A stretch of 64,000 bases of DNA from Methanocorpusculum sp. (GTDB taxonomy: Archaea; Halobacteriota; Methanomicrobia; Methanomicrobiales; Methanocorpusculaceae). This document shows, in pieces, positions 1-64,000 of this stretch. Numbering within the stretch: position 1 is the first letter of the stretch; every line of letters begins with the position of its first letter. The position numbers were made by a program, and so were the translations under genes. The notes beneath the pieces are model-generated. The model made no database searches. It was not told the DNA's origin and saw only the letters and a list, made by a program, of their open reading frames with translations. The stretch lies in contig JAFQTT010000003.1 of assembly GCA_017408885.1 (NCBI GenBank), forward strand, positions 124,001 through 188,000, given 5' to 3'.

Positions 1-127
1 TTGCATTACCGCCAATGATTTTGGAGGTACTGTTCATCAGGAAAGTACCGCCGGTAACAGAGACAGCACCGCCATATTGAGCTTTACATTCGCTGTCATA
101 AGCTCCAATAGTTCCGCCGGACATGAT
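1..127 (-). repeat. Long in-frame direct repeat, copy 1 (copy 2 at 907-1033)
   Basis: Bases 1-127 and 907-1033 are nearly identical, with only a handful of substitutions, mostly at third codon positions. They are spaced 906 bases apart, a multiple of three. The repeat encodes the same block of the beta-helix protein (MNSTSKIIGGNA and the block before it). Such frame-keeping repeats can recombine to change the protein's length. Confidence 0.85.
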
Positions 128-3100
128 GAAACCGCCATTAGAAATAGAGACAGCACCGCCATAACCATTCTCTGCATGAGAGTTCTTGATAACAGAATTA
201 CCAATCATTGAAGCAGAACCGCCGGAAACAGAAACAGCACCACCGTTACCGGAGGATACAGTACAATTCTCGATGGAAGCAGAAGCACTCATGGTGAAAC
301 TGTCCTCCTCAGAAGAAACGGTGATATTGACATACACAGCACCACCACCAGTGACAGCAGTGCAGTTCAGGATTTTACTACTGCTCATAGTAAATGTTCC
401 ACCAGTAACAGATACACCGCCGCCGTTACCAACAGTCACATCATTATTAGTAGAATAAGCATGAGAACTCTTGATAACTGAACTACCGCTCATTGAAGCA
501 GAACCGCCGGAAACAGAAACAGCACCGCCATTACCGGAGGATACAGTACAATTCTCGATGGAAGCAGAAGCACTCATGGTGAAACTGTCTTTGGTTGTAT
601 CCCCATCAACATAGACATAAACACCACCACCATCTGTAACAGCAGTACAGTTCTGGATTTTACTGCCGCTCATAGTAAATGTTCCACCGGTAACAGAAAC
701 ACCGCCGCCCCTTTCCGCAGAACAACCGTTAGAGGAAATTCCGCCAATTGTACCACCAGACATAAGGGCATTTCCACCCTCAACACAAACTGCCCCTCCA
801 TTAACGGATGCTTTACTTTTCAGAATCTCAGCATACTCGCTCATGGTGAAACTGTTCCCATCAGAATAATCGGTGATATTGACATACACAGCACCACCAT
901 TAACAGTTGCATTACCGCCAATGATTTTAGAGGTACTGTTCATCAGGAAAGTACCGCCGGTAACAGAGACAGCACCACCATATTGAGCTTTACATTCGCT
1001 GTCATCAGCCCCAATAGTTCCACCGCTCATGGCGAAACTTCCTCCGGAAACTGAGACCGCACCACCATCAGCAGAGGCAGTACTCTCCTTGATAGAACCG
1101 CCTTTCATTGATGCTTTACCATTCGCAACAGCTACCGCACCACCACTGCCTTCAGTTGCCGTTGCATTCTGAATCGTACCTCCGGACATGGTGAAACTAT
1201 CACCATCTGATACATCAGTCACAGCCACATAAACAGCCCCTCCTCCTTCTTCTGCAGAAACATCAGTGATGTTTCCACCAGAGATGGAAACAGTACCTCC
1301 GGACACGTAAATAGCTCCGCCGTTTGCAGTTGCAGAAGTGGAACTGATGTTTCCGCCGGACATAGCAAAACTGCCTCCGCTCACATAAATGGCACCGCCG
1401 TTTTCTGCGTGAGCGTTCTTGATTGTACCTCCTTCCATTGTAGCCGTACCAGTCTGAATCCAGACGGCTCCACCATCAGTCTTCTGGAAGTTATAGTCTG
1501 CGGAATTGGTGTTATCAATCACTCCATCAGTCATCTCAAAGGATGAACCATCACCCTCCATCATAACCTGTCCTATGATTGTTCCACCGGTAATATTAAC
1601 AGCAGCACTTCCTGTGGAGGTTTTTCCTTTTCCTCCTCCGATTGAACCCGTGAAAATCTGACCTCCAGAGATAGTAAGTATTGCTTTTCCACCAGCACCA
1701 TTACCTCCAGTCCCTCCTCCAATTGCTGCACCTGGTTGCACAGTTTTCTGATTACCACCGCTCATGTCAAACACAGTACCGCCGATACTGCAGGCAGTAA
1801 CAACAGTACCTCCTCCAGTGATGGTGATGTCTGCATCACCACCTTTATTCTTTGTGGAGCTTCCGCCGCCAATAGCTGTACCACCAATACTCTGAGCGTA
1901 AACAGTTCCACCACTGATTAGAACCGTTCCTTTACTGCCATATTGATTACAGGAACTTCCCCCTCCGATTGCAGCAGCTGGAATAAACTGAGCAGGACTA
2001 CTGTAGGTTGATACATAGCCAAGGTTGTATGCATAAACAATACCTCCTGTGATTTCAACATAACCAATACCCCCATAACTGGTTTCTGCAATTCCTCCAC
2101 CAAGGGCAGTACCGCTTGATGCAGTTACTGCCGTAACGGTTCCTCCGTTGATAGTTACATGACCATATCCATTTCCGCCTGCCCCAATTGCAGTACAGAC
2201 ATCTGCAAGAGTTGCACCAGCATAGATAATTCCACTTTTGATAACAATTCCAACCGAATCACCCCCGCCATCATCAGCTCCGATTACAGAGTTCCAGTGA
2301 TTTGTACCTTTACCAGATTCAATGTTAGCAACAGTAAGTGTTCCTAAATCTCCGGCATCACTGTTAAAGATAATCTGAGCACCCAAATCTTTCTTTGCAT
2401 AATAATGGATATTTCCAAATCTGTTATCACCGACAAGGTTAACAGTTAATTTCCCTGATGAACCAGGGTTGAAAGCAATACCCCCATCAGAACGTGATTC
2501 AGCATCTGTCTGCTTACTCGACCAGAGATTATCAATCGTAATATTATATGTTCCAGAACCAGTAACAGAAATCCAGTTGGAAGTACTCTCTCGCCCAACC
2601 TCCCCGGCTTCTGTTTTCCAGTTGGAGATGATGCCCTCCACATCCGTATTATTCGTGATGTAGTCGCCCCAACTGCCTGAGCCTGTCGGTGATTGAACTC
2701 TTTCATATTGTGGAACAGAAATCAGTGTGTTCTCTGCTGAGATGGTAGGTTTATGATTCGTATTTGTATTTGATTGATAAACATAGTATTTATTCGAAGG
2801 AGAATAGTCCCCACTGATTGTTACTCTACGATTACTGCTGTCATAGTATGAACCAGAGTAATAATTACCATCAATCGTCACATCCCCTGCAGAAAGGTCA
2901 AAATAAATATATGTACCATCAGTCAACGGTTTCTCGTCTGCATACACAGAAACAGGCTCATATGTTCCCGCAAGCTCCTCCTCCAAAACCGTCAGTGTGG
3001 CGATAATATCATCCCGGTTCATCGTATCATCATACGTTGGTTCAGGGATACTGAGATAGAGAAGATTTGCATGCTCTTTTAAAACCGCAAGCTCATCGGC

Positions 3101-3538
3101 TGTTAATGCATAGAGAATTCCAACATCCTCATTCATTGCTGAAAGTATCTTGGAATACATACCCCAAAGGTCATCAGATGCCAGAAGCTGTTCGGCAAAA
3201 GAAAGCTGAACAGGCGGCTCTGTACTGCCGGTCAGTAAATCTGAAGAAGAAGGATCATCACCTGACGAAACTGCATCCGAAGAAGATAAATCATCTCCTG
3301 AGAACTCAGGATTAAGGGGTTCTTCAACAATATCAGGGATGTCAGTATCAAACGAATCATCAATGATATCCGGGATAACATAAAGCGAACAGCTTTCAAG
3401 ATGCCCATCTGCAGAACCGCACTCCACACAGGTATCCTGCATGAGCGCATCAGAAAACTCGTCTGAAGCTGTCGCTCCTGATAACAGACAAAGAGCCAGA
3501 AACACTGTCAGTAGAGCGCGACAAACATTTGCGGTCAT
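1..3538 (-). CDS. Secreted beta-helix repeat surface protein (adhesin-like), 3' end beyond the left edge
   Basis: Reading the minus strand from the ATG at 3538 gives an open frame with no stop down to base 1, about 1,179 codons, so the C-terminus lies outside the window. The first ~25 residues are a signal peptide (MTANVCRALLTVFLALCLLS, then an Ala-rich cleavage region before DEFSDA). An acidic Ser/Asp-rich stretch follows. After about residue 380 come Gly-rich repeats of the kind GGAVSVSGGSFAMSGGTI, with Asn, Thr and Ser ladders, as in right-handed parallel beta-helix or Pmp-like surface proteins of methanogens. I infer an exported cell-surface protein; ligand unknown. It may carry a PGF-CTERM or similar anchor beyond the window. 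In-frame long repeats lie inside it. Confidence 0.88.
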   Translation of the reverse strand, partial: MTANVCRALLTVFLALCLLSGATASDEFSDALMQDTCVECGSADGHLESCSLYVIPDIIDDSFDTDIPDIVEEPLNPEFSGDDLSSSDAVSSGDDPSSSDLLTGSTEPPVQLSFAEQLLASDDLWGMYSKILSAMNEDVGILYALTADELAVLKEHANLLYLSIPEPTYDDTMNRDDIIATLTVLEEELAGTYEPVSVYADEKPLTDGTYIYFDLSAGDVTIDGNYYSGSYYDSSNRRVTISGDYSPSNKYYVYQSNTNTNHKPTISAENTLISVPQYERVQSPTGSGSWGDYITNNTDVEGIISNWKTEAGEVGRESTSNWISVTGSGTYNITIDNLWSSKQTDAESRSDGGIAFNPGSSGKLTVNLVGDNRFGNIHYYAKKDLGAQIIFNSDAGDLGTLTVANIESGKGTNHWNSVIGADDGGGDSVGIVIKSGIIYAGATLADVCTAIGAGGNGYGHVTINGGTVTAVTASSGTALGGGIAETSYGGIGYVEITGGIVYAYNLGYVSTYSSPAQFIPAAAIGGGSSCNQYGSKGTVLISGGTVYAQSIGGTAIGGGSSTKNKGGDADITITGGGTVVTACSIGGTVFDMSGGNQKTVQPGAAIGGGTGGNGAGGKAILTISGGQIFTGSIGGGKGKTSTGSAAVNITGGTIIGQVMMEGDGSSFEMTDGVIDNTNSADYNFQKTDGGAVWIQTGTATMEGGTIKNAHAENGGAIYVSGGSFAMSGGNISSTSATANGGAIYVSGGTVSISGGNITDVSAEEGGGAVYVAVTDVSDGDSFTMSGGTIQNATATEGSGGAVAVANGKASMKGGSIKESTASADGGAVSVSGGSFAMSGGTIGADDSECKAQYGGAVSVTGGTFLMNSTSKIIGGNATVNGGAVYVNITDYSDGNSFTMSEYAEILKSKASVNGGAVCVEGGNALMSGGTIGGISSNGCSAERGGGVSVTGGTFTMSGSKIQNCTAVTDGGGVYVYVDGDTTKDSFTMSASASIENCTVSSGNGGAVSVSGGSASMSGSSVIKSSHAYSTNNDVTVGNGGGVSVTGGTFTMSSSKILNCTAVTGGGAVYVNITVSSEEDSFTMSASASIENCTVSSGNGGAVSVSGGSASMIGNSVIKNSHAENGYGGAVSISNGGFIMSGGTIGAYDSECKAQYGGAVSVTGGTFLMNSTSKIIGGNA
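206..430 (-). repeat. Long in-frame direct repeat, copy 1 (copy 2 at about 491-709)
   Basis: A segment of about 220 bases is repeated 285 bases further on, again a multiple of three. The first ~95 bases are almost identical, a middle part is diverged, and the last ~65 bases are again nearly identical. It encodes the FTMSASASIENCTVSSGNGG block of the surface protein. Together with the 906-base repeat it shows recent internal duplication of beta-helix coils. Confidence 0.82.
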
Positions 3539-3574
3539 AATTTCCCTCAAAGTGAACCGAATGAGACCAAAGTG

Positions 3575-3594
3575 AATCCTATTGTAATAGGATT
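3575..3594. promoter_or_regulatory. 20-base palindrome, copy 1, over the predicted start of transcription of the surface-protein gene
   Basis: The sequence is AATCCTATT-GT-AATAGGATT: two perfect 9-base arms around a 2-base centre. It lies 37-56 bases before the ATG at 3538. A TATA-like AAATTATGAAA (minus strand, 3604-3614) would place the start of transcription near 3584, the centre of the palindrome. An operator blocking initiation is the simplest reading. The same 20-mer recurs in reverse orientation at 4004-4023. Confidence 0.55.
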
Positions 3595-4003
3595 TGTGGT
3601 GTGTTTCATAATTTGTCGAAAATGTCTGGAAAACACTTGTAATTTCCAAGTCAATCTCAGATGTTTTAGGACAATATGTGAATCCTACAAAAATAGTCTA
3701 TAATATTCAGGTTACTGTTTTTCTTACCGGTGTTGTATTTGTGTGTATATTATGTATCATATTTTGGGTTCAATATCGGGTTTGTGATTTCTGGATTTCT
3801 GCAACACAGGTATGTATGTGTGTTCCTGATTTAGAGTGAAATCTCTTTATACTGAGGGCATTAGCTATTTTTGGGCGCGATTTAATTTCATCACGATGTG
3901 CGGATGCTGAATGTATTATGTATGCATACCTCTATCACCAACCCATTGGATTTGCCATTATGTCCACAAAATGACAATACTTTATTATTTCAGTATTGCC
4001 TAT

Positions 4004-4023
4004 AATCCTATTACAATAGGATT
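4004..4023. promoter_or_regulatory. 20-base palindrome, copy 2 (exact reverse complement of the copy at 3575)
   Basis: AATCCTATT-AC-AATAGGATT is the exact reverse complement of the 20-mer at 3575-3594, centre dinucleotide included. It lies between the end of tfrB (4128) and the surface-protein gene, about 470 bases upstream of that gene's ATG. Possible roles are a second operator site for looping, or the two ends of a 449-base inserted element. Confidence 0.5.
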
Positions 4024-4127
4024 TATTATCACAACAAATATAGTAATGAAACCTAACAACCGCATAAAGCAGCGCGATAGCGTTGCTTAGAAAATGTTTC
4101 TGAAAAAAATATAGGTTGTTAAAAACC

Positions 4128-5570
4128 TCAGCAATCCTTCTTCCGATATCCTTCAAGCATCAGGCTTGCAATATTTTTGACCGTCAGACCGGTTACCTGA
4201 TGCAGATGGAACTCGCAGAAGGGGCATACTGTCACAATATAATCTGCTCCCGTCTCTTTTACCATCTCAGCCCGAACAGCACCAATTAATGCCGCTTCTT
4301 CCGGCTGTCCGGACTTTACCCCGCCTCCGGCTCCGCAGCACCTTGGGGACATATCAACAAACTTTTCTGCAACGGATTTCAGAAGCACTCTCGGCTGCTC
4401 TGAAATGTGCTGACCGCGAAGGAGGTGACAAGGGTCATGATAAGTGTAGCTTCCCTCAACCTTTGCCGGCTCTTCGAAACCAATCTCCGCAAGGAACTCC
4501 GTGATATCTGCAACCCTGAACGGAGTATTATAATCATTCTTCAGCGTCGAACCGCATCCCGCACACATAGTAAGCACCGTATCAACACCTGCATCGACGA
4601 ATGCTTTAATATTTCTCTCCTGGAGCTCTGGAATAAATCCGGTAAATCCAGTTCTGATAAGCGGAGAACCGCAGCAAACCTGTGTTTTCGGGATGATAAC
4701 CCTGATGCCGTTTCTCCTTAAGACCTCCATCGCATCAAGTGCCGGCTGAACAACACGTCCATTGAACATGCATCCGACAAAGAATCCGACAGTTGCACGA
4801 ACCTCTCCTTCGGGCTCAATAACATCAGATACGCGCTCAAGGAAGGTAGGCTCTTTTCTCTCGACTGAACGCCCGGTTGACTCAATAAGTGAGGCTAAGG
4901 ATTTGTGCGCCGGAAGAGAAAGCCCGCGTTTTACTGCAAGCGCACGAAGTTTTTCCACAGCCTTTCGCGGGGTCTCAATACTCTTCGGGCAGACCTCCAC
5001 ACATTTGTGACAGGTGGTACAGGAGAAAAGACCTTTTGCGACTGCTTCTTCCACACGGTCTGCCTTATCCCGCGGATCGAGATTGAGCCGCTGCTGCTGA
5101 CGAATGGCTGTAGGGCCTGCATATGTCGAAGCCCCGACAGCAGGACAGGATGAAATACAGGAGAAACACTCGATACACTCGCGAAGAGGTTTTATCTCCT
5201 CAATATCATCTGCTGTAACATGAGAGCATTCAAAACATGAATCGGCGTTCAGCCATGCCATCTGTGCGATTGCGGGCGCGATATCAACAATCAAATCGCG
5301 AATACGCGGCAGGCTCAACGGCTCGATGATGTCGCCGTCTTTTGCTTCCTGCATACAGGCAAGTGCCGGTTCGCCGTTCACGCGAACCGCACACGAACCG
5401 CACTGCCCTCCGCGACAGCAGTGACGATATCCAAGAGAAGCATCAATAGTATCATGAACAGCATCCAGAACATTTAACACACGTGCTCCTTCTGAAACTG
5501 ATACCTCGTAGGTTTCGAAGTGAGGCTCAGAATCGGTTTCCGGATTGAAGCGGGAGATTATAACCTTCAT
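4128..5570 (-). CDS. tfrB: Thiol:fumarate reductase, iron-sulfur/HdrB-like subunit TfrB
   Basis: With TfrA this reduces fumarate to succinate using coenzyme M and coenzyme B thiols and releases the heterodisulfide; it serves biosynthesis (2-oxoglutarate branch). The 480-residue protein has an N-terminal [2Fe-2S] domain (CCRGGQCGSC and a later Cys), two [4Fe-4S] motifs (CIECFSCISSCP, CTTCHKCVEVCP), and a C-terminal half with two CCG-type domains (GFFVGCMFNG...CCGSP and DPCHLLRG...CCGAGGG) as in HdrB. The longest frame starts at 5651, but I choose the ATG at 5570: MKVIISRF matches succinate dehydrogenase B N-termini, GGAGG sits just upstream, and it forms a 4-base ATGA overlap with tfrA. Confidence 0.93.
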   Translation of the reverse strand: MKVIISRFNPETDSEPHFETYEVSVSEGARVLNVLDAVHDTIDASLGYRHCCRGGQCGSCAVRVNGEPALACMQEAKDGDIIEPLSLPRIRDLIVDIAPAIAQMAWLNADSCFECSHVTADDIEEIKPLRECIECFSCISSCPAVGASTYAGPTAIRQQQRLNLDPRDKADRVEEAVAKGLFSCTTCHKCVEVCPKSIETPRKAVEKLRALAVKRGLSLPAHKSLASLIESTGRSVERKEPTFLERVSDVIEPEGEVRATVGFFVGCMFNGRVVQPALDAMEVLRRNGIRVIIPKTQVCCGSPLIRTGFTGFIPELQERNIKAFVDAGVDTVLTMCAGCGSTLKNDYNTPFRVADITEFLAEIGFEEPAKVEGSYTYHDPCHLLRGQHISEQPRVLLKSVAEKFVDMSPRCCGAGGGVKSGQPEEAALIGAVRAEMVKETGADYIVTVCPFCEFHLHQVTGLTVKNIASLMLEGYRKKDC

Positions 5571-7195
5571 AAATTTGCCTCCACGATGTCGATTCCTGCC
5601 TTCTTTCCGGCAAACCATGTGTGACCGAATGGTGAATTGTCTGCCGTCCACTTCTGTTTGATGTCAGTTCTCGTGTGTGCTCCGCGTGACTCGCGGCGGA
5701 GAAGTGCTCCGCTTACCACAAGCGACGCCACAGTCAGCATATTTTCTGTAATGAAGGCATCGGCGATTTCATGTGCAGACGAGATTTTAAGCGGCATCTT
5801 CTGCATTTTTCCAATCTCACGATCGGCCACTTTCAAATCAAGTTCGTTTCTGTATATGCCGACATTATTCCACATAAGAGACTTTAGGTTTCTTCGAACA
5901 GAAGGAATTGCAGCATCACCATCATAGAGGCGGGAAATCTTAGCCTCAACAGCATCAAGTGCAGATGTGTCTATTTCTTTTACGAAAGACTTACACTTCC
6001 CGGCAGAAATTCCAGCACGCCTTCCAAACACCTGGGTGTCTGCGAGAGCGTTTCCGCCTAAACGGTTTGCTCCATGTACTCCTCCGGTGACTTCTCCTGC
6101 GGCAAAAAGATGCGGAATGGTTGTCTCTGCATCTTTTGTAATTTCAAGACCTCCCATAAAGTGGTGGGCAGTTGGAGCAACCTCCATCGGCTGAGTTCGA
6201 ATGTCTACTCCAAACTGGAGGAACTGATGAAGCATGACTGGAAGGCGTGTTTCAATCTGTTCTGCCGAAAGATGTGTTACATCAAGATACACTCCGCCGG
6301 AAGGAGTGCCTCTTCCTTCAAGAATTTCCGTGGCAATAGCCCGAGCCACGACATCTCTTGTCGAAAGCTCCATTCTTGCCGGATCGTATTTTTCCATGAA
6401 ACGCTCGCCGAGAGCATTTTTCAAAATACCGCCCTCTCCTCTGACCGCTTCTGTGATAAGCCGCCCGCGTGAATCTGCCGGATAGACGGCCCCAGTTGGA
6501 TGGAACTGTACCTGCTCCATATCGATGAGTTTTGCACCTGCTCTGAATCCAAGAGCATACCCGTCTCCTGTACCGGCAGTGGAGTTTGTTGTAACATTAT
6601 AGAGCTGACCAGCACCTCCTGTCGCCAGAATTACGGCATCAGCGGTTATCACCCCAAGTTCACCGTTTCTGTCAACTGTGACTGCCCCTATTACTTTGTC
6701 ACCGTCTTTTAAGAGCTCAAGAGCAGTTGTTTCATCTCTGATTTCCACATTCGAACCGCGAAGACGCTCTAAAAGTGTCATGACCATTTCATGACCGGTA
6801 TGGTCTCCTGCATAACAGGTCCTTGGGAAACGCTGCCCGCCAAAAGGCCTTTGGGCTATTGTATTTTCTGGAGATAGATCGAAAACAGCACCCCAGTTGA
6901 AAAGATCGCGGATTCTTGCCGGAGCTTCAGAGGCGAGTGTTTCTGCAAGTGCTTCATCATTCAGGTAAGCGCCGCCTTTTATTGTATCTTCAAAATGAAC
7001 AGATACTGCATCATTATCCGAGAGAACAGCATTGTATCCTCCCTCAGCCATAACAGTACATCCACCTTTTCCGGTAATTGTTTTGGAGATGAGAACAACA
7101 GAACCGTATTTTTCCGCTTCAACTGCGGCACGAATTCCTGCCCCGCCGGAACCGATAACTAATACATGGAAATCACTTCTGTTTTCAAATCCCAT
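5567..7195 (-). CDS. tfrA: Thiol:fumarate reductase, FAD-binding catalytic subunit TfrA
   Basis: This 542-residue flavoprotein belongs to the succinate dehydrogenase/fumarate reductase A family. Visible signs are the N-terminal Rossmann motif GSGGAGIRAAVEAE, the FAD-region GGYNAV and GGAGQLYNVTTNS, the substrate-site segment MEQVQFHPTG, and HHFMGGLEI with GEVTGGVHGANRLGGNAL near the C-terminal part. The length is typical. It is the first gene of the tfrAB operon and overlaps tfrB by four bases. A TATA-like element about 40 bases upstream (minus strand, near 7233-7243) fits a short leader with a GTGAGAAAG ribosome site. The pairing with an HdrB-like partner separates it from a membrane succinate dehydrogenase. 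Confidence 0.93.
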   Translation of the reverse strand: MGFENRSDFHVLVIGSGGAGIRAAVEAEKYGSVVLISKTITGKGGCTVMAEGGYNAVLSDNDAVSVHFEDTIKGGAYLNDEALAETLASEAPARIRDLFNWGAVFDLSPENTIAQRPFGGQRFPRTCYAGDHTGHEMVMTLLERLRGSNVEIRDETTALELLKDGDKVIGAVTVDRNGELGVITADAVILATGGAGQLYNVTTNSTAGTGDGYALGFRAGAKLIDMEQVQFHPTGAVYPADSRGRLITEAVRGEGGILKNALGERFMEKYDPARMELSTRDVVARAIATEILEGRGTPSGGVYLDVTHLSAEQIETRLPVMLHQFLQFGVDIRTQPMEVAPTAHHFMGGLEITKDAETTIPHLFAAGEVTGGVHGANRLGGNALADTQVFGRRAGISAGKCKSFVKEIDTSALDAVEAKISRLYDGDAAIPSVRRNLKSLMWNNVGIYRNELDLKVADREIGKMQKMPLKISSAHEIADAFITENMLTVASLVVSGALLRRESRGAHTRTDIKQKWTADNSPFGHTWFAGKKAGIDIVEANL

Positions 7196-7312
7196 ATCTT
7201 TCTCACTCTGTAGTTAACTATTTGCAGTAAGAAAAGATAAAGGAAGTGAATAGGACAGCATGATTTTTGCAGACGCAAGATTTACATAACACAACAGCCG
7301 AAAAAACATATT

Positions 7313-8815
7313 ATGATTCCTCACATAAAACCAAAAAGATTCAGGCATCAAAAATCTGAAGAAAATCCTCTAATAGAGATGCCCTGCGAAATATTGGAGA
7401 CGGAAAGTCTTGAAACATACTGGATAAAAGAGGATACATGCGGCGTTGAAATAATCAGAACAAAAAACAATAACCAAAAATATCATGTAATAGAGCCGAA
7501 ACTTTCCCCATTCGAAAAAGAACTCTTGAATATTACTCTAAAGGAGAGCAGAAATATCCTTGCAAAAAAATCTGCTGAAAAAACAAAAGATGAACTATTC
7601 AAAACCGCAGACAAAATCCTGTCAAGACACAAAATAACAGATACGACAAGAGACAAAATCAGATATTATCTGGAGACAACTGTCTTTGGATGGGGCAGAT
7701 TAGAGGTGCTTCGGCTCGACAAAAATATCGAAGACATCTCCTGCGTTGGAATAAATCATCCCGTATATATCTATCACCGAAAATACCGCGATATGGAAAC
7801 CGACATCTTCTTTGAAACCGAAGATGAACTGGACAACGCAGTAACTCTTTTCGCACAAAAAGCAGGAAAGCAGATTTCACTATCAAATCCGATTATCGAC
7901 GGCACACTGCCTGGAGGCTCGCGAATTCAGATAACATACGGCTCTGCTGTGTCTGCCAGAGGGACATCATTTACCATTCGCAAATTCAAGGAAGTTCCAT
8001 ACTCAGTAATCGATCTCATACAAAACCGCACATTCACAGTTGAAGAGATGGTGTATCTCTGGTTTGCTGTTGAGTACAATCACTCAATCCTTATAATCGG
8101 AGGAACTGCATCCGGGAAAACTACAACACTAAACGCGTTGTCACAGTTCATCCCTCCACTTTCGAAGATTGTAACTCTAGAAGACACACAGGAACTGATG
8201 CTTTGTCATGGAAACTGGATGCCGTCTGTTGTGCCTCCCGGAAGAAGCAGAGAGAACATCACCCTCTTTGACTTGGTAACAGCAGCCATGCGGCAAAGGC
8301 CTGAGTATCTGATTGTAGGAGAAGTCAGAGGAAAAGAAACATCAGCCCTCTTCCAGGCGATAAACACAGGCCACACCACGCTTTCCACATTCCATGCCGG
8401 AAATCTGAACAACGCGATAAACCGTCTGGAAAATCCGCCGCTGTCTGTTCCGCGCGCTATGATTTCATCGCTTGATATCATCCTGACACAGAAACGTATC
8501 GTAAAAGAGGGAGTTCAAATCAGGCGCATTACAGATATCGAGGAAATTTCCAACGGAACCGAACTCAATGTAAGTAAAGTATTCAGCTACATTGAAAAAG
8601 ATGACTGTGCAGTATTCTTGGAATCTTCAAAAGTTTACTCTGACATTCTGTCCCACACAGGGATGACAAAAGACGAGTTCGAAGCAGAAGCAGAAAGAAG
8701 AAAGAGACTTCTCTATAGTATGGCTGAATCAGGAGTAACAGATTTTCAGACAGTATCTTCTGTAATCTCCGATTACATGACAGGAGTGTTGGATGAGATC
8801 GAAACGAAGAATTGA
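7313..8815 (+). CDS. Archaeal type IV pilus/secretion ATPase (GspE/TadA/ArlI superfamily)
   Basis: The 500-residue protein is a hexameric secretion ATPase that would drive assembly of a type IV pilus-like filament. It shows the Walker A motif GGTASGKTTT (about residue 265), an Asp box region TLEDTQEL, the Walker B-type LIVGEVRGKE, and the His box NTGHTTLSTFHAG. An N-terminal ~110 residues precede the PAS-like N2 domain typical of the family. It overlaps the membrane-platform gene by 23 bases, so the two are co-translated. No prepilin, prepilin peptidase or archaellum accessory gene is next to it, so archaellum ArlI versus adhesion pilus cannot be decided; an orphan pilus module seems likelier. 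A TATA box (about 7281-7290) sits 23-32 bases upstream. Confidence 0.88.
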   Translation: MIPHIKPKRFRHQKSEENPLIEMPCEILETESLETYWIKEDTCGVEIIRTKNNNQKYHVIEPKLSPFEKELLNITLKESRNILAKKSAEKTKDELFKTADKILSRHKITDTTRDKIRYYLETTVFGWGRLEVLRLDKNIEDISCVGINHPVYIYHRKYRDMETDIFFETEDELDNAVTLFAQKAGKQISLSNPIIDGTLPGGSRIQITYGSAVSARGTSFTIRKFKEVPYSVIDLIQNRTFTVEEMVYLWFAVEYNHSILIIGGTASGKTTTLNALSQFIPPLSKIVTLEDTQELMLCHGNWMPSVVPPGRSRENITLFDLVTAAMRQRPEYLIVGEVRGKETSALFQAINTGHTTLSTFHAGNLNNAINRLENPPLSVPRAMISSLDIILTQKRIVKEGVQIRRITDIEEISNGTELNVSKVFSYIEKDDCAVFLESSKVYSDILSHTGMTKDEFEAEAERRKRLLYSMAESGVTDFQTVSSVISDYMTGVLDEIETKN

Positions 8816-10265
8816 CGCGACATTACCTGATGCCGTGCAGTATCTGTATATCCTCCACAAAAGCGGAGCAAACCAGTATGAGGCAGTAAAATCACTCTCG
8901 GAAAATGCCGCATACTTTGGAGATGCCGCAGCAGAATTTTCCAGAGTGATTTCGGATACTGAGCTTGGAATAGGAATCCATGAAGCACTAAAACACCTCT
9001 CCTTGGATACTCCGTCAAAAAAACTCAGACGGTTTGTTGCAGGATATGCAGCATCAGTCAGGACAACAGGAGATGCAGTGCCTTATCTGGAAGACATGGT
9101 ATCATCCATGAGAGAGGAACAGCGTATTTTGCAGGAAAAGTATCTGTCGTCACTTGGTGTTTTTGCTGAAATCTATCTGACACTGTTTGTCGCAGGACCA
9201 CTTTTTGCTGTAATCGCCGGAATGGTTCTTGGAATAATCTCCTCAGCAGACACACTTGGTCTATCAGCAATCATATATGCAGTGCTTCCGCTCGGAGCTG
9301 TCGCATACCTGATTCTGCTCGACAGCATGGACAGTACTGTATCAATTCCTCACAGAAACTTTTCAGAGCCGAAGGTATTTGCCGGAAGTACCGCTGTTCA
9401 GACAGACGGTGAAGAAAATCAGTTTGCATCACTTAAAGCATATGAAAAAAGACGGATGAGAAATGAGATTTCTGAAAATCCATTCCGGTATTTCATCGAG
9501 TATCCGGAGAGGATATTCTGCATAAGTCTTCCATTAGGTATTCTATTCACCCTCCCGATTACGGAGAATCCATACCTCTGGACAGCAGTATTTCTCCTGA
9601 CAGTTTTTGTGCCGTTTGCAGTATTTTACACACTTCAGACAATACGTCAGAGAAAAGCGGAAGCCTCGGTTCCAGACTTTTGCAGGAGAACATCCGAATA
9701 CATATCTCAGGGAATGACGCTTGCTGATTCTGTGTGTCTTGCAGCAGAAAATGAAACAGGCATCCTAAAACGCGAAGTAAAAAGAGTATCTTCTGAAATA
9801 ATCTGGGGCGACACAGCAGTATCAGCACTGATTAGATTTGCAAACAGAATCAGACTTAGTTCGGTCAACCGGATGGTGATTCTGATTAAAGAAAGCGGAC
9901 GCTTTTCATCAGATGCATCAGACATGCTAAGCCTTAATGCCTCTGAGGAAAAGAAGAGATTTTTGTCAGCAGAGAACAGGAGAAACTCAATGTCGATGTA
10001 CACCGTAATTATGTATCTTGCATACTTTGTGTTTCTATTCGTAACTGTTGTGATGCTGACAGTTTTTCTTGAGGCTATGTCAGTTACTTCAGTGCCTACA
10101 GAAATCTACGAGACACTCCTTGTAAATGCAGTTTTAATTCACGGCATATGTTCAGGTCTTGCAGCAGGAAAACTCGCAGAAGAGTCTGTCTTTGCCGGAG
10201 TAAAGCATGCCTGCATTATGTTTGCAGCAGGAACAGTTGTGTTTTTAGCACTTGGAATTGTTTAG
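8793..10265 (+). CDS. Pilus/secretion membrane platform protein (TadC/GspF/ArlJ-like)
   Basis: This 490-residue integral membrane protein is the expected partner of the ATPase before it. It has two related halves: a cytoplasmic helical bundle (about residues 1-105) followed by two membrane segments near 110-175, then two more near 235-285, another cytoplasmic bundle (about 290-395), and three membrane segments to the C-terminus. This T2SSF-repeat layout is that of archaeal platform proteins. The start ATG at 8793 lies inside the ATPase gene with GGAG just before it. The gene's last four bases overlap the convergent thiL gene. Confidence 0.82.
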   Translation: MRSKRRIDATLPDAVQYLYILHKSGANQYEAVKSLSENAAYFGDAAAEFSRVISDTELGIGIHEALKHLSLDTPSKKLRRFVAGYAASVRTTGDAVPYLEDMVSSMREEQRILQEKYLSSLGVFAEIYLTLFVAGPLFAVIAGMVLGIISSADTLGLSAIIYAVLPLGAVAYLILLDSMDSTVSIPHRNFSEPKVFAGSTAVQTDGEENQFASLKAYEKRRMRNEISENPFRYFIEYPERIFCISLPLGILFTLPITENPYLWTAVFLLTVFVPFAVFYTLQTIRQRKAEASVPDFCRRTSEYISQGMTLADSVCLAAENETGILKREVKRVSSEIIWGDTAVSALIRFANRIRLSSVNRMVILIKESGRFSSDASDMLSLNASEEKKRFLSAENRRNSMSMYTVIMYLAYFVFLFVTVVMLTVFLEAMSVTSVPTEIYETLLVNAVLIHGICSGLAAGKLAEESVFAGVKHACIMFAAGTVVFLALGIV

Positions 10266-11128
10266 GCATCGCCCCATACATGGGCATAACCTTTTCGCGG
10301 AAGAATCTTTCCGTCAAGGATAACAGAGTCACCTTCAACAACACGTCCTATTACGGAGTAATCTATATCTAGTCTGGAAAGGACATCTCCAGATGCGGTA
10401 AACAGCAGACCAAAGTCTCCTCCTCCATAGAGGAAGCATGTTTTTGCATACCCGCTTTCCTCAAAGAGCGGGAATGATGTACCGTCAAGAATAATTCCAA
10501 CGGACGATGCATCAGCAATGTCATAAAGGGAGATTACAACACCGTCTGATACATCCATCATAGAAGAAGCACCCGCTTGAGCTATTTTCTGACCTTCAAA
10601 GACCTGAGGATTTGGTGTAAGCAAAAACTGCCTGAACTCATCGTGTCCGTCAAGAGCTGCCTGAGCACGTCCCGGAATTCCTGTTACACAGACAAAATCA
10701 CCAGCTAAGGCACCGCTTCTTCTGCAGTACACGGATTTGTCAACGATTCCAAATGCAGTTGTAACAGCAGTCAGTTCTTTGTGAGAATCGATATCCCCGC
10801 CTGCAACTTTGGCTCCGAATGTTTCAGCACAGGATACAGCTCCTTCCATGAACGGATAAAATCTTTCGGGACTGTCGAGACCTACAGCAACAAGAACCTG
10901 AGATGGAGCAGCACCAGTTGATGCGATGTCAGATAGAGTGACAGCAACACTCATCCAGCCCATCTCGAACTCTGTCATGCCTTTTGGGAAATCGGTTGTT
11001 TCGTGGAGCATGTCTGTACTTGCAACCAGAATTTTTCCATCCCCTAAATCAAACATTGAGCAGTCGTCTGCTGTCTCTGCCTCGCCAATCAAAGTACGTA
11101 TGCTTGCCAGAAGTTTACGATCATCCAT
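10262..11128 (-). CDS. thiL: Thiamine-monophosphate kinase ThiL
   Basis: ThiL phosphorylates thiamine monophosphate to the active cofactor thiamine diphosphate, using ATP. The 288-residue protein has the PurM/AIR-synthase-like fold signs: an N-terminal DDCSMFDLGDG acidic metal site, STDMLHETTDFP, the SDIASTGAAPSQVLVAVGL helix, and GGDIDSHKELTAVTTAFGIV. C-terminal MMDVSDGVVISLYDIA and FLYGGGDFGLLFT match the family. It is the last gene of a three-gene operon and its start overlaps the DUF460 gene by 8 bases. The product serves thiamine diphosphate enzymes such as the pyruvate oxidoreductase at 48-51 kb. Confidence 0.88.
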   Translation of the reverse strand: MDDRKLLASIRTLIGEAETADDCSMFDLGDGKILVASTDMLHETTDFPKGMTEFEMGWMSVAVTLSDIASTGAAPSQVLVAVGLDSPERFYPFMEGAVSCAETFGAKVAGGDIDSHKELTAVTTAFGIVDKSVYCRRSGALAGDFVCVTGIPGRAQAALDGHDEFRQFLLTPNPQVFEGQKIAQAGASSMMDVSDGVVISLYDIADASSVGIILDGTSFPLFEESGYAKTCFLYGGGDFGLLFTASGDVLSRLDIDYSVIGRVVEGDSVILDGKILPRKGYAHVWGDA

Positions 11129-13337
11129 TTTCGGTTTTCTCCATCTCTTTTTTGCGTTCTTTTCTGTATGCCGAAAGAACCGCGCTGAAAATATCCTCAG
11201 CCTTCGGTTCTTCCTTCTGCACAGCTTTCTTTTGTGTTTCAGGCACAGTAATCTTTTTCAAAACCGGTTTTGGCTTCGGCTTTGGAGCTTCCTGAACCGG
11301 AGGTGCCGGTTTTACCTTGGGCTTTTGAACGACTTCAGGTACGGTCTGGTTGTATGGAAGAGTTGCCGGATCGATTCCAAGAACATTTACTTCGCGGCGC
11401 CGCTGTACCTGATACTCCTCAACCATGCCGGAAAACTCTTCATGACGGCGTTCTTTTAGGAAAACTTCCTCAGCTGCATCCCACTCGGACAAAGATTTTG
11501 TAAACGCTGCTTCATTTACAACACCAATCTTGCCTTTCACACGCGGAGACAGATTCACTCCTGAGAGAGCTGGAAGATTGATACGCCTGAACTCTTCTAT
11601 TAAATGTTGTTCGCATGCTCTGTCGTAGGTGAGTTTTGGAAAAATCACTGCCTTTATTTTCGCATCTGCGAGGTCACGGATAACAGACTTTCCCCATCCG
11701 TCAATTTTTAAGACATAGAGAATATCTCCGTCATTTACTCCCATCTCCTCATCAACGCTTTTTACTGCATCACGGGATAAGAGCTGCATAACTTTTATCG
11801 CAAGACATCCATCTCCTGCCTGAAGAGCCACATAGTTTTTCATCCGGTCAAGACGAATGCGGAGATTTTTGCTCCTGCGCTCCTCTTTTCGAAGAGCTTT
11901 CTTGGTCTGGGCAAGCTCGCGGTCGCGTGAAGTAATCTCTTCAGATAAGAGAATATCAGCAGTTCTCTCATTTCTCTCAAGAGAAAGCCTTCTCTGAAGT
12001 TTTTTTACAGCCTTGTCTTTAGCCTCTAAATCTTCCGATAAACCTCGGATGAGTTTACGAAGTTTTGCAACCTCTCCTTCGAGACGGGCAATCTCCAAAT
12101 CCTTTTCATCTGCAAAAACTTCCGGCTCTGCTTCAGGCGTTTCTTCGTCAGTCCGAATAACAGGAGCAGACAGTATTTTATCCAGAGTTTTGCCGCGAAT
12201 AATTCCAGCCCTTACAAAATCAATATCAGTTCCGGCAGGCAGACGTTTTTTCAGATTCTCAAACTTAGGCTGGAAACTGCGAAACGCAAGAACGGCTGCC
12301 GCAAGAGAATCTCTCTGATGATCATCTGCAAACTCATAACCTTCTGCTGCTGCATACTTTTCTTTAATCAGGATGTCTTTTTTCGGAGTCCACGGGACAG
12401 CAGCAAAGGCACGGCGGATTTTTTCCACACCTGCCGGCATCTCAGCCTTATCCGTTGCGACAACAACAGGCTTTCCAACACGCGAAATTTCTGCGATTAC
12501 TTCCGCTGGAGACTGAGCACGGACACTTGCAGTGTGGAGAAGATTTCCGTTCAAATCAAGGATGGAAAGACCAACTGTGGTTCCAGGATCCAGACCAACA
12601 ATGACATAAGATGTTTTTTTGGTGAGCGGGAGATAGCTAATCTTATCCTTTCGTTTCGGGATGACATGAACCTGAATGTCTCCGGATTTCATTCCGGCAA
12701 CAGGAACATCCAATCTTGGAGCGCGAACTGAAATAATCGTCCGGCTTTCCCCCCCGAATGCACGTCTTGACTCAACAGTATAAGACAGACCTGATTCAGC
12801 AAGTTTTGCCTCTATTTCTCGGGCACGGGTTTTGACCCCTCCGTGAACTTTTCTAACGTACCTATTCTGACTCCATCCGCCTCGTCCAAGAGATCTGCCT
12901 CGCGAAACAGTGACAGTAGTAACCCCTTCGAATGCAACAACCTCAAACCCTCCGCCAAATGATGCAACGAGTGCTGAGGCTTTTGCTTCTTCCAAAGGAT
13001 TTGTCTTATCGAACCGAAGATTATACCGTGCGGCAACTGTCGGCAGAGAATCCATTTTGATCCCGTCACCTGTGACCTGCACGAGTTTTGTCTCCGCGGG
13101 CATTGCTGAAAGAAAAGAAAAGAGCTCTTTGTCAGACGGTGCTATTTCCTGCACAGAATCGACCGCTAAAATGTCAGGAAGCTCTGTTCGAAGCAGACGG
13201 AAGAGTTTAGGGATAGATACACCCTTCTCTTCAGAGATTACTTTGCCGTCCTCCACTCTAACAAGACAAAAGTGCGGAGCAGCACTCTGGCTTCTGATGT
13301 TTCCCTTCTGGATGTCTATACCAAAAACGGTTGTCAT
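11121..13337 (-). CDS. DUF460 protein with RNase H-like (RuvC/YqgF-type) domain
   Basis: The 738-residue protein matches the archaeal family described as a possible nuclease of RNase H fold (COG2433). It starts with TTVFGIDIQKG, and a second RNase H-like core begins VIVGLDPGTTVGLSILDLNG (about residue 245) with LVATDKAEMP-type and DDHQRDSLAAAVLAF acidic segments. A long charged coiled coil (about 420-520) follows, then another domain, then a Pro/Lys-rich tail with repeated KPKPK. The biochemical role is unknown; neighbours RIO2 and ThiL suggest an RNA or ribosome-linked housekeeping function, but that is inference. It overlaps both neighbours by a few bases. Confidence 0.82.
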   Translation of the reverse strand: MTTVFGIDIQKGNIRSQSAAPHFCLVRVEDGKVISEEKGVSIPKLFRLLRTELPDILAVDSVQEIAPSDKELFSFLSAMPAETKLVQVTGDGIKMDSLPTVAARYNLRFDKTNPLEEAKASALVASFGGGFEVVAFEGVTTVTVSRGRSLGRGGWSQNRYVRKVHGGVKTRAREIEAKLAESGLSYTVESRRAFGGESRTIISVRAPRLDVPVAGMKSGDIQVHVIPKRKDKISYLPLTKKTSYVIVGLDPGTTVGLSILDLNGNLLHTASVRAQSPAEVIAEISRVGKPVVVATDKAEMPAGVEKIRRAFAAVPWTPKKDILIKEKYAAAEGYEFADDHQRDSLAAAVLAFRSFQPKFENLKKRLPAGTDIDFVRAGIIRGKTLDKILSAPVIRTDEETPEAEPEVFADEKDLEIARLEGEVAKLRKLIRGLSEDLEAKDKAVKKLQRRLSLERNERTADILLSEEITSRDRELAQTKKALRKEERRSKNLRIRLDRMKNYVALQAGDGCLAIKVMQLLSRDAVKSVDEEMGVNDGDILYVLKIDGWGKSVIRDLADAKIKAVIFPKLTYDRACEQHLIEEFRRINLPALSGVNLSPRVKGKIGVVNEAAFTKSLSEWDAAEEVFLKERRHEEFSGMVEEYQVQRRREVNVLGIDPATLPYNQTVPEVVQKPKVKPAPPVQEAPKPKPKPVLKKITVPETQKKAVQKEEPKAEDIFSAVLSAYRKERKKEMEKTENG

Positions 13338-14194
13338 GCGGATTTGATAAACGAAATAGCTGCCTCTACATCCGGCTCAATCTGATACTTCTTGCGGAAG
13401 AACTCAGCAACCGTCTCCAAATCATGGAGAAGAGTTGCATCAGCATTTCGATGTTCAGGAGTTATCCACTGAGGCCAGTCAATAATCCAGAGAGAGTCAT
13501 CGGAGATCATGATGTTGTATTCAGATAAGTCTCCGTGGATATATCCAAGACCATATGCGATTTTAAGCTGAGCAATTATTTCATCCCATGTTGCCTGCGG
13601 GTTTTCCAGTGTACAGCGGTTGAGGTTTACTCCCGGCACAAAAGACATCACAATTGTATGGCGGTTGATATCGATTGGGACAGGAACACTTACCTTGCCG
13701 TTTAATGCCTGAAGTGCTTCAAACTCGCGCTCGGCAGATTTTGCAGATGCAAAAATCCAGGGGCAGTGACCGCCTTCCGGCATGTATTCGCGATTGGTTC
13801 TGACTGTATTAAATGAACGCTGACCAATCTTGTGGAGTTTTAACACAACAACACCGAATCCAAGTGCTTCGTAAATCTCGGATTCTTTCCCGACACCGAT
13901 GTGAGCACCAAGAGCAGTGATGCTTCCTTTGTCTGCAAGACCGGCGAGAGCTAACGCATCGTATCCTGCAAATACGAGAGCATATCCTTTGTATGGTACT
14001 GAATCTGAACGAACTAAGTCTTTGTGAATGAGATTTCCCAATCTGAATTTAAGTTCAGAATCAGATAAGTGAACTGCCGCTTTTAGGTCGTCTTCCGGAA
14101 CCCAGCGGTATCTTCTCATCATCCGCTCTAAAGCTTTGAGGATGCGGATTTCATATTTATGGAGATTTTTGATATCTTCGGCGGAGATTGTCAT
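13334..14194 (-). CDS. rio2: RIO2-type serine protein kinase
   Basis: RIO2 is an atypical kinase/ATPase needed for small-ribosomal-subunit maturation in archaea and eukaryotes. The 286-residue protein begins with the RIO2-specific winged helix (about 1-90). Then come the ATP loop GVGKESEIYEA, the catalytic loop YIHGDLSEYNIM and the metal-binding IDWPQ in place of the usual DFG. Length is typical for archaeal RIO2. It heads the operon rio2-DUF460-thiL, overlapping the next gene by four bases. No other plausible assignment. Confidence 0.93.
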   Translation of the reverse strand: MTISAEDIKNLHKYEIRILKALERMMRRYRWVPEDDLKAAVHLSDSELKFRLGNLIHKDLVRSDSVPYKGYALVFAGYDALALAGLADKGSITALGAHIGVGKESEIYEALGFGVVVLKLHKIGQRSFNTVRTNREYMPEGGHCPWIFASAKSAEREFEALQALNGKVSVPVPIDINRHTIVMSFVPGVNLNRCTLENPQATWDEIIAQLKIAYGLGYIHGDLSEYNIMISDDSLWIIDWPQWITPEHRNADATLLHDLETVAEFFRKKYQIEPDVEAAISFIKSA

Positions 14195-14250
14195 TCGTGA
14201 ATATATGTATGATTTTGAGAGATGAAAGAGCTTGCGGGAAAAAGAGGAGG

Positions 14251-15243
14251 TTATTTTCTTCTCAGGAGAAGGACTGCACCAAATCCGGCGAGAACTCCGA
14301 GAACTCCAAATCCAGGAGACTTTGCAGCATTGGTGTTTCCGCCATACTCTCCAAAGATATCAGGGTGAGCAATTTTTGCAAGAGCTTCCACACCATCAAC
14401 AATACGCGGACCGCCTCTGTCGATGATGTCAGCATTTACTACATAGACCTGTTTGTTCTCTACTGCGGTTAAGGACTGCATACGCGGATCTTCTAAGAAG
14501 AAGTTCTTTAAAGCATCATCTGTTCCAACACCCATGCCGTCTCCGGAGTCAACAACAATGATGTCCGGATTTATGGTCAGGAATTTTTCCATTGTAAGGG
14601 CAACCCAGCCTTCCTCATTTGCTGCTGCATTCAGCCCTCCGGCAGCAGAAATCATCTCATCCTGGAATGTTCCGCTTCCGGAAACCCACAATGGATCAGT
14701 CCACATGCAGTGAAGAATCGTCGGTTTTTCCTCAGCACTGGTTTTCTCTGCAATTTCAGCGAGTTCTGTTCTCATTGAAGATACAAGATTTTCTGCCTCA
14801 GTATATGTGCCGGTTGCTTTTCCAACAAGAAGAATGTCGCTTAATGTGGTATCGATGGTATCAGCATTAATTGTAATAACCGTAAATCCAAGTTCACGTA
14901 AGTGAGCAACAGTCTCTTCTGAGTTTCCGTCAGCTGCAACAATGAGATCTGGATTAAGTACTGATACTTTCTCGATATTTACTGTGGAAAATCCGCCAAT
15001 CTTTTCCTTGGAAAGAGCAACATCCGGATATGTGCAGTATTCGGTAACTCCAACAATTTTTTCGTCAAGACCTAATGCAAAGAGAATCTCTGTGTTTGCA
15101 GGAGATAAGGAAACGATACGCTCAGGAGTTTTGTCAATTACGACAGTAACCCCAAGGTCATCAGTGATACTGACAGCAGACACTCCGCTCGCGGTGAAAA
15201 GTACGAGAAGAAGGAAAGCAGTAAGCAGTGCTGTAATTCTCAT
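14251..15243 (-). CDS. Cobalamin/iron-siderophore-type ABC substrate-binding protein with PGF-CTERM anchor
   Basis: The 330-residue protein has an N-terminal signal peptide (MRITALLTAFLLLVLFTASG), then a BtuF/FhuD-like bilobed binding domain (RIVSLSPANTEILFALGLDEKIVGV, later IVVDSGDGMG and VVNADIIDRGGPR). The last ~25 residues are SPGFGVLGVLAGFGAVLLLRRK, a PGF-CTERM signal with transmembrane helix and basic end, for processing by archaeosortase A and lipid anchoring. Substrate may be corrinoid, heme or iron chelate; the sequence does not decide. Matching permease and ATPase genes are absent from the window. Confidence 0.87.
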   Translation of the reverse strand: MRITALLTAFLLLVLFTASGVSAVSITDDLGVTVVIDKTPERIVSLSPANTEILFALGLDEKIVGVTEYCTYPDVALSKEKIGGFSTVNIEKVSVLNPDLIVAADGNSEETVAHLRELGFTVITINADTIDTTLSDILLVGKATGTYTEAENLVSSMRTELAEIAEKTSAEEKPTILHCMWTDPLWVSGSGTFQDEMISAAGGLNAAANEEGWVALTMEKFLTINPDIIVVDSGDGMGVGTDDALKNFFLEDPRMQSLTAVENKQVYVVNADIIDRGGPRIVDGVEALAKIAHPDIFGEYGGNTNAAKSPGFGVLGVLAGFGAVLLLRRK

Positions 15244-15399
15244 ACAATATAATTTGAGTTTTATACATATAATATTAATTAGTTCTGAGGATTGAAAGCT
15301 AACTTATTGAAACATATAGATTAAGACCAATTCTCAAAAAATACATTTTTCGAAAACATCAGATTTATTACTTATGCATACAATCTATAGACAACATAC

Positions 15400-16110
15400 A
15401 TGAACACTCTTGGAATATCCTCAAACTGTCTGATGGACTGTCCGCTCTTTGACGCATTGGAGGAGCTTTCAAGTCTTACCAACTATGTTGAGATAATGTC
15501 TGCCTGCGGACACTCTATTCCAAGATATTTGGAGGCAGCAGAATCATTTCAGCTAAGATATTCGATTCACTCACCGACATCTGACGGGAACATTGCAGAG
15601 CCGTTTGAAAAAATCAGGAAAGCATCACTTTCAGTAATTCGTGAGGCAGCAGAAGCGGCAGACAATCTCGGAGCTGAAACACTTGTAATTCATCCGGGAT
15701 TTTGTCTGGAAAAGGATATGTTTGAGAAATCATATGAAGCACTTCTCTTGTCCATCTATGATTTAGGAAAAATGCAGGAAGAGTTTTCAGTACGCTTTGC
15801 CGTGGAAAATCTTGGAAGCTTAGACTGCTGTCACTTCAGGTTTCCAGACTTTGTTTCTATTCTTCGGGATGCAGATTTAGCATTTTGTCTGGATGTCGGA
15901 CATGCAAACCTGAACGGAGTACTTGGTGAATTTTTAGATTCAAAACCAGAACATGTTCACCTGCACGACAATCACGGGGTATGGGATGAACATGCAGCTG
16001 TTGGAAGCGGGGACATTGATTTTTCAAATGTATTGGAGCTTGATGCAACAGGAATTATCGAGTGCATGGAGTATGAAGCGGTTCTAAAATCGCTTGAGTA
16101 TCTAAAATAA
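15400..16110 (+). CDS. Sugar phosphate isomerase/epimerase family TIM-barrel protein
   Basis: The 236-residue protein belongs to the xylose-isomerase-like/AP-endonuclease-2 barrel family. Metal-binding strands are visible: ETLVIHPGF, the Glu in RFAVENLGS, CLDVGHANLNG and HVHLHDNHG. The barrel is short, and the reaction cannot be named. A TATA-like TTTATTACTTATG near 15364-15376 would give a nearly leaderless mRNA. It is transcribed divergently from the surface binding protein gene, sharing a 156-base intergenic region. Confidence 0.75.
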   Translation: MNTLGISSNCLMDCPLFDALEELSSLTNYVEIMSACGHSIPRYLEAAESFQLRYSIHSPTSDGNIAEPFEKIRKASLSVIREAAEAADNLGAETLVIHPGFCLEKDMFEKSYEALLLSIYDLGKMQEEFSVRFAVENLGSLDCCHFRFPDFVSILRDADLAFCLDVGHANLNGVLGEFLDSKPEHVHLHDNHGVWDEHAAVGSGDIDFSNVLELDATGIIECMEYEAVLKSLEYLK

Positions 16111-16119
16111 AAAAAAAAG

Positions 16120-17091
16120 TTATTCGGTTTTCGGCTCAACCGGGCAGACACCGAAATCGTTTTTCTTAATCTTTCTAATGGAAAGTCCAAGGAAGATTCC
16201 AACAATACAAATTGTAAGAAGCGGAGCAAACCAGATTGGCAGATGTGCACCAAATGCCTCAGCACACATAATGATACCAAGACACAGAATCGAGTACATT
16301 GCACCATTCTTCAGGTACGCAAACTTTCTGATGGTGTCAAGGTTTCGAATCGTCATCTCACGAACAACAAATGCACCAATACCATTACCGATTAAGATAA
16401 GCGGAACCGACATCGTAAATGCGAATGCTCCAACCACACCGTCAATCGAGAAGGACGCATCGATAACTTCCAGGAGTGCAAGCTTGCTTAAATCCGAATG
16501 CTTCGCCGCCTTCGGATCGCTGTCCCCTTTTTCCAGCTCGGCAGACTTCTTGTCTGCAAACAAACGGAATCCCATCATCACAAAATAAATCGCAAATCCG
16601 GCAACCGCTGCCACACCGAGGAACGGATTAATCTGTACTGCAAAGTAGACAATTACCAGAAGCAGAATAGCTGCAACCGCATAGAACCATGGGCCCTGTT
16701 TGGAAAGGGCAAGCTCTCCTGGAACAATACAGTTCTTCTGCTCTGCCATAAGCCAGTGCAGGAACAGAAGAACCATAAACATACCTCCAGCCAACAGAAG
16801 GAAAGGAGCGCTCGCCTCAATCGCAGCAGCCGCCGTTGCATCATCCGAGAATGTCGCAGTCAAAGCGCCGATAGGACCTAAAGACGGAGTCGAGAACCAG
16901 ATAATCAGCCACGGCAAAACACCGCGGACACCGAAAACCGCAATAATCAGACCCCACGTCAAGAACCAGCGCTTCGCCCACGCACTCATCGTGGATAAAA
17001 TATCTGCATTAATAATGGCATTGTCTATGCTTGCGATAGTCTCGAAGACAACGAGACCAACCACTACAATTACTGCATAGAGAATATCCAT
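16120..17091 (-). CDS. DUF475/TerC-like integral membrane protein
   Basis: This 323-residue protein has about eight hydrophobic segments. The N-terminal motif ETIASIDNAIINADILS and the later VIDASFSIDGVVGAFAF are acidic membrane motifs shared by TerC/DUF475 proteins, a group linked to metal ion (often manganese) export and tellurium resistance. A charged cytosolic loop (KSAELEKGDSDPKAAKHSD) lies in the middle. I infer a metal-related transporter; the substrate is unknown. It is monocistronic and convergent with the isomerase gene. Confidence 0.78.
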   Translation of the reverse strand: MDILYAVIVVVGLVVFETIASIDNAIINADILSTMSAWAKRWFLTWGLIIAVFGVRGVLPWLIIWFSTPSLGPIGALTATFSDDATAAAAIEASAPFLLLAGGMFMVLLFLHWLMAEQKNCIVPGELALSKQGPWFYAVAAILLLVIVYFAVQINPFLGVAAVAGFAIYFVMMGFRLFADKKSAELEKGDSDPKAAKHSDLSKLALLEVIDASFSIDGVVGAFAFTMSVPLILIGNGIGAFVVREMTIRNLDTIRKFAYLKNGAMYSILCLGIIMCAEAFGAHLPIWFAPLLTICIVGIFLGLSIRKIKKNDFGVCPVEPKTE

Positions 17092-17173
17092 GACACCTCA
17101 TATGTTGCCTTCGACACTATAAAGGGTTTCCCACACCACAAGTATTTAATAGCAGACATCCTACTTATGAGAA

Positions 17174-17779
17174 ATGGCCAACGTCTTTGACTATCCAAAA
17201 GAACAGCTTGCGGAGCTGATTGCAGAAACCTCTGCGGAGCTTCTGGCGGCAGAAACAGCCAAAGACGCGGTGCCGGTGATAAAAAAAGCGCTGGAAAAAT
17301 ATACAATCTTCGACCTCCAGAAAATCGGCGGAAACATCCGCCGTGAAGTGGAAGTGCTCCCTGAACCCTATAGAAGCAGATACCGCCCGTACAGTCAGGA
17401 TCTGCTGAATCAGTATCATGCATTCCTCGCAGATGTCAGAAGCGGAAAGGCTGCAACAGGCGCAATTCTCGACCGCGAGCTCTGGAATGAGTTCTGGGGG
17501 CGAGCAGAGGAGAGTTCATTCTCAGAAGAAGTCTCCAAAAATGCTCCGGAGGCAGGTCTTGGAAATCCGGCGGGGAAGTTTTTTTACCGCTTAGTCTACG
17601 GATACGCCATGCTGATTGCAGGCCTCCCCGGACATCCAGTGGGAATGCCTTTCCCCGGTGGGTGGAAAGTGCTTGAGGAGAATGGGGAAATTCTCTGCCC
17701 TATCCGGGATAAGGAAAAAGATTTGCCGCAGGCACTGTGCAATTACTGTCCGGCGATTCAGGACGAGCGGTGCCTGTGA
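17174..17779 (+). CDS. DUF2115 (UPF0305)-like methanogen protein
   Basis: A 201-residue soluble protein with no membrane segment. The N-terminal half is helical and charged; the C-terminal part has PFPGGWKVLEENGEILCPIRDKE followed by ALCNYCPAIQDERC, a Cys cluster that resembles the C-terminus of the methanogen-specific DUF2115 family. Function unknown; the four cysteines could bind metal. A TATA-like GTATTTAATA near 17141-17150 gives a very short leader. Family assignment is from memory of the motif and is moderately sure. Confidence 0.65.
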   Translation: MANVFDYPKEQLAELIAETSAELLAAETAKDAVPVIKKALEKYTIFDLQKIGGNIRREVEVLPEPYRSRYRPYSQDLLNQYHAFLADVRSGKAATGAILDRELWNEFWGRAEESSFSEEVSKNAPEAGLGNPAGKFFYRLVYGYAMLIAGLPGHPVGMPFPGGWKVLEENGEILCPIRDKEKDLPQALCNYCPAIQDERCL

Positions 17780-17806
17780 GATAAAACCGCCGTTTTTCTC
17801 AAGAAA

Positions 17807-17817
17807 GTATATATACC
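17807..17817 (+). promoter_or_regulatory. TATA box of the DUF4013-like gene
   Basis: GTATATATACC is centred about 26 bases before the expected transcription start near 17838, giving a 13-base leader that contains GAGGTGG ahead of the ATG at 17851. Confidence 0.6.
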
Positions 17818-17850
17818 ATCCTTCTCAACGGTATATCAGAGGTGGACGGC

Positions 17851-18549
17851 ATGTCTATTGGTATCTCTGAAAATTTTAAGCAGTCTTTTGCATTCACCAA
17901 AGAGAACCTTCTTGGAAAGATTCTCAACTGGGTGATTCTCTTTGTTCTCGCGTTCTTCACCGGAACATTTCTTACTGAACTGTTTCCGAACTTAGAGCTT
18001 CTCTGGGCAGTCCTCACCATTGCAGCGTCGGTTATCATGGGCGGCATCATCATACGGATTTATGCAGGAGGTGAAGTCACCTTTGCATCATTCTGCACAG
18101 TGGTGATAAAGGGTATCGGATACAATGTCGCAGCCCTTGTTTACTCACTTCCGGCACTGATTCTCACATTCATATCAGTGGCAGTCATGCTGATACCGCT
18201 TGCAGGAGAACAACCTGGAGCACTCGCAGCAGGAATTGGGGCTGGAATACTCCTGCTTATAGCAGCAATTATCGTATTGCTGATTACCAACTTCCTAATG
18301 ATTCCGGCTGCCGTAAACTATGCCCACAGCACCGGTGTCGGCGGAGCATTCAAATTCAGCGAGATATTTGCACGCCTTGAAAAAGCCGGGTGGGGAGAGA
18401 CTATTGGTTCATACCTGATATTCCTCGTAATCGGAATGATACTTACAGCCATAATGTACATTCCTGCAGTTGGCGGAATACTCTATGCTCTTGCATATTC
18501 ATTCCTCCTCGTCCTCCAGGCAAAATACTTTGCAAACCTTCTAAGCTAA
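17851..18549 (+). CDS. DUF4013-like multi-pass membrane protein
   Basis: The protein, 232 residues from the ATG at 17851, has six hydrophobic segments and little else. MSIGISENFKQSFAFTKENLLGKILNW at the N-terminus, and the later MIPAAVNYAHSTGVGGAFKFSEI, look like DUF4013 proteins common in methanogens. Function unknown. A GTG at 17842 would add three residues, but GAGGTGG is placed well for the ATG. Confidence 0.68.
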   Translation: MSIGISENFKQSFAFTKENLLGKILNWVILFVLAFFTGTFLTELFPNLELLWAVLTIAASVIMGGIIIRIYAGGEVTFASFCTVVIKGIGYNVAALVYSLPALILTFISVAVMLIPLAGEQPGALAAGIGAGILLLIAAIIVLLITNFLMIPAAVNYAHSTGVGGAFKFSEIFARLEKAGWGETIGSYLIFLVIGMILTAIMYIPAVGGILYALAYSFLLVLQAKYFANLLS

Positions 18550-18627
18550 GAAGGACATTTTATCTTTTTTTTAATCTCTCTGTGAATAGACAATGCTTTT
18601 TATCTCGCAGGACAATATTATCGTATT

Positions 18628-19899
18628 ATGTTTGAGGAGCTTACATCCACCATCGAGTTCCAGATGAGCTTACTGCTCTTCGTGGCTCTTGGTGGATATC
18701 TTCTGGCAACCCGCATTCACCAGTCCGCGGTTATCGGCGAAATTCTGGTGGGTCTGGTGGTCGGTCCAAGTATCCTGGGACTTATCACCTACACAGACTT
18801 TATCGACGGACTTGCCGGTCTTGGTTCTATTATTCTTCTATTCGTTATCGGCTTTGAGTTTGAAGTAAGAGACATTGCCAACTGGAAGTACTGCGTCATC
18901 GCATTGGTGGGCGTGGTGGTTCCCTGGATTGGCGGTTATTTGTGTGCGATGCTGTTTGGAATGGACTTCTATTCCGCAATCTTCATCGGAACGGCGCTTA
19001 CGGCAACAAGTATCGCGATTACGGCAAATGTGTTGCGGGAAATGGGGAAGCTGCATCAACCGTTTGCGAAAGCGATTATCGGCGCTGCCGTTATTGACGA
19101 CGTGCTGAGTTTAATTGTCCTTTCCGTCTGTCAGGACTTAAGTGCTACCGGAGAGCTTGCTGTCAGCGGCATTCTCTTTATGATTATCAAAGCATTCGGC
19201 TTTGTTATCGTTGGTGCACTGGTTGGTGCGAAGTTCATTCCGAAGCTGCTCAACTGGATGGATGGCACAAAGATTGTCCGCAAGTTCCCGGAGTTTGTGT
19301 TCATCTTCGCAATGATGATTGCATTCTTCTATGCAATGTGCGCAGAAGCGGTCGGCATCTCTGCAATCGTTGGAGCATTCTTAGCCGGTGTGTGTGTGAA
19401 CCGTGTAGATTTGAAGCACAGTATGGATATCAAGCTTGGAGCAGAGTATCTCTACATCATATTTGCATCCATCTTCTTCGTGTCTTTGGGTATCATTGCA
19501 GACCTGCGGTATCTGCAGCCGGATATGATTCTCTTTATCGTGGTGCTGTGTGTTGTGGCTCTTGCGACAAAGATTCTCGGCTGCGGTCTTCCGGCGAAGT
19601 TTATGGGTATGACCTGGAAGGAGTCGATGATGATTGGTGTGGGTATGACGCCCCGCGGAGAGGTCGCGATGATTGTAGGTCTTATTGCCTTAAATCACTT
19701 CAAGGAGCTGGCAGAAGCAGCGGTCAATCCGGCAGAGGCGGCAGAGCTTCTGGCTATCGGAAATGAGCTGTTCATCGCGATTGTGGTCGTGTCTTTGGTG
19801 ACAACGATTGTTGTCCCGCTGATCTTCAACGGTATCTTCTTCAGAAAGGAGAGAAAAGAGGCACAGGCATGTGCTGCGGAAATCAGAACACACACCTAA
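18628..19899 (+). CDS. Cation:proton antiporter, CPA2 family
   Basis: The 423-residue protein has about 12-13 membrane segments and the CPA2 hallmark paired acids in GAAVIDDVLSLIVLS. Other family signs are GEILVGLVVGPSILGL near the N-terminus and GMTPRGEVAMIVG in the second half. It exchanges Na+ or K+ for protons across the cytoplasmic membrane. No C-terminal RCK/TrkA domain is present, unlike KefB-type channels, so a NapA-like Na+/H+ antiporter is likely. It stands alone and ends in a T-run. Confidence 0.87.
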   Translation: MFEELTSTIEFQMSLLLFVALGGYLLATRIHQSAVIGEILVGLVVGPSILGLITYTDFIDGLAGLGSIILLFVIGFEFEVRDIANWKYCVIALVGVVVPWIGGYLCAMLFGMDFYSAIFIGTALTATSIAITANVLREMGKLHQPFAKAIIGAAVIDDVLSLIVLSVCQDLSATGELAVSGILFMIIKAFGFVIVGALVGAKFIPKLLNWMDGTKIVRKFPEFVFIFAMMIAFFYAMCAEAVGISAIVGAFLAGVCVNRVDLKHSMDIKLGAEYLYIIFASIFFVSLGIIADLRYLQPDMILFIVVLCVVALATKILGCGLPAKFMGMTWKESMMIGVGMTPRGEVAMIVGLIALNHFKELAEAAVNPAEAAELLAIGNELFIAIVVVSLVTTIVVPLIFNGIFFRKERKEAQACAAEIRTHT

Positions 19900-19901
19900 A
19901 C

Positions 19902-19926
19902 TTTTTTTTCGAAGCGCTGTCGCGCT
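19902..19926 (+). terminator. T-run and hairpin after the antiporter gene
   Basis: Eight T residues (19902-19909) follow the stop codon by two bases, enough for archaeal intrinsic termination. A small hairpin (AGCGC-TGTC-GCGCT, 19913-19926) and a further T4 follow before the convergent YgiQ gene. Confidence 0.55.
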
Positions 19927-19935
19927 GCTTTTGTG

Positions 19936-21750
19936 TTACTTCCGTTTCGGCGGGCGTGCCGGAATTCCTTTGTTCGGCACTAAATCCCCGATTAAGTCCC
20001 GTCTGCCTGCTTTCAGCAGACCGGAGACCACAAGGTCATACTGTTTCGGATCTTTCCACTGCAGGACTGCCCGCTGGATTCTTTTTTCACCGCCGGTTGG
20101 GACATAGACCTTCTTTCCGGTGACGGGATGCAGACCGGTGTAGTACATCGCAGTAGACAGCGTCATGGGAGAAGGCGTGAAATCCTGCACCTGCTCAGTG
20201 TACATGTTGTGCTCGCGAAGGTAAAGCGCGAGTTTTACCATATCCTCAATTCTGCATCCGGGATGTGAGGACATCAGATAGGGAACAAGATACTGACGCT
20301 TCTGTTTTCCTTCCTGCAGTTTCTCAAACCGTTTCCGAAAGCGCTCGAATACGGCTTCTCCGGGTTTGTTCATCATCTGGGTTACTCTCTCAGAGATGTG
20401 CTCTGGGGCTACTTTCATGTGACCGGAGATGTGCGATTCGCTGATGGTTTTGAGATAGGCATCGCCTTCAGCGTTTTCCGGGATTAAGTCGTAGCGAATA
20501 CCGGAGCTGATGAAGACATGTTTGACTTTAGGGATTTTGCGGATTTCAGAAAGCAGGGCAAGCTGTCGTGCGGTGCCATCCTGCAAGGAAGGGCATCCTA
20601 TGCAGGATTTGTTTTTGCAGGCCCCTTGTTTTTCCCATTTGGGGCAGTGGGAGCCGTACATGTTGGCAGACGGCCCTCCCACATCAGAGATGGTTCCTCT
20701 GAATTCCGGCATCTTTGCCATCCGCTTTGCTTCACGGAGAATCGATTCTTCGCTGCGGGAGACAATCTGTTTTCCCTGATGGTGGGTGATGGAACAAAAC
20801 GAACAGGCACCAAAGCATCCGCGGTGTGTTGTTATCGAGAACTGGATGGGCGCAAGAGCGGGAATCACTTCTTTAATCGCGGGGTGCTGTTTGCGGGTGA
20901 ATGGAAGCTCATAAATTCTGTCAAGCTCTTCTGTGGTGAGCGGGAGTGCCGGCGGATTCTGGATGATGACGGTTTTTGGATGCGGCTGGATTAAGACGCC
21001 GTCTGTTTCAGAGAATGTTTTCCATGCGGCAGCGAAGGTTGGTTTTTCGCAGACGACAGGATATGCCGGAAGCTGTGTGCCCGCGATGTCGGATTTGCGG
21101 TATTCGCCAACGCTCATAGTATAACAAGTGCCTCTCACATCGCGTATTTCCGAAGCCTTTGCCCCTGCGGCTATGCGGTCTGCGATTTCACACAGTGCCC
21201 TCTCACCCATGCCGTAGACGAGAAGCGATGCAGGAGCGTCTGCTAAGATGCCCTGTCTTACGCTGTCGCTCCAGTAGTCGTAGTGAGCAAACCTTCGAAG
21301 ACTTGCCTCAACACCGCCGAGAATGATTGGAACATCGGGATAGAGACGGTGGAGCATGTTTGTGTAGACGATACTTACCCTGTCAGGGCGGGTGAGCTTT
21401 CCGCCAGGCGAGTATGCGTCGTCGCGCCGTTTCCGAAGAGCCGGCGTGTAGGCGTTAATCATTGGATCAACTGCACCAGGGACAACTGCGAAGAATAAAT
21501 TCGGACGTCCAAACTCAGTGAAGCTTTTTCCGGAGCGATCTTTCCAGTCCGGCTGGCTGATTACGGCAACCGAATATCCTGCTTCAATTAAGGTTCGTCC
21601 AAGCAGGGCTGTCGGGAATGAGGGGTGGTCTACGTAGGCGTCTGCGGAGACCAGGATGATATCGGGGTTTTTGTTCCAGAGCTTCTTCGCTTCGGCTTGC
21701 TGTATAGGGAGGTATTTGGGCTGGGGAAGCGGAGGTCTGGCGGTAAACAT
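19936..21750 (-). CDS. YgiQ family radical SAM protein
   Basis: The 604-residue protein has the radical SAM motif in GCFGACSFCSITHHQGK (CxxxCxxC), a cobalamin-binding-like N-terminal region (SADAYVDHPSFPTALLGRTL), and the family segment VGGPSANMYG with a Cys-rich insert (CPKWEKQGACKNKSCIGCPS). The C-terminal part reads HNMYTEQVQDFTPSPMTLST, as in YgiQ/UPF0313. Reaction unknown. Length is normal, and the C-terminal basic tail is short. It is convergent with the antiporter and separate from its minus-strand neighbours. Confidence 0.87.
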   Translation of the reverse strand: MFTARPPLPQPKYLPIQQAEAKKLWNKNPDIILVSADAYVDHPSFPTALLGRTLIEAGYSVAVISQPDWKDRSGKSFTEFGRPNLFFAVVPGAVDPMINAYTPALRKRRDDAYSPGGKLTRPDRVSIVYTNMLHRLYPDVPIILGGVEASLRRFAHYDYWSDSVRQGILADAPASLLVYGMGERALCEIADRIAAGAKASEIRDVRGTCYTMSVGEYRKSDIAGTQLPAYPVVCEKPTFAAAWKTFSETDGVLIQPHPKTVIIQNPPALPLTTEELDRIYELPFTRKQHPAIKEVIPALAPIQFSITTHRGCFGACSFCSITHHQGKQIVSRSEESILREAKRMAKMPEFRGTISDVGGPSANMYGSHCPKWEKQGACKNKSCIGCPSLQDGTARQLALLSEIRKIPKVKHVFISSGIRYDLIPENAEGDAYLKTISESHISGHMKVAPEHISERVTQMMNKPGEAVFERFRKRFEKLQEGKQKRQYLVPYLMSSHPGCRIEDMVKLALYLREHNMYTEQVQDFTPSPMTLSTAMYYTGLHPVTGKKVYVPTGGEKRIQRAVLQWKDPKQYDLVVSGLLKAGRRDLIGDLVPNKGIPARPPKRK

Positions 21751-21861
21751 GATTATTGTATTTGCGGGGAGGAGGGATAAGGTATTGGATGAGGTTTTCC
21801 TGTTGAGGGAGAGATATGAGTTGGCGCGGTTAGAGAGCGACAGCGGCGGACAATCTCTCCC

Positions 21862-22374
21862 TTACTTCTCCTTCGCAAGAACCCTCGTCAGCAAAGCAAT
21901 CGTCTTCGCATCAGAAATCTCACCGGAAGAAATCATCGAAAACACATCCTCGCGTCTAATCCTCACCTGCTCGATAATCTCATCCTCATCCATCTCAAAA
22001 TCATCACACGGACTTAAACCGCGGGCTTCAAACAACCAGAGCTTTTCAGTACAAAATCCTGGAGAAGAATACACAAACCCTCTTGGGATAATTTCATCTG
22101 CCTTCATCCGTGCTTCTTCAGCAAGCTCTCTTCTTGCCGCATCTTCTCTGCTCTCGCCCTCCTTATCCATACCGCCTGCAACAACTTCCAGAATATATGA
22201 ATCAATTACCGCACGGTACTGACGAATCAGATACACATACTCATCATCGGTTGGAAGAATACAAACCGCCTCAACCGGCTGCACGAAAAGATACTTTCGC
22301 TCTCTTCCGTTTGGAAGGATAATATCCTTTGTCTCAATAACAAGACGGGGAGTATCATAAATTATCTCGTTCAT
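21862..22374 (-). CDS. Nudix hydrolase, ADP-ribose pyrophosphatase-like
   Basis: A 170-residue Nudix protein. The box GMDKEGESREDAARRELAEE keeps the catalytic REXXEE core, but the Gly that usually follows two residues later is Arg (AEEARM). The upstream CILPTDDEYVYLIRQYRAVIDSYILEVVAGG is typical of ADP-sugar pyrophosphatases. It likely hydrolyses ADP-ribose or a related nucleotide sugar. It lies downstream of nothing obvious and just after the addA end, possibly its own unit. Confidence 0.85.
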   Translation of the reverse strand: MNEIIYDTPRLVIETKDIILPNGRERKYLFVQPVEAVCILPTDDEYVYLIRQYRAVIDSYILEVVAGGMDKEGESREDAARRELAEEARMKADEIIPRGFVYSSPGFCTEKLWLFEARGLSPCDDFEMDEDEIIEQVRIRREDVFSMISSGEISDAKTIALLTRVLAKEK

Positions 22375-22429
22375 ATATCCTCAGTTATGCTATAATTGTT
22401 TGAGAATGAATATAAGGCTTTGGAGGACA

Positions 22430-25400
22430 TCACAAAGAAACAATCCGCAAATCCAAAGCCTCATCTGCGAAGTACAGCCATCCGGAAACAGTACCGCCTG
22501 TAATTTCGCTCATAAGACGCACATACTCAGAGACCTGCTCTAAATACCCCTCAAAGAAACCTCTCTCCTTTGCAGAAGATATGCTTCCAGTCTTGTAATC
22601 AATTACCGCATACGTACCGTCCGCATACTGAACAAAACGGTCAATCACACGCCTTTCAGTACCACAGATAACAGGAAGCTCACAGCACTCAAACACAACA
22701 TCCTGCATCAGAGAAGAGGACATAAACTCAGCATACTGCTTTTCAAACTCGGAATCATCAGATAATCCGGCGAACACCGCATGTAAACGAGTGCCTCGAA
22801 GCATTGCAAACGAAGAGCTGTCCGATTCAGAAACAATCTCCTCTTCTTTTGCATCAGGCACAACACAGACCGCATTCGAGAAGTAAGAGACCTCTTCTGC
22901 TTTTTTTGCCGGAAGACAGCACCGCCCATCACAAACATCACATTCAACAGACACTTTGCTTTTTGCTCCCTCGTACATGTTCATAAAGGATTTCTCATTA
23001 TATCCATTTTCACCGGCAGTCGCAGAAATTACAAGATGGTCGCGTGCACGCGTTAGAGCCACATAAAACAGCCGCTTTGCCTCAGCCATCTCACGATTAA
23101 CTCTATCTTCTTCAAGAGCAGTATGCAAAAGTCCGCATTTATCTTTCATCCAGGAAAGTTCAATCTTCACACCTGCACCAAGAGTATCATCGAACACAAC
23201 CCCCTTCGCATTGCCAAGAGTTTTCTCACCTGCAAAGCATAGACACACAACAGGATACTCAAGACCTTTTGACGAATGAATTGTAATAATTCTAACTCTT
23301 CCAGAGCGTTCTTCGAGAGGTTCTGCACTGCCGTCTGAAACATTCAGCTCTATACTTTTTTCAAGAAGAGACGCAAACTCGATGAGAGAGAACGGAGAAG
23401 ACACCGCTTTAGCCCGTGCGATTCCAAGAAGCTTCATCAGATTAGCTTCCATTCTGTCGCCGCCGTCAAGACCTGCATAGACAGCTAAAATCTCTGACTC
23501 TGAAACAATCTTTTCGAGAGTAAGAGTTGGTGTCATATGCTTTGCATACTCTCTCCATCTCGAAATTTTTGCAAGAGCAGAAGCTATCCTGCTGTCCTTG
23601 TTCTCTTCAGCAAAAGAACGAAGTCTTATATAAAGAGGCTTGTGTGAACCAAATGCAGCTCTCTCAAGTTCTGCTTCAGATACCGAAAGATAAGGTGAGC
23701 GAAGTGCTCCGTAAAGTGCCAGGTCATCTTCAGCATAAAGAATTGCCGAGAGCAGATTGAACAAATCTGTGACCTCAGGGCGCTGATAAAAGTTCTTTCC
23801 GCCATCTTCGATGTACGGAACGCTGTATTTGTCAAGAGCAGCACAAAGCTTTCCAAGATTAGTTCTTCTCCGGATAAGGATTGCAACATCAGAGTACTCT
23901 GCATGACGGCACACTCCGTCATCTTCACAAATCACAAGCTTGCGGTTTTCGATTTTGTCGTAAATCCATGAAGCAAGAGTTTCTGCTTCATTTTCAACAC
24001 CCTGCTCTTTGTCCTGTGGAAGGGTGATAAGTGATACAGAACCTTTCGCAGATTTACGATTGGGCAATATCAGATCATAGTCAGGATCATACTCTCCGGA
24101 AAAAATATCCTGGAAGATTTCATTTACAAAAGTGATGATCTCAGGTGCAGAGCGGAAACTCGTATCAAGTGCTGTGCGGTTTTCTCCAAAATCATCCTGA
24201 AACTCCGCGTAACCTTGCGAATCCGCTCCCCTGAAAAGATAAATTGACTGCTTGGCATCTCCAACGATAAACAGCCTGTCGTTTTTGCTGACATCGCCGC
24301 AGATTTTTCGAAGCAGACGAACTAATGCAGGATCATTATCCTGAACCTCATCGACTAAGACATAACGACATCTGGATGACACAGCATCAAGGATGTCTGG
24401 ATGGCTGTCTGATAAGAGCTCGTCTGTTCTTTGGATTATGTCATCAAAATCAAGAACTCCTACCCTCTGTTTTGCTGATGCGATTTTTTTTGCACAAACT
24501 AAGGATACATCATATAAGTCCAGGAGAACATTTCGCGTTTCTAAAAACACCTCGCTGTCCTTTCCAGGAAGATAAGGCAGAGCCTTGAAAACATTTACAA
24601 ACTCATTTGCCCTGTCCAGCTCGTCGTCTGGAATCACGAATGCTTTTTTACCGTCTACAGCTGATGTGTACTGAGCAAACAAAGACCGAATCTCTGTATG
24701 AGTTTCTGCTTTGCGCAGAGATTTTGCAAGATTAAGATACTTTGCTCTGCCGCTTTTCAGATGTTTTTCATCCGCAGTCTCTAAGCGGTTCAGCAAAGAA
24801 CGGTTTGTCGAATCCTCAAAGAACATCTCGCGAAGAGCGAAGAGATAATCTTGCTCAGATACATCCTCAAAGAGTTTTGAGAAGTCCTCTCCGATTTTGA
24901 AATGCTCTGTAAATCCGGAATACCAAATCCTTCGAACAGTTTCCGGTTCATTCCTGAGAAGTTCAAACCATCTGTTGTCACCGTTTTCAATGATGAGTTT
25001 TACATAACTGCGAATAGTTTTCTGATGCATTCTAAGATGCAGACGGACAAGAGCATCGAATAGATTTTCATCAGGGTTTTCGATTACATCATGGATTGTG
25101 TCTTCAACAAGCTCTGTCTTGTCAAGATCATCCATGACAGCAAATCCTGGCTCAAGGCCTGCCTCGTATGCAAACTCCTTGAGAATCGAAAGACAGAATC
25201 CATGAAATGTACTAATCGAGGCCTGATGGAATGAATCAAGACATTCCTGCATGCGGGGGCTCGTCTTTGCCTGTTTTTTCAGCTCATGCGAGATTTTAGT
25301 CTGCATCTCAGAGGCTGCCTTTTCTGTGTATGTTAAAGCAACAATGTCTTTTGGATATGCTCCGGATTCAAGAAGCGATATGTACCTTTGAGTTAAGAGG

Positions 25401-25489
25401 AAGGTCTTTCCAGTACCAGCTCCCGCCGTAACACTGGTGCTTTTTCCAAGTTCGAGAGCTTTTTTCTGGGCAGGGGTATAATCAGTCAT
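22430..25489 (-). CDS. addA: UvrD/Rep-family helicase-nuclease, AddA-like
   Basis: The 1,019-residue protein is a superfamily 1A helicase with a C-terminal RecB-like nuclease. Motifs in order: Walker A AGAGTGKTFLLTQRY (about residue 20), motif II LVDEVQDNDPALVRLL, motif III GDAKQSIYLFRGAD, motif IV-V TIHSSKGLEYPVVCLCF, motif VI FYVALTRARDHLVIS. Nuclease residues are GTRLHAVF and VIDYKTGS (about 963-970) with a following QVSEY. This matches AddA (RexA) of bacterial double-strand-break processing machines. The start overlaps the AddB-like gene by 8 bases. Archaea usually use HerA-NurA-Mre11-Rad50, so bacterial origin by transfer is plausible. The archaeal gene's biological role is inferred only. 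Confidence 0.83.
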   Translation of the reverse strand: MTDYTPAQKKALELGKSTSVTAGAGTGKTFLLTQRYISLLESGAYPKDIVALTYTEKAASEMQTKISHELKKQAKTSPRMQECLDSFHQASISTFHGFCLSILKEFAYEAGLEPGFAVMDDLDKTELVEDTIHDVIENPDENLFDALVRLHLRMHQKTIRSYVKLIIENGDNRWFELLRNEPETVRRIWYSGFTEHFKIGEDFSKLFEDVSEQDYLFALREMFFEDSTNRSLLNRLETADEKHLKSGRAKYLNLAKSLRKAETHTEIRSLFAQYTSAVDGKKAFVIPDDELDRANEFVNVFKALPYLPGKDSEVFLETRNVLLDLYDVSLVCAKKIASAKQRVGVLDFDDIIQRTDELLSDSHPDILDAVSSRCRYVLVDEVQDNDPALVRLLRKICGDVSKNDRLFIVGDAKQSIYLFRGADSQGYAEFQDDFGENRTALDTSFRSAPEIITFVNEIFQDIFSGEYDPDYDLILPNRKSAKGSVSLITLPQDKEQGVENEAETLASWIYDKIENRKLVICEDDGVCRHAEYSDVAILIRRRTNLGKLCAALDKYSVPYIEDGGKNFYQRPEVTDLFNLLSAILYAEDDLALYGALRSPYLSVSEAELERAAFGSHKPLYIRLRSFAEENKDSRIASALAKISRWREYAKHMTPTLTLEKIVSESEILAVYAGLDGGDRMEANLMKLLGIARAKAVSSPFSLIEFASLLEKSIELNVSDGSAEPLEERSGRVRIITIHSSKGLEYPVVCLCFAGEKTLGNAKGVVFDDTLGAGVKIELSWMKDKCGLLHTALEEDRVNREMAEAKRLFYVALTRARDHLVISATAGENGYNEKSFMNMYEGAKSKVSVECDVCDGRCCLPAKKAEEVSYFSNAVCVVPDAKEEEIVSESDSSSFAMLRGTRLHAVFAGLSDDSEFEKQYAEFMSSSLMQDVVFECCELPVICGTERRVIDRFVQYADGTYAVIDYKTGSISSAKERGFFEGYLEQVSEYVRLMSEITGGTVSGWLYFADEALDLRIVSL

Positions 25490-28055
25490 CGCTTAATACC
25501 TCCTCTTTTCGGCAGATATGCTTATACGGACAGAAATCCGGACACTTATCACCATGTCCAATCTTTCCTGCTTTAACAAGTTCGATGATTTCTGCAATAT
25601 GTTTCTTTGTATCAGAAATCATACTATCAGCACCATTCTTAAATGGTGTACTTAGTTTTGCAGTATCAGATGTTATATTTACAAAATTTCCAACAGAAGG
25701 AGTCCCGCCTGTCATCTGACGAACAGCTTCAGAGTAGATTGGAATCTGCAGAGATTTTTTTGGATTGGTTTCTACCTTGTTTCCTGTCTTGTAATCCAAA
25801 ACCATAAATGAACCGTTTTCCTTCATGATAACGCGGTCAGCACGACCAGAAACCTTAATCCCGTCAAAATCTGCTTCTACTTCACGTTCAAGCCATGAGG
25901 AGTCGGTACGATATCCTTCTTTTGCAAATCCTGTTTCAATCCCGATTAACTTTTTCAATGAACTGTCTTTTGCTGCGCATCCGAGATATCCAAGCTCTTT
26001 TGCTTTCCATGACGGAGTTTTAATACCGGTTTTTTCCATTTCTTCGACAGTCAGGCGGCAGAGCTCTTCGTATGCCAAATCAGCGGTCTCTTCTGTGATA
26101 CAGTCATGAACCGAGAAATACCGCTCTAAAACCTTGTGAATCACATTTCCGATTTTTATCGGCTCAGAACTGAAATCAGACGGATTCTCAAGAGACAAGT
26201 GGTGTCTGATGTACCATGAGAAGGGACAGTTGGCATATGTTTCCAGAAACGAAGGTGAGAATGATTTCTTTTCGGAATAGATTTCCAAAAATCTACCCTC
26301 CTCAAATGACGGAGCTTTGTTTACAGAACTTATTCTGTATGCAGTATCATTAATGTCCAAAACTCCAAAGGCTTCGTCAATCTCTTTTCTCTCTGCAACG
26401 CATCTTCCAGCACTCTTCTGACATCCGAAAACCGAGTGAACTGGATTTTTACAGTCAGTTTTATTCGGTTCCCCAATACGTGTTAGAAGAGGAGACGGGG
26501 CAAAACTTGTCCCTCCGTCTGATTTGGCATAAGAAAGTGTGAGCTTCCTTGATGCCGATGCACATGCTGCTTCAAAGTAGTATGCAGTATCTTCAGCAGA
26601 CTTTTTGTATCTGTTTGGAAGAAGGGCTTTTGTCTCCTGCACTGTCAAAAGAGGAAGTGTTGCAGAGATGTTTGGGATACTCTTAGACGAAAGTCCGATT
26701 ATAAAGACGTACGGAGTTTTTGTACCTGCGGCACTTCTAAGTTTTCCAACGCGAAATGCAGTCTCGTTTTCAGGATATGGAATCCCTGCATTCTTTCTGC
26801 ATCCGCGTGAAAGAATCGCATAAAAATCCTGAATACTACAGGGTGCATGCGATGTTCCGGCAGCAAAGAGGCGGTCAAGCAGACTGAAAAATGCATTTCG
26901 TGCTGCATCCTCTGTTTTTGTCATAGGAGACGTTGTCCATCCAAGGTCACCTAAGTCATCGAGAAGTGCAGATATTCTATCCTGCATAGTCCGCGCACTC
27001 TTCTGCCTTTCCTCTGCTTTATTCAGTATATCACATAGAACTGTTTTCAGTGTTTCATCTTCTTCCGTCCCAATGTTTCTCCAGTCTAAACTGCCTGTCA
27101 TTTTGACTGCACGATGAAGAGTTCCGGCAGTAACACCTCTGCGTTTTATATTAAATGCTCTGCACTCAAGAATTGATGCGAGGTCTGTTTCCTTTGGATT
27201 ATAAGAAGATGAGACAAATGCCAGAACAGCACGAATTACAGGTATGTTCTGTATGCTTTTTCGCTCGGACGTTTTAAATGTCAGAGGTGTTTTGCGATTT
27301 ACAAAAAAACCTGCGGCAATTTCTTCTAATATAGGAAGAGTTGTCTGAAGAGTTGGGGTAAGCAGAAGAATGTCATCTCCCAATACTCCGCTTTCTTCAA
27401 GAGAACATATCGCATCAAGTGTCTGTGATATCTCTTCGCGGGTGTTTCCATACTCAAAAATTTCAACATCAGATAATGGAGGAATTTCTGCATCAAAAAT
27501 AATTGGTTCGCTTGAGAAAACACCAAGGAGATTTTCTGCAAGAGGTGTTGTACTTTTTAAGCCGAAGCAGATACAGCATGCAGGCTTCATCTGTTCTGCA
27601 AACGGGATTGCATACCAAATAGCAGATATGGCATCTGATGCATTATGCTCTGCACACCACATGCGGTACTTCGAAAAAACTTCAGAAGCCTTTTTTCCCT
27701 TCTCAGTGTCCAACGGGCAGTCTGTGTTATTCAAAGTTAAGGTGATGTATAGGTCGATTAAGTTCTCAATTATAGATTTTGATGACGGAAATATACCTTT
27801 AGCAAATGATGAGAAGAGGAGATACTGTTCCTCCGGCGGAATTATTCTGATTCCAGCTTTTTGTTCTTCGAGAATAGTATGGGCAAGTGATTTTATTGTT
27901 GTAATTCTGGTTTGAAGAACAGGAGTGCTGATGAGCTCGAAAGCGCGGCGTCGTACGTCTTCATTTTCAACAATCAACCATGTGTCAAACGGGTTGGTTT
28001 TTGAGTTCAAAGAGAAGAGAGAACATGCTGTTTCAAGGGAGGAGGTATCGTTCAT
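25482..28055 (-). CDS. addB: AddB-like PD-(D/E)XK nuclease with iron-sulfur staple
   Basis: The 857-residue protein is the likely partner of AddA. Its C-terminal third carries a RecB nuclease core (GNVIHKVLERYF, MVLDYKTGNK, QIPIYSEAV) framed by the AddB iron-sulfur cysteines: one in YANCPFSWYIRHH (about residue 612) and three in CPDFCPYKHIC near the C-terminus. The N-terminal helicase-like region has no Walker A GKT, so, as in many AddB proteins, it would not hydrolyse ATP; its inactive helicase fold may scan DNA. It is shorter than bacterial AddB (~1,150). First gene of the addB-addA pair. Confidence 0.78.
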   Translation of the reverse strand: MNDTSSLETACSLFSLNSKTNPFDTWLIVENEDVRRRAFELISTPVLQTRITTIKSLAHTILEEQKAGIRIIPPEEQYLLFSSFAKGIFPSSKSIIENLIDLYITLTLNNTDCPLDTEKGKKASEVFSKYRMWCAEHNASDAISAIWYAIPFAEQMKPACCICFGLKSTTPLAENLLGVFSSEPIIFDAEIPPLSDVEIFEYGNTREEISQTLDAICSLEESGVLGDDILLLTPTLQTTLPILEEIAAGFFVNRKTPLTFKTSERKSIQNIPVIRAVLAFVSSSYNPKETDLASILECRAFNIKRRGVTAGTLHRAVKMTGSLDWRNIGTEEDETLKTVLCDILNKAEERQKSARTMQDRISALLDDLGDLGWTTSPMTKTEDAARNAFFSLLDRLFAAGTSHAPCSIQDFYAILSRGCRKNAGIPYPENETAFRVGKLRSAAGTKTPYVFIIGLSSKSIPNISATLPLLTVQETKALLPNRYKKSAEDTAYYFEAACASASRKLTLSYAKSDGGTSFAPSPLLTRIGEPNKTDCKNPVHSVFGCQKSAGRCVAERKEIDEAFGVLDINDTAYRISSVNKAPSFEEGRFLEIYSEKKSFSPSFLETYANCPFSWYIRHHLSLENPSDFSSEPIKIGNVIHKVLERYFSVHDCITEETADLAYEELCRLTVEEMEKTGIKTPSWKAKELGYLGCAAKDSSLKKLIGIETGFAKEGYRTDSSWLEREVEADFDGIKVSGRADRVIMKENGSFMVLDYKTGNKVETNPKKSLQIPIYSEAVRQMTGGTPSVGNFVNITSDTAKLSTPFKNGADSMISDTKKHIAEIIELVKAGKIGHGDKCPDFCPYKHICRKEEVLSDD

Positions 28056-28128
28056 GATTTATTTATGCTTACATTCTAATAGGTCTCCTGTGTTGAAAAA
28101 CCCTCTGGAGAATAGTCCACTCGGGCAA

Positions 28129-28137
28129 CATTATAAC
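28129..28137 (+). promoter_or_regulatory. TATA box of the activase operon
   Basis: CATTATAAC is centred about 25 bases before 28158, seven bases ahead of the ATG at 28165. It lies in the 109-base region between the divergent addB and activase genes. Confidence 0.55.
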
Positions 28138-28164
28138 CCCTCACACCTAATAATATAGACAATA

Positions 28165-31128
28165 ATGACGGACGCGATAAATAATACTTCAAAAGCCGAC
28201 TACCGGATAGGAATCGATATCGGCTCAACTACCGTCAAAGTAATCATCCTTGATGAGAAAGGAGAAATCCTCTTCCGCTCCTATGAGCGTCACTTCTCGA
28301 AGGTCAGAGAAAAGACAGCCGAAGTGTTAGAGAGGGCAAAACCAATCCTTGCCGGAAAAACAATCGTCCTCTTAATCACAGGCTCAGCAGGTCTTGGTGT
28401 CTCCAAATCCGCAGATATCCCATTCATCCAGGAAGTTTTTGCAACAGCCAAAGCGGTTGAAACCTACATCCCCGAGACCGACTCCGTCATCGAGCTTGGA
28501 GGAGAGGACGCAAAAATTATCTTCTTTAAAGGAAGCCTCGAAGAACGCATGAACGGTTCCTGTGCAGGGGGAACTGGAGCTTTCATTGACCAGATGGCAA
28601 CGCTTCTGAACGTAAGCGTTCAGGAGCTCGATGAAATGTCGGCTGATTTCGAAAAGATTTACCCGATTGCATCCCGCTGCGGAGTCTTTGCCAAGACCGA
28701 CATTCAGCCAATCTTAAATCAGGGCGGAAGAAAAGAGGATATCGCGGCCTCCATCTACCAGGCAGTTGTTGACCAGACGATTGCCGGCCTCACACAGGGA
28801 AGAGCGCTTGGAAAAACCATTGTTTTCCTTGGAGGGCCTCTCCACTACTACAAAGGACTGCGTGCACGATTCAAGGAGACCTTAAATCTCGACGACGACC
28901 ATGCAATCTTCCCGGAGAACGGAGACTGCTTCGCAGCTCTTGGAGCAGCACTTTCAACCGATGGATTCGAACCGCAGAAGTACGAAGATGTCTGCTCCAG
29001 AATTAAGGACAGTGTTTCAGATGCTGTCATCACCAACACCATGCCTCCGCTCTTTGAATCGGAAGAAGAATACGCGGAGTTTCTTGCCCGCCACAACGCA
29101 AACGCCCCTCCGGAAACAGACATCAGCAAATACGCAGGAGACGCCTGGCTTGGAATTGATGCAGGCAGTACAACCACAAAGCTTGTTGTAATCGACAAAG
29201 ACGGAGGTATTCTCTATACCTACTACGGTTCAAACCGCGGAAATCCGGTTCAGATTGTCTTCGAAGAGCTGAAGAAAATCTATGCCGCAGCAGGAGACCG
29301 CATTACAATTCGCGGAGCTGCGGTCACCGGATACGGAGAAGAGCTGATTAAAAATGCATTCAACCTTGATGCAGGCTTAGTCGAAACCGTTGCACACTTC
29401 AGAGCTGCACGCCACTTCAACCCGGATGTCGATTTCATCATCGACATTGGCGGACAGGACATGAAATGCTTCAAAATCAGAAACGGTGCAGTTGACAGCA
29501 TCTTCCTAAACGAAGCATGTTCATCCGGATGCGGTTCGTTCATCGAAACTTTTGCAAGAGCATTAGGATACGAAATCGAGGAGTTCTCCAAACTAGGTCT
29601 CTTTGTAAAGCATCCGGTAAATCTCGGCTCGAGATGTACGGTTTTCATGAACTCTTCAGTTAAGCAGGCACAGCGTGACGGAGCATCCGTTGCCGACATC
29701 TCCGCTGGTCTTTCGATTAGTATCGTCAAGAATGCCGTCTACAAAGTCATCCGTGCAGGAAGTGCTGATGACTTAGGCAAAAACATCGTAGTTCAGGGCG
29801 GAACATTCAAAAACGACGCAGTGCTTCGCGCATTCGAGCAGGAGCTCAAACGAAATGTAACACGCCCCACCATTGCCGGAATCTCCGGAGCATACGGTGC
29901 GGCCCTTCATGCAAAGGATTTGCATCTTGCAGAATCCTCGATTCTCACCGAAGCACAGCTTGCCGAATTCGTCCACAAGGCAAAGCCGATTACCTGCAAA
30001 CTCTGTACAAACCACTGCAGTTTAACGGTCAACACCTTCGACAACGGCAGACGCTTCGTCTCCGGAAACAGATGCAGCAGACCTCTGGGTAAGGAAAAGT
30101 CAGCCCTCCCGAATCTTGCCCGCTACAAATATGACAAACTCCTCTCATACAAAGGAGTTGAAGGTGCTCCAAGAGGAAAAATAGGTCTGCCGTTTGGCCT
30201 CAACACCTATGAAAATCTGCCGTTCTGGCACACCTTCTTCACCGAGCTCGGCTTCGAGGTTGTCCTCTCGCCGGAATCCACACGGGCTGTGTACCGCTTA
30301 GGTCAGCACACTATTCCATCAGATACAGTCTGCTATCCGGCAAAACTCATGCACGGACATGTGCTTGAGTTAATGAACGCAGGAGTTGACACCATCTTCT
30401 ACCCATGCATGCCCTACAACTTCGACGAAGGGCTTGGAGATAACAACTTCAACTGTCCGGTTGTTGCATACTATCCGGAACTTCTTGCGGCAAACGTAAA
30501 AGAGCTCAAAAAAGTCCGTTACCTCTATCCATACTTCGGTCTCCACCGCGAAAAGGACTTCATCAAGCGTGCTGCCAAATACTTCAAAGATGAGTTTGGA
30601 ATCCCGAAGAGGGAGACAAAGAAAGCAGCAGAAGCCGCATACGCTGAGTACGAAGCATACAAGAATGAAATCAGAAAGAAAGGGGCTGAGTACATCAACT
30701 ATGCCCGCGAGAACGGCAAAAAGATTCTCGTTATGGCAGGCCGCCCCTACCACATTGACCCAGAAATTGGTCACGGCATTGATGAACTTGCCGTCTCCTA
30801 CGGATTTGTTTTAATCACAGAAGATGCCGTCTCATATCTGATGGACAGAGAACCAAGAAAGGTCTTAAATCAGTGGACCTATCATTCACGTCTCTATGCG
30901 GCAGCACGTTATGTAACGACACAGCCTGACATGCAGCTGATGCAGTTAGTCTCATTCGGATGCGGAACGGATGCGGTGACAACAGACGAAGTCCGCGAGA
31001 TTTTAGAGAGCGGAGATAAAATCTACACGCAGATTAAGATTGATGAAATCAGCAACTTAGGGGCGATTACAATTCGCATCAGGAGTCTGATGGCTGCTGT
31101 TGAAGCACGCGAGAGAGGAGGATTCTAA
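28165..31128 (+). CDS. CoA-dehydratase/benzoyl-CoA reductase-type activase, double ASKHA domain with DUF2229
   Basis: The 987-residue protein contains two ATP-driven activator domains of the BcrA/BadF/HgdC type. Domain one begins GIDIGSTTVKVIILDE with GSCAGGTGAFIDQMA and ASRCGVFAKTD. Domain two, near residue 325, begins GIDAGSTTTKLVV with EACSSGCGSFIETFA and GSRCTVFMNSS. The paired cysteines would hold a [4Fe-4S] cluster between subunits. A Cys-containing linker (CKLCTNHCSL, about 612) and a DUF2229 domain (SDTVCYPAKLMHGH) follow. It may pass low-potential electrons, at ATP cost, to a radical dehydratase or double-cubane reductase. The usual ~1,400-residue protein is split here between this gene and the next. 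Confidence 0.84.
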   Translation: MTDAINNTSKADYRIGIDIGSTTVKVIILDEKGEILFRSYERHFSKVREKTAEVLERAKPILAGKTIVLLITGSAGLGVSKSADIPFIQEVFATAKAVETYIPETDSVIELGGEDAKIIFFKGSLEERMNGSCAGGTGAFIDQMATLLNVSVQELDEMSADFEKIYPIASRCGVFAKTDIQPILNQGGRKEDIAASIYQAVVDQTIAGLTQGRALGKTIVFLGGPLHYYKGLRARFKETLNLDDDHAIFPENGDCFAALGAALSTDGFEPQKYEDVCSRIKDSVSDAVITNTMPPLFESEEEYAEFLARHNANAPPETDISKYAGDAWLGIDAGSTTTKLVVIDKDGGILYTYYGSNRGNPVQIVFEELKKIYAAAGDRITIRGAAVTGYGEELIKNAFNLDAGLVETVAHFRAARHFNPDVDFIIDIGGQDMKCFKIRNGAVDSIFLNEACSSGCGSFIETFARALGYEIEEFSKLGLFVKHPVNLGSRCTVFMNSSVKQAQRDGASVADISAGLSISIVKNAVYKVIRAGSADDLGKNIVVQGGTFKNDAVLRAFEQELKRNVTRPTIAGISGAYGAALHAKDLHLAESSILTEAQLAEFVHKAKPITCKLCTNHCSLTVNTFDNGRRFVSGNRCSRPLGKEKSALPNLARYKYDKLLSYKGVEGAPRGKIGLPFGLNTYENLPFWHTFFTELGFEVVLSPESTRAVYRLGQHTIPSDTVCYPAKLMHGHVLELMNAGVDTIFYPCMPYNFDEGLGDNNFNCPVVAYYPELLAANVKELKKVRYLYPYFGLHREKDFIKRAAKYFKDEFGIPKRETKKAAEAAYAEYEAYKNEIRKKGAEYINYARENGKKILVMAGRPYHIDPEIGHGIDELAVSYGFVLITEDAVSYLMDREPRKVLNQWTYHSRLYAAARYVTTQPDMQLMQLVSFGCGTDAVTTDEVREILESGDKIYTQIKIDEISNLGAITIRIRSLMAAVEARERGGF

Positions 31129-32403
31129 ATGGCAGAACTCGTTTATGATGAGACAGGACGTCTGCTCTTCACCGAAGAGATGGCAAGGGAGTACACACTC
31201 GTCGTGCCGCAGATGCTTCCTGTCACCTTTAGAATGTTAGTCAAGCTCTTAGAGCTCGAAGGAGGGTATCACATTGAAGTCCTCGAGACCAACACTCAGA
31301 AGGTTGTCGAGACAGGACTCAAATATGTCCACAACGATATGTGCTATCCGGCAATTCTCTCCATCGGTCAATTAATCGAGGCAGCGGAAAGCGGAAGATA
31401 CGACACGCACAAGCTGGCTTTGATGATTACACAGACCGGCGGCGGATGCAGAGCGTCAAACTACATCCACCTTCTCAGAAAAGCGCTCAAAAAAGCAGGT
31501 CTCGACTACATTCCGGTTATCTCGATTAACTTAAGCGGTATGGAGAAGAATCCGGGATTCAAGCTCTCCTTAAAGCTCGGCATTCGCTGTGTGTTTGCGA
31601 TGATGTATGGAGATTTACTCGTACATATCGGAAACCAGTGCAGACCGTACGAGGTTGAAAAGGGAGCAACTGATGCTTTAATCGAAGCCTGGACGGATAA
31701 GCTGGTCGATCTCTTTACTGAGAATAAAGGTCTTGGATTTGGTGCGATGCGCCGCTACATGAGAGAAATCGTTGCCGATTTCTCAAAGATTGAGCGCACA
31801 AACGAGAAGAAGCCGAGAGTTGGTATCGTTGGTGAGATTTATGTGAAGTATGCGCCTCTTGGAAACAATAATTTAGAGGAGTTCCTGTTAAAAGAAGACG
31901 CAGAGCCGGTTGTCCCGGGAGTTACAGACTTTATCATTTTCAAGGTAAACAACCGTTATGTGGATGTAGGTCTCTACGGAGGAAGCCCTCTGAAGAAGGC
32001 AGCAATGTGGATTTTCCAGAACTTCGTTATCAAGTGTCAGAATATTATGATTGAGGCAATCGAAGAAGATGGAACTTTCAGACCGATGTCGCACTTCTCA
32101 GAGCTTCAGGAGCTTGTTAAAGGATATCTTGGATACGGAAACAAGATGGGAGAAGGCTGGCTCTTAACAGCCGAGATGCTTGAGTTGATTCACTCTGGAA
32201 CGAATAATATTGTGTGCACGCAGCCGTTTGGATGTCTTCCAAATCATGTCGCAGGAAAGGGCATGATGAGAAAGTTAAAGGATGATTATCCGGATTCAAA
32301 TATCGTGGCTGTGGATTATGATCCGGGAGCAACGAAGATTAATCAGGAAAACAGAATCAAGCTGATGCTTGCTAATGCCTTGAGGCATGAGCAAAGCGAG
32401 TGA
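31129..32403 (+). CDS. 2-hydroxyacyl-CoA dehydratase activase-related protein (C-terminal half of the split activase)
   Basis: A 424-residue protein starting directly after the previous stop (TAA then ATG). It resembles the C-terminal HgdB/HgdC-related part of long CoA-substrate-specific activases: GLKYVHNDMCYPAILSIGQL, QTGGGCRASNYIHLLRKAL, GNQCRPYEVEKG, PRVGIVGEIYVKYAPLGNNN and TQPFGCLPNHVAGKGM. Several conserved Cys could hold a cluster. No acyl-CoA dehydratase or CoA transferase gene is nearby, so the substrate is unknown. A 7-base inverted repeat (CCTTGAG, CTCAAGG) straddles its stop codon. Confidence 0.8.
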   Translation: MAELVYDETGRLLFTEEMAREYTLVVPQMLPVTFRMLVKLLELEGGYHIEVLETNTQKVVETGLKYVHNDMCYPAILSIGQLIEAAESGRYDTHKLALMITQTGGGCRASNYIHLLRKALKKAGLDYIPVISINLSGMEKNPGFKLSLKLGIRCVFAMMYGDLLVHIGNQCRPYEVEKGATDALIEAWTDKLVDLFTENKGLGFGAMRRYMREIVADFSKIERTNEKKPRVGIVGEIYVKYAPLGNNNLEEFLLKEDAEPVVPGVTDFIIFKVNNRYVDVGLYGGSPLKKAAMWIFQNFVIKCQNIMIEAIEEDGTFRPMSHFSELQELVKGYLGYGNKMGEGWLLTAEMLELIHSGTNNIVCTQPFGCLPNHVAGKGMMRKLKDDYPDSNIVAVDYDPGATKINQENRIKLMLANALRHEQSE

Positions 32404-32433
32404 CTCAAGGTGGGGAGCAAGCTGAAGGCTTGC
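32378..32433. other. Hairpins across and just after the activase stop codon
   Basis: CCTTGAG (32378-32384) pairs with CTCAAGG (32404-32410) across the stop codon. Next comes GCAAGC-TGAAG-GCTTGC (32417-32433). This GC-rich tail differs from the AT-rich sequence that follows. It could be an mRNA-stabilising or translation-related structure, or the decayed end of a longer gene. Confidence 0.4.
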
Positions 32434-32489
32434 GACGCCTTCGCGGAAGAAGGAATAATTCCTATTTTACATTTTTTATTATTTGGAAT

Positions 32490-32535
32490 GAACCGCTAAT
32501 CCACGCGATTGGCGTAGATTAGCGGTTCTTTTTTT
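32490..32535 (+). terminator. Strong hairpin plus T7 terminator
   Basis: A 12-base perfect stem (GAACCGCTAATC, 32490-32501, with its complement at 32517-32528) continues after one mismatch into a further ACGC/GCGT stem around the loop GATTG. Seven T follow directly. It ends the activase operon. Its length and bacterial form are unusual for an archaeon. Confidence 0.75.
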
Positions 32536-32609
32536 ATGACACCCAATACAAGACCATAAACGAACCAATTTCAAAAAACAACCACAATCCAACCGCAAAT
32601 TCAAACACC

Positions 32610-32843
32610 ATTCCATATTACATATTCCATACATCATTTTTGAAAAAAAAAGGTATGAGAGGTATTTCGAGCGCTGTTCTCTTCCGCTTCGCATGAAGAG
32701 TACGCGATGCGCAATTCTCTTGTGTTATCTATTTGTCATTAAAGTAATATAAACAAAAACAACAGCTTAGAAAAAAGAAAATGGGGTTTTTACCCCTCCA
32801 TACCTTTTTTGAAAATTAATGTATGGAATATGTAATATGGAAT
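32610..32843. repeat. Element of 234 bases bounded by a perfect 25-base inverted repeat
   Basis: The arm at 32610-32634 (begins ATTCCATATTAC) is the exact reverse complement of 32819-32843. Similarity continues inwards imperfectly (TTTTTGAAAA...GGTATGAGAGG against AATTTTCAAAA...GGTATGGAGGGG), so the ends are about 45-50 bases long. No target-site duplication is evident. It looks like a MITE-type element or a long hairpin around the small RNA gene. Confidence 0.65.
32643..32724 (-). ncRNA. Probable small RNA, copy A
   Basis: On the minus strand a TATA box TTTATATTA (32745-32753) lies about 25 bases before a predicted start near 32724. The transcript would begin near ACACAAGAGA, form a hairpin (CTCTTC/GAAGAG arms, + strand positions 32679-32684 and 32695-32700), and end in nine U residues (A-run at 32643-32651). 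A homologous copy lies inverted at 34666-34741. Conservation covers promoter, hairpin and T-run, while the loop varies. There is no open reading frame. Confidence 0.5.
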
Positions 32844-32902
32844 AGAGCTTAGATTAAAGACAGCAGAGCGTCCATTCTGTAAAACAGAGCAAAGATATCA
32901 GC

Positions 32903-33652
32903 CTAATTTTCTTCAAAAATCAGATTGTGTAACACATCCTCTGCTTCTTTTGTGATGCAGTAGTACACACCACCCTCCTCTTCACGCGAGACGGCGAGCC
33001 CACAAACAACGAACTGTTCGAGATACCATCTGGCGGTGGTTTCGCTGATGTGAAGAACTCCTGCAAGCTCTTTTCGGGTAATCTCTTTTTGCTCGAAGAG
33101 CATCCGCAATGCCGCACCGGATTTCTTCCGCGAAAGGAAGCGAAGGACAGCCGCATGTTCTGCAGACGCCGGAGCGGCAGAGGTCAGGAAGTACTGTGCA
33201 ACCCCATTTGCCCTAACTACTTTGAGGAATCCTTTCTTTTCGAGATTTTTCAGATGATAAGTTACTGATCCGCGGGAAGCGGAGACCGCTTCGACAATCT
33301 GTTTCTGACTGCTTCCGTTGTGTTCATGGAGGAAGGAAATGATTTTTTCAGGGATGGGTGAAGGCTTTCTCCTTTTAGGAGATGTGAAACCAAAGAAACC
33401 TGCGACAATTGTGATAACCGATATGATGAGAAGAACAAAACCATGAATAATTGTCCCATCAACCAAGTCAGCAATAAACAGAAGAATTGGTGTAAGAATA
33501 GGACGGAGAAATTTAGGGATATACTTTGTTTCATCAGAGAAAATATTATCCTCATCGTCAGGAGAAGTTACCACATCAGCCGCAGAACATCCAGCTATTC
33601 CAAGAAATCCAAAAGTGACGAAGATAAGAAAAATTAGCACCCATGACTTCAT
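32903..33652 (-). CDS. Membrane-tethered winged-helix transcription regulator
   Basis: The 249-residue protein starts with a signal/anchor segment ending in a lipobox-like GIAGCSA. A short acidic outside segment and one membrane helix (about 67-88) follow, then two tandem winged-helix domains: about 98-155 (SQKQIVEAVSASRGSVTYHLKNLEKKG) and about 170-245 (TRKELAGVLHISETTARWYLEQF). This layout suggests a one-component sensor with its outer part at the cell surface and DNA-binding domains inside. Signal unknown. The long inverted repeat at 33715-33782 lies 63-130 bases upstream of its start and is the likely self-operator. Confidence 0.82.
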   Translation of the reverse strand: MKSWVLIFLIFVTFGFLGIAGCSAADVVTSPDDEDNIFSDETKYIPKFLRPILTPILLFIADLVDGTIIHGFVLLIISVITIVAGFFGFTSPKRRKPSPIPEKIISFLHEHNGSSQKQIVEAVSASRGSVTYHLKNLEKKGFLKVVRANGVAQYFLTSAAPASAEHAAVLRFLSRKKSGAALRMLFEQKEITRKELAGVLHISETTARWYLEQFVVCGLAVSREEEGGVYYCITKEAEDVLHNLIFEEN

Positions 33653-33714
33653 AGAACAACTCCTCCAAAGCAGATGAGAAATATGCTAAATATTCTACTT
33701 TGTATCTCAGCATT

Positions 33715-33782
33715 TATGAATCTATTGAACATAGACTGACAAAACACAGTATATCTGTTAATCTATGCTCAATAGATTCATA
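33715..33782. promoter_or_regulatory. Long inverted-repeat operator upstream of the membrane-tethered regulator
   Basis: TATGAATCTATTGA-A-CATAGA (33715-33735) and its complement at 33762-33782 match at 20 of 21 positions, with a 26-base AT-rich spacer. Long arms and regulator adjacency suggest two binding sites of a dimer, probably for the winged-helix protein's own gene. Confidence 0.6.
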
Positions 33783-33806
33783 ATTTCTCAAAATTCATAG
33801 CGTTAT

Positions 33807-33929
33807 GTGCTGAGGCGTACAGCACAGAGAAGAATCTTCTCAATTTCAGCATCATGGATTATGCCAATCCGTTAATGCGATTTCCGTGTTGTAACAGAGA
33901 GATGACGGCGAATATCATTCGTGCGTCAT
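33807..33929. other. Cluster of three hairpins between the divergent regulator and membrane-protein genes
   Basis: GTGCTG-AGGCGTA-CAGCAC (33807-33825) is followed by GAGAAG-AAT-CTTCTC (33828-33842). A third hairpin has ATGACG and CGAAT arms (33902-33913) pairing with 33917-33929 around the loop ATC. This could be a structured leader RNA of the downstream gene. The strand is unproven, though the third hairpin sits 11 bases ahead of a small reading frame on the plus strand. Confidence 0.4.
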
Positions 33930-33939
33930 GGAGGTTAAA

Positions 33940-34005
33940 ATGAAGATATGTAAGACACTCCCCCCTATTTTTTGTGTAGGTAGACTATCTGAAATGAAAG
34001 AGTGA
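33940..34005 (+). CDS. Possible 21-residue leader peptide
   Basis: The frame MKICKTLPPIFCVGRLSEMK plus one Glu has a good GGAGGT ribosome site six bases upstream and ends six bases before the ATG of the membrane-protein gene. Its stop region supplies GAGTGAG, the ribosome site of the next gene. It may couple or regulate translation of that gene. Too short to judge from composition. Confidence 0.3.
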   Translation: MKICKTLPPIFCVGRLSEMKE

Positions 34006-34011
34006 GAAACT

Positions 34012-34452
34012 ATGAAAACCAAAGAACATAACAGAAAAATACCTGTCTGGACAACGATATGGATTCCTGTCTTTATTACTCTGGGGATTCTTATTCTCTT
34101 ATCATTCTACGGGAAGATAGTAACAAGCGGAGAAAATGCTGATATTGTCATCTACCTTATCGGAATTCTCTTAGGTATCCTTACCTTTACCGCAGTATTC
34201 CGCGGAGTTCGAGCAGGCAGAACACTGGAATGTTCCAAACTTTCGTACACAAAATCAGAACAGTATTTCCAATGGATATTCATTGGAATCATTGTTCTTT
34301 CCGGAATACTAATTGGTTTGCTAGTTCTGCAGGGATGGGGCACCAATTTCTCACTGGAATCCATCGGCGGTGTCGGAGTATTCATCGGTGGTTTGTTTCT
34401 TATCAGTACCGCAGAATACAAAGAAGCAGTGCGGATTTCCAGAAGAGAATAA
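34012..34452 (+). CDS. Small membrane protein of unknown function
   Basis: The 146-residue protein has four hydrophobic segments at about 12-31, 43-64, 88-107 and 118-132, with short basic ends (MKTKEHNRK, VRISRRE). No motif or family recognised. It is divergent from the membrane-tethered regulator and shares its operator-bearing region, so it may be that regulator's target. Confidence 0.6.
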   Translation: MKTKEHNRKIPVWTTIWIPVFITLGILILLSFYGKIVTSGENADIVIYLIGILLGILTFTAVFRGVRAGRTLECSKLSYTKSEQYFQWIFIGIIVLSGILIGLLVLQGWGTNFSLESIGGVGVFIGGLFLISTAEYKEAVRISRRE

Positions 34453-34665
34453 TTCTGGAAAACAAACAGTACAAATTGTGAGAGTGTATGTGAGTTTATG
34501 CTCAATAATATTATATACTCTCACACTAATGAAAATATATGGCAGTCACAATGAGCATGAGGGTGAAAGGACTGCTCGAAGGTCTCATCATCGGAGCCTC
34601 CATTTTTCATTTTTCTTCCCTAAGCTGTTGAGTTTATTTATATTATTTTAAAAACAAACAGATAA

Positions 34666-34741
34666 CACAAGAGAGTTACGCACCGCGTTCTCTTCTTTGG
34701 AAAAAGAAGAGAGCAGCGCTTGATACATCGCATACTTTTTT
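34666..34741 (+). ncRNA. Probable small RNA, copy B
   Basis: The element is homologous to copy A, on the opposite strand 2 kb away. The TATA box TTTATATTA (34637-34645) is about 25 bases before the predicted start, and the transcript begins near ACACAAGAGAG. A perfect 9-base stem (34690-34698 with 34703-34711) is capped by a GGAA tetraloop of GNRA type. Six U residues end it (34736-34741). Similarity to copy A spans about 130 bases, including AAGCTGTTG upstream of the TATA box. Confidence 0.5.
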
Positions 34742-34753
34742 CTGGATAAAAGG

Positions 34754-34774
34754 TGTGCACTGTGCACTGTGCAC
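34754..34774. repeat. Three tandem copies of GTGCACT
   Basis: Seven-base units containing the palindrome GTGCAC are repeated three times directly after small RNA copy B. A slippage-prone microsatellite or protein-binding cluster. Confidence 0.7.
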
Positions 34775-34938
34775 TCATGTCCGATTGGGACAGAATCCAT
34801 TGCCAGATTGTCTTTTGGAAAACAAATAGAGTGTATTTTAAAATCTAAGCTCTACGTATGGATTTAAAAACCGATGATTTCTAAGATTACCAAAAAGAAA
34901 AATGACGGTCAAAAATACATAAGATATTCTATCAATAT

Positions 34939-35289
34939 TTACCCGCAGACCTTTTCCATCAAAGCATCAATCTGAGGTTTAAGCTCCGGAATATCATTGG
35001 ATATAAGAATCCACACACGCATAGGGTCGATTGAAAAATAGCCGTGAATATATCTATTTCTGGTGTCCTGCATTTTTCTCCATGGAATTTCTGAATGTTC
35101 TGTGCAGAATGCTTCCGGAAGATAGCTTACCGCTTCACCGATTATCATAATTGAGTTTCGCATGCTTCCCTGAATGAGACGGCTCTGCATAAACTCTTCT
35201 TTGGTTATCCCTGATACAGTCTCAATGATGAAACTGCATTCATCCTGAATATGGTGCAGATAAACACACGGGTCTTTTGGTGCTTTCAT
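34939..35289 (-). CDS. HEPT-domain toxin (DUF86), copy 1
   Basis: The 116-residue helical protein, starting at MKAPKDPC (ATG at 35289, overlapping the antitoxin stop by four bases), carries the HEPT ribonuclease motif in TRNRYIHGYF (R-x4-H-x-Y). In MNT/HEPT systems the HEPT protein is the toxin, and the nucleotidyltransferase neutralises it, in studied cases by adenylylating the Tyr of this motif. A paralogous pair lies at 47,648-48,297. Confidence 0.85.
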   Translation of the reverse strand: MKAPKDPCVYLHHIQDECSFIIETVSGITKEEFMQSRLIQGSMRNSIMIIGEAVSYLPEAFCTEHSEIPWRKMQDTRNRYIHGYFSIDPMRVWILISNDIPELKPQIDALMEKVCG

Positions 35290-35615
35290 GCCAACGCCTC
35301 CTGCGGATAACAAATTGCATCCTTTCTGATATACGGCTCAATATACGGGTCGATGTAATCAATCGACACAAGCTCAACATGCCTCCCGAAAAGAGTTTCC
35401 AGATAGTCAGCAAATGCAAGAAACATATCTGTGGTGATGGATTCATCATCAGCAAATCGATAAAGAACATCCACATCACTTTCCGGAGTATCTTCCCCGC
35501 GTGATACAGAACCGAATATGCCTATGGTTTCAATTCCGAAACGCATGCGTATCTCTGAGAGATTCTCCTCCAAACAACGCAGTGTTTCTTCCCTTATACT
35601 GAGATATTCCGTCAT
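35286..35615 (-). CDS. MNT-domain nucleotidyltransferase antitoxin, copy 1
   Basis: The 109-residue minimal nucleotidyltransferase has the motif IFGSVSRGEDTPESDVDVLY (GSxxRG with two catalytic Asp). It likely adenylylates its HEPT partner. N-terminal MTEYLSIREETLRCLEE aligns with the second copy's MSEYVSIKNEVVKKLEE, which supports the start. A TATA-like TTTTATCAC (minus strand, 35641-35649) precedes it. Confidence 0.87.
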   Translation of the reverse strand: MTEYLSIREETLRCLEENLSEIRMRFGIETIGIFGSVSRGEDTPESDVDVLYRFADDESITTDMFLAFADYLETLFGRHVELVSIDYIDPYIEPYIRKDAICYPQEALA

Positions 35616-35716
35616 CGGCTTTATGGATATATGGACGCGGTGTGATAAAAGTGTTTCTCAAACCGCAAAACATCAGACATACAGAATGAGTTGTGTAGAA
35701 AATTCAGAAAAACAAG

Positions 35717-35788
35717 AGCCTCAGGTGGGATTTGAACCCACGACCTCGTCCTTACCAAGGACGCGCGATACCCCTATGCCACTGAGGC
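35717..35788 (-). tRNA. tRNA-Thr (anticodon GGU)
   Basis: The minus strand folds as a full cloverleaf: acceptor GCCTCAG paired with CTGAGGC, anticodon stem CGTCC/GGACG with loop TTGGTAA (anticodon GGT), and T arm GTGGG-TTCAAAT-CCCAC. Discriminator is U, as usual for archaeal tRNA-Thr; CCA is not encoded. Its 3' end faces the accessory region at 32.4-35.7 kb. Confidence 0.95.
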
Positions 35789-35898
35789 GAGTGTGCGATA
35801 ACAATATAGGACAGGATTTGACTTAAACCTTTCGAAACAATAGATGGATTTTCCAACCCCTCACAGACCAGAAGATGGGGAGGAGTATGAAAAAACCG

Positions 35899-37128
35899 TT
35901 ACGCGCAGATTGCCTTGATGCGCTGTGCCGCAAGATACGCAGTTGAGAATGCTGCCTGTAAATTGTAGCCTCCCGTATCCCCGTCGATATCCAAAACCTC
36001 GCCGGCAAAGAACAGCCCTGCGTGAATCTTTGACTCGCAAGTCTTCTTGTTCACCTCGGAAAGACTGACGCCGCCTGCTGTCGCCATCGAAATAGAAAAA
36101 TCCCCGAGACGGGAAATCTTTACCTCATAGGAGGTGATAAGTCGCACAAGAGCCTTGCGGGAGACAGCAGAAAGCTGAGAACCTTTGGTGTCCTCAGCAA
36201 TTTCAGCCTCCTCTATCAGGGATTTAACAAGTCTGTCCGGAACACTCAATCCATAGAGCAGATTTGAGACAAGCCGCCCTCCCTCTTTTCTGCACCTCTC
36301 GACAAGAAGCGCATCCACTGCTTCTGCCGAGAGCTGAGTAAAGGAAATCTTCAGTACATCGCCTGCCTGCATGGCACGGCTTGCATCCAGAACACACGGA
36401 CCGGAGAAGCCGAACCGCGTAATCAGCAGGTCACTAGTGTTTGCCCCAATCTTTTTCCCGTCGCGCCAAATGGTAAGGGTGACATTCTCAAACGAGAGCC
36501 CGGATAAATCAGCCAGCCGGAAGTTTTCCGCATAGACGGGTGTTAAAGCCTCCTTTGGCTCTACAATACTGTGTCCAAGCATCTCAGAAAGCCGCACACC
36601 GTCACCGGATGAACCGGTCTTTGGATATGAAGAGCCGCCTGCTGCAACCACAAGACAGCGGGCCAAGTATTTTCCGTACGCAGTTGACACAACAAACCGC
36701 TCACCGTCTTTTTTAACAGACTCAACACGCTCTTCATACAAAATCTCAACACCTGCTGCATCACAGGCATCGAGGAGAACATCCAAAACATCATCCGCAG
36801 ACCGAGTGGTTGGAAACACCTTTCCTGCATCAGTTGTCTCAAAGGTCATCCCGCGCTTCTCGAAGAACGTGAGAAGATCAGTATTTGAAAGAGCCCGAAG
36901 CGCCGGCTTTAGAAAAGCGGCATGAGAAGCATCTCCGAAGTGGAGAGCATAATCACCCATACTTCCGGCATGTGTGATATTGCATTGACCGGAACCAGAA
37001 AGAAGCAGCTTTCTTCCGGGCAGATTCATCTTCTCTAAGATACAGACCCGAAGACCTGCAAGATTTGCCGCACAAAAGAGTCCTGCCGGGCCTGCACCTA
37101 TGATAACTACGTCGAACTCTTCTGTCAT
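35899..37128 (-). CDS. BaiN/HI0933-family NAD(P)/FAD-dependent oxidoreductase
   Basis: The 409-residue flavoprotein starts with the dinucleotide fold VVIIGAGPAGLFCAANL and the family stretch NLPGRKLLLSGSGQCNITHAG. Further signs are VVAAGGSSYPKTGSSGDG and the C-terminal GLFFAGEVLDIDGDTGGYNLQ. HI0933-like flavoproteins are widespread, but their physiological substrates are mostly unknown. Start and length are normal. It may form a unit with the ROK kinase 28 bases upstream. Confidence 0.87.
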   Translation of the reverse strand: MTEEFDVVIIGAGPAGLFCAANLAGLRVCILEKMNLPGRKLLLSGSGQCNITHAGSMGDYALHFGDASHAAFLKPALRALSNTDLLTFFEKRGMTFETTDAGKVFPTTRSADDVLDVLLDACDAAGVEILYEERVESVKKDGERFVVSTAYGKYLARCLVVAAGGSSYPKTGSSGDGVRLSEMLGHSIVEPKEALTPVYAENFRLADLSGLSFENVTLTIWRDGKKIGANTSDLLITRFGFSGPCVLDASRAMQAGDVLKISFTQLSAEAVDALLVERCRKEGGRLVSNLLYGLSVPDRLVKSLIEEAEIAEDTKGSQLSAVSRKALVRLITSYEVKISRLGDFSISMATAGGVSLSEVNKKTCESKIHAGLFFAGEVLDIDGDTGGYNLQAAFSTAYLAAQRIKAICA

Positions 37129-37156
37129 ATTCTATTATTAGCAGGCGGAGAGGTTA

Positions 37157-38083
37157 TCATTTACCATCCTTAATTTTTTCAAACGCATACGCTCCAGCCC
37201 CAAGAAGCGGAGCGTTTCCTTCAAGCTCTGTTACACACACCTCAGGCATCCGAATATAACCGCCAAAATCTCCAATCAGTAAATCAGCATACTCACGTGC
37301 AAGAGGACCGTCTAAAACAATCACATCAGGATTATATGCACAGACAACCGCATCAAGTCCGCGTGAGTTAATCTTCGAGACATCCGCAATAAACTCAGAG
37401 CATACAGCATCCCCATTTCGTGCGGCAAAAAGAATCTGACCGGATGAAAGCGGCTCGCCTCCAAAATCAGCACCGCGTCTTTTAAGCCACTCAGCAAAAA
37501 ATCCAGGCATACCGCTTCCACTCGAATACGCCTCCCAATGACCAGTACGACCGCATCCGCACGGCATATTATAGACCGTATCAACCGTAAAATGCCCGAC
37601 TTCACATGCATTACCATCTACACCCTGAAAAATATCACCCTTTGACAGAATGCCCGCCCCAATTCCAGTCGACATCGTCAAATACACAAGTGTATCAGCA
37701 TAAGACTTTCCGCCAAACCTATACTCTCCGTATACACCTGCTTTACAGTCCGTAAGCATAAAAACAGGAACCCCAAACGCCGAAGAAACAGGAGAGGTCA
37801 GAAAAATCTCATTCGCTTTCATATTCGGAGAATTAACAACTGAACCGCTCTTCAAATCAACAGGCCCGGCTGTTGAAATTCCAACAGATACAATTTCCTC
37901 TCCACTGTCCTCAACTGCGCTTTCTATCATATCCATGATTTTTGCTAAGACGGCAGCACCGGATGAAATATTTGCAATTTCCTCTCTCTGATATCCAAAA
38001 ATCCCACCATTCTCGTCCATAATCGCACAACGGACATTTGTTGCACCCAAATCAACCGCACAGCAGAAGCGCGTAGAATCCAT
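37157..38083 (-). CDS. ROK-family sugar kinase (glucokinase-like)
   Basis: The 308-residue protein shows the ATPase fold start VDLGATNVRCAIMDE, the sugar-binding NSPNMKANE, TMSTGIGAGILSKGDIFQG, and EVGHFTVD. The ROK zinc motif reads CGCGRTGHWEAYSSG: the third Cys of the usual CXCGXXGCXE is His here, which can still bind zinc. Likely phosphorylates glucose or N-acetyl sugar; the substrate is not decidable. Confidence 0.82.
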   Translation of the reverse strand: MDSTRFCCAVDLGATNVRCAIMDENGGIFGYQREEIANISSGAAVLAKIMDMIESAVEDSGEEIVSVGISTAGPVDLKSGSVVNSPNMKANEIFLTSPVSSAFGVPVFMLTDCKAGVYGEYRFGGKSYADTLVYLTMSTGIGAGILSKGDIFQGVDGNACEVGHFTVDTVYNMPCGCGRTGHWEAYSSGSGMPGFFAEWLKRRGADFGGEPLSSGQILFAARNGDAVCSEFIADVSKINSRGLDAVVCAYNPDVIVLDGPLAREYADLLIGDFGGYIRMPEVCVTELEGNAPLLGAGAYAFEKIKDGK

Positions 38084-38170
38084 ACAAAGAGATTCTCTCT
38101 TCTACTAAATCAAATCTACCATAACACAACAGGACAATCCTTAATACCTAACATTCTCAAATGGATTAAT

Positions 38171-38929
38171 ATGATTAATGTCGGGCTTCTGGGATGCGGT
38201 AACATAGGTCGTATTATCGCAAAAGGGCAGGACAATTTCAAAATAACGGCCGTATATGATACAGCGGAAGCTAAGGTGAATGCATTTGGGAAAGAGTTTG
38301 GTGCAGTTCCGTACACAGACTTTGCCTCCTTCCTCAAAGAATCCTGCGATGTAATCGTAGAAGCAGCATCAGCCGCAGCCGTAAAATCTCATGCAAAAGA
38401 TGTACTAAAATCAGGAAAAGACATCATCATCATGAGCGTCGGTGCTCTCGCAGACGAAGCATTCCGCGAGGAGCTCCTGGATACCGCCCGCGAAAACTCC
38501 TGTAAAATACACATCCCCTCCGGCGCAGTTTTAGGCCTTGACAATATCAAAGTAGGGCAGATTGCCAAAGTAGATAAAATACTTCTTCGAACAACCAAAA
38601 GCCCAGCATCCTTAAAACGCGAAATCAGTGAAAGAACACAGCTCTTCGGCGGAAAAGCAGGAGACTGTGTAAGAGAGTTTCCAAAAAATACCAATGTTGC
38701 AGAATCGCTGTCCCTTGCGGTTGGAAAAGATATTGATGTGGAACTTTGGGCAGATCCGGCAGAAGACAGAAACATGCATGAAATCTTCTTCGAAGGAGAG
38801 TTCGGCGAGATTTACGCACGCATCAGAAACGTTCCCTCGCCGGACAATCCGGCAACGAGCTATCTTGCAGCACTTTCCATACTCTCGCTTCTTCGAAACT
38901 TAGACAGTCCGCTGGTGATAGGAGCATGA
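38171..38929 (+). CDS. nadX: L-aspartate dehydrogenase NadX
   Basis: NadX oxidises L-aspartate to iminoaspartate for NAD synthesis. The 252-residue protein has the Rossmann motif GLLGCGNIGRIIAKG, the domain DVIVEAASAAAVKSHAK and PSGAVLGLDNIK, then KNTNVAESLSLAVGKD. It replaces the oxygen-dependent NadB of aerobes, as expected in an anaerobe. It overlaps nadA by four bases. A TATA-like CTTAATACC near 38142 gives a leaderless mRNA. Confidence 0.92.
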   Translation: MINVGLLGCGNIGRIIAKGQDNFKITAVYDTAEAKVNAFGKEFGAVPYTDFASFLKESCDVIVEAASAAAVKSHAKDVLKSGKDIIIMSVGALADEAFREELLDTARENSCKIHIPSGAVLGLDNIKVGQIAKVDKILLRTTKSPASLKREISERTQLFGGKAGDCVREFPKNTNVAESLSLAVGKDIDVELWADPAEDRNMHEIFFEGEFGEIYARIRNVPSPDNPATSYLAALSILSLLRNLDSPLVIGA

Positions 38930-39825
38930 ATTACGCAGAAGAAATCAGAAGGCTTGCTAAAGAAAAGGATGCCTTAATCTTAGTACACAACTATGAACCG
39001 GCAGAAATTCAGGATGTCGCAGACATCTGCGGTGACTCGCTTGAACTGGCAAGAAAGGCAAAGGAAGCAGATGCAAAAACTCTTGTAATCTGCGGCGTCT
39101 ACTTCATGGCAGAGACAGCAAAGATTCTTTCACCGGAAAAGACGGTCCTGATTCCAAGACCGGATGCAGGATGTGCACTTGCAGACCAGTTAACTCCTGA
39201 GATGGTGCGTGAAGCAAAAGCTGCACATCCCGGAGCACCATTTGTAGTCTATGTAAACTCGTCTGCCGCAACAAAAGCAGAGTGCGACATCACCTGTACT
39301 TCAGCAAATGCGGCTGATGTTGTCCGCTCATTAAAAGAAGATACAGTTCTCTTCGGCCCTGATGCAAATCTTGCTGCATGGGTTCGGAAAAATGTTCCGG
39401 AAAAAACTGTTATCACCGTGCCAGAGGACGGAGGATGTCCGGTTCACCACAAGGTAACTGTGGAAGAGGTTGAAGCAGCAAGGAAAGAATTCCCAAATGC
39501 AACTGTAATCTGCCATCCGGAGTGTTCACCTGCTGTGCAGGAAGCATCCGATATGATTGGTTCTACCGGATACATGATTCGAAACTGCGGAGAGGAGAAG
39601 GAGTGGATAATCGTTACCGAGTGCGGCATTCTTCATCCACTCAAAAAGCACTATCCTGAAACCATCTTCCATGGAATCGAGGCCGTCTGCGATCATATGA
39701 AGCTCATCACCTTAAAAGATCTCTATGAAACCTTAAATGAAGGCAAAAACGAGGTCATTGTTGAGAAGGAAATCGCAGACAGTGCACGGAAAGCAATCGA
39801 GCGCATGATTGAGGCGTCCGCCTGA
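38926..39825 (+). CDS. nadA: Quinolinate synthase NadA
   Basis: NadA condenses iminoaspartate with dihydroxyacetone phosphate to quinolinate using a [4Fe-4S] cluster. The 299-residue protein carries cluster cysteines in CGVYFMAETAKIL, CHPECSPAVQEA and ECGILHPLKKHYPE, and the substrate segment VHNYEPAEIQDVADICGDS. It overlaps nadX by four bases and abuts nadC. Confidence 0.95.
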   Translation: MNYAEEIRRLAKEKDALILVHNYEPAEIQDVADICGDSLELARKAKEADAKTLVICGVYFMAETAKILSPEKTVLIPRPDAGCALADQLTPEMVREAKAAHPGAPFVVYVNSSAATKAECDITCTSANAADVVRSLKEDTVLFGPDANLAAWVRKNVPEKTVITVPEDGGCPVHHKVTVEEVEAARKEFPNATVICHPECSPAVQEASDMIGSTGYMIRNCGEEKEWIIVTECGILHPLKKHYPETIFHGIEAVCDHMKLITLKDLYETLNEGKNEVIVEKEIADSARKAIERMIEASA

Positions 39826-40652
39826 TGAACAGGAAAGAACTTCTCCAATCATTTTTAGATGAAGACGCGGCAGATAGAGATATCACAACACAGACACTGC
39901 TTGAAAACAGCTATGTCTCTGCGAGAATCGAAGCACGCGATGATATGGTTCTTTCAGGAATCGAGGAGTGCATAGAACTCTTTGGACTTGTCGGGGTTGC
40001 AGCTCTTCCAAATAAAAAGGATGGGGATAGAGCGGAGCCGTACGAGGTAATCCTTCGTCTTCATGGACGTGTTCACTCGATTCTGTCCGCAGAGCGGTCT
40101 GCACTAAATCTGCTTGGGAGAATGAGCGGGATAGCAACGGCCGCCAATGCCGCAGGAAATCTCGCCCGCGAAATTAATGACCATGTGCGTGTTGCCGGAA
40201 CGAGAAAAACTGCGCCCGGACTTAGGTATTTTGACAAAAAAGCAATCTCCGCCGGCGGAGGACTGCCACATCGTTATGACCTTGAGGAGGCATTCCTGAT
40301 TAAAGACACACATCGAAGCTTCCTTGATGTGGGAGAAGCGGTCAGACGCTGTCGTGCAGCATTCCCGAAGAAGGTTATCGACTGTGAAGTTGAGTCGGTC
40401 GATGATGCCCTCCGTGCGGCAGAAGCCGGAGCGGATACGATTATGTTCGACAACATGGGCCCTGAAAAGATTGCAGAGGCAATTTCAGCGCTGAAAGCCG
40501 CAGGTCTTCGCGAGAAGGTCATGCTCGAAATCTCCGGGGGCATTCGTGCGGATACAATCTCGGCCTTCAAAGGGCTTGACATCGACATCATCAGCATGGG
40601 TTCTTTAACGCACTCGGTTGCCTGTGCTGATGTAAGTCTGGAAATTGAGTGA
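39825..40652 (+). CDS. nadC: Nicotinate-nucleotide pyrophosphorylase NadC
   Basis: NadC converts quinolinate and PRPP to nicotinate mononucleotide and CO2. The 275-residue protein has the family signatures SALNLLGRMSGIAT, AGTRKTAPGLRYFDKKA, GGGLPHRYDLEEAFLIKD, DCEVESVDDALRAAEAG, MFDNMGPEKI and EISGGIRADT. Its start overlaps nadA by one base. It ends the nadXAC operon, though the small zinc-ribbon gene overlaps its stop. Confidence 0.95.
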   Translation: MNRKELLQSFLDEDAADRDITTQTLLENSYVSARIEARDDMVLSGIEECIELFGLVGVAALPNKKDGDRAEPYEVILRLHGRVHSILSAERSALNLLGRMSGIATAANAAGNLAREINDHVRVAGTRKTAPGLRYFDKKAISAGGGLPHRYDLEEAFLIKDTHRSFLDVGEAVRRCRAAFPKKVIDCEVESVDDALRAAEAGADTIMFDNMGPEKIAEAISALKAAGLREKVMLEISGGIRADTISAFKGLDIDIISMGSLTHSVACADVSLEIE

Positions 40653-40867
40653 TGGAAAAAAGAACTGCTGTCACTCTCGCCCTTTTTGCGGGTTCGCTTG
40701 CAGTGACAGCCGTATGCTTTGCATTAGGGCTTCCATTTTTCTTTTTGTTTTTGTTCCTGCCGCTGTTTTTCATGCCGAAGCTGGATGTCAGGAGATGTCC
40801 TGTTTGCGGATGCAGAGTGCATCCGGAGGATAATTACTGCTCGGTCTGCGGAGCAGCGCTTGAGTAA
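40652..40867 (+). CDS. Small zinc-ribbon membrane protein
   Basis: The 71-residue protein has two hydrophobic segments (about 8-26 and 27-40) and a C-terminal zinc ribbon (CPVCGCRVHPEDNYCSVCG). The ATG shares one base with the nadC stop (TGATG), so it is translated with that operon. A GTG three bases earlier would give one extra residue. Function unknown. Its last 34 bases overlap the convergent SWIM-finger gene. Confidence 0.7.
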   Translation: MEKRTAVTLALFAGSLAVTAVCFALGLPFFFLFLFLPLFFMPKLDVRRCPVCGCRVHPEDNYCSVCGAALE

Positions 40868-41193
40868 TCTTCCTCTTCTTCATCAACTCCGTGCAGGTAG
40901 TACCACATATCATACGTCTCATACTTACCCGCAGCCTCGGCAATTTTGACTGCTAACGTATGCCAGCAGTCAACACCATAACGTGATGCCGCACAACTGC
41001 AGAAGTCGCCTTCGATAAAGTACTCATCCGTGTTTCCGACAACTACGAAGTAGTCACGGTATTTTTTAACCCGCCCGTCAAGAACAGCATCGAAAGCCTC
41101 CGCTCCGCGTTTTCCGTAAGCTCCGATAAACGCCTGCCTTACGGTTTCGTTGAGTGTGCCTTCACGCTTTAAAACCTGAAACGGATGAATCAT
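40834..41193 (-). CDS. SWIM zinc-finger protein
   Basis: The 119-residue protein has a SWIM motif, CSCAASRYGVDCWH (CxCx8CxH), preceded by a beta-rich segment with repeated Val, and an acidic tail (DEEEEDYSS). SWIM fingers bind DNA or protein. This small form recalls archaeal COG5431 nucleic-acid-binding proteins. It overlaps the Nif3 gene by four bases and is co-transcribed with it. Its 3' end overlaps the zinc-ribbon gene antisense. Confidence 0.75.
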   Translation of the reverse strand: MIHPFQVLKREGTLNETVRQAFIGAYGKRGAEAFDAVLDGRVKKYRDYFVVVGNTDEYFIEGDFCSCAASRYGVDCWHTLAVKIAEAAGKYETYDMWYYLHGVDEEEEDYSSAAPQTEQ

Positions 41194-41897
41194 TCAATAA
41201 CTTTTGTAAGCGGCGTACCGTCAATAAAGGTCCAGCCTTCACGCTTGGCAAGCGCCCGCATTCCAGGAGCTTCCAGGGCATAGTGGGTTGCTTCAATACA
41301 CGGAATTGGTGATTCAAGGGCAATATTGTATTTGAGTTCAGATGCAAGATAGGCTTCAGCACCAAGCGCTGCCGCCTCTTCGATTAATTCCCAATCGAAT
41401 GCAGAACCGCCGACAACAGCGATGCGGGAGATTCCGTCCACTTCACCCCATGCACGAAGACCGCAGCCGAGAATCTCTGCGACTTCCGAAAGCGGAGTGG
41501 TCAGTGTTCCGACAACTCCAAGAGACATACGAATACGGTCTTTTAAGCGAAGCTCTTCTGCTAAGGCATCGTTGATGCCGCCGTCTGCATGGTCGAAGTT
41601 GGTGTGCATGGCATACAGATTCACATCAGCTTTGATGAGCGGATGGGCAATTTCGGCGTTTCTGCCGACAATGCTGTGCATGGGTGCCCAGAATGCCGGA
41701 TGGTGAACCACCAAAGCATCGAATCCGCCGTCTGCCGCGGCTTTGGCTACTGCCGGCGTTGCATCAAGAGCGCAGGCGATGTTTTCAATCTCGTCTGTTC
41801 CCTCAAGCAGGAGACCGATTCTGCCGATGTCAAACTCCTCTGCAAGCTCCGGAGGTGCGATACGCTCCATGCGTGCGATAAATTCAGTTCGGTTCAT
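41190..41897 (-). CDS. Nif3-like dinuclear metal-centre protein
   Basis: The 235-residue protein belongs to the hexameric Nif3/YbgI family, with metal ligands in VVHHPAFWAP, NLYAMHTNFDHADGGIND and the later EATHYALEAPGM. Proposed roles vary (GTP cyclohydrolase-like fold), and the true function is unsettled. It lies in a tight operon with the SWIM protein and the OB-fold membrane protein. Confidence 0.85.
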   Translation of the reverse strand: MNRTEFIARMERIAPPELAEEFDIGRIGLLLEGTDEIENIACALDATPAVAKAAADGGFDALVVHHPAFWAPMHSIVGRNAEIAHPLIKADVNLYAMHTNFDHADGGINDALAEELRLKDRIRMSLGVVGTLTTPLSEVAEILGCGLRAWGEVDGISRIAVVGGSAFDWELIEEAAALGAEAYLASELKYNIALESPIPCIEATHYALEAPGMRALAKREGWTFIDGTPLTKVIE

Positions 41898-41898
41898 A

Positions 41899-42441
41899 TC
41901 AGTATTTTTTGATGCGGATTTTTTCTTCCTCAGCAGCAGCAGGAGCTGCAGCAGTCGGTGTGATTGTTAAAGCGTTGATAAAGACAGAGCGCTCATTTCC
42001 GAGTTTTCCATAGACGGTTCCAAGAACTTCCACATGAGCGCCGACGCCGAAGAGGCGTTCCGGAAGAGCGAATCTGCGGACAGCAACCTGACCGGAACCG
42101 TCTTTGATGATGTAGGTCGGTTTGTTCATCTGAAGACCGGAGATTTTAACAACTTCTCCTTCGAATATAACCGGAACTCCGCGCATCGAGGAGGTAACCT
42201 GATGAGCCTTTACGCGGTGAGCTGCCGCACGCACAGCATCTTTGTTCTTTAAGACCTGCTTCTCGTTTGAGTACATCAGAAGAAGCGGGAAGCCGAGTAA
42301 GATGATACATAACGGAACTCCCATCCAGACATAAATCCACTCTTTGGATTCAGCAAAAGACATTGCACACACAATGGCAAAGAGGACGGTAACTCCTAAA
42401 AGAAGCGGCGGAATCCGCACAGTAATGCCTTTTATAATCAT
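41899..42441 (-). CDS. Membrane-anchored OB-fold-like protein
   Basis: The 180-residue protein has two N-terminal membrane segments (about 10-28 and 35-56), then a soluble domain (about 80-165) with EGEVVKISGLQMNKPTYIIKDGSGQVAVRRF and HVEVLGTVYGK, resembling an OB fold of the tRNA-anticodon-binding/nucleic-acid type. The tail is Ala- and Glu-rich. Exact family not recognised. It heads the operon ending with the SWIM gene. Confidence 0.6.
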   Translation of the reverse strand: MIIKGITVRIPPLLLGVTVLFAIVCAMSFAESKEWIYVWMGVPLCIILLGFPLLLMYSNEKQVLKNKDAVRAAAHRVKAHQVTSSMRGVPVIFEGEVVKISGLQMNKPTYIIKDGSGQVAVRRFALPERLFGVGAHVEVLGTVYGKLGNERSVFINALTITPTAAAPAAAEEEKIRIKKY

Positions 42442-42449
42442 TGATTATG

Positions 42450-42502
42450 AGTGGGTTTTTGAAGGGGATAATACTCACTCTTATCCCCTCAAAGAACCCA
42501 CT
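42450..42502. promoter_or_regulatory. 22-base inverted repeat in the divergent promoter region
   Basis: AGTGGGTTTTTGAAGGGGATAA (42450-42471) is answered by a near-exact complement at 42481-42502, with three mismatches. It sits between the divergent OB-fold gene (start 42441) and zinc-ribbon gene (start 42514). TATATA at 42503-42508, read on the minus strand, would start transcription near 42480, inside the repeat. An operator for one or both genes is likely. Confidence 0.55.
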
Positions 42503-42513
42503 TATATACACCA

Positions 42514-43113
42514 ATGGCACGCCGCCTGATTAAAATTCCACCCATGCTGTCTGCAACAATCAGTATGGGAATCGCTTCTCTGGATGGAGTTCTCTTCAAG
42601 GAAATTGGAGACTGTCCGCACTGCGGAGGACATCCGATGCCGTATGATACGAAGACGAAGAATTATGCAACGCTGATTCTTCCAAGCGGTACACATACGG
42701 TTTCTGTCAAAGTACGGCGATTCATATGCAGGGAGTGCGGACGGCTGCTTTATGCAGAAGAACCATTCTATCCGGACACACGAGTTGGTTCGGCTATCGT
42801 TGATCTGGCACTGAATCTTTCAAGGACAAACAGTTATTCACATGCCGCAGCAATTATGGAAGGATTGGGTATTCAGATGAACCGAAGTTCTGTTCGAAAT
42901 TATGCTCTCTCTGACCTTCCAATGACCGGATTCAGCAGTTTGTATGGTCTGCCGCTTCCAAATTCGCTGATTTCGCTGATGGGAAAGAGTTTTTCCGGAA
43001 CAGAAGAGGAGACAAATCTGGTTCTTCGGGCAAGCGGATATCCGTCAAGGTATCGTCCGCCTGAAAATAAAGCAGGAACGGCGAGTGAATTTTTCAAGAG
43101 GAAGGGAACATAA
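42514..43113 (+). CDS. Zinc-ribbon and helix-turn-helix-like protein, transposase-like
   Basis: The 199-residue protein has an N-terminal zinc ribbon (CPHCGGHP about 34, CRECGRLL about 72), followed by a helical region (VGSAIVDLALNLSRTNSYSHAAAIMEGLGIQMNRSSVRNY) resembling the front half of ISL3-like transposases. No DDE core is seen, so it is a remnant or a domesticated DNA-binding protein. An alternative start at 42544 is possible. It overlaps the acetyltransferase start by one base. Confidence 0.6.
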   Translation: MARRLIKIPPMLSATISMGIASLDGVLFKEIGDCPHCGGHPMPYDTKTKNYATLILPSGTHTVSVKVRRFICRECGRLLYAEEPFYPDTRVGSAIVDLALNLSRTNSYSHAAAIMEGLGIQMNRSSVRNYALSDLPMTGFSSLYGLPLPNSLISLMGKSFSGTEEETNLVLRASGYPSRYRPPENKAGTASEFFKRKGT

Positions 43114-43592
43114 TGATAAAACCGGAGTTTCGTTTTGCTGAGAGAAGAGATACAGCGCTGATTCTGCAGTTCATCAAGGATTTAGCTGAGTATGAGAAGA
43201 TGGCAGATCTGGTGGTGGCAACACCTGAGATGCTCGAGGAAGAGATTTTCGAAAAGAGAAAGGCAGAGGTTCTTTTTGTGATGGAAAACGGACGCGAGGT
43301 TGGATTCGCGCTTTTCTTCCACAACTTCTCGACATTCCTTGGACGTGCCGGATTGTATCTTGAGGATTTGTTTGTGCTTCCGGAATTCCGCGGAAAAGGT
43401 TACGGCAAGGCAACACTGAAAAAATTAGCACAGATTGCAGTTGAGAGAGGCTGCGGACGCTTTGAGTGGTGGTGTCTTGACTGGAATCGTCCAAGTATCG
43501 ACTTTTATCTCTCGCTTGGAGCAGAACCGATGAGCGAGTGGACGACATATCGGATTGCAGGCGAGAAGCTTTTGAAACTTGCTGAGGAGTAA
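43113..43592 (+). CDS. GNAT-family N-acetyltransferase, diamine-acetyltransferase-like
   Basis: The 159-residue protein has the GNAT core with the acetyl-CoA loop PEFRGKGYGKATLKKLA and the SSAT-like WWCLDWNRPSIDFYLSLGAE, AEYEKMADLV. It likely acetylates a small amine or thialysine-like substrate. Its ATG overlaps the zinc-ribbon gene's stop by one base, so both are probably translated together. It abuts the convergent pepD gene. Confidence 0.85.
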   Translation: MIKPEFRFAERRDTALILQFIKDLAEYEKMADLVVATPEMLEEEIFEKRKAEVLFVMENGREVGFALFFHNFSTFLGRAGLYLEDLFVLPEFRGKGYGKATLKKLAQIAVERGCGRFEWWCLDWNRPSIDFYLSLGAEPMSEWTTYRIAGEKLLKLAEE

Positions 43593-44945
43593 TTACTCCG
43601 AAAGTTCCAAAATCAAAGCGGACAGGAATCTCTCCGTCTCTTCCAGAGACTGAACCGACATCCGCTCGTGTACTGTGTGGCATCCTTCAATTGTCGGACC
43701 AAGCGAGATAATCTGCATCGCAGGATACTTTTCCTGAATCATTCCGCACTCAACACCTCCATGTGTTGTTTCAATCTCCGGCTTTCTGCCAAACAGCCGC
43801 TCATACACTTCTTCCGCACGAAGAACCAGAGGCGAGTTTACCTCCAAGAGCCATCCGGAAAAACTGCTGTGAGTAAATACATCAGCTCCTGCTTCACGGA
43901 AAACAAAAGCAATCTCGGCAGACAACGCATCGCGGCTCACATTCACTGCACTGCGCTGCAAAGTGATGATGCGAAAACCCTCCGGTTCGTCTGCAACTGC
44001 CGCGAGATTTGATGAAGTGATAACGCCGCGGAAATCAGCTTCAACCACACCGTTTCTGCATTCATGCAATGCGTGCACGAAAAATCCGTCATATGCAACA
44101 GACGGCTCCTCTGTTTTTTCAAGCGTCATGCTGATTTCAGAATCAGTCTTTTCATACCGCTCTTTTACCTCATCCGCGTAAGCGGCAAAGATTGATTCGA
44201 CATCATCAGCCTCGGTTGAGAATGTAACCTCTGCCTCTTTTGGAATAACATTGCATTTCGTTCCGGAAGAGAAAGCAGACACCTGCTCTGCGTTTACTCT
44301 TGTCATAAAATCTGCCGCAAGTTTTACAGCATTCGCTCTTCCAAGACCTATGTCAATTCCGGAATGCCCGCTGAGAAGTCCGCCGATTTTAAGAGTATAC
44401 CACTCGCCTTTTGGAAGTGTTCTGATTTTCGGGAACACTGCTTCAGTATTTACCCCTCCCGCACAGCCGATAAGAAGCGAGTTCCCGTCTTCGTGGTCAA
44501 GATTGAGGAGGATCTTTCCTTTCAGAACATCAGATGCGAGTGCTTCAACTCCTGTCATGCCTGCCTCTTCATCCACCGTAAAGAGGCACTCAAGCGGAAT
44601 ATCCGGGAGATTGGTGAGAGCAGAGAGCATCAAAGCAACGCCAGCTCCGTTGTCTGCTCCAAGAGTTGTGCCGTCTGCACAAATCCAGCCGTCTTTGATG
44701 CAGGTTTTGATTCCGCAGGTCTCGAAATCAAACGGCGCAAGCGATTCCGGCACCATATCCATGTGTCCCTGCAAAGTGACCTTGGGTTCACCTCTTCTGA
44801 TTATGATGTTTCCTGCGGCATCTTCGATGCATTCGAGCGAATGCTTTGCAGCAAACTCTTTCAGATATTCGCGGATTTTTTCTTCATGTCCCGACGGACG
44901 CGGGATTTTTGCAATCTCTTCAAAGTATTCCAGTGCAGACGGCAT
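43593..44945 (-). CDS. pepD: Aminoacyl-histidine dipeptidase PepD (M20)
   Basis: The 450-residue metallopeptidase of the M20 family shows zinc-site segments LQGHMDMVPES, GADNGAGVALML, VDEEAGMTG, LLNLDHEDGNS and the C-terminal GGVECGMIQEKYP with GPTIEGCHTVHE. It cleaves small dipeptides such as beta-Ala-His type. I take the ATG at 44945 (MPSALEYFEEIAKIPRPSG), not the first at 44993, because it aligns with the family and lies just past the predicted transcription start (about 44951) of the shared TATA box. Confidence 0.9.
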   Translation of the reverse strand: MPSALEYFEEIAKIPRPSGHEEKIREYLKEFAAKHSLECIEDAAGNIIIRRGEPKVTLQGHMDMVPESLAPFDFETCGIKTCIKDGWICADGTTLGADNGAGVALMLSALTNLPDIPLECLFTVDEEAGMTGVEALASDVLKGKILLNLDHEDGNSLLIGCAGGVNTEAVFPKIRTLPKGEWYTLKIGGLLSGHSGIDIGLGRANAVKLAADFMTRVNAEQVSAFSSGTKCNVIPKEAEVTFSTEADDVESIFAAYADEVKERYEKTDSEISMTLEKTEEPSVAYDGFFVHALHECRNGVVEADFRGVITSSNLAAVADEPEGFRIITLQRSAVNVSRDALSAEIAFVFREAGADVFTHSSFSGWLLEVNSPLVLRAEEVYERLFGRKPEIETTHGGVECGMIQEKYPAMQIISLGPTIEGCHTVHERMSVQSLEETERFLSALILELSE

Positions 44946-44972
44946 GCCTGCATTTATGTTTTGAGGAACTTG

Positions 44973-44980
44973 TTTATTAA
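44973..44980. promoter_or_regulatory. Shared bidirectional TATA box
   Basis: TTTATTAA reads nearly alike on both strands. Plus-strand initiation falls near 45002 (ATG 45003), minus-strand initiation near 44951 (ATG 44945). One element may thus serve two near-leaderless divergent genes, pepD and the flavoprotein. Confidence 0.5.
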
Positions 44981-45002
44981 GAATGCTGTACAATACTATT
45001 TC

Positions 45003-45566
45003 ATGAAAGTATTAGGTCTTGTCTCATCCCCAAGAAAAGGCGGAAACGGTCAGACGCTTGTTGAAAATGTCTTAGCAGGCGCTGCAGAGAACGGTGCAGA
45101 AACCGAACTTATCCGTCTTACAGATGTGGAGCTCAAGCCGTGCCTTGACTGCGGATTCTGCAAGAAGGAAGGAAACACCACCTGTGTGCAGAAAGACGCC
45201 ATGGCAGACATATATGCAAAGCTCGCAGAAGCCGATGCAGTTATTTTCGGCATGCCGATTTACTTCGGACGCCCGAATGCACCATTCCTTGGATTCATTG
45301 ACCGTATGTATGCAATGGCAAATCCGGACTTCTCCCCGCGTCTTCCAAAGGACAAGAAGTTTGCAACCGTTATCACCCTTGGCGGCGGCGGACTTGACGT
45401 TGTCGAGGCAAACCATGCAACTTTAGCCGGAATCTTCGGCGGTATGTTCGGCTGGACTGACTGCGGCTTCCTCTGGAAGAACATGATGCACGACAGAAAG
45501 GCAGTTGCCGGAAATCCGGAGGCAATTGCTGAGGCAAAGGCATTCGGTCAGAAACTGACTGAATAA
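45003..45566 (+). CDS. Iron-sulfur flavoprotein (NADPH-dependent FMN reductase family)
   Basis: The 187-residue protein has the flavodoxin-like start VLGLVSSPRKGGNGQTLVE, then CLDCGFCKKEGNTTC, a close Cys motif (CxxCxxCx6C) of the archaeal ISF family, and GMPIYFGRPNAPFLGFIDR. ISF proteins hold FMN plus a [4Fe-4S] cluster and are linked to oxygen or peroxide defence in methanogens. I choose the ATG at 45003, not the much longer upstream frame, which runs antisense to pepD. Confidence 0.87.
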   Translation: MKVLGLVSSPRKGGNGQTLVENVLAGAAENGAETELIRLTDVELKPCLDCGFCKKEGNTTCVQKDAMADIYAKLAEADAVIFGMPIYFGRPNAPFLGFIDRMYAMANPDFSPRLPKDKKFATVITLGGGGLDVVEANHATLAGIFGGMFGWTDCGFLWKNMMHDRKAVAGNPEAIAEAKAFGQKLTE

Positions 45567-45603
45567 CCCCACTCATTTTTAGGTCTCAACACCAAACGTG
45601 AGG

Positions 45604-45613
45604 CATATATACA
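45604..45613 (+). promoter_or_regulatory. TATA box of the MFS gene
   Basis: CATATATACA is centred about 26 bases before the ATG at 45635, so the MFS transcript should be leaderless. Confidence 0.65.
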
Positions 45614-45634
45614 TCTTAGGACCACTATCATAGT

Positions 45635-47215
45635 ATGAGTGAACTGCGTTTATCGCCGCGGCAGTACATTATTGCAATCACCGTGGCTATCGCCTGTTTC
45701 CTTCCGCCGTTTATTGGGGAAGCAACAAATATCGCTCTTCCAAATATGCTGACCGGTCTTGGTCTCTCGCTTGGACCTGACTACTGGTCGCTCTATGGAT
45801 GGGTTTTAACCGTTTATCTTCTGACATCGACGATTTTCTTAATCCCTGCGGCACGCTTAGCGGATAAGTTCAGCAAGAAGCTGTTCTTCTGCATTGGTGT
45901 TCTCCTGCTCGGTTTCGGCTCTCTTGGAATCGGTTTCTCGACAAACGGCGAGATGGTTTTAATCATGAGAGCAATTGAAGGAATCGGAAATGCCCTGATG
46001 TTTGGAACAGCCGTTGCCCTGGTGGCATCAGCAGTCAAAGTCGAGCTTCGCGGAACAGCGATTGGTGTCGCCATGACCGGCGTTTTCATGGGACAGCTTG
46101 CAGGTCCGCTGCTGGCAGGAGCGCTCACTGATGCTGTCGGATGGCAGGCAGTGTATATTATTCTCTGCCCGATTGCCCTGATTTCCTTTATCTTAGCTCT
46201 TCCGTTCATTCCGAAGGATGAGCCGACCGACAAAGGAAAGTATGACTGGCTTGGGGCAATTTTATTCATTGTTGGAATGGCGCTTGCTCTCTACGGATTC
46301 TCCAAGCAGCCGAACACCGACGCGCTGTTCATCCTGATTGCAGGAATTGTCCTTCTCGGCGTTTTCCTCTTCTACGAGACGAAGAACAAGAATCCGTTAA
46401 TTCCGGTAAATCTGATTCTCCACAACCGGGCATTTACGTTTAACAACGGAGCAAACCTGCTCTACTATGTGGCAATCTATTCAATGGGATCTCTGGTATC
46501 TCTCTACATGACGAATGTCTGGGGAATCACCGACGCTCTGCCGAGGGCAATTATTGTAACGACGCAGGGACTGATTCTGGTACTCTTCACGATTGTTGCC
46601 GGAAAGTTCTATGACCACCTTCTGCCAAAACCGCTGATGGCAGTAGGAGCAGTGCTGACGGTTGTCGGAGCGGCAGGATGCTTCCTTGTAGGTTTTGCAT
46701 CTACAGATCCGCTGTGGCTTGCAGCCGCTGTTATCTTTACAAGTATTGCGGCATTCGGTGTCGGTTCACTGATTCTGACAATCGTTGACCGCGTGATGAA
46801 GAATGCTCCGCCGAAGATTGCAACAACAACCGGTCTGGTGATTATCACGCTCGGCATGATTGTGCTTCTGACCTGCGGAGAAAATGTGGCTGTCTGGAGT
46901 ATGATTGCGGTTCAAGCACTGTTCGGTCTTGGTATTGCTATCTTTGTGACACCAAACAGCACAGCAATTATGAACTCGGTAACTGCCGCTGAGTACGGTA
47001 TGGCATCAGGTACACTTTCCACAACCCGTATGCTTGGAATGGCCATCTCAATTGGAATCGTGAACATCTTAAAGAATGTCTTCCTTTCAGGAGATGCCGC
47101 AGGATACTCATCTGCATTCCTTCAGATGTTAGACGGTGTTGTTATCGCATCAATTGTCGTGCTTGTTGTCGCGATTATTCTCTCATGGACTGCCGGAAAC
47201 GGCAAGTCCGCATAA
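45635..47215 (+). CDS. MFS drug-exporter-like transporter, DHA2 (EmrB/QacA) type
   Basis: The 526-residue protein has about 14 membrane segments, as in DHA2 exporters. Signs: FIGEATNIALPNMLTGLG at the N-terminus, YLLTSTIFLIPAARLADKFSKK (motif A region), and GVFMGQLAGPLLAGALTDAVGWQAVYI (motif C). The second half repeats the pattern. Substrate unknown; multidrug or small-molecule efflux in exchange for protons is the family role. A leaderless promoter lies just upstream. Confidence 0.85.
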   Translation: MSELRLSPRQYIIAITVAIACFLPPFIGEATNIALPNMLTGLGLSLGPDYWSLYGWVLTVYLLTSTIFLIPAARLADKFSKKLFFCIGVLLLGFGSLGIGFSTNGEMVLIMRAIEGIGNALMFGTAVALVASAVKVELRGTAIGVAMTGVFMGQLAGPLLAGALTDAVGWQAVYIILCPIALISFILALPFIPKDEPTDKGKYDWLGAILFIVGMALALYGFSKQPNTDALFILIAGIVLLGVFLFYETKNKNPLIPVNLILHNRAFTFNNGANLLYYVAIYSMGSLVSLYMTNVWGITDALPRAIIVTTQGLILVLFTIVAGKFYDHLLPKPLMAVGAVLTVVGAAGCFLVGFASTDPLWLAAAVIFTSIAAFGVGSLILTIVDRVMKNAPPKIATTTGLVIITLGMIVLLTCGENVAVWSMIAVQALFGLGIAIFVTPNSTAIMNSVTAAEYGMASGTLSTTRMLGMAISIGIVNILKNVFLSGDAAGYSSAFLQMLDGVVIASIVVLVVAIILSWTAGNGKSA

Positions 47216-47266
47216 TTTTTCTATTTTTTGAATACAAGTTTGACGTAAAAAAAGTAAATAGAAGTA

Positions 47267-47519
47267 TTACTCGCTATCTTTCACAAAACATCCGGCAATC
47301 GCCAAAACTACACCTAAGGCAGTTCCGCACTTGGGACATTAATTCTGGCAAATGAGATTGCAAAAAAGATACTACTAATGTAGTAAGAGGAATCAGAGCA
47401 TACAGGAATATCAAAACATAGACAATCGCATCAGATGGACTCATGAAAATCCAGAATACCAGATGCGAGATAATCCAGACAGCCAGATATACAGCAGTTA
47501 GAATATTTTGTTTCTTCAT
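47267..47519 (-). pseudogene. Small membrane protein gene broken by a one-base frameshift
   Basis: The open frame 47274-47519 gives 81 residues with two membrane segments (ILTAVYLAVWIISHLVFWIF and VYVLIFLYALIPLTTLVVSF) but ends in an unlikely charged tail. A different frame takes over near 47338 and reads CPKCGTALGVVLAIAGCF then VKDSE and a stop at 47267-47269. A zinc knuckle plus hydrophobic end is a sensible C-terminus. So one base has been gained or lost near 47338, either a real mutation or a sequence error. Function unknown. Confidence 0.5.
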
Positions 47520-47647
47520 ACAATCCCCAAAATTACCTGTTTTTGTTATATGTCATGCTGAGTTATGATGTTTCATTTGGATAAATAACAGGAGATAAGT
47601 GAGGCAAATCCTCATATCCTCTGACTGCCTATTATCTAATAACAGCA

Positions 47648-47977
47648 ATGTCTGAATATGTGAGCATCAAAAACGAAGTCGTCAAAAAACTGGAAGAACA
47701 TCTTCCAGAGATACGCGAGCGTTTCGGAATTGAGATGCTTGGAGTATTCGGTTCTGTGTCTCGCGGTGAAGACAAACCTGATTCAGACATTGATATTCTC
47801 TACCGGTTCAAAGCTGGAATCAAAACATATCATGCAATGCTTGAACTGGCTGACTATCTCGAAGAACTCTTCGGACGTCCCGTTGATTTAACTGCCGCAG
47901 ACTGGATAAGCCCTATGCTCAAATCACATATTGATGCAGATGTTATCTTCTGCGGGGCGGAAAAGGGGGCAGCATGA
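47648..47977 (+). CDS. MNT-domain nucleotidyltransferase antitoxin, copy 2
   Basis: The 109-residue protein shows VFGSVSRGEDKPDSDIDILY and matches copy 1 (35286-35615) in length, order and sequence (RFGIE, LEELFGR, ISP). Its end overlaps the HEPT gene by four bases. The pair is a second MNT/HEPT module in the window. Confidence 0.87.
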   Translation: MSEYVSIKNEVVKKLEEHLPEIRERFGIEMLGVFGSVSRGEDKPDSDIDILYRFKAGIKTYHAMLELADYLEELFGRPVDLTAADWISPMLKSHIDADVIFCGAEKGAA

Positions 47978-48297
47978 AATCAGATGAAATCTTTCTCGAA
48001 CACATTCGAAATGAGGTTGAATTCATCTTAGAAAACACAGACGGGCTTTCATATCAGGAGTTCTTAGGAAATCTTGTATTGAAGAAAGCAGTTGTTCAGT
48101 CATTTAGTGTAATTGGAGAAGCGGCAAACCAGATTTCAGAAGATTTTCAAAAACAGCATCCTGAATTTGACTGGAAAGGCATGACAGGATTTAGAAACCG
48201 CCTGATTCACAAATATTTCGACATCAACTTCAGTCAGGTCTGGGAAATTATCGAAGAAGATATCCCAAAACTCTACGAACTTCTTTTAAAATTTTAA
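47974..48297 (+). CDS. HEPT-domain toxin, copy 2
   Basis: The 107-residue helical protein has the motif GFRNRLIHKYFD (R-x4-H-x-Y). It corresponds to the HEPT toxin of copy 1 but has diverged outside the motif. It ends just before the convergent porD. Confidence 0.86.
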   Translation: MKSDEIFLEHIRNEVEFILENTDGLSYQEFLGNLVLKKAVVQSFSVIGEAANQISEDFQKQHPEFDWKGMTGFRNRLIHKYFDINFSQVWEIIEEDIPKLYELLLKF

Positions 48298-48315
48298 AAA
48301 GAGAAGGGAAGAGCC

Positions 48316-48564
48316 TTAGTGCTCTTCTCTGACCATCTCGATACACTTCTTCGGACACTCGTTGGAGCAGATACCGCATCCCTTGCAGTACACTAAATCA
48401 ATCTCCATAGTATCCTGATCAATGACTGCGTCCGGGCAGTACATTGCACAGATTCCGCAGCGGTTGCATGCCTCGCGGTTTACAACCGGGCGGAAGGTTC
48501 TCCAGGAGCCGGTTAAACCCATAGCCGCCTCTTTTGGAGTGCTGATAGTAATCTTCGGCATCAT
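48316..48564 (-). CDS. porD: Pyruvate:ferredoxin oxidoreductase, delta (ferredoxin-like) subunit
   Basis: The 82-residue protein has two [4Fe-4S] motifs, CNRCGICAMYCPDA and CKGCGICSNECPKKC. It passes electrons between the catalytic core and ferredoxin. Its start overlaps the gamma gene by four bases. It is the last gene of por, ordered beta-alpha-gamma-delta rather than the gamma-delta-alpha-beta common elsewhere. Confidence 0.92.
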   Translation of the reverse strand: MMPKITISTPKEAAMGLTGSWRTFRPVVNREACNRCGICAMYCPDAVIDQDTMEIDLVYCKGCGICSNECPKKCIEMVREEH

Positions 48565-49091
48565 GCGGTGACCTCCTCGAATGCTTTCTCTGCAACCTCA
48601 ATGTTTCTGACATCGGCAAAGGTTTCCTCGATTGCCTTCTTTCCGGACTCGTGGGTAAAGAGACCAAGCTTTGCAAGTGCGCCGATAACCGGGGTGTTTA
48701 AGATCGGGCTTCCTGCGACAACGAGGTTCTTGGAAAGAGCGATTCCGGTTAAGTCTGCCTTGTACACTTTGTACTGCGGCGGGAACTCGATGTCTTCGTG
48801 AGTGTTGATGAAGATAGAACCTCCTTCCTTTAAGCCATGCAGCACATCAACCGTCTCCATGACAGTCGGATCGAGCACGATAATCATATCCGGCTTCTGA
48901 ATCTGGGAATAGATTCTAACCGGAGCATCATCGATTCTGACAAAGGAAACGATTGGTGCTCCGCGTCTCTCTGCTCCGTAGAACGGGCAGGCGGTTGCGA
49001 ATTTTCCGTCCTTGACAGCAGCTGATGCCATCATACGGGCAGCAGTAACTCCTCCCTGACCGCCTCTTGAGTGAATGCGAATCTCGTACAT
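48561..49091 (-). CDS. porG: Pyruvate:ferredoxin oxidoreductase, gamma subunit
   Basis: The 176-residue subunit begins YEIRIHSRGGQGGVTAARM, the family signature (GRGGQG-like), with ATACPFYGAERRGAPIVSF. It binds part of coenzyme A. It touches the alpha gene by one base and overlaps delta by four. Confidence 0.93.
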   Translation of the reverse strand: MYEIRIHSRGGQGGVTAARMMASAAVKDGKFATACPFYGAERRGAPIVSFVRIDDAPVRIYSQIQKPDMIIVLDPTVMETVDVLHGLKEGGSIFINTHEDIEFPPQYKVYKADLTGIALSKNLVVAGSPILNTPVIGALAKLGLFTHESGKKAIEETFADVRNIEVAEKAFEEVTA

Positions 49092-50218
49092 TACTGCTCC
49101 TCCTCCGGAATACCGAACCAGAACTCGGTTCCAATCTTTCTTGAGCGGACAAACTCAGCCATATCCTCGAAGGTGACTTCCTGACCGCCGAGACCTGCAA
49201 TCACGCGGGCAATCTTTGCTTCCGGATAGCGTGCCTGGATTTCACCGGCGATAACGCCGCCGAATCCAAAGGAGTAGTCGCGGTCAATGACGACCAGCTC
49301 TTTTCCGGCGATGTTTAACTCCGGGAATGGTCTAAGCCAGCGGATGCGCATAACGCCTGCCTTAACTCCCTCTTCGCGTAAGAGGTCGGCTGCGACTTCT
49401 GCTTCCTTACCCATGGTTCCCATAGCGACGATGACAACATCTGCATCCTCGCAGCGGTACTCTTCGACTGGTGCGTAGCTTCTGCCGAAGCGCTTTGCAA
49501 ACTCAGCTTCAGTCTCTGCGATGACTTCGCGTGCGGCACGCATGGACTTTTCCATATCAAATCTGAACTGATAGTGAACGTTTGCCGGACTCATTGCACC
49601 GTATCCGTGCGGGTCGTTGACGTCAATTGCATGCGGCAGGTGGATTGGCGGGATGAAATCTCCCGGCTCAGTCATCTCGAACGGCTGCATGATATGAGAC
49701 AGTAAGAATCCATCCATATTGATCATGACGGGTAGAAGGACTCTGTTGTCTTCTGCGATGCGGAATGCCATTAAGGTTGCATCGTATGCTTCCTGAACAG
49801 TCGAGACGTAAATCTGCAGCCATCCGGTATCTCTCTGGGAAAGGGAGTCGGAATGTTCTGCCCAGATGTTCCATCCCGGAGCAATGGTTCTGTTAACCTG
49901 GCCCATAACGATTGGCAGTCTTGCACCTGCTGCCCAGTGAAGCATCTCGTGCATGTATAACAGACCGTGAGAACTGGTTGCAGTGAATACACGAACACCG
50001 GTGATTGCAGCACCGATACATGCAGTCATTGCGGAGTGCTCGGACTCAACCGGAATGTATCTTGCGGTCATTTCTCCGCTTTCGACGTAGTCAGCGATTG
50101 CTTCGATAACTTCCGTCTGCGGAGTAATCGGATATGCGGCAACAACAGTCGGCTGAGCCATCTTGACTGCGGCTGCGACTGCTTTGTTTCCGGTAGACAT
50201 TACAAGTTTATCGCTCAT
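49091..50218 (-). CDS. porA: Pyruvate:ferredoxin oxidoreductase, alpha subunit
   Basis: The 375-residue subunit has AYPITPQTEVIEAIADYVESG, the loop SSHGLLYMHEMLHWAAG, and the pyruvate-enzyme stretch RTIAPGWNIWAEHSDSLSQ that fits pyruvate rather than 2-oxoglutarate enzymes. With beta it binds thiamine diphosphate and makes pyruvate from acetyl-CoA, CO2 and reduced ferredoxin. It overlaps beta by four bases. Confidence 0.93.
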   Translation of the reverse strand: MSDKLVMSTGNKAVAAAVKMAQPTVVAAYPITPQTEVIEAIADYVESGEMTARYIPVESEHSAMTACIGAAITGVRVFTATSSHGLLYMHEMLHWAAGARLPIVMGQVNRTIAPGWNIWAEHSDSLSQRDTGWLQIYVSTVQEAYDATLMAFRIAEDNRVLLPVMINMDGFLLSHIMQPFEMTEPGDFIPPIHLPHAIDVNDPHGYGAMSPANVHYQFRFDMEKSMRAAREVIAETEAEFAKRFGRSYAPVEEYRCEDADVVIVAMGTMGKEAEVAADLLREEGVKAGVMRIRWLRPFPELNIAGKELVVIDRDYSFGFGGVIAGEIQARYPEAKIARVIAGLGGQEVTFEDMAEFVRSRKIGTEFWFGIPEEEQ

Positions 50219-51105
50219 GCGGTTTCCTCCTGGATTCTGACTTCAGCGGCAATCTTCTTTAAGTTCTTGTCAACGTTTGCCTGAATCTGAGCTGCGGTCT
50301 CTTCGTCAACCTTCTTGAATCTTCCCTGAGCTTTCAGGTAGTCGATGACCGGCATCGGCTTCTTCATTGCAGCTCTGGACGGTGCGCTGATGGTGAGTTT
50401 ATCGTATTCCTTCTCCCAGAGCACCCAGATACCGCTCTTGACAGCCATCTTTCCGATTTCAACAGTCTTCTCAGACGGAGTTCTCCATCCCGGCGGGCAT
50501 GGTGCTAAGATGTGGATGAACTTCGGGCCTGGAATAGATAATGCCTTCTTGACCTTGTTGTAGATGTCAGCAGGGTAGGAGGCGCAGGCGGTTGCCTGAT
50601 ACGGCAGGTTGTGTGCTTCGATGATTCTGTCGAGATCCTTCTTGACAACACGCTTTCCGTTTGGAGTGGTGGTGGTGATTGCACCAAGCGGGGTTGCTCC
50701 CGAGCGCTGCATTCCGGTGTTTCCGTATGCTTCGTTGTCGTAACAGATATAGAGGAAGTCCTCTCCGCGCTCGAGTGCTCCGGAAAGTGCCTGAATTCCG
50801 ATATCTGCTGTTCCTCCGTCTCCGGCGTAGACGATAACGTTGGTCTTCTGTCCTTTTGCACGAAGTGCTTCGCTCATACCGGATGCACAGGCGGCAGCTG
50901 CGGCAAAGGCGATGTTATATACAGGCACAGTGTGGAGCATGTACGGGTACACACCCTGGATGACACTGTTGCAGCATGCAGGAATTACTAAGACAGTATC
51001 TTTTCCTGCTGCTTTTAAGATATAGCGGAGTGCTAAAAGTGATCCACAGCCTGCACAGGTTGAGGGACACTTTAAGAGCATCTCTTCTTTTGGAATTTCC
51101 GTCAT
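50215..51105 (-). CDS. porB: Pyruvate:ferredoxin oxidoreductase, beta subunit
   Basis: The 296-residue subunit carries CPSTCAGCGSLLALRY (cluster cysteines), the thiamine-diphosphate motif GDGGTADIGIQALSGALERG with DNEAYGNTGMQRSG, and HILAPCPPGW. First gene of the por operon. A TATA box on the minus strand at 51130-51137 gives a leader of about three bases. Confidence 0.94.
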   Translation of the reverse strand: MTEIPKEEMLLKCPSTCAGCGSLLALRYILKAAGKDTVLVIPACCNSVIQGVYPYMLHTVPVYNIAFAAAAACASGMSEALRAKGQKTNVIVYAGDGGTADIGIQALSGALERGEDFLYICYDNEAYGNTGMQRSGATPLGAITTTTPNGKRVVKKDLDRIIEAHNLPYQATACASYPADIYNKVKKALSIPGPKFIHILAPCPPGWRTPSEKTVEIGKMAVKSGIWVLWEKEYDKLTISAPSRAAMKKPMPVIDYLKAQGRFKKVDEETAAQIQANVDKNLKKIAAEVRIQEETA

Positions 51106-51129
51106 GAAATCATTATTTATTTGTCACGA

Positions 51130-51137
51130 TTTATAAT
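51130..51137. promoter_or_regulatory. TATA box between porB and birA
   Basis: TTTATAAT, or its complement ATTATAAA, is centred about 26 bases from a porB start near 51108 and a birA start near 51160. It may serve both divergent genes. Confidence 0.5.
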
Positions 51138-51181
51138 GAGGCTTACTCTTTGATTTTTTGTAACACACCATATCAGACCTA

Positions 51182-52006
51182 ATGCTTATTGCTTTACACG
51201 ACCTATTCAGATGTATGTCTTACCCAGCCGAAGAGAGGAAAAATGCTGATATTCTGTCAGCAGATACGATTAAATCCCTGCTTCCGGCTGATTTTTCGGG
51301 AGATGTTTTCGTAAAGGAAGTAACAAAATCCACCAATGCAGATGCCGCATGTATCGCAAAAGAGGCAGCGCATGGAACAGTTGTCATCGCAGACGCGCAG
51401 ACGGCAGGCCGTGGCCGGCTTGGAAAGAGTTTCTTTGCTCCAAGAGGCGGCATCTACATGAGTGTTATCTTAAAGCTCGGACTTGTATTTTCAGATGCAG
51501 TGCTTGTCACAACTGCTGCCTCGGTTGCTGTGTGTAAAGCAGTTGAAGCCATATCAAATCTGCAGCCTAAGATTAAGTGGGTAAATGACATTCTGGTTGA
51601 CGAAAAAAAAGTCTGCGGCATTTCATGTGAGGCAGTATCTTCTGGTGACACGGTTGACTCTGTAATTCTTGGAATCGGAGTGAACTTTTCATCTCAGGAC
51701 TTCCCGGAAGAACTTAGGGAAACCGCAGGTGTTTTATTTACAGAACCTACAGTTTCCCGCAATGAACTCATTGCAGAAATTCTGAAAAATATTTTGTTTG
51801 AGACAGAAGATTTGTTGTCACGTAAGTTCATCAATGAGTACCGCAAACGTTCTGCTGTTCTTGGAAAGCCTATTCGCTATCTGGAAAATAATATCTGGCA
51901 TGATGCAGATGCGGTTGGGATTGATGAAAACGGCGGACTGGTTATTTTAGAAAACGGAAAAGAAAAGATACTTGTCTCAGGTGAAATTACACTTCGGATA
52001 AAATAA
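51182..52006 (+). CDS. birA: Biotin protein ligase
   Basis: The 274-residue protein joins biotin to a carboxyl-carrier protein, here probably pyruvate carboxylase. The core motif is TAGRGRLGKSFFAPRGGIYMS, then KWVNDILVDEKKVCGIS and ILGIGVNF. No N-terminal helix-turn-helix is present, so it is not a repressor type. The start is uncertain: 51182 (used here) or 51215 (MSYPAEE). Divergent from por, next to Ech, it fits the anabolic carbon cluster. Confidence 0.87.
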   Translation: MLIALHDLFRCMSYPAEERKNADILSADTIKSLLPADFSGDVFVKEVTKSTNADAACIAKEAAHGTVVIADAQTAGRGRLGKSFFAPRGGIYMSVILKLGLVFSDAVLVTTAASVAVCKAVEAISNLQPKIKWVNDILVDEKKVCGISCEAVSSGDTVDSVILGIGVNFSSQDFPEELRETAGVLFTEPTVSRNELIAEILKNILFETEDLLSRKFINEYRKRSAVLGKPIRYLENNIWHDADAVGIDENGGLVILENGKEKILVSGEITLRIK

Positions 52007-52016
52007 GTGAAGGAAG

Positions 52017-52385
52017 TTACTCTTCCTTCTTTGGTCTCTCCGGTTTGACGTACGTAATCACATACTCATCAATACCGCGCTCAGATGGAGTTGCCGCGGC
52101 AGAGTAGGTATTTTCCATCGAGAGACACTTGAACTTGCACATCTCAATACATCCGCCGCAGATAACACACTTGAAGCGGTCGATGGTCCAGATTTTGTTT
52201 GCACGGTCAACTGTGATTGCCTGAGACGGACAGCGCTTCATACAGATAGTACATGAAGTACACTTTGACGGGTCAAAGACGATGTGGCCTCTGGTTGCCT
52301 CGAACTTCTTTGCCGGTTCTGCCGGGAATTTTGTGGTGACTGGCTTGTGAGTGAACTGTTTGATGATAGTTTTGAGCATCTTCAT
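52017..52385 (-). CDS. echF: Ech hydrogenase subunit EchF (two [4Fe-4S] clusters)
   Basis: The 122-residue NuoI-like protein has CTSCTICMKRCPSQ and CVICGGCIEMCKFK. It conducts electrons between ferredoxin and the hydrogenase. I choose MKMLKTIIKQ at 52385 over the longest frame start at 52415 because GGAGAGGTG lies just before it and it clears the echE stop. Confidence 0.9.
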   Translation of the reverse strand: MKMLKTIIKQFTHKPVTTKFPAEPAKKFEATRGHIVFDPSKCTSCTICMKRCPSQAITVDRANKIWTIDRFKCVICGGCIEMCKFKCLSMENTYSAAATPSERGIDEYVITYVKPERPKKEE

Positions 52386-52390
52386 CCAAA

Positions 52391-53473
52391 TCACCTCTCC
52401 ATACATCCAATACACGGATCAATTGTTAAGACAATCTGCGGAACATCTGCCAGCTCGCATCCGGCAAGCATCGACACGAGCGCTGGGACGTTGGTTAAAG
52501 TCGGCGTTCTAACTCTGAACTGAGTTAAGTTCTTTGTGCCGTTTCCGCGAATGTAGTGGATAACCTCTCCTCTCGGCTGTTCGGAACGGCTGAAGTATTC
52601 ACCGTCCGGATTACCTTTCACTGCAACAGATACATCTCCTTCCGGAATGTCTGTGATGATTCTGCGGATTAAATCAACCGACTGGAACAGTTCCTTGCAT
52701 CTTACTTCACATCTGCCATAACCGTCGCAAGAGTCTGCAATAATCGGCTTGAAGCCCAAATCCTTGTATGCAAGATAGTCTGTCATACGGACATCCTGAG
52801 CAACACCGCTTCCGCGGGCAACAGGGCCTACAGCACCTAATGCATAGGCATCAGATGCGGAAAGCTTACCCTTGCCGCAGACTCTCTTCTTTAACGTGTA
52901 ATCGTTTAAGAAGACCTTTACTAACTCCTGCATCTCGTCTTCAACAGCATCGAGGCGGTTGTCCATACCTGATAAGAAGTCATTACTGATATCACGGCGC
53001 ACACCACCAACCTTACAGACACCCTGAATAACGCGTCCTCCAGTCGTTGCCTCCATCTCGTTTAAGATGGACTCGCGAATCTTCCATGCATTGTAGAACA
53101 GACTCTCGAAACCGAGTGCATCTGCAAAGAGACCAAGCCATAACAGATGGCTGTGAATACGAGAATACTCTCCCCAGAGGGTTCTAAGATAGCGTGCTCT
53201 GTCCGGAATCTCGATGCCCATTAAGCCTTCAATGCCCTGACAGAAGGTAGAGGAGTGAGTGAAACTGCAGATACCGCAGATACGCTCTGCAAGGAACACA
53301 AAGTCCGAGTAGTCACGGCGGTCTACGAGACTTTCAAGTCCGCGGTGAACATATCCGATAGACGGAATAGCCTCTACAACGTGTTCATCCTCAACCACTA
53401 AATCGAGATGAATCGGCTCCGGAAGCACCGGGTGCTGCGGACCGAACGGAATAACGGTTCTCTTGCCAGTCAT
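52391..53473 (-). CDS. echE: Ech hydrogenase large subunit EchE (Ni-Fe site)
   Basis: The 360-residue NuoD-like catalytic subunit has both Ni-Fe ligand pairs, RICGIC (Cys 66, 69) and DPCIGC (Cys 354, 357). That shows it is a hydrogenase and not a Complex I subunit. It overlaps echD by four bases. Confidence 0.94.
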   Translation of the reverse strand: MTGKRTVIPFGPQHPVLPEPIHLDLVVEDEHVVEAIPSIGYVHRGLESLVDRRDYSDFVFLAERICGICSFTHSSTFCQGIEGLMGIEIPDRARYLRTLWGEYSRIHSHLLWLGLFADALGFESLFYNAWKIRESILNEMEATTGGRVIQGVCKVGGVRRDISNDFLSGMDNRLDAVEDEMQELVKVFLNDYTLKKRVCGKGKLSASDAYALGAVGPVARGSGVAQDVRMTDYLAYKDLGFKPIIADSCDGYGRCEVRCKELFQSVDLIRRIITDIPEGDVSVAVKGNPDGEYFSRSEQPRGEVIHYIRGNGTKNLTQFRVRTPTLTNVPALVSMLAGCELADVPQIVLTIDPCIGCMER

Positions 53474-53856
53474 GCTGCATCCTCCTTCTTGACTTTGGTA
53501 ACAGTGGGTTCAGGAATCTCCTTCTTGAACGGATACGGAACTGATGTTCTGATGAACGTTCCCTTGAAGTCAATCGTCATGCCGTTGAAAACAAATCCGT
53601 AAAGATCGTGGATTTCATTCTCGTACACAAATGCCCCGGCAAACGAACCGCAGATTGACGGAATCTCAGATTCTGCCGGCATCGTGATGCGGAAGTGTTT
53701 GAGTGCTAAATCCTTATCAAAGGAGTAGGTAATATCAAACCCGCCGCCGACAGCAGGTGTGCAGGTCATAACAACCAGGCGGTATCCCTGGTTTTTCATC
53801 TCTGCTGCGGTCTTTTCAACCTCAGAGACAGCAATCTGCATAACTTCCATATTCAT
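53470..53856 (-). CDS. echD: Ech hydrogenase subunit EchD (NuoC-like)
   Basis: The 128-residue protein contains the NuoC segment SFAGAFVYENEIHDLYGFVF with the GYRLVVMTCTP N-terminal strand. Structural connecting subunit of the six-part Ech. Overlaps echC and echE by four bases each. Confidence 0.88.
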   Translation of the reverse strand: MNMEVMQIAVSEVEKTAAEMKNQGYRLVVMTCTPAVGGGFDITYSFDKDLALKHFRITMPAESEIPSICGSFAGAFVYENEIHDLYGFVFNGMTIDFKGTFIRTSVPYPFKKEIPEPTVTKVKKEDAA

Positions 53857-54287
53857 TTTTCAGCCTCCATCTTTGCACGCTTTTCTTCTAAGACGCCAAT
53901 TGCCTTGACAACACCTTCGATTAACGCCTCCGGTCTGACCGAACATCCCGGCACATACACATCAACCGGAATAATCGTGTCAACACCGCCGGAAACATTG
54001 TAACAGTCACGGAAAACACCGCCGGAAGATGCGCAGATACCAACAGCGACAACCACTTTCGGCTCTGGAATCTGGTCGTAGAGGTTCTTTAAGACCTCTT
54101 TGTTCTGTTCGTTTACGCCGCCGGTTACTACGAAAATATCTGCGTGTGCAGGATTTCCAGTGTTGATGATGCCGAAGCGCTCGACATCATACAGCGGGGT
54201 TAAGGCTGCAAGGATTTCAATATCGCAGCCGTTACAGCTTGATGCATTGTAGTGCAGAAGCCATGGTGATTTTGCAGCGGACGTCAT
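53853..54287 (-). CDS. echC: Ech hydrogenase small subunit EchC (NuoB-like)
   Basis: The 144-residue protein has CNGC (Cys 18, 21), GICASSGG and VPGC, the four cysteine positions for the proximal [4Fe-4S] cluster. The start is the ATG at 54287 (MTSAAKSPWLLHYNASSCNG). It overlaps the echB stop by one base; the frame open to 54380 is an artefact of that overlap. Confidence 0.92.
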   Translation of the reverse strand: MTSAAKSPWLLHYNASSCNGCDIEILAALTPLYDVERFGIINTGNPAHADIFVVTGGVNEQNKEVLKNLYDQIPEPKVVVAVGICASSGGVFRDCYNVSGGVDTIIPVDVYVPGCSVRPEALIEGVVKAIGVLEEKRAKMEAEK

Positions 54288-55156
54288 TAGAGAATACCTC
54301 CGAAGAATCCGAGAAGGACGATGTTTAAGACACCAAGGATGAGAGTTGCAAGCCATAAACTCTTGACTGTCATCTGCCATGTCACTCTCGGGAAGATGTT
54401 GTCAATCAGGATTTCCAGGAAGTATCCAACGATGACAACGATGATTCCAATAATCGGACATCCTGCAAAGAAGAGGAATATCATTCCAAGAAGCAGGATG
54501 GTCTCATACCAGTGGGCAATCTCAACCTTTGCGAGAGTCTTTCCAGCAAAGGAAGAGGTAACTCCTTTGACTAACTCCTGGTGTGCGTGGTGAGAGGTGG
54601 AGATGTCAAACGGAGACTTTCTGAGCTTTAAGGTCAGCACTGCAAAGAGTGCAAGGAAAACTCCCGGAAGGTAGCAGATTGCAGGAACTGCAGCACCCAT
54701 AATCTCAGAGACCATGAAGGTTCCAGTCACCATGAAGAATCCAACACCAAGCAGAATTAAAATCGGCTCAGCAACCATCACAGATAACAGTTCACGCTCT
54801 GCTCCGATGTGGGAGTATGGTGCGTTTGCCGCGTATGCTGCGAGGATTAAGAATGTGTGTGCGAGTGCTAAACAGAATACAACCAGTAAGAGGTTGAGCC
54901 CTCCAAAGAACATTGCACCGGAAACTGCGATTAAGACTAAGTATGCAGTGGTAAAGATTCCTTCAACCGGATTTGCAAACACCTTTTCTTTGTGCCAGAG
55001 CTTGGAGATATCGTAGAACGGCTGTAAGAGAGGCGGACCTCTTCTGCTCTGCATGCGGGCAGTAAGTATGCGGTCAATTCCGGAAAGCAGACCGCCTAAG
55101 AGCGGTGCTGCAATCAGGAAGATGACTGCTCCAAGGATTGCCATAATTACGTTCAT
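54287..55156 (-). CDS. echB: Ech hydrogenase membrane subunit EchB (NuoH-like)
   Basis: The 289-residue protein has about eight membrane segments and the NuoH motifs RILTARMQSRRGPPLLQPFYD and APYSHIGAERELLSVMVAE. It couples electron flow to ion transport. Overlaps echA by four bases. Confidence 0.92.
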   Translation of the reverse strand: MNVIMAILGAVIFLIAAPLLGGLLSGIDRILTARMQSRRGPPLLQPFYDISKLWHKEKVFANPVEGIFTTAYLVLIAVSGAMFFGGLNLLLVVFCLALAHTFLILAAYAANAPYSHIGAERELLSVMVAEPILILLGVGFFMVTGTFMVSEIMGAAVPAICYLPGVFLALFAVLTLKLRKSPFDISTSHHAHQELVKGVTSSFAGKTLAKVEIAHWYETILLLGMIFLFFAGCPIIGIIVVIVGYFLEILIDNIFPRVTWQMTVKSLWLATLILGVLNIVLLGFFGGIL

Positions 55157-57090
55157 AAGAGCACCCCCATGAATCCAAGGACAAACATTGCAATGATGAT
55201 AATGAGTGCGACAATCTGCGACGGCTTAAGGAGTTTGGATTCGCCGGTATACTCCTCAAGGTAGTAGTTGGAGGTCTTTGCCTCTTTGTAGACGCCAAGA
55301 GAACCTAAGAATTCTCCCTCGGCGTTGACTGCTCTGCCGTTTAAGTACGGTTTGACGATTCTGCCGGACTTGCTGCCGACGGCTGCTGCAATCACAAGGA
55401 CTGCAAGAATTACAAACATCAGAGCGCACATCAGAAGAGTATCTGCGGCAAAGAGTCCTGATGCTCCGGTATAGAACGGATAGTATGCAGCCGCATACGG
55501 CACAATAATCTCAGCGGTAATAACCGGGAATCCGACACATGCAACTAAGACTAAGATTCCAATGACGACAATCGAGATTTTCTCAGATACATTGAGCTTC
55601 GTCTCCTCTGCTGCCGGCTTTGCCATGCGCATGAAGAGCTTACCAAGCCATTTGGTCCAGAAGAAGACAGTAAGTGCACTTCCAAATGCAAGGATTGAGA
55701 TGAAGACACATCCAAGCGGAGCTGCAATAAATGCCTCAATGGCTGCCCACTTGGAAATCAGCATACCAAACGGTGCAAGGTACATTCCGGCAATTCCAAC
55801 AACCATCATGACAGCTAAAATCGGCTGGCGAACTAAGAGAGAATCCATGTCCTCAATGTCGCGGCTGCCAATCTTGTGCTCGACAGCTCCAACGCAGAGG
55901 AAGAGCAGACACTTTGCGACTGCGTGGAAGATGGTAAGCAGGATTGCAGCAACAATTGCAGAAGGAGTTCCAATACCGGCACAGGCAGTGATTAAACCAA
56001 GGTTTGCAATGGTGGAGTATGCAAGAACCTTCTTTGCGTTGCTCTGGGAAATAGCAAGAGCAGATGTTGCAAGGAAAGTGAAAGCTCCAACAAGAGCGAG
56101 TGCGATACCAACCCACGTCTGCGAGAACAGTGGTGCAAACACAATTAAGAGGAAAACACCAGCCTTAACCATGGTGGATGAGTGAAGCAGTGCGGAAACA
56201 GGTGTCGGAGCTACCATTGCACCAGTAAGCCATGTGGAAAACGGCATCTGTGCAGCCTTGGTGATTCCGGCAAGGGCAATGAGTGCGAGAGGGATAGTAA
56301 CAAGTCCCACATTGTCAATTGCAAGGAGGTTTGGAATCGAAAGAAGGCTTGCCTCAGGATCCATCTGTGCAAGGTAGATGACTGCACCAGTGAATGCAAT
56401 ACCGCCAATTAAGTTCATCCAGACTGCTCTAAATGAGTTGGTGATTGCTTCCGATGTTCTGGAGTATCCGATTAACAGGAACGAACAAAGGGTGGTGACT
56501 TCCCAGAAGGCAAGAAGCATCATGAGGTGCGACGAGAGCACAATTCCAAACATTGCGGTCAGGAAAAGGAACAGAATCGCGAAGAAGTAACGGCGTCTGT
56601 CCGGCACATCATGGTTGTGTGCAGCATAATCTTTCATGTAGCCTAATGCATAGACACAGATGAGCGAACCAATAATGCCGATAATTAAGACCATCACAAG
56701 CGAGAGGTTGGATAAGGTTAAGACAATCTCAGCCTGCGGGTGAACGATTCCGGAGAACTCAAGAATCAGCAGGAGCACTGCCTGCACGACCGCGAGAATA
56801 ATTGCCAGCGGTTTCTTGTATTTTACGGCAAGGCAGAGGATAATGACAGCGACAGCGAACTCAACAATGAATAATGCTGTCCAAAGCCATGGTATTGCGG
56901 CATGCACAACGGTAATACCGTTGCTCCATGCAGATACTGCGAGAAAAACTGAAGCTCCGATTAAGATGACGGAGGCAACAGTCACAATGATGTTTCTGAT
57001 GATGTCAGGCTTAAACAGCGCGAGAAGAGCCGCGGCTGCGATGGGCACCAGCAGAAGCAGGATAATCGTAATCAGTTCCGGCGAATACAT
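55153..57090 (-). CDS. echA: Ech hydrogenase membrane subunit EchA (NuoL-like antiporter)
   Basis: The 645-residue protein has about 15 membrane segments and antiporter motifs with TKAAQMPFSTWLTGAMVAPTPVSALLHSSTMVKAG and HAVAKCLLFLCVGAVEH. It moves protons or Na+ with H2/ferredoxin chemistry. The ATG at 57090 is preferred over the GTG at 57099 because the TATA box would start transcription near 57093. Confidence 0.92.
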   Translation of the reverse strand: MYSPELITIILLLLVPIAAAALLALFKPDIIRNIIVTVASVILIGASVFLAVSAWSNGITVVHAAIPWLWTALFIVEFAVAVIILCLAVKYKKPLAIILAVVQAVLLLILEFSGIVHPQAEIVLTLSNLSLVMVLIIGIIGSLICVYALGYMKDYAAHNHDVPDRRRYFFAILFLFLTAMFGIVLSSHLMMLLAFWEVTTLCSFLLIGYSRTSEAITNSFRAVWMNLIGGIAFTGAVIYLAQMDPEASLLSIPNLLAIDNVGLVTIPLALIALAGITKAAQMPFSTWLTGAMVAPTPVSALLHSSTMVKAGVFLLIVFAPLFSQTWVGIALALVGAFTFLATSALAISQSNAKKVLAYSTIANLGLITACAGIGTPSAIVAAILLTIFHAVAKCLLFLCVGAVEHKIGSRDIEDMDSLLVRQPILAVMMVVGIAGMYLAPFGMLISKWAAIEAFIAAPLGCVFISILAFGSALTVFFWTKWLGKLFMRMAKPAAEETKLNVSEKISIVVIGILVLVACVGFPVITAEIIVPYAAAYYPFYTGASGLFAADTLLMCALMFVILAVLVIAAAVGSKSGRIVKPYLNGRAVNAEGEFLGSLGVYKEAKTSNYYLEEYTGESKLLKPSQIVALIIIIAMFVLGFMGVLL

Positions 57091-57112
57091 ATGTATCACT
57101 GAGTTATGATAT

Positions 57113-57122
57113 GGTATTTATC
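57113..57122 (-). promoter_or_regulatory. TATA box of the ech operon
   Basis: GATAAATACC (minus strand) lies about 25 bases before 57093, which is three bases from the echA ATG at 57090. It separates ech from cobQ transcription. Confidence 0.55.
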
Positions 57123-57171
57123 ACTATTAATCATTCGTATTTATCAGTGAAGGTGAATGCGGAAAAATAGA

Positions 57172-58611
57172 TTAGAGGCCACTGATTTTCATCAGTGCGT
57201 CAACATCAAGACAACTCTCCAGATGTCTTGCAAGATTATCATACGGATCACCTTTCTCAGCAACCGGTTCATATGGAAGTCCGCGAACCTCTGCGAGGTA
57301 TGAAACTAATGCATCAACAGCAGATGCATTATCAAAGAGCCCATGAAGATAAGTTCCAAACACAAGACCTCCTTCTGCCAAAGCCCCCTCATCCTCGAAT
57401 GCAGATTCACCAAAGACATCTGACACTCCTGCATGAATCTCATATCCATGAACCGTCCCCATACGGGAGAGAATCGGCCCATGCGGCAGCGCTGTTCTGG
57501 ATTTCTGAATAGTAATTTTCTTATCCGTCAAAAACTCCGTACGCATAGAAAGAAGTCCCAATCCCTCATACTCTTTGGAAACAGTACCTTCAAAGGCATC
57601 ATCAAAGATGGTTTCCCCCATCATCTGATATCCTCCGCAGATGCCGATTACCGGTTTTCCTGAGGCTGCAAACTCTTTCACGCGCTCGAAGCCTCCTGCG
57701 GCTTTCAGCGCTTCAAGATCTTCAACCGTATTTTTTGAACCCGGAAGAATTATGCAGTCAAAGCCGCTCAAATCATCAGACGGGTCAACATAGTGTACTG
57801 CTGCCGCACGCTCCAGGAGAGCAAAATCCGTGAAGTTTGCGATGTGGGGCAGACGCGGGATTGCAATTTTTATCGGAAAGTCAGCCGGCTTCTTATCTCC
57901 AAGTGATAAGGAATCTTCGTCCGGAATATCAATCTCCGCATACGGAACAACACCCAAAACCGGAACTCCGGTCAGTTCTTCGAGAATTTTCCGGCCCTCA
58001 TCAAAGAGACTGACATCCCCTCTGAATTTATTGATGATAACACCTTTAACAAGAGGGCGTACATCATCCGGAAGAAGAGAGATTGTTCCATACACCTGTG
58101 CAAAAACGCCGCCTCTCTCGATATCAGCTACCAGAATTATTGGAAGTTTCAGACGCTTCGCAAGCAGAATGTTTGCAATGTCCCGCTCATAGAGATTCAC
58201 CTCAGCAGCCCCGCCTGCACCTTCTATGACAACTGTATCATAAGATGAGCAAAGCTTCTCATACGCAGAAACAGCTTTTTCCAAAAGATCATCAGTTTCC
58301 TGATAGTAATCCGATATTCTCACATCTTTGAGCGGCTCACCAAGTAAAACCACCTGTGAGATGCCGTCTGACTTCGGCTTCAAAAGAATCGGGTTCATCA
58401 GTTCAGAAGGAGCAGTTCTGGCAGCAAAAGCCTGAACTGCCTGTGCGATACCGATTTCCTTTCCAAGTTCTGTCACATACGAGTTAAGACTCATATTCTG
58501 TGACTTAAAAGGAGCAGAGGCAATGCCTCTGTTGCTTAAAATCCGGCAAATACCGGCAACAATAGTGCTCTTCCCCGCGTGCGAGGAAGAGCCGAGAATC
58601 ATTATTGACAT
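57172..58611 (-). CDS. cobQ: Cobyric acid synthase CobQ
   Basis: CobQ amidates adenosylcobyrinic acid diamide at four sites for cobalamin, needed by methyltransferases and radical enzymes of methanogens. The 479-residue protein has the ATPase start MILGSSSHAGKSTIVAGI, NMSLNSYVT, and GADNxx-like VIEGAGGAAEVNL, then a C-terminal glutaminase-like domain with GICGGYQMMG (nucleophile Cys) and GTYLHGLFDN (His). It overlaps the M50 gene by one base (TAATG). Confidence 0.92.
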   Translation of the reverse strand: MSIMILGSSSHAGKSTIVAGICRILSNRGIASAPFKSQNMSLNSYVTELGKEIGIAQAVQAFAARTAPSELMNPILLKPKSDGISQVVLLGEPLKDVRISDYYQETDDLLEKAVSAYEKLCSSYDTVVIEGAGGAAEVNLYERDIANILLAKRLKLPIILVADIERGGVFAQVYGTISLLPDDVRPLVKGVIINKFRGDVSLFDEGRKILEELTGVPVLGVVPYAEIDIPDEDSLSLGDKKPADFPIKIAIPRLPHIANFTDFALLERAAAVHYVDPSDDLSGFDCIILPGSKNTVEDLEALKAAGGFERVKEFAASGKPVIGICGGYQMMGETIFDDAFEGTVSKEYEGLGLLSMRTEFLTDKKITIQKSRTALPHGPILSRMGTVHGYEIHAGVSDVFGESAFEDEGALAEGGLVFGTYLHGLFDNASAVDALVSYLAEVRGLPYEPVAEKGDPYDNLARHLESCLDVDALMKISGL

Positions 58612-59327
58612 TATACCATCGGAGTAATAATATTGACTAATACAACCGGGTCAACTGCGAAGTAGACCAGTAAGAGAGTGATTAAAAGAACCACAACAAA
58701 GATTGCCGGCTTCCAGGCAAGAATCTTCTTTCCATCAAGCGGCCCTACCGGAAGCATGTTGAAGAAGGCAAGCATAGCATTAATCTGACAGCCGATCATT
58801 CCAAGATAGAACAGGAATCCTGCAAGCGTGAACGGATTGAAGAATAATCCGCCGGCAACAGCCTCAACACCTCCAAGGAAGACACCGACAAACATAATCA
58901 CTGCAAACGGGATGATTAAGATAATGTTGACCAGAGGTCCGGAGATTGAGATGATTCCATTCTCGCGTTTGGTCATCTGACGTCCTGCAGTGTTGATGAG
59001 GGTAGCTCCCGGAGCTGCAAAAACAATTCCTGTGATAACCGCGACAGCTACCGCGATGACTAACATCTGGGCGCTCTTTCTAAACTCTGCCCAGTAGCCG
59101 AACTTGATTGCGGCAAACTTGTGGGCGAGTTCATGGAGAATGAATGAAAGTCCGACGGTGATTAAAGAGATGACGAATGTCAAAAGCATCTTCTCCGGAG
59201 ACAGAATGGAGAATCCTTCCATGAATACAGCAAGGATTCCGCTTGCTCCAAGAGTGAAGGCGACTGCTAATGCAAGCCAGGCGATGACTAAGTCCTTCTT
59301 TTCGAATGGTGACAGTTTGAATTTCAT
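58611..59327 (-). CDS. Site-2 protease family (M50) membrane metalloprotease
   Basis: The 238-residue membrane protein has the zinc motif FILHELAHKFAAIKFG in one helix and the aspartate motif NMLPVGPLDGKKI in another, the S2P catalytic pair. About six membrane segments. Substrates unknown. In operon between acnX and cobQ. Confidence 0.85.
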   Translation of the reverse strand: MKFKLSPFEKKDLVIAWLALAVAFTLGASGILAVFMEGFSILSPEKMLLTFVISLITVGLSFILHELAHKFAAIKFGYWAEFRKSAQMLVIAVAVAVITGIVFAAPGATLINTAGRQMTKRENGIISISGPLVNIILIIPFAVIMFVGVFLGGVEAVAGGLFFNPFTLAGFLFYLGMIGCQINAMLAFFNMLPVGPLDGKKILAWKPAIFVVVLLITLLLVYFAVDPVVLVNIITPMV

Positions 59328-59330
59328 AAA

Positions 59331-60515
59331 TTACTCCCCGCAGGCAACGCGGACACAATCCTCAAGGCTTCCAAGACGCGGAACGGTATCGCACATTCCG
59401 GGCAGATAGGTGAATGCTTTTCCAGAGTTGGTCATAACACATCCTCTCTTTTCGAAGAGAGGTGAAACAATCATACAAGTATCCTGAATAACGCGTGCAC
59501 CGCTCTTCTGGATACGGGAGACTGCATCAGCACAGGAGTTCTTCATCTCTGCTGCGGCAAAGACATAGAACGGCATTTTAACTGTTCTTCCGTCAAGGAG
59601 GTCTGCAAGCTCTGAAAGCTCTTCGCTGGATAAGTGCGGGCAGCCGACTGCAACTGCTTCCGGCTCAAGTTCGCTGAAGAGCTCTTTGATTTCCTCGGTC
59701 TCAATAGTAATGACCTCGCGCTCGTCCTCTTCAAAGTGTTTCTTGAAGAATGGGAAACGTGCTTCCGGAGTGATGTCTTCTACGTGGAAGAGAGCAACAG
59801 CTCCGGATGCAGCCATGGCAGCCCCCATACTTTTTAGCATATCTGCCTTCGGGCGGATTCCCTTAAAGAGCGGGATTTTGTTTCCGGAGATGGCTCCGGC
59901 AATAATTCCAAGAGCTCCATACTCAGCCTGTGTCCATGTTTTGGTAACTTCCGGTTCTGCTAAACGGAACTCAATCTCCGGAAGTCTGTTCTTTACGATG
60001 TGCAGACCATACTCCGGAGTCTTTCCGGTTAATGCGGATGCAAGAGCAGAAGGTCCTCCTTCGCGGTTGGTTCTGGCTCCAAGAACTGAGTTTGCATAGA
60101 CAACAGCTGAAGATTCCGACCATGCGAGATGATCTCCTCGCTCGATTAATGTGAAATAGTATGGAGTACAGGTACAGGAAGGACGAATGCCGAGGCGGGT
60201 ATATGCAGCATTTACCTCAAGCTGTTTTTTGCCGAACTCCTGACTGATGCCAAGAGATTCCCACCCATCACGCGGCATTCCTATCGGATTTAAGAAGGAA
60301 GGAACAACTGCTTTGCCGGATAAAGAGTTGAGCCATTCAAGTCCTGCATCACCTATTGTTTTGAAGGACGCGCCGGAAACCTGCACATTTTTTACCTCGA
60401 TGAGACGCTCGGCGTCATATATTTTGCCGAGAGATACGAGGATTTCCATCATTTTCTGCTTTGTTTCGCCGTACTCTCCGTCAAGAAGAGCCTGGTCGTA
60501 TTTGTCTAGCTGCAT
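59331..60515 (-). CDS. Aconitase X large subunit, probable phosphomevalonate dehydratase
   Basis: The 394-residue protein has the AcnX cluster and active-site segments SGASFKTIGDAGLEWL, ANSVLGARTNREGGPSALASALTGKTPEYG, AVGCPHLSSEEL, IQDTCMIVSP and VMTNSGKAFTYLPG. In most archaea this family is the large subunit of phosphomevalonate dehydratase, which makes trans-anhydromevalonate 5-phosphate; the UbiD neighbour then decarboxylates it. The small subunit (DUF126) is not in the window. This is inference from family and neighbours. Three bases follow ubiD. Confidence 0.85.
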   Translation of the reverse strand: MQLDKYDQALLDGEYGETKQKMMEILVSLGKIYDAERLIEVKNVQVSGASFKTIGDAGLEWLNSLSGKAVVPSFLNPIGMPRDGWESLGISQEFGKKQLEVNAAYTRLGIRPSCTCTPYYFTLIERGDHLAWSESSAVVYANSVLGARTNREGGPSALASALTGKTPEYGLHIVKNRLPEIEFRLAEPEVTKTWTQAEYGALGIIAGAISGNKIPLFKGIRPKADMLKSMGAAMAASGAVALFHVEDITPEARFPFFKKHFEEDEREVITIETEEIKELFSELEPEAVAVGCPHLSSEELSELADLLDGRTVKMPFYVFAAAEMKNSCADAVSRIQKSGARVIQDTCMIVSPLFEKRGCVMTNSGKAFTYLPGMCDTVPRLGSLEDCVRVACGE

Positions 60516-60518
60516 TAT

Positions 60519-61784
60519 TTATTCCTCCTTATTATTCTGCCAGTCAGCCCGTATAAATTCATCCTCGAATCCAAGCGGGATGGTGGCATCAACTCCTGCT
60601 TTTACATTCAGTCCGTCACCGATTCTGCATGGGTCAAGAGAAGAGCCGCGGACGCCGGAGATAATCATGACATCCTCGTCAGCACGAACCCGCGTTGCTA
60701 TCGCAAACTCAACATCCTCCGGGCTGTAGATGTTGATGTCGGAATCGACAACAACCACGTGTTTTAAACTTGTGTGAGCGGCAAAGGCAGCCATAATGGC
60801 ATTTTTGCCGTCGCCTTCGGTCATCTTTTTGATCTGCACAACCGCGTGGAAGTATCCAGCTCCTCCCTTCGTGAGATACACATCACGGACGTTGGTAACG
60901 CCTGCAACGGCTGCGTAAATCTTCGGCTCGTAGGGAGCACCCATGAGCATTTTGTGCTCTGCACCTGCGGGAACTAATCCATGATAGATGAAATTCTCTT
61001 TCAGGTGCATTCCTTCAAGCTCGATTACCGGCTGCATGCGGATTGGATCATACGTTCCGCTTATGTCAACAAACGGTCCTTCCTCTGCAAGCTCTCCGGT
61101 CATCCACCCATAGAGAATGATTTCCGCATCAGGCACTCTGATGCCGTTCGGGCAGGTGTAGAGATTAAGCGGCTTCCCACAGATTTCTGCGGCATAGGCC
61201 ATCTCTTTTCCTTCCGGTACACGGGTGCAGGCGGCAAAGGTGACAGCAGGATGTGTTCCAATCGTTATGGCGATTGGAAGTTTTTCGCCTTTGGCAAGGG
61301 CTGCCTGCAGGAGTTTGTAGGTATGCCTTCCCTCAACGATTCTGCCAACTAAATGCGTGTCGTCTTTGACGAGCAGCCGGTGAATCGAGGCGTTCTCAAC
61401 ACCGCCGAATGCGGAGAAGACGATGCCTGTTGTAAGATACCGTCCGGCGTCTTTTGGGAAGTGTTTGAGGATTGGAATCTTTGAGAGGTCAGCCGCTTCA
61501 AATTCCAGAGCGCCACCGTCTACGGTTTCTCCGGAGAAGGTACAGGCAGCAAGCCGTTTTACCAAATCGCCTTCCGGAATTTTGAGTGCAACAGAAAGCG
61601 ACTTGCGGTCGACAACCGTGTTCATGACTGCTTTGTGTCCTTCGAGATCTTCGAGGACAAGCATTTTGTCTGTGCTGAATGCAAGCTGTGCGGCTTCCAG
61701 GTTGGAAGATACCGGACGGGAAATCACGTCAGCCAAACCTGCATCAATCATGTTCTGAATAAACTCTCGCATAGTTACTGCCAC
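60519..61784 (-). CDS. UbiD-family decarboxylase, probable anhydromevalonate phosphate decarboxylase
   Basis: The 421-residue prenylated-FMN enzyme has REFIQNMIDAGLADVISRPVS at the N-terminus, VGRIVEGRHTYKLLQAA, and the UbiD segment AEEGPFVDISGTYDP. Its place beside AcnX suggests it makes isopentenyl phosphate in the archaeal mevalonate variant; UbiX next to it supplies the flavin cofactor. Overlaps ubiX by 10 bases. An aromatic-acid decarboxylase is the alternative. Confidence 0.85.
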   Translation of the reverse strand: MAVTMREFIQNMIDAGLADVISRPVSSNLEAAQLAFSTDKMLVLEDLEGHKAVMNTVVDRKSLSVALKIPEGDLVKRLAACTFSGETVDGGALEFEAADLSKIPILKHFPKDAGRYLTTGIVFSAFGGVENASIHRLLVKDDTHLVGRIVEGRHTYKLLQAALAKGEKLPIAITIGTHPAVTFAACTRVPEGKEMAYAAEICGKPLNLYTCPNGIRVPDAEIILYGWMTGELAEEGPFVDISGTYDPIRMQPVIELEGMHLKENFIYHGLVPAGAEHKMLMGAPYEPKIYAAVAGVTNVRDVYLTKGGAGYFHAVVQIKKMTEGDGKNAIMAAFAAHTSLKHVVVVDSDINIYSPEDVEFAIATRVRADEDVMIISGVRGSSLDPCRIGDGLNVKAGVDATIPLGFEDEFIRADWQNNKEE

Positions 61785-62314
61785 CGTTTTCCTATCTGAT
61801 GTTCGATTCCGCAGTGGTCGAGGATGCGGGCAACAATCATGTCGGCTAAATCTGAAACGGACTGCGGATTGGTGTAAAGCGGAGGAGATGCCGGCATGAT
61901 AACTGCCCCCGCGTCGTGCGCTGCGAGCATGTTGGTTAAGTGTACGCGGTTGTACGGTGTTTCGCGGGGAACAAGGATTAAGCGTCTGCGTTCTTTGAGG
62001 CAGACATCAGCCGCACGTGCGATAAGCGTGTCTGCATATCCATTGGCAACAGCAGAGAGCGTTTTCATACTGCACGGTACAATTATCATAGCATCATAAA
62101 GAAAAGAGCCGCTTGCAACATTCGCTTCGAGACGCGAGTTGTCCTCGTAGACAGCAGGGTATCCCTCAAGGCTGATGTTTTCATATGCTGCGACTTTTTT
62201 TGCGGCATCGGAGATGATGATATGTATCTCCGCTTTGCCGGAGAGGGCATCCAGTAAGCGTTTGGCATAGAGAATGCCTGAAGCTCCGGTGATGCCTACA
62301 ACAATCCGTTTCAT
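61775..62314 (-). CDS. ubiX: Flavin prenyltransferase UbiX
   Basis: The 179-residue protein makes prenylated FMN from FMN and dimethylallyl phosphate. Signs: VVGITGASGILYAKRL, IVPCSMKTLSAVANG and RRLILVPRETPYNRVHLTNML. First gene of the ubiX-ubiD-acnX-M50-cobQ operon, and the cofactor maker for UbiD. Confidence 0.93.
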   Translation of the reverse strand: MKRIVVGITGASGILYAKRLLDALSGKAEIHIIISDAAKKVAAYENISLEGYPAVYEDNSRLEANVASGSFLYDAMIIVPCSMKTLSAVANGYADTLIARAADVCLKERRRLILVPRETPYNRVHLTNMLAAHDAGAVIMPASPPLYTNPQSVSDLADMIVARILDHCGIEHQIGKRWQ

Positions 62315-62427
62315 TCTATGGTATATATTGGCGCTGATAGGTTATGTAGTTGGGGGACACCTTGGAGTGTGTTACCTACAGTGATTTTCAAAAATGTAGT
62401 ACAAACAACAAACTAAAAAGAGAAGAT

Positions 62428-63636
62428 TCAGAAATCCCCAATCAGCCGTTCCTGCTTCGTCGGCCTGCTCACCCCGAGCACGGAAAATGCCGCAGCCTTC
62501 ACTGCATCAATATTCTCCTCAGCCGCATACACCCCAAGCCTCCACTGCTCCTGACGCGTCGCATTCATAAGCGGCAGAAGCGGCACAAGATCCTCAAACG
62601 GAACATAGTCATGCATGCTCTTCACCTTAACCTGCATCTGCATATCTTTCCTGAGCGGCGGAATATCCAGAATAACTGCATGCGGTTCGACCCCAGCGGT
62701 TTCTGCAATCTCCGCATGGAGTCTCAGGTAAGAAGATGCATCAAGCCGTGTCAGCCGCGGCATATCAACCAAATCACGACCCACATACAGTGCACGCTTG
62801 AAAAGCCTGCGGCTTCGAATCCGCATCATCAAATTGCGGGCGGCAGATGACGGAGAGGACAGAAGCGTCATCGTCCCTTCTGCATCATCCATCCGCATAA
62901 ATTCATCAATAGTATCTTTAGTAAAATGCAGACGGCCTGCCGCAAGGAACATCTCCTCAGCGATTCTGCTTACATGATGATAATACACGGATGGTCCCAT
63001 CAGCGTGCGGGCAATTAAAAGCGACTCTGCCGCCGCAATTCCAGAATCCTTCAGGATTAACCCGTGCTCATCATCCATAAAGAGAGACTGAATCAGACGG
63101 TTTGCATCAAGCGTTCCATACGGCACGCCGGAATAATGCGCATCACGCAGAAGATAATCCATCCGGTCAACATCCAAATCCCCATGAATAATAGATGCCA
63201 GGCGGTGCTTTCCGGAAATAATTCCGGCAACCTCACGGATATCACAGCCGATTTCCGCTAAGAGCGGCTCAAGAGTATCTGCAAACGGCAGAATGTCATC
63301 ATGCGAAAACTCCCCGAACTCCGCTCTGAGCCGTTCCGATGCATGCGAATAGGGGCCATGCCCTATGTCGTGCAGAAGAGCCGCTGAACACACCATAAGC
63401 CGTTCATCTTCTTCAAGACCAACAGTCCGGCAGACTTTATCTGCGAGAGACATCGCACCTAAAGAATGCTCAAAGCGCGTATGGTTTGCCCCCGGATACA
63501 CCAGATACGCAAAACCAAGCTGCTTGATATAATGCAGACGCTGGAGAAGAGAAGAATCTAAAAGAGGAATGAGTTCGTCTGGAACTTCAATATAGCCATG
63601 AACAGGATCTTTAATCTGCTTTCCCATCAGAGCCAC
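62428..63636 (-). CDS. HD-domain phosphohydrolase (dNTPase-like)
   Basis: The 402-residue protein has the HD motif ALLHDIGHGPYSHASERL, the N-terminal GYIEVPDELIPLLDSSLLQRLHYIKQLG, NHTRFEHSLGAMSLA, and DVDRMDYLLRDAHYSG. It is a SAMHD1/YdhJ-type (COG1078) phosphohydrolase, probably acting on nucleotides; substrate unproven. Its start overlaps the upstream repeat-protein gene by 10 bases. Confidence 0.87.
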   Translation of the reverse strand: MALMGKQIKDPVHGYIEVPDELIPLLDSSLLQRLHYIKQLGFAYLVYPGANHTRFEHSLGAMSLADKVCRTVGLEEDERLMVCSAALLHDIGHGPYSHASERLRAEFGEFSHDDILPFADTLEPLLAEIGCDIREVAGIISGKHRLASIIHGDLDVDRMDYLLRDAHYSGVPYGTLDANRLIQSLFMDDEHGLILKDSGIAAAESLLIARTLMGPSVYYHHVSRIAEEMFLAAGRLHFTKDTIDEFMRMDDAEGTMTLLSSPSSAARNLMMRIRSRRLFKRALYVGRDLVDMPRLTRLDASSYLRLHAEIAETAGVEPHAVILDIPPLRKDMQMQVKVKSMHDYVPFEDLVPLLPLMNATRQEQWRLGVYAAEENIDAVKAAAFSVLGVSRPTKQERLIGDF

Positions 63637-64000
63637 CTGAACTCTGACTTCTTGTGAGTGTCTTCTTCATTTGACTTCTTCTTTGCCGAAAGCCTCACCT
63701 TCTCTCCGTAATCTTTCGGCATGGGGACGCGGGTTACACGGAGTCTTCCGTCATCATCCTTTGGTCTCTGCGAACTGCCAATGCGAACGGCAGGATCAGA
63801 GTCTTTTGGCCGCTGGCGGCTGCCGGCAGAAAATGCCCCGTCAGAATCCTTCGGACGCTGAGTACCTCCAACGTGAACATCAGAATCAACTTCCTTTGGA
63901 CGCTGAACATCGCCAATGTTAACTGCACGGTCAGAATCCTTAGGCATATCCTTTCGTCCAAGATCAGCCATGCCGGAGAGAACCATATCCTCATGCTTCT
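63627..64000 (-). CDS. 15-residue-repeat protein, 5' end beyond the right edge
   Basis: The frame stays open to base 64000 (KHEDMVLSG before the first ATG at 63986), so the gene probably starts outside. From residue 13 of that ATG the protein has six tandem 15-residue units, e.g. QRPKDSDPAVRIGSS and QRPKDSDGAFSAGSR, with invariant PK and mostly an acidic residue after it. A basic and acidic tail (KKSNEEDTHKKSEFRWL) follows. No family recognised; probably disordered or solenoid-like. Co-transcribed with the HD protein. Confidence 0.72.
   Translation of the reverse strand, partial: KHEDMVLSGMADLGRKDMPKDSDRAVNIGDVQRPKEVDSDVHVGGTQRPKDSDGAFSAGSRQRPKDSDPAVRIGSSQRPKDDDGRLRVTRVPMPKDYGEKVRLSAKKKSNEEDTHKKSEFRWL
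63681..63950 (-). repeat. Six tandem 45-base (15-codon) units in the right-edge gene
   Basis: Each unit has the pattern xxPKDxDxxVxIGxx. Units begin at 63950 and run downward every 45 bases. The DNA of neighbouring units is similar but not identical, so they are old enough to have diverged. Confidence 0.8.

Follow-up and report, generated by a model that had tools for sequence, protein, structure and literature searches.

A putative AddAB helicase-nuclease in Methanocorpusculum and in situ replacement of the mre11-rad50-nurA-herA operon in a family of Methanomicrobiales

Bacterial AddAB (RexAB) enzymes are encoded by adjacent addB and addA genes, with AddA joining an SF1A helicase to a nuclease and AddB carrying a nuclease and a four-cysteine iron-sulfur (Fe-S) module on an inactive helicase-like scaffold. 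Work by Cromie in 2009 reportedly uncovered unexpected addAB genes in archaea, noted that addAB has taken the place of recBCD in bacteria, and described a Walker A motif and an Fe-S motif as present in some AddB proteins and not in others. AdnAB enzymes possess a complete helicase ATP site in both subunits. Another kind of helicase-nuclease, a UvrD-Cas4 fusion, occurs in mesophilic archaea (PMC5704561); it also joins an SF1 helicase to a PD-(D/E)XK nuclease, but as one polypeptide without an AddB partner. The archaeal Mre11-Rad50-NurA-HerA proteins are thought to turn broken ends into 3′ tails for RadA, and the same source calls Mre11-Rad50 universally conserved and assigns end resection in archaea to the HerA-NurA pair (PMC7690668). 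On the line leading to the haloarchaea, nurA was lost and herA and mre11 were exchanged for other gene families (PMC7599335), a turnover of operon genes similar to that reported below, although the available portion of that article mentions neither AddAB nor an exchange at one locus. H. volcanii is said in a review to be without HerA and NurA (PMC7776575); contrary to this, the Pfam NurA model matches our H. volcanii control genome.

The window considered here is the whole stretch of 64,000 nucleotides that was analysed (G000:C3:124001-188000), taken from a Methanocorpusculum genome of 1.55 Mb that is 90.5% complete. G numbers denote the compared genomes (G000 being the window genome), g1 denotes Methanocorpusculum, and f2 to f6 denote families of the Methanomicrobiales. 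The window contains an addB-like and an addA-like gene (Table 1), the overlap of which makes their co-translation probable. First-pass annotation had read these genes as an AddAB-like pair in which both subunits have intact nuclease residues and AddB keeps four Fe-S cysteines, and the domains, motifs, fold matches and exact coordinates all bear this out. The AddA protein matches UvrD_N (8.8e-59) and UvrD_C (1.9e-31), and its best solved relative is B. subtilis AddA (7.6e-54 across residues 12-823). Its helicase motifs are intact (motif I at K28-T29, DEVQD at 380, GDAKQSIY at 410 and SKGLE at 740), as are the residues of its C-terminal nuclease (H903, D950, D964-Y965-K966 and Y989). The AddB protein matches PDDEXK_1 (1.7e-31), with nuclease residues H640, D740, D754-Y755-K756, Q770 and Y774 and Fe-S cysteines C610, C838, C842 and C848 in place; the three-cysteine C-terminal pattern recurs in 40 of 43 Methanomicrobiales AddB sequences. 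An AlphaFold model of AddB is of moderate quality (mean pLDDT 70.8, pTM 0.54), and B. subtilis AddB chains are its top PDB fold matches, with an E-value of 8.7e-26 and a TM-score of just 0.45.

Table 1. Coordinates of the addBA pair in the window and of genes adjoining addBA in f6 loci
Feature	Position	Strand	Description
addB-like subunit AddB	25482..28055	(-)	857 aa; helicase-like scaffold without Walker A, C-terminal PD-(D/E)XK nuclease, four Fe-S cysteines
addA-like subunit AddA	22430..25489	(-)	1019 aa; SF1A (UvrD/Rep type) helicase, C-terminal PD-(D/E)XK nuclease
Region shared by the addB 3′ end and the addA 5′ end	25482..25489	(-)	8 nt
Upstream coiled-coil-like ORF, five f6 loci	L119:7464-8849; L115:4359-5870; L110:8871-10394; L111:9339-10829; L114:13129-14607		
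SbcCD-/SMC-like genes at addBA, f6 loci	L120:2679-14195; L112:3-8291; L118:7428-18442		

Its sequence places the enzyme on an archaeal branch of the AddAB family. It displays the broad family features, namely adjacent genes, an AddA with helicase motifs and a nuclease, and an AddB with scaffold, nuclease and Fe-S module (the fold match being at the TM-score given above). It differs from the bacterial enzymes in having an AddB shorter (Table 1) than the 1166 aa of the B. subtilis entry and in belonging to an archaeal clade, and it falls far under the cut-offs of the NCBIfam Gram-positive equivalogs TIGR02785 and TIGR02773 (AddA, 302 versus 708 bits; AddB, 54 versus 904 bits). No Walker A motif occurs in the window AddB or in the AddB of the 43 Methanomicrobiales, five haloarchaeal and one Thermoplasmata rows tested, and it is also absent from 33 of 52 bacterial AddB sequences. 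An AdnAB identity was ruled out by this missing motif and by the ranking of AdnAB chains below AddB in the fold search, and a UvrD-Cas4 fusion by the encoding of helicase and AddB partner as two overlapping genes. Several relatives do have a group of single-gene helicase-nucleases of about 1000 aa, scoring about 235 bits with the AddA profile, that would belong to the UvrD-Cas4 family. In a phage collection, the 20 AddB matches listed, out of 232, are partial; they span less than half of the protein, and most are annotated as exonuclease or Cas4 exonuclease. The search for an over-represented Chi-like octamer that had been proposed for this locus came up empty: there was no clear outlier in 363 kb of contig C3 (top z 4.8), which is a weak test on a single contig without a known origin or terminus.

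The pair is widespread in the order. AddB matches, with weaker nuclease-domain matches counted in, occur in 107 of 150 genomes of Methanomicrobiales, and the best AddA piece reaches at least 389 bits in 82 of the 150, clearly set off from the 235-bit group (later counts exclude the partial cases G118, G131 and G135). Methanocorpusculum reaches this score in 22 of 25 genomes. Of 276 genomes sampled from the phylum outside the order, 12 have a full AddA (at least 800 bits). With the ORF picker, addB and addA lie side by side on one strand at 37 of 38 order loci (L033-L070), and at the one exception (L055 in G120) the genome search still places AddA beside AddB; since the adjacent pair recurs throughout the order, the arrangement in the window is more than chance. 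Whether relatives carry the pair in the same place has a divided answer. The tested window neighbours stand beside addAB elsewhere only in the closest relative, G102. Genes found near addAB in G114, G141 and G042 have homologues about 8-12 kb away from the pair in the window genome (at window 10262-14230; probably DUF460, RIO-kinase and AIR-synthase-like genes, by an inferred assignment), so that the region, unlike the immediate neighbours, is roughly shared.

Three f5 genomes that keep NurA match the C-terminal nuclease part of AddA only (G072:C3:48952-50088, G063:C35:29015-29689 and G096:C1:1679508-1680182), and in G072 the middle part of AddB lies with the AddA nuclease part in the same 819-aa frame. 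These pieces are possible remnants of an AddBA deletion, i.e., of loss in the other direction.

The first-pass annotation had suggested a transfer from bacteria, with placement of both proteins in an old archaeal clade as the outcome that would speak against it. The trees come largely to that outcome. The FastTree of AddA (135 rows) recovers the 43 Methanomicrobiales as a single clade (98), itself placed within an archaeal group (91); in a mixture-model tree of 50 rows, the 14 Methanomicrobiales again fall together (94) and are joined to one Thermoplasmata row (97). A 101-row AddB tree, built on a faster alignment, likewise gives one clade for the 43 Methanomicrobiales (94). The deep branching is less firm, with the haloarchaea unresolved in the mixture-model AddA tree and a proteobacterial group falling between them and the other archaea (support 39); unity of all archaeal AddA, as in the FastTree, is therefore not claimed, and because of this deep uncertainty an older bacterial origin of the Methanomicrobiales clade as a whole is possible. 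Recent acquisition of addAB from a bacterial donor is another matter. It would suit a system otherwise best known from bacteria, as well as the addBA-like pairs on bacterial plasmids and the bacterial-flavoured SbcD-SbcC-AddB-AddA arrays in f6 (L120). The window AddA and AddB are nested within Methanomicrobiales clades that have family-level structure, though, and for this reason the sequences lend no support to such an import; moreover, the nearest bacterial AddA among the matches listed shares only 28-31% identity in its best segments. Recent transfer is accordingly rated very improbable, with the caveat that, as the bacterial rows are the best 80 loci among the pattern-scan matches listed plus plasmid records, the nearest bacterial relative may be missing from the trees.

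Set against the archaeal machinery, the same annotation had contrasted the pair with HerA-NurA and Mre11-Rad50, and this proved to be the right lead, as those genes went undetected in all 25 Methanocorpusculum genomes. Profiles were derived from 20 NurA-chosen loci of the relatives' operon (mre11, rad50, nurA and herA), where the ORF picker yielded HerA and Rad50 at 20 of 20, Mre11 at 15 and NurA at 13 plus two of a divergent type, the remaining Mre11 and NurA genes being masked by longer opposite-strand ORFs. These profiles and the Pfam NurA model were searched against the same 150 genomes of the order. Within Methanocorpusculum, NurA was found in none of the 25 genomes (profile and Pfam, E up to 0.001), HerA in none (profile, E up to 1e-10), and canonical Mre11-Rad50 in none, with weak SbcCD-like matches in some. 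SbcD exceeds its cut-off in 11 of the 25 and gives any match in 12, with no match in G000 or in the single-contig genomes G042 and G054. In these three genomes AddAB is the sole end-processing complex detected among those searched for.

The window pair is thus likely to be a housekeeping AddAB helicase-nuclease that took over the processing of double-strand-break ends in Methanocorpusculum. By homology, AddA would be the single 3′-5′ motor, the AddA and AddB nucleases would cut the two strands, and the Fe-S module of AddB would hold the nuclease on its scaffold. The enzyme would load on a broken end and produce a 3′ tail to be used by RadA, the archaeal recombinase.

An alternative is that AddAB serves mainly in antiviral or anti-plasmid defence, is exchanged within defence islands, and plays a secondary role in repair. 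Six of ten chosen proteins beside the f6 exchange site match PADLOC defence models, including RT_UG5-nitrilase (G035), a defence-type HerA (G064), PDC-M68A/B (G140), and Gabija A and B in the operon-bearing G085, and plasmid addBA pairs lie near BREX genes on a Haladaptatus plasmid (L078) and a Deinococcus plasmid (L083). The window neighbours themselves are NUDIX-, YgiQ-, transporter- and BadF/HgdB-like, with no evident defence gene by eye. PADLOC tallies covering 88 of 134 listed neighbour proteins near addBA (24 loci) and 82 of 112 near the operon (19 loci) consist in both cases mostly of families with a single matching protein, and SspA matched four near the operon (among the first 25 families in each tally, of 68 and 104). 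As the tallies yield no enrichment figure and nothing evidently defensive stands out at the window locus, a defence hotspot as the place of exchange is a lead and not a result.

Rapid divergence could also be taken as a sign of defence. The AddA and AddB proteins of G000 are about 52-61% identical to those of G114 and G094, while EF-2 is more than 99% identical; the ratios of AddA and AddB to EF-2 divergence within the genus look extreme, with medians of 9.4 and 11.0, but in the subclade of the window EF-2 hardly varies. Against G114, AddA and AddB differ by about 38-40%, while three of five addAB neighbours are 80-92% identical (8-20% different), an excess of about 2-5 fold. The other two neighbours match at only 57% and 37%, however, so AddAB is not alone in its divergence. 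Of the two roles first suggested for the pair, repair is favoured, since AddAB is the only resection complex detected in the genus and a housekeeping function is thereby the better fit; a part in defence is possible, and defence as the main role is unlikely.

Comparison across the order shows how AddAB and NurA are distributed relative to each other. Among the 108 genomes of at least 90% completeness, 26 contain both AddA and NurA, 36 AddA only, 43 NurA only, and three neither (G069, G117 and G119), giving a Fisher p of 1.4e-8 without kinship correction; the NurA of G064, present as fragments only, was scored absent, and the divergent Pfam-detected NurA of G014 and G139 present. AddAB is found in 36 of the 39 such genomes without an intact NurA. 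No genome of f6 has both (12 AddA only, 19 NurA only and two neither), and the same is true of f2 (12, four and one), while no AddA-only genome of the set belongs to f3, f4 or f5. HerA of at least 800 bits occurs in none of the AddA-only genomes of the set; a HerA-like gene of 502-598 bits is kept in G047, G053 and G149, and a divergent Mre11-Rad50-like pair is retained elsewhere in the genome of G140. Kinship was corrected for on an EF-2 tree of 100 genomes, i.e., a single-gene species tree from a short tree search. Here, NurA changed in the opposite direction in about 9.3 of 18 independent AddA contrasts, in the same direction in none, and not at all in 8.7 (p about 0.004). With f6 alone, 7.8 of eight independent contrasts were opposite (p about 0.008), while outside f6 the association was not significant (10 contrasts, 1.9 opposite and 8.1 with no difference). 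Mutual exclusion of AddAB and NurA is demonstrated in f6, and is taken as shown in that family only because the corrected contrasts are significant there and not elsewhere. In g1 and f2, exclusion fits the pattern and rests on few events.

Of course, the two systems can also live together. They coexist in several genera and in haloarchaea, and NurA is present in all 12 full-AddA genomes outside the order; given these genomes and the 26 with both in the order, AddAB does not force loss of the operon. Nor is a rule of AddAB for NurA phylum-wide, since PF09376, a Pfam model that misses some true NurA (e.g., in G021), went undetected in 97 of 276 genomes outside the order, none of which has a full AddA. 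These observations, the lack of significance outside f6 after correction, and the f6 genomes G069 and G117, which are without NurA although they are without AddAB, would suit a phylogenetic coincidence in which the few losses of the operon had nothing to do with AddAB. The eight f6 contrasts run one way, however, and in seven of 12 genomes addBA occupies the operon's own site or lies close to it, with remnants nearby in five, which makes coincidence quite improbable. As a separate observation, a HerA-like gene of G069 is next to one for a 1271-aa protein (L328; G069:C1:1556000-1575000).

The positional evidence comes from a comparison of the 12 AddAB-bearing f6 genomes (14 loci) with nine operon loci, ten of these loci also by DNA alignment. 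The operon proteins are unrelated to AddAB, yet their genes occupy the corresponding locus in f6 relatives: in G140, G129, G011, G133, G035, G105 and G059, operon-flanking genes of a relative lie within 7 kb of addBA, one operon flank being matched per genome. For instance, G140 and G085 share a 3.84-kb flank at 95.1% DNA identity that stops about 110 bp before the end of herA, beyond which G140 has addBA and G085 the operon. Elsewhere, the flank match ends about 40 bp (G011/G143), 31 bp (G133/G143) or 165 bp (G059/G125, at 69% identity) from the operon, and 323 bp (G035) or 351 bp (G129) from that of G023; in G105 compared with G089, it starts 70 bp outside the operon on the Mre11 side. Fragments of the operon are left in five of the 12 genomes. 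These comprise HerA C-termini in G035 (61 aa, 77%), G105 (53 aa, 92%) and G133 (51 aa, 78%), a Rad50 C-terminus in G059 (110 aa, 91%), and NurA pieces (76% and 65%) with a Rad50 end (30 aa, 77%) in G064. Because these fragments remain in AddAB genomes, the direction was from operon to AddAB. Flank, fragments or both are seen in eight of the 12, and no operon trace was found near addBA in G113, G053, G047 and G149, with G113 sharing only a more distant neighbour. In several f6 species, then, addBA replaced the mre11-rad50-nurA-herA operon in situ. A likely history is that an old archaeal AddAB coexisted with the operon in some lineages and that one or the other was then lost, in f6 by exchange at the same locus.

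A broader reading, to which we incline by a modest degree, is that AddAB and the mre11-rad50-nurA-herA operon are interchangeable one-site modules, repeatedly swapped in Methanomicrobiales (in f6 at a defence-collecting spot), with Methanocorpusculum as an end state dependent on AddAB alone, where Mre11-Rad50, HerA-NurA and SbcCD go undetected. If true, this would be an exception to Mre11-Rad50 as a universally conserved complex. The natural replacement of a whole operon by AddAB also suggests that both machines can do the same job. Close relatives with either machine at the same locus would allow tests of what else, apart from end resection, Mre11-Rad50 and HerA-NurA do in archaea, and of the ability of an AddAB enzyme to supply a RadA recombinase. 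Archaeal addAB genes were already known, and the replacement of the operon appears to be new: to our knowledge, Cromie's work did not include displacement of the archaeal operon by AddAB, and no report of it appeared in PubMed Central titles and abstract starts, a scope that leaves out most subscription journals.

Other genes adjoin addBA in f6 (Table 1). A coiled-coil-looking protein of 461-507 aa with a shared N-terminus is encoded directly upstream of addB at five loci; it matched no Pfam family over the cut-off in the three proteins scanned, and is a candidate third component. In addition, SbcD-SbcC-like genes adjoin addB-addA in G053, as one array, and in G113, in divergent orientation; in G105, the genes beside addBA encode an SMC-like ATPase and a metallophosphatase.

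Follow-up and report, generated by a model that had tools for sequence, protein, structure and literature searches.

A predicted small RNA gene family of Methanocorpusculum is framed by inverted heptad arms and often adjoins a gene for a likely ribbon-helix-helix protein

Introduction

Why do two look-alike DNA segments, facing in opposite directions, stand on either side of a regulator gene and a membrane-protein gene in a Methanocorpusculum genome? A sequence-only reading of the window, the whole 64,000-nucleotide stretch analysed here, had taken the segments to be the two copies of a previously undescribed small RNA family. Little is known of the regulatory small RNAs of methanogens. Here, we describe the two segments, A and B, as members of a family that extends across the genus, has a common architecture, is bracketed by inverted arms that have a 7-bp period and match each other, and in many cases is syntenic with a gene for a protein likely to have a ribbon-helix-helix (RHH) fold.

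Results

Parts of copies A and B

The two inverted copies are real. In a DNA search of the whole genome, A, on the minus strand, matches B, on the plus strand, with 79% identity over 138 nt (E = 6e-27), and the reverse search gives 81%. As the reading had stated, a regulator gene and a membrane-protein gene lie between them: the first encodes a membrane-anchored winged-helix regulator (32903–33652, minus strand; Pfam HTH_24, E = 2.4e-14) and the second a small membrane protein (34012–34452, plus strand; DUF3611 below the cut-off).

In A, reading along the minus strand, an upstream element AAGCTGTTG (32760–32768), found in B too, is followed by a TATA box TTTATATTA (32745–32753), set at the distance from the 5′ box that is typical of the family; by the 5′ box GATAACACAAGAG itself (32717–32729), the presumed RNA start, which is conserved genus-wide and scores 46.8 bits with the covariance model R1 described below; by a stem-loop (32671–32712) with an apical CUCUUC/GAAGAG stem inside 32679–32700; and by an oligo-U end of nine T (32643–32651). 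In B, the same parts run along the plus strand: AAGCTGTTG at 34622–34630, the TATA box TTTATATTA at 34637–34645, the 5′ box GATAACACAAGAG at 34661–34673 (R1, 53.5 bits), the hairpin at 34684–34718, and the T-run that gives the oligo-U end within 34733–34742. The archaeal-type promoter, hairpin, and oligo-U end are in register as in a gene, which upholds the earlier description of both copies. The whole-genome search revealed a third copy, C, on a different contig of the same genome, with TATA box, 5′ box GATAACACAAGAG, hairpin, and T-run in the same register. A scan for sigma-70-type promoters, a model not applicable to archaea, stayed at chance level.

Two details of the sequence-only reading stand in part. 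The stem, described as kept while the loop changes, is identical in A, B, and C, with the loop alone varying; being identical, it shows no covariation by itself, and in comparison with shuffled sequences the fold is significant for B (z −3.6, 0 of 200 shuffles as good) but not for A (z −1.1). The upstream element AAGCTGTTG, described as conserved, is common to A, B, and the orthologues of B in two relatives, but C has AAGCTCTAA and the wider family is without the element.

A family across the genus

A plain DNA search, with B as the query, picked up relatives in 10 of the 25 genus genomes, mostly over the promoter and 5′ box only. R1 is a sequence-only model of this promoter and 5′-box stretch, with A and B in its training set and with the first relatives taken from the plain DNA search. 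A search of related genomes by covariance model had been suggested for the locus; run with R1 across the genus, it returned ~50 copies at E < 1e-4 and matches in 22 of 25 genomes at E ≤ 1, and a sister type, R2, with the 5′ box ACAACARG, accounts for ~20 more copies, five of them in the window's genome; these counts include training sequences. Instead of a private two-copy family, A and B are two of ~70 genus-wide copies, and the window's genome holds at least eight. The genomes, mostly MAGs with many copies at contig ends, were assigned to Methanocorpusculum from named records (M. petauri, M. parvum, and MAGs), and the window's genome is ~90% complete. The promoter-box model found nothing convincing outside the genus in 150 genomes of the order.

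Both A and B have the features by which R1 members are recognised, a TATA box at fixed spacing to a ATAACACAAGAG box, a hairpin, and a T-run. Across the family, TATA and 5′ box stand a constant distance apart, the hairpin that comes next differs among copies in both size and sequence, and T-runs close the unit; relatives retain both TATA box and U-tail, so that copies lacking these, which were to count against an RNA gene, did not come to light. Folding of the family RNAs is weak (mean z −1.3 vs −0.9 in the control). Many solo copies occupy the same position between the same genes in different species. Rfam release 15 has no match over A and B at the gathering threshold, in agreement with the family being undescribed; at 12 related loci the only matches are RNase P, tRNA, and DUF3800-X, all outside the element, and a relaxed E-value yields only chance-level miRNA and snoRNA scores. 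Judging by these shared parts, A and B are predicted to be transcribed members of a family of small RNA genes, ~65–85 nt long, that is nearly confined to Methanocorpusculum.

Inverted heptad arms

Two features beyond the earlier reading are a 51-nt inverted repeat enclosing A and a triple heptad beside B. The arms of A, assigned to neither strand, are 84% complementary: the downstream, or terminator-side, arm is at 32598–32648, with the heptad core ATTCCAT/ATTACAT/ATTCCAT read from the sequence at 32610–32634, and the promoter-side arm is at 32805–32855, with its core at 32819–32843. B has a right arm of three GTGCACT heptads (34755–34774, likewise unstranded), and its left arm is absent here. 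Both arms are present at A, at C, and at the two orthologues of B.

Nearly every copy of the family is bracketed by inverted arms of tandem 7-bp repeats. When the left flank of an element is compared with its own reverse-complemented right flank, the match exceeds 99% of shuffles in 54 of 58 elements, and the median score is 21.75 within an element versus 8.5 between arms of different elements. The period is exactly 7, with an identity of 0.66 at lag 7 and 0.61 at lag 14, compared with 0.15–0.30 at other lags. The heptads vary by element (GTGCACT, GACGTCA, GAGCTCA, CTTCATA, CATCAAT, GTGACCA, TTCTCAC, ATTCCAT, and others), commonly containing a (T/C/A)CA core. Across the 25 genus genomes, tandem GTGCACW is restricted to the arms of B, C, and their orthologues, the array pattern read backwards has 0 occurrences in the window's genome and relatives, and the ATTCCAT-type array occurs in the window's genome only in the two arms of A. 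Arrays restricted in this way are not general genomic repeats.

The arms are the least conserved part between copies, and the interior is conserved. Within elements, the mismatch is 13% from arm to arm versus 33% between adjacent heptads. Transversions make up 127 of 245 arm mismatches, and the transitions comprise 72 that are wobble-compatible and 46 others. In the 90%-identical orthologue pair L084/L086, heptads were gained in both arms, and these are not identical ones. At L103 and L081 (G018), the arms span 70–120 bp, well past the heptads, and still match each other.

The neighbouring protein and its operon

About 19 R1 elements are divergent to a gene for a protein of 145–190 aa that starts like MRQNAYLNITPEEFETLDSIAKNLGFVSRTD. 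With this RHH-like protein as the query, ~50 loci came up across the genus, including five in the window's genome. Most of the loci that R1 had not flagged have the same architecture, with an ACAACARG-box RNA and other heptads. Three heptad-armed RNAs unseen until then lie at such protein-found loci in the window's genome. In effect, a prediction was borne out: the protein led to heptad-armed RNAs that RNA similarity had missed. The gene adjoins the left side of 31 of 58 analysed elements, where it starts just outside the left arm and is divergent from the RNA, and it is usually followed in an operon by genes for an HNH endonuclease, an unknown ~165-aa protein, and a 65-aa HTH protein. An invertible promoter was considered and rejected; in all RHH-linked elements, the RNA promoter faces away from the RHH-like gene.

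Pfam RHH_1 matches the N-terminal 45 residues below the cut-off in three paralogues (E = 0.0017, 0.002, and 0.023) and has no match in the remaining paralogues tested. An AlphaFold model (pLDDT 89.6) has helices at residues 11–23 and 29–42, followed by a helical C-terminal part, and the two helices appear to fit an RHH monomer, as expected. Foldseek found no significant match in the PDB, where globins and other helical proteins were the only matches, at E > 1; its local match of highest probability, the MazE antitoxin over 41 columns, is not significant. The neighbour protein is likely, not proven, to have an RHH fold.

Similarity among the proteins tracks similarity among the heptads (Mantel r 0.29, 1 of 2000 permutations), and the arms of solo elements resemble the cassette arms of their own genome (9.3 vs 6.2 permuted, 0 of 5000); common descent or within-genome duplication can partly account for both correlations. 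The RHH-like protein has tandem 7-bp repeats beside its own gene, and the repeats of one paralogue of the window's genome, on contig C7, are TATCACT, which fits the consensus WATCACW. Locus L138 has a counterpart in the window's genome, L198, with the same heptads and a near-identical start of the RHH-like protein. In the window's genome, no RHH-linked element carries the heptads of A or of B and C, so that a regulator of A, B, and C can be named only as a candidate.

In a search for antisense pairing between each RNA and the RHH operon, the best match was in cis for 6 of 31, with ~3 expected, and there is no enrichment; relative ranks were used, the duplex energies being inflated in absolute terms. 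Searches for the RHH-like protein in plasmids, phages, and IMG/VR gave no matches, and no ParA was noticed among the cassette neighbours inspected.

Several observations concern the surroundings. A second conserved hairpin-like stretch, AGTGTCTGTTC...CAGACACG, perhaps a terminator, follows the right arm in RHH-linked cassettes (L065, L067, L069, and 16 more loci, ~+190 to +240 from TATA). Genes for large secreted or surface proteins often lie beyond the RNA element or a few hundred bp off (seen at L120, L122, L198, L069, L102, L104, and L113). At L160 (contig C9 of the window's genome, 109500–124500), C and an RNA-less RHH–HNH operon bracket a type I restriction-modification locus, and that RHH-like gene may have C as its displaced partner.

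History of the A–B locus

In two relatives, the intergenic region has B alone, with both arms present. Homology to these B-only loci ends at ~32560 and resumes at ~34596, marking off a block (32562–34595, unstranded) of ~2 kb that contains A with its arms, the winged-helix membrane regulator, the small membrane protein, and a truncated reading frame. The comparison indicates that this block, carrying A, was set beside an older B and deleted the left arm of B. This placement of the block explains why the regulator and the membrane protein lie between A and B. Since relatives have B-only loci and the arms of A are of another dialect, A is not a local duplicate of B. In another relative, an A-type arm stands beside the same upstream gene with no RNA. 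The locus analysis found no tie between the RNA and the regulator or the membrane protein.

The block and its borders have further features. Just upstream of the winged-helix regulator gene is a 33-nt inverted repeat of 85% (33709–33788), and between the membrane-protein gene and B is a 71% direct copy of one of its arms (34489–34523); these repeats are possible operators of the winged-helix regulator. The frame MAVTMSMRVKGLLEGLIIGAS (~34540–34600) is cut at the junction with B, and in a relative, at L221, a longer frame with the same start lies near the same upstream gene, so that the gene looks truncated in the window. Downstream of B, a DUF86 (HEPN)-like gene (34939–35313) and a nucleotidyltransferase-like gene (35286–35615) resemble a toxin–antitoxin pair by eye.

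A provirus relative

Among 232 genomes of the order that were searched for the RHH family, one match lies outside the genus; it has an HNH gene as its neighbour and belongs to a provirus in a different Methanomicrobiales family. The provirus (L166/L159, G066) has an archaeal integrase (PF16795, 5.5e-18) and a HerA-like packaging ATPase (phrog_2666, 1.3e-18). About 600 bp from its RHH-like gene, two perfect 42-bp inverted arms with TGTACAA heptads lie on either side of a unit with TATA box, CCTACAACACGG 5′ box, hairpin, and T-run; no target-site duplication is present at this copy. Because the sole relative outside the genus sits in a provirus, an archaeal virus or integrative element is the probable ancestor of the set of RNA, heptads, and RHH-like protein.

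Discussion

Arms that flank a divergent promoter region are most simply read as operator arrays, and we consider it reasonably probable that the small RNA gene is controlled by dedicated heptad operators read by the RHH-like protein. A complete element comprises a left heptad arm, a spacer, the TATA promoter, the predicted RNA, one or more U-runs, and the inverted heptads of the right arm. The RNA, presumed to start in the (A)CACAAGAG box, would have a conserved unpaired 5′ end followed by a hairpin. RHH dimers would sit side by side on both arms, one per heptad, and bound protein would repress its own operon, providing autoregulation, and would switch the small RNA on or off. A heptad dialect specific to the locus would make a private protein–operator code, insulated from paralogues. 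The RNA would be the effector, likely to pair or bind through its 5′ end. The solo copies A, B, and C might be serviced by a distant RHH-like protein, with the gene at G000:C9:121937, near C, as a candidate, or be orphaned. Independent protein sites alone do not require that arm match arm better than heptad matches neighbouring heptad; template switching between the arms, or looping that requires mirror-image arrays, may add to the arm matching.

Several known systems share parts of this arrangement. Rolling-circle plasmids of the pMV158 type have a CopG-type RHH repressor and a small counter-transcribed RNA in one regulatory module. The pairing of a putative RHH-like repressor with a small RNA is similar here, but the cassettes are chromosomal, have no Rep gene, and make a predicted RNA that, in the pairing search, is not antisense to the adjacent operon. 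The CI RNA of phage P4 and the c4 RNA of P1/P7 are hairpin immunity RNAs of ~70–90 nt in mobile-element regulatory regions. They resemble the present RNAs in being hairpins of similar length, but here no pairing target was found and there is no sequence relation, Rfam giving no match. The DUF3800-X RNA (RF02984) is likewise an archaeal small RNA, of ~73 nt, with a TATA box, but differs in sequence and structure, has no heptad arms that we could see, and adjoins a DUF3800 gene. One such RNA is present at L122 (579–652 of this locus, on contig C5 of the window's genome; 50.7 bits), preceded by a TATA box at ~25 nt; it lies at the distal end of an RHH operon and is convergent with a DUF3800-like gene. 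The closest parallel for the arms is the RHH protein omega of pSM19035, which binds 7–10 tandem 7-bp WATCACW repeats overlapping promoters, with one dimer per repeat, and which also acts as a ParB, binding the heptad parS (PMC9499535). Shared with omega are the tandem 7-bp repeats in promoter regions beside an RHH-like gene, the autoregulation proposed here, and, in one paralogue of the window's genome, heptads of WATCACW type. In contrast to omega, the Methanocorpusculum protein is about twice as long and without detectable sequence homology, the arrays are two and inverted around a small RNA gene, the heptads are locus-specific, and no ParA was seen.

The arms could instead be the terminal inverted repeats of MITE-like non-autonomous transposons, with the RNA as a passenger or a part of the mobility system. 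Multicopy 250-bp units with inverted ends, the existence of solo copies, the perfect 42-bp arms in a provirus of another family, and the lone A-type arm without RNA at the orthologous locus of a relative all suit such an origin. We nevertheless judge it improbable: the arms, which a transposase would recognise, are the part least conserved between copies while the interior is conserved, many solo copies are fixed between the same genes across species, the arms do not enclose the RHH operon, the neighbours include no transposase, and no target-site duplication was seen at the provirus copy. The in-register match of the arms, better than that of neighbouring heptads, has a different possible source in pairing of the arms with each other, as a DNA cruciform or a stem in read-through RNA, with the heptads arising by slippage synchronised through template switching. 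The slight excess of wobble-compatible transitions (72 vs 46) and the long arms of L103 and L081 agree with it, but the promoter lies between the arms, which leaves the small RNA without the left arm, transversions form 127 of the 245 mismatches, the heptads gained at L084/L086 are non-identical, and the RHH neighbour and strict 7-bp period go unexplained; we give arm pairing little credence as the whole explanation.

A further reading, somewhat less remote and still unlikely in our estimate, is that the heptad arrays mark the centromere-like or replication-control site of a plasmid or virus that has since decayed, with the RNA serving as a counter-transcribed RNA for copy control or immunity. 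The ParB activity of omega on heptad parS (PMC9499535) and the integrase and packaging ATPase of the provirus that holds the outside relative speak for a replicon; against it, neither ParA nor Rep was seen beside the cassettes, the RNA has no cis antisense match to the RHH operon, and the copies are chromosomal and positionally stable. Control of the small RNA gene through heptad operators is the reading that we prefer. Only tentatively, and with doubt outweighing confidence, do we extend it to a new class of regulatory cassette, in which an RNA gene would lie in self-matching inverted heptad arrays whose code turns over together with that of a dedicated RHH-like protein, providing, within a single small archaeal genome, many insulated RNA switches of viral or integrative-element origin that are kept for immunity or for control of surface genes.

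A literature search turned up no transcription-control system dedicated to an archaeal RNA family with many copies. Within this single genus, dozens of copies would carry a legible protein–DNA code, in which the heptad is written twice per locus and changes between loci, and this variation would open the recognition and evolution of RHH operators to direct testing. For gut-associated methanogens, the findings point to a module, virus-derived or selfish, whose output is the small RNA.
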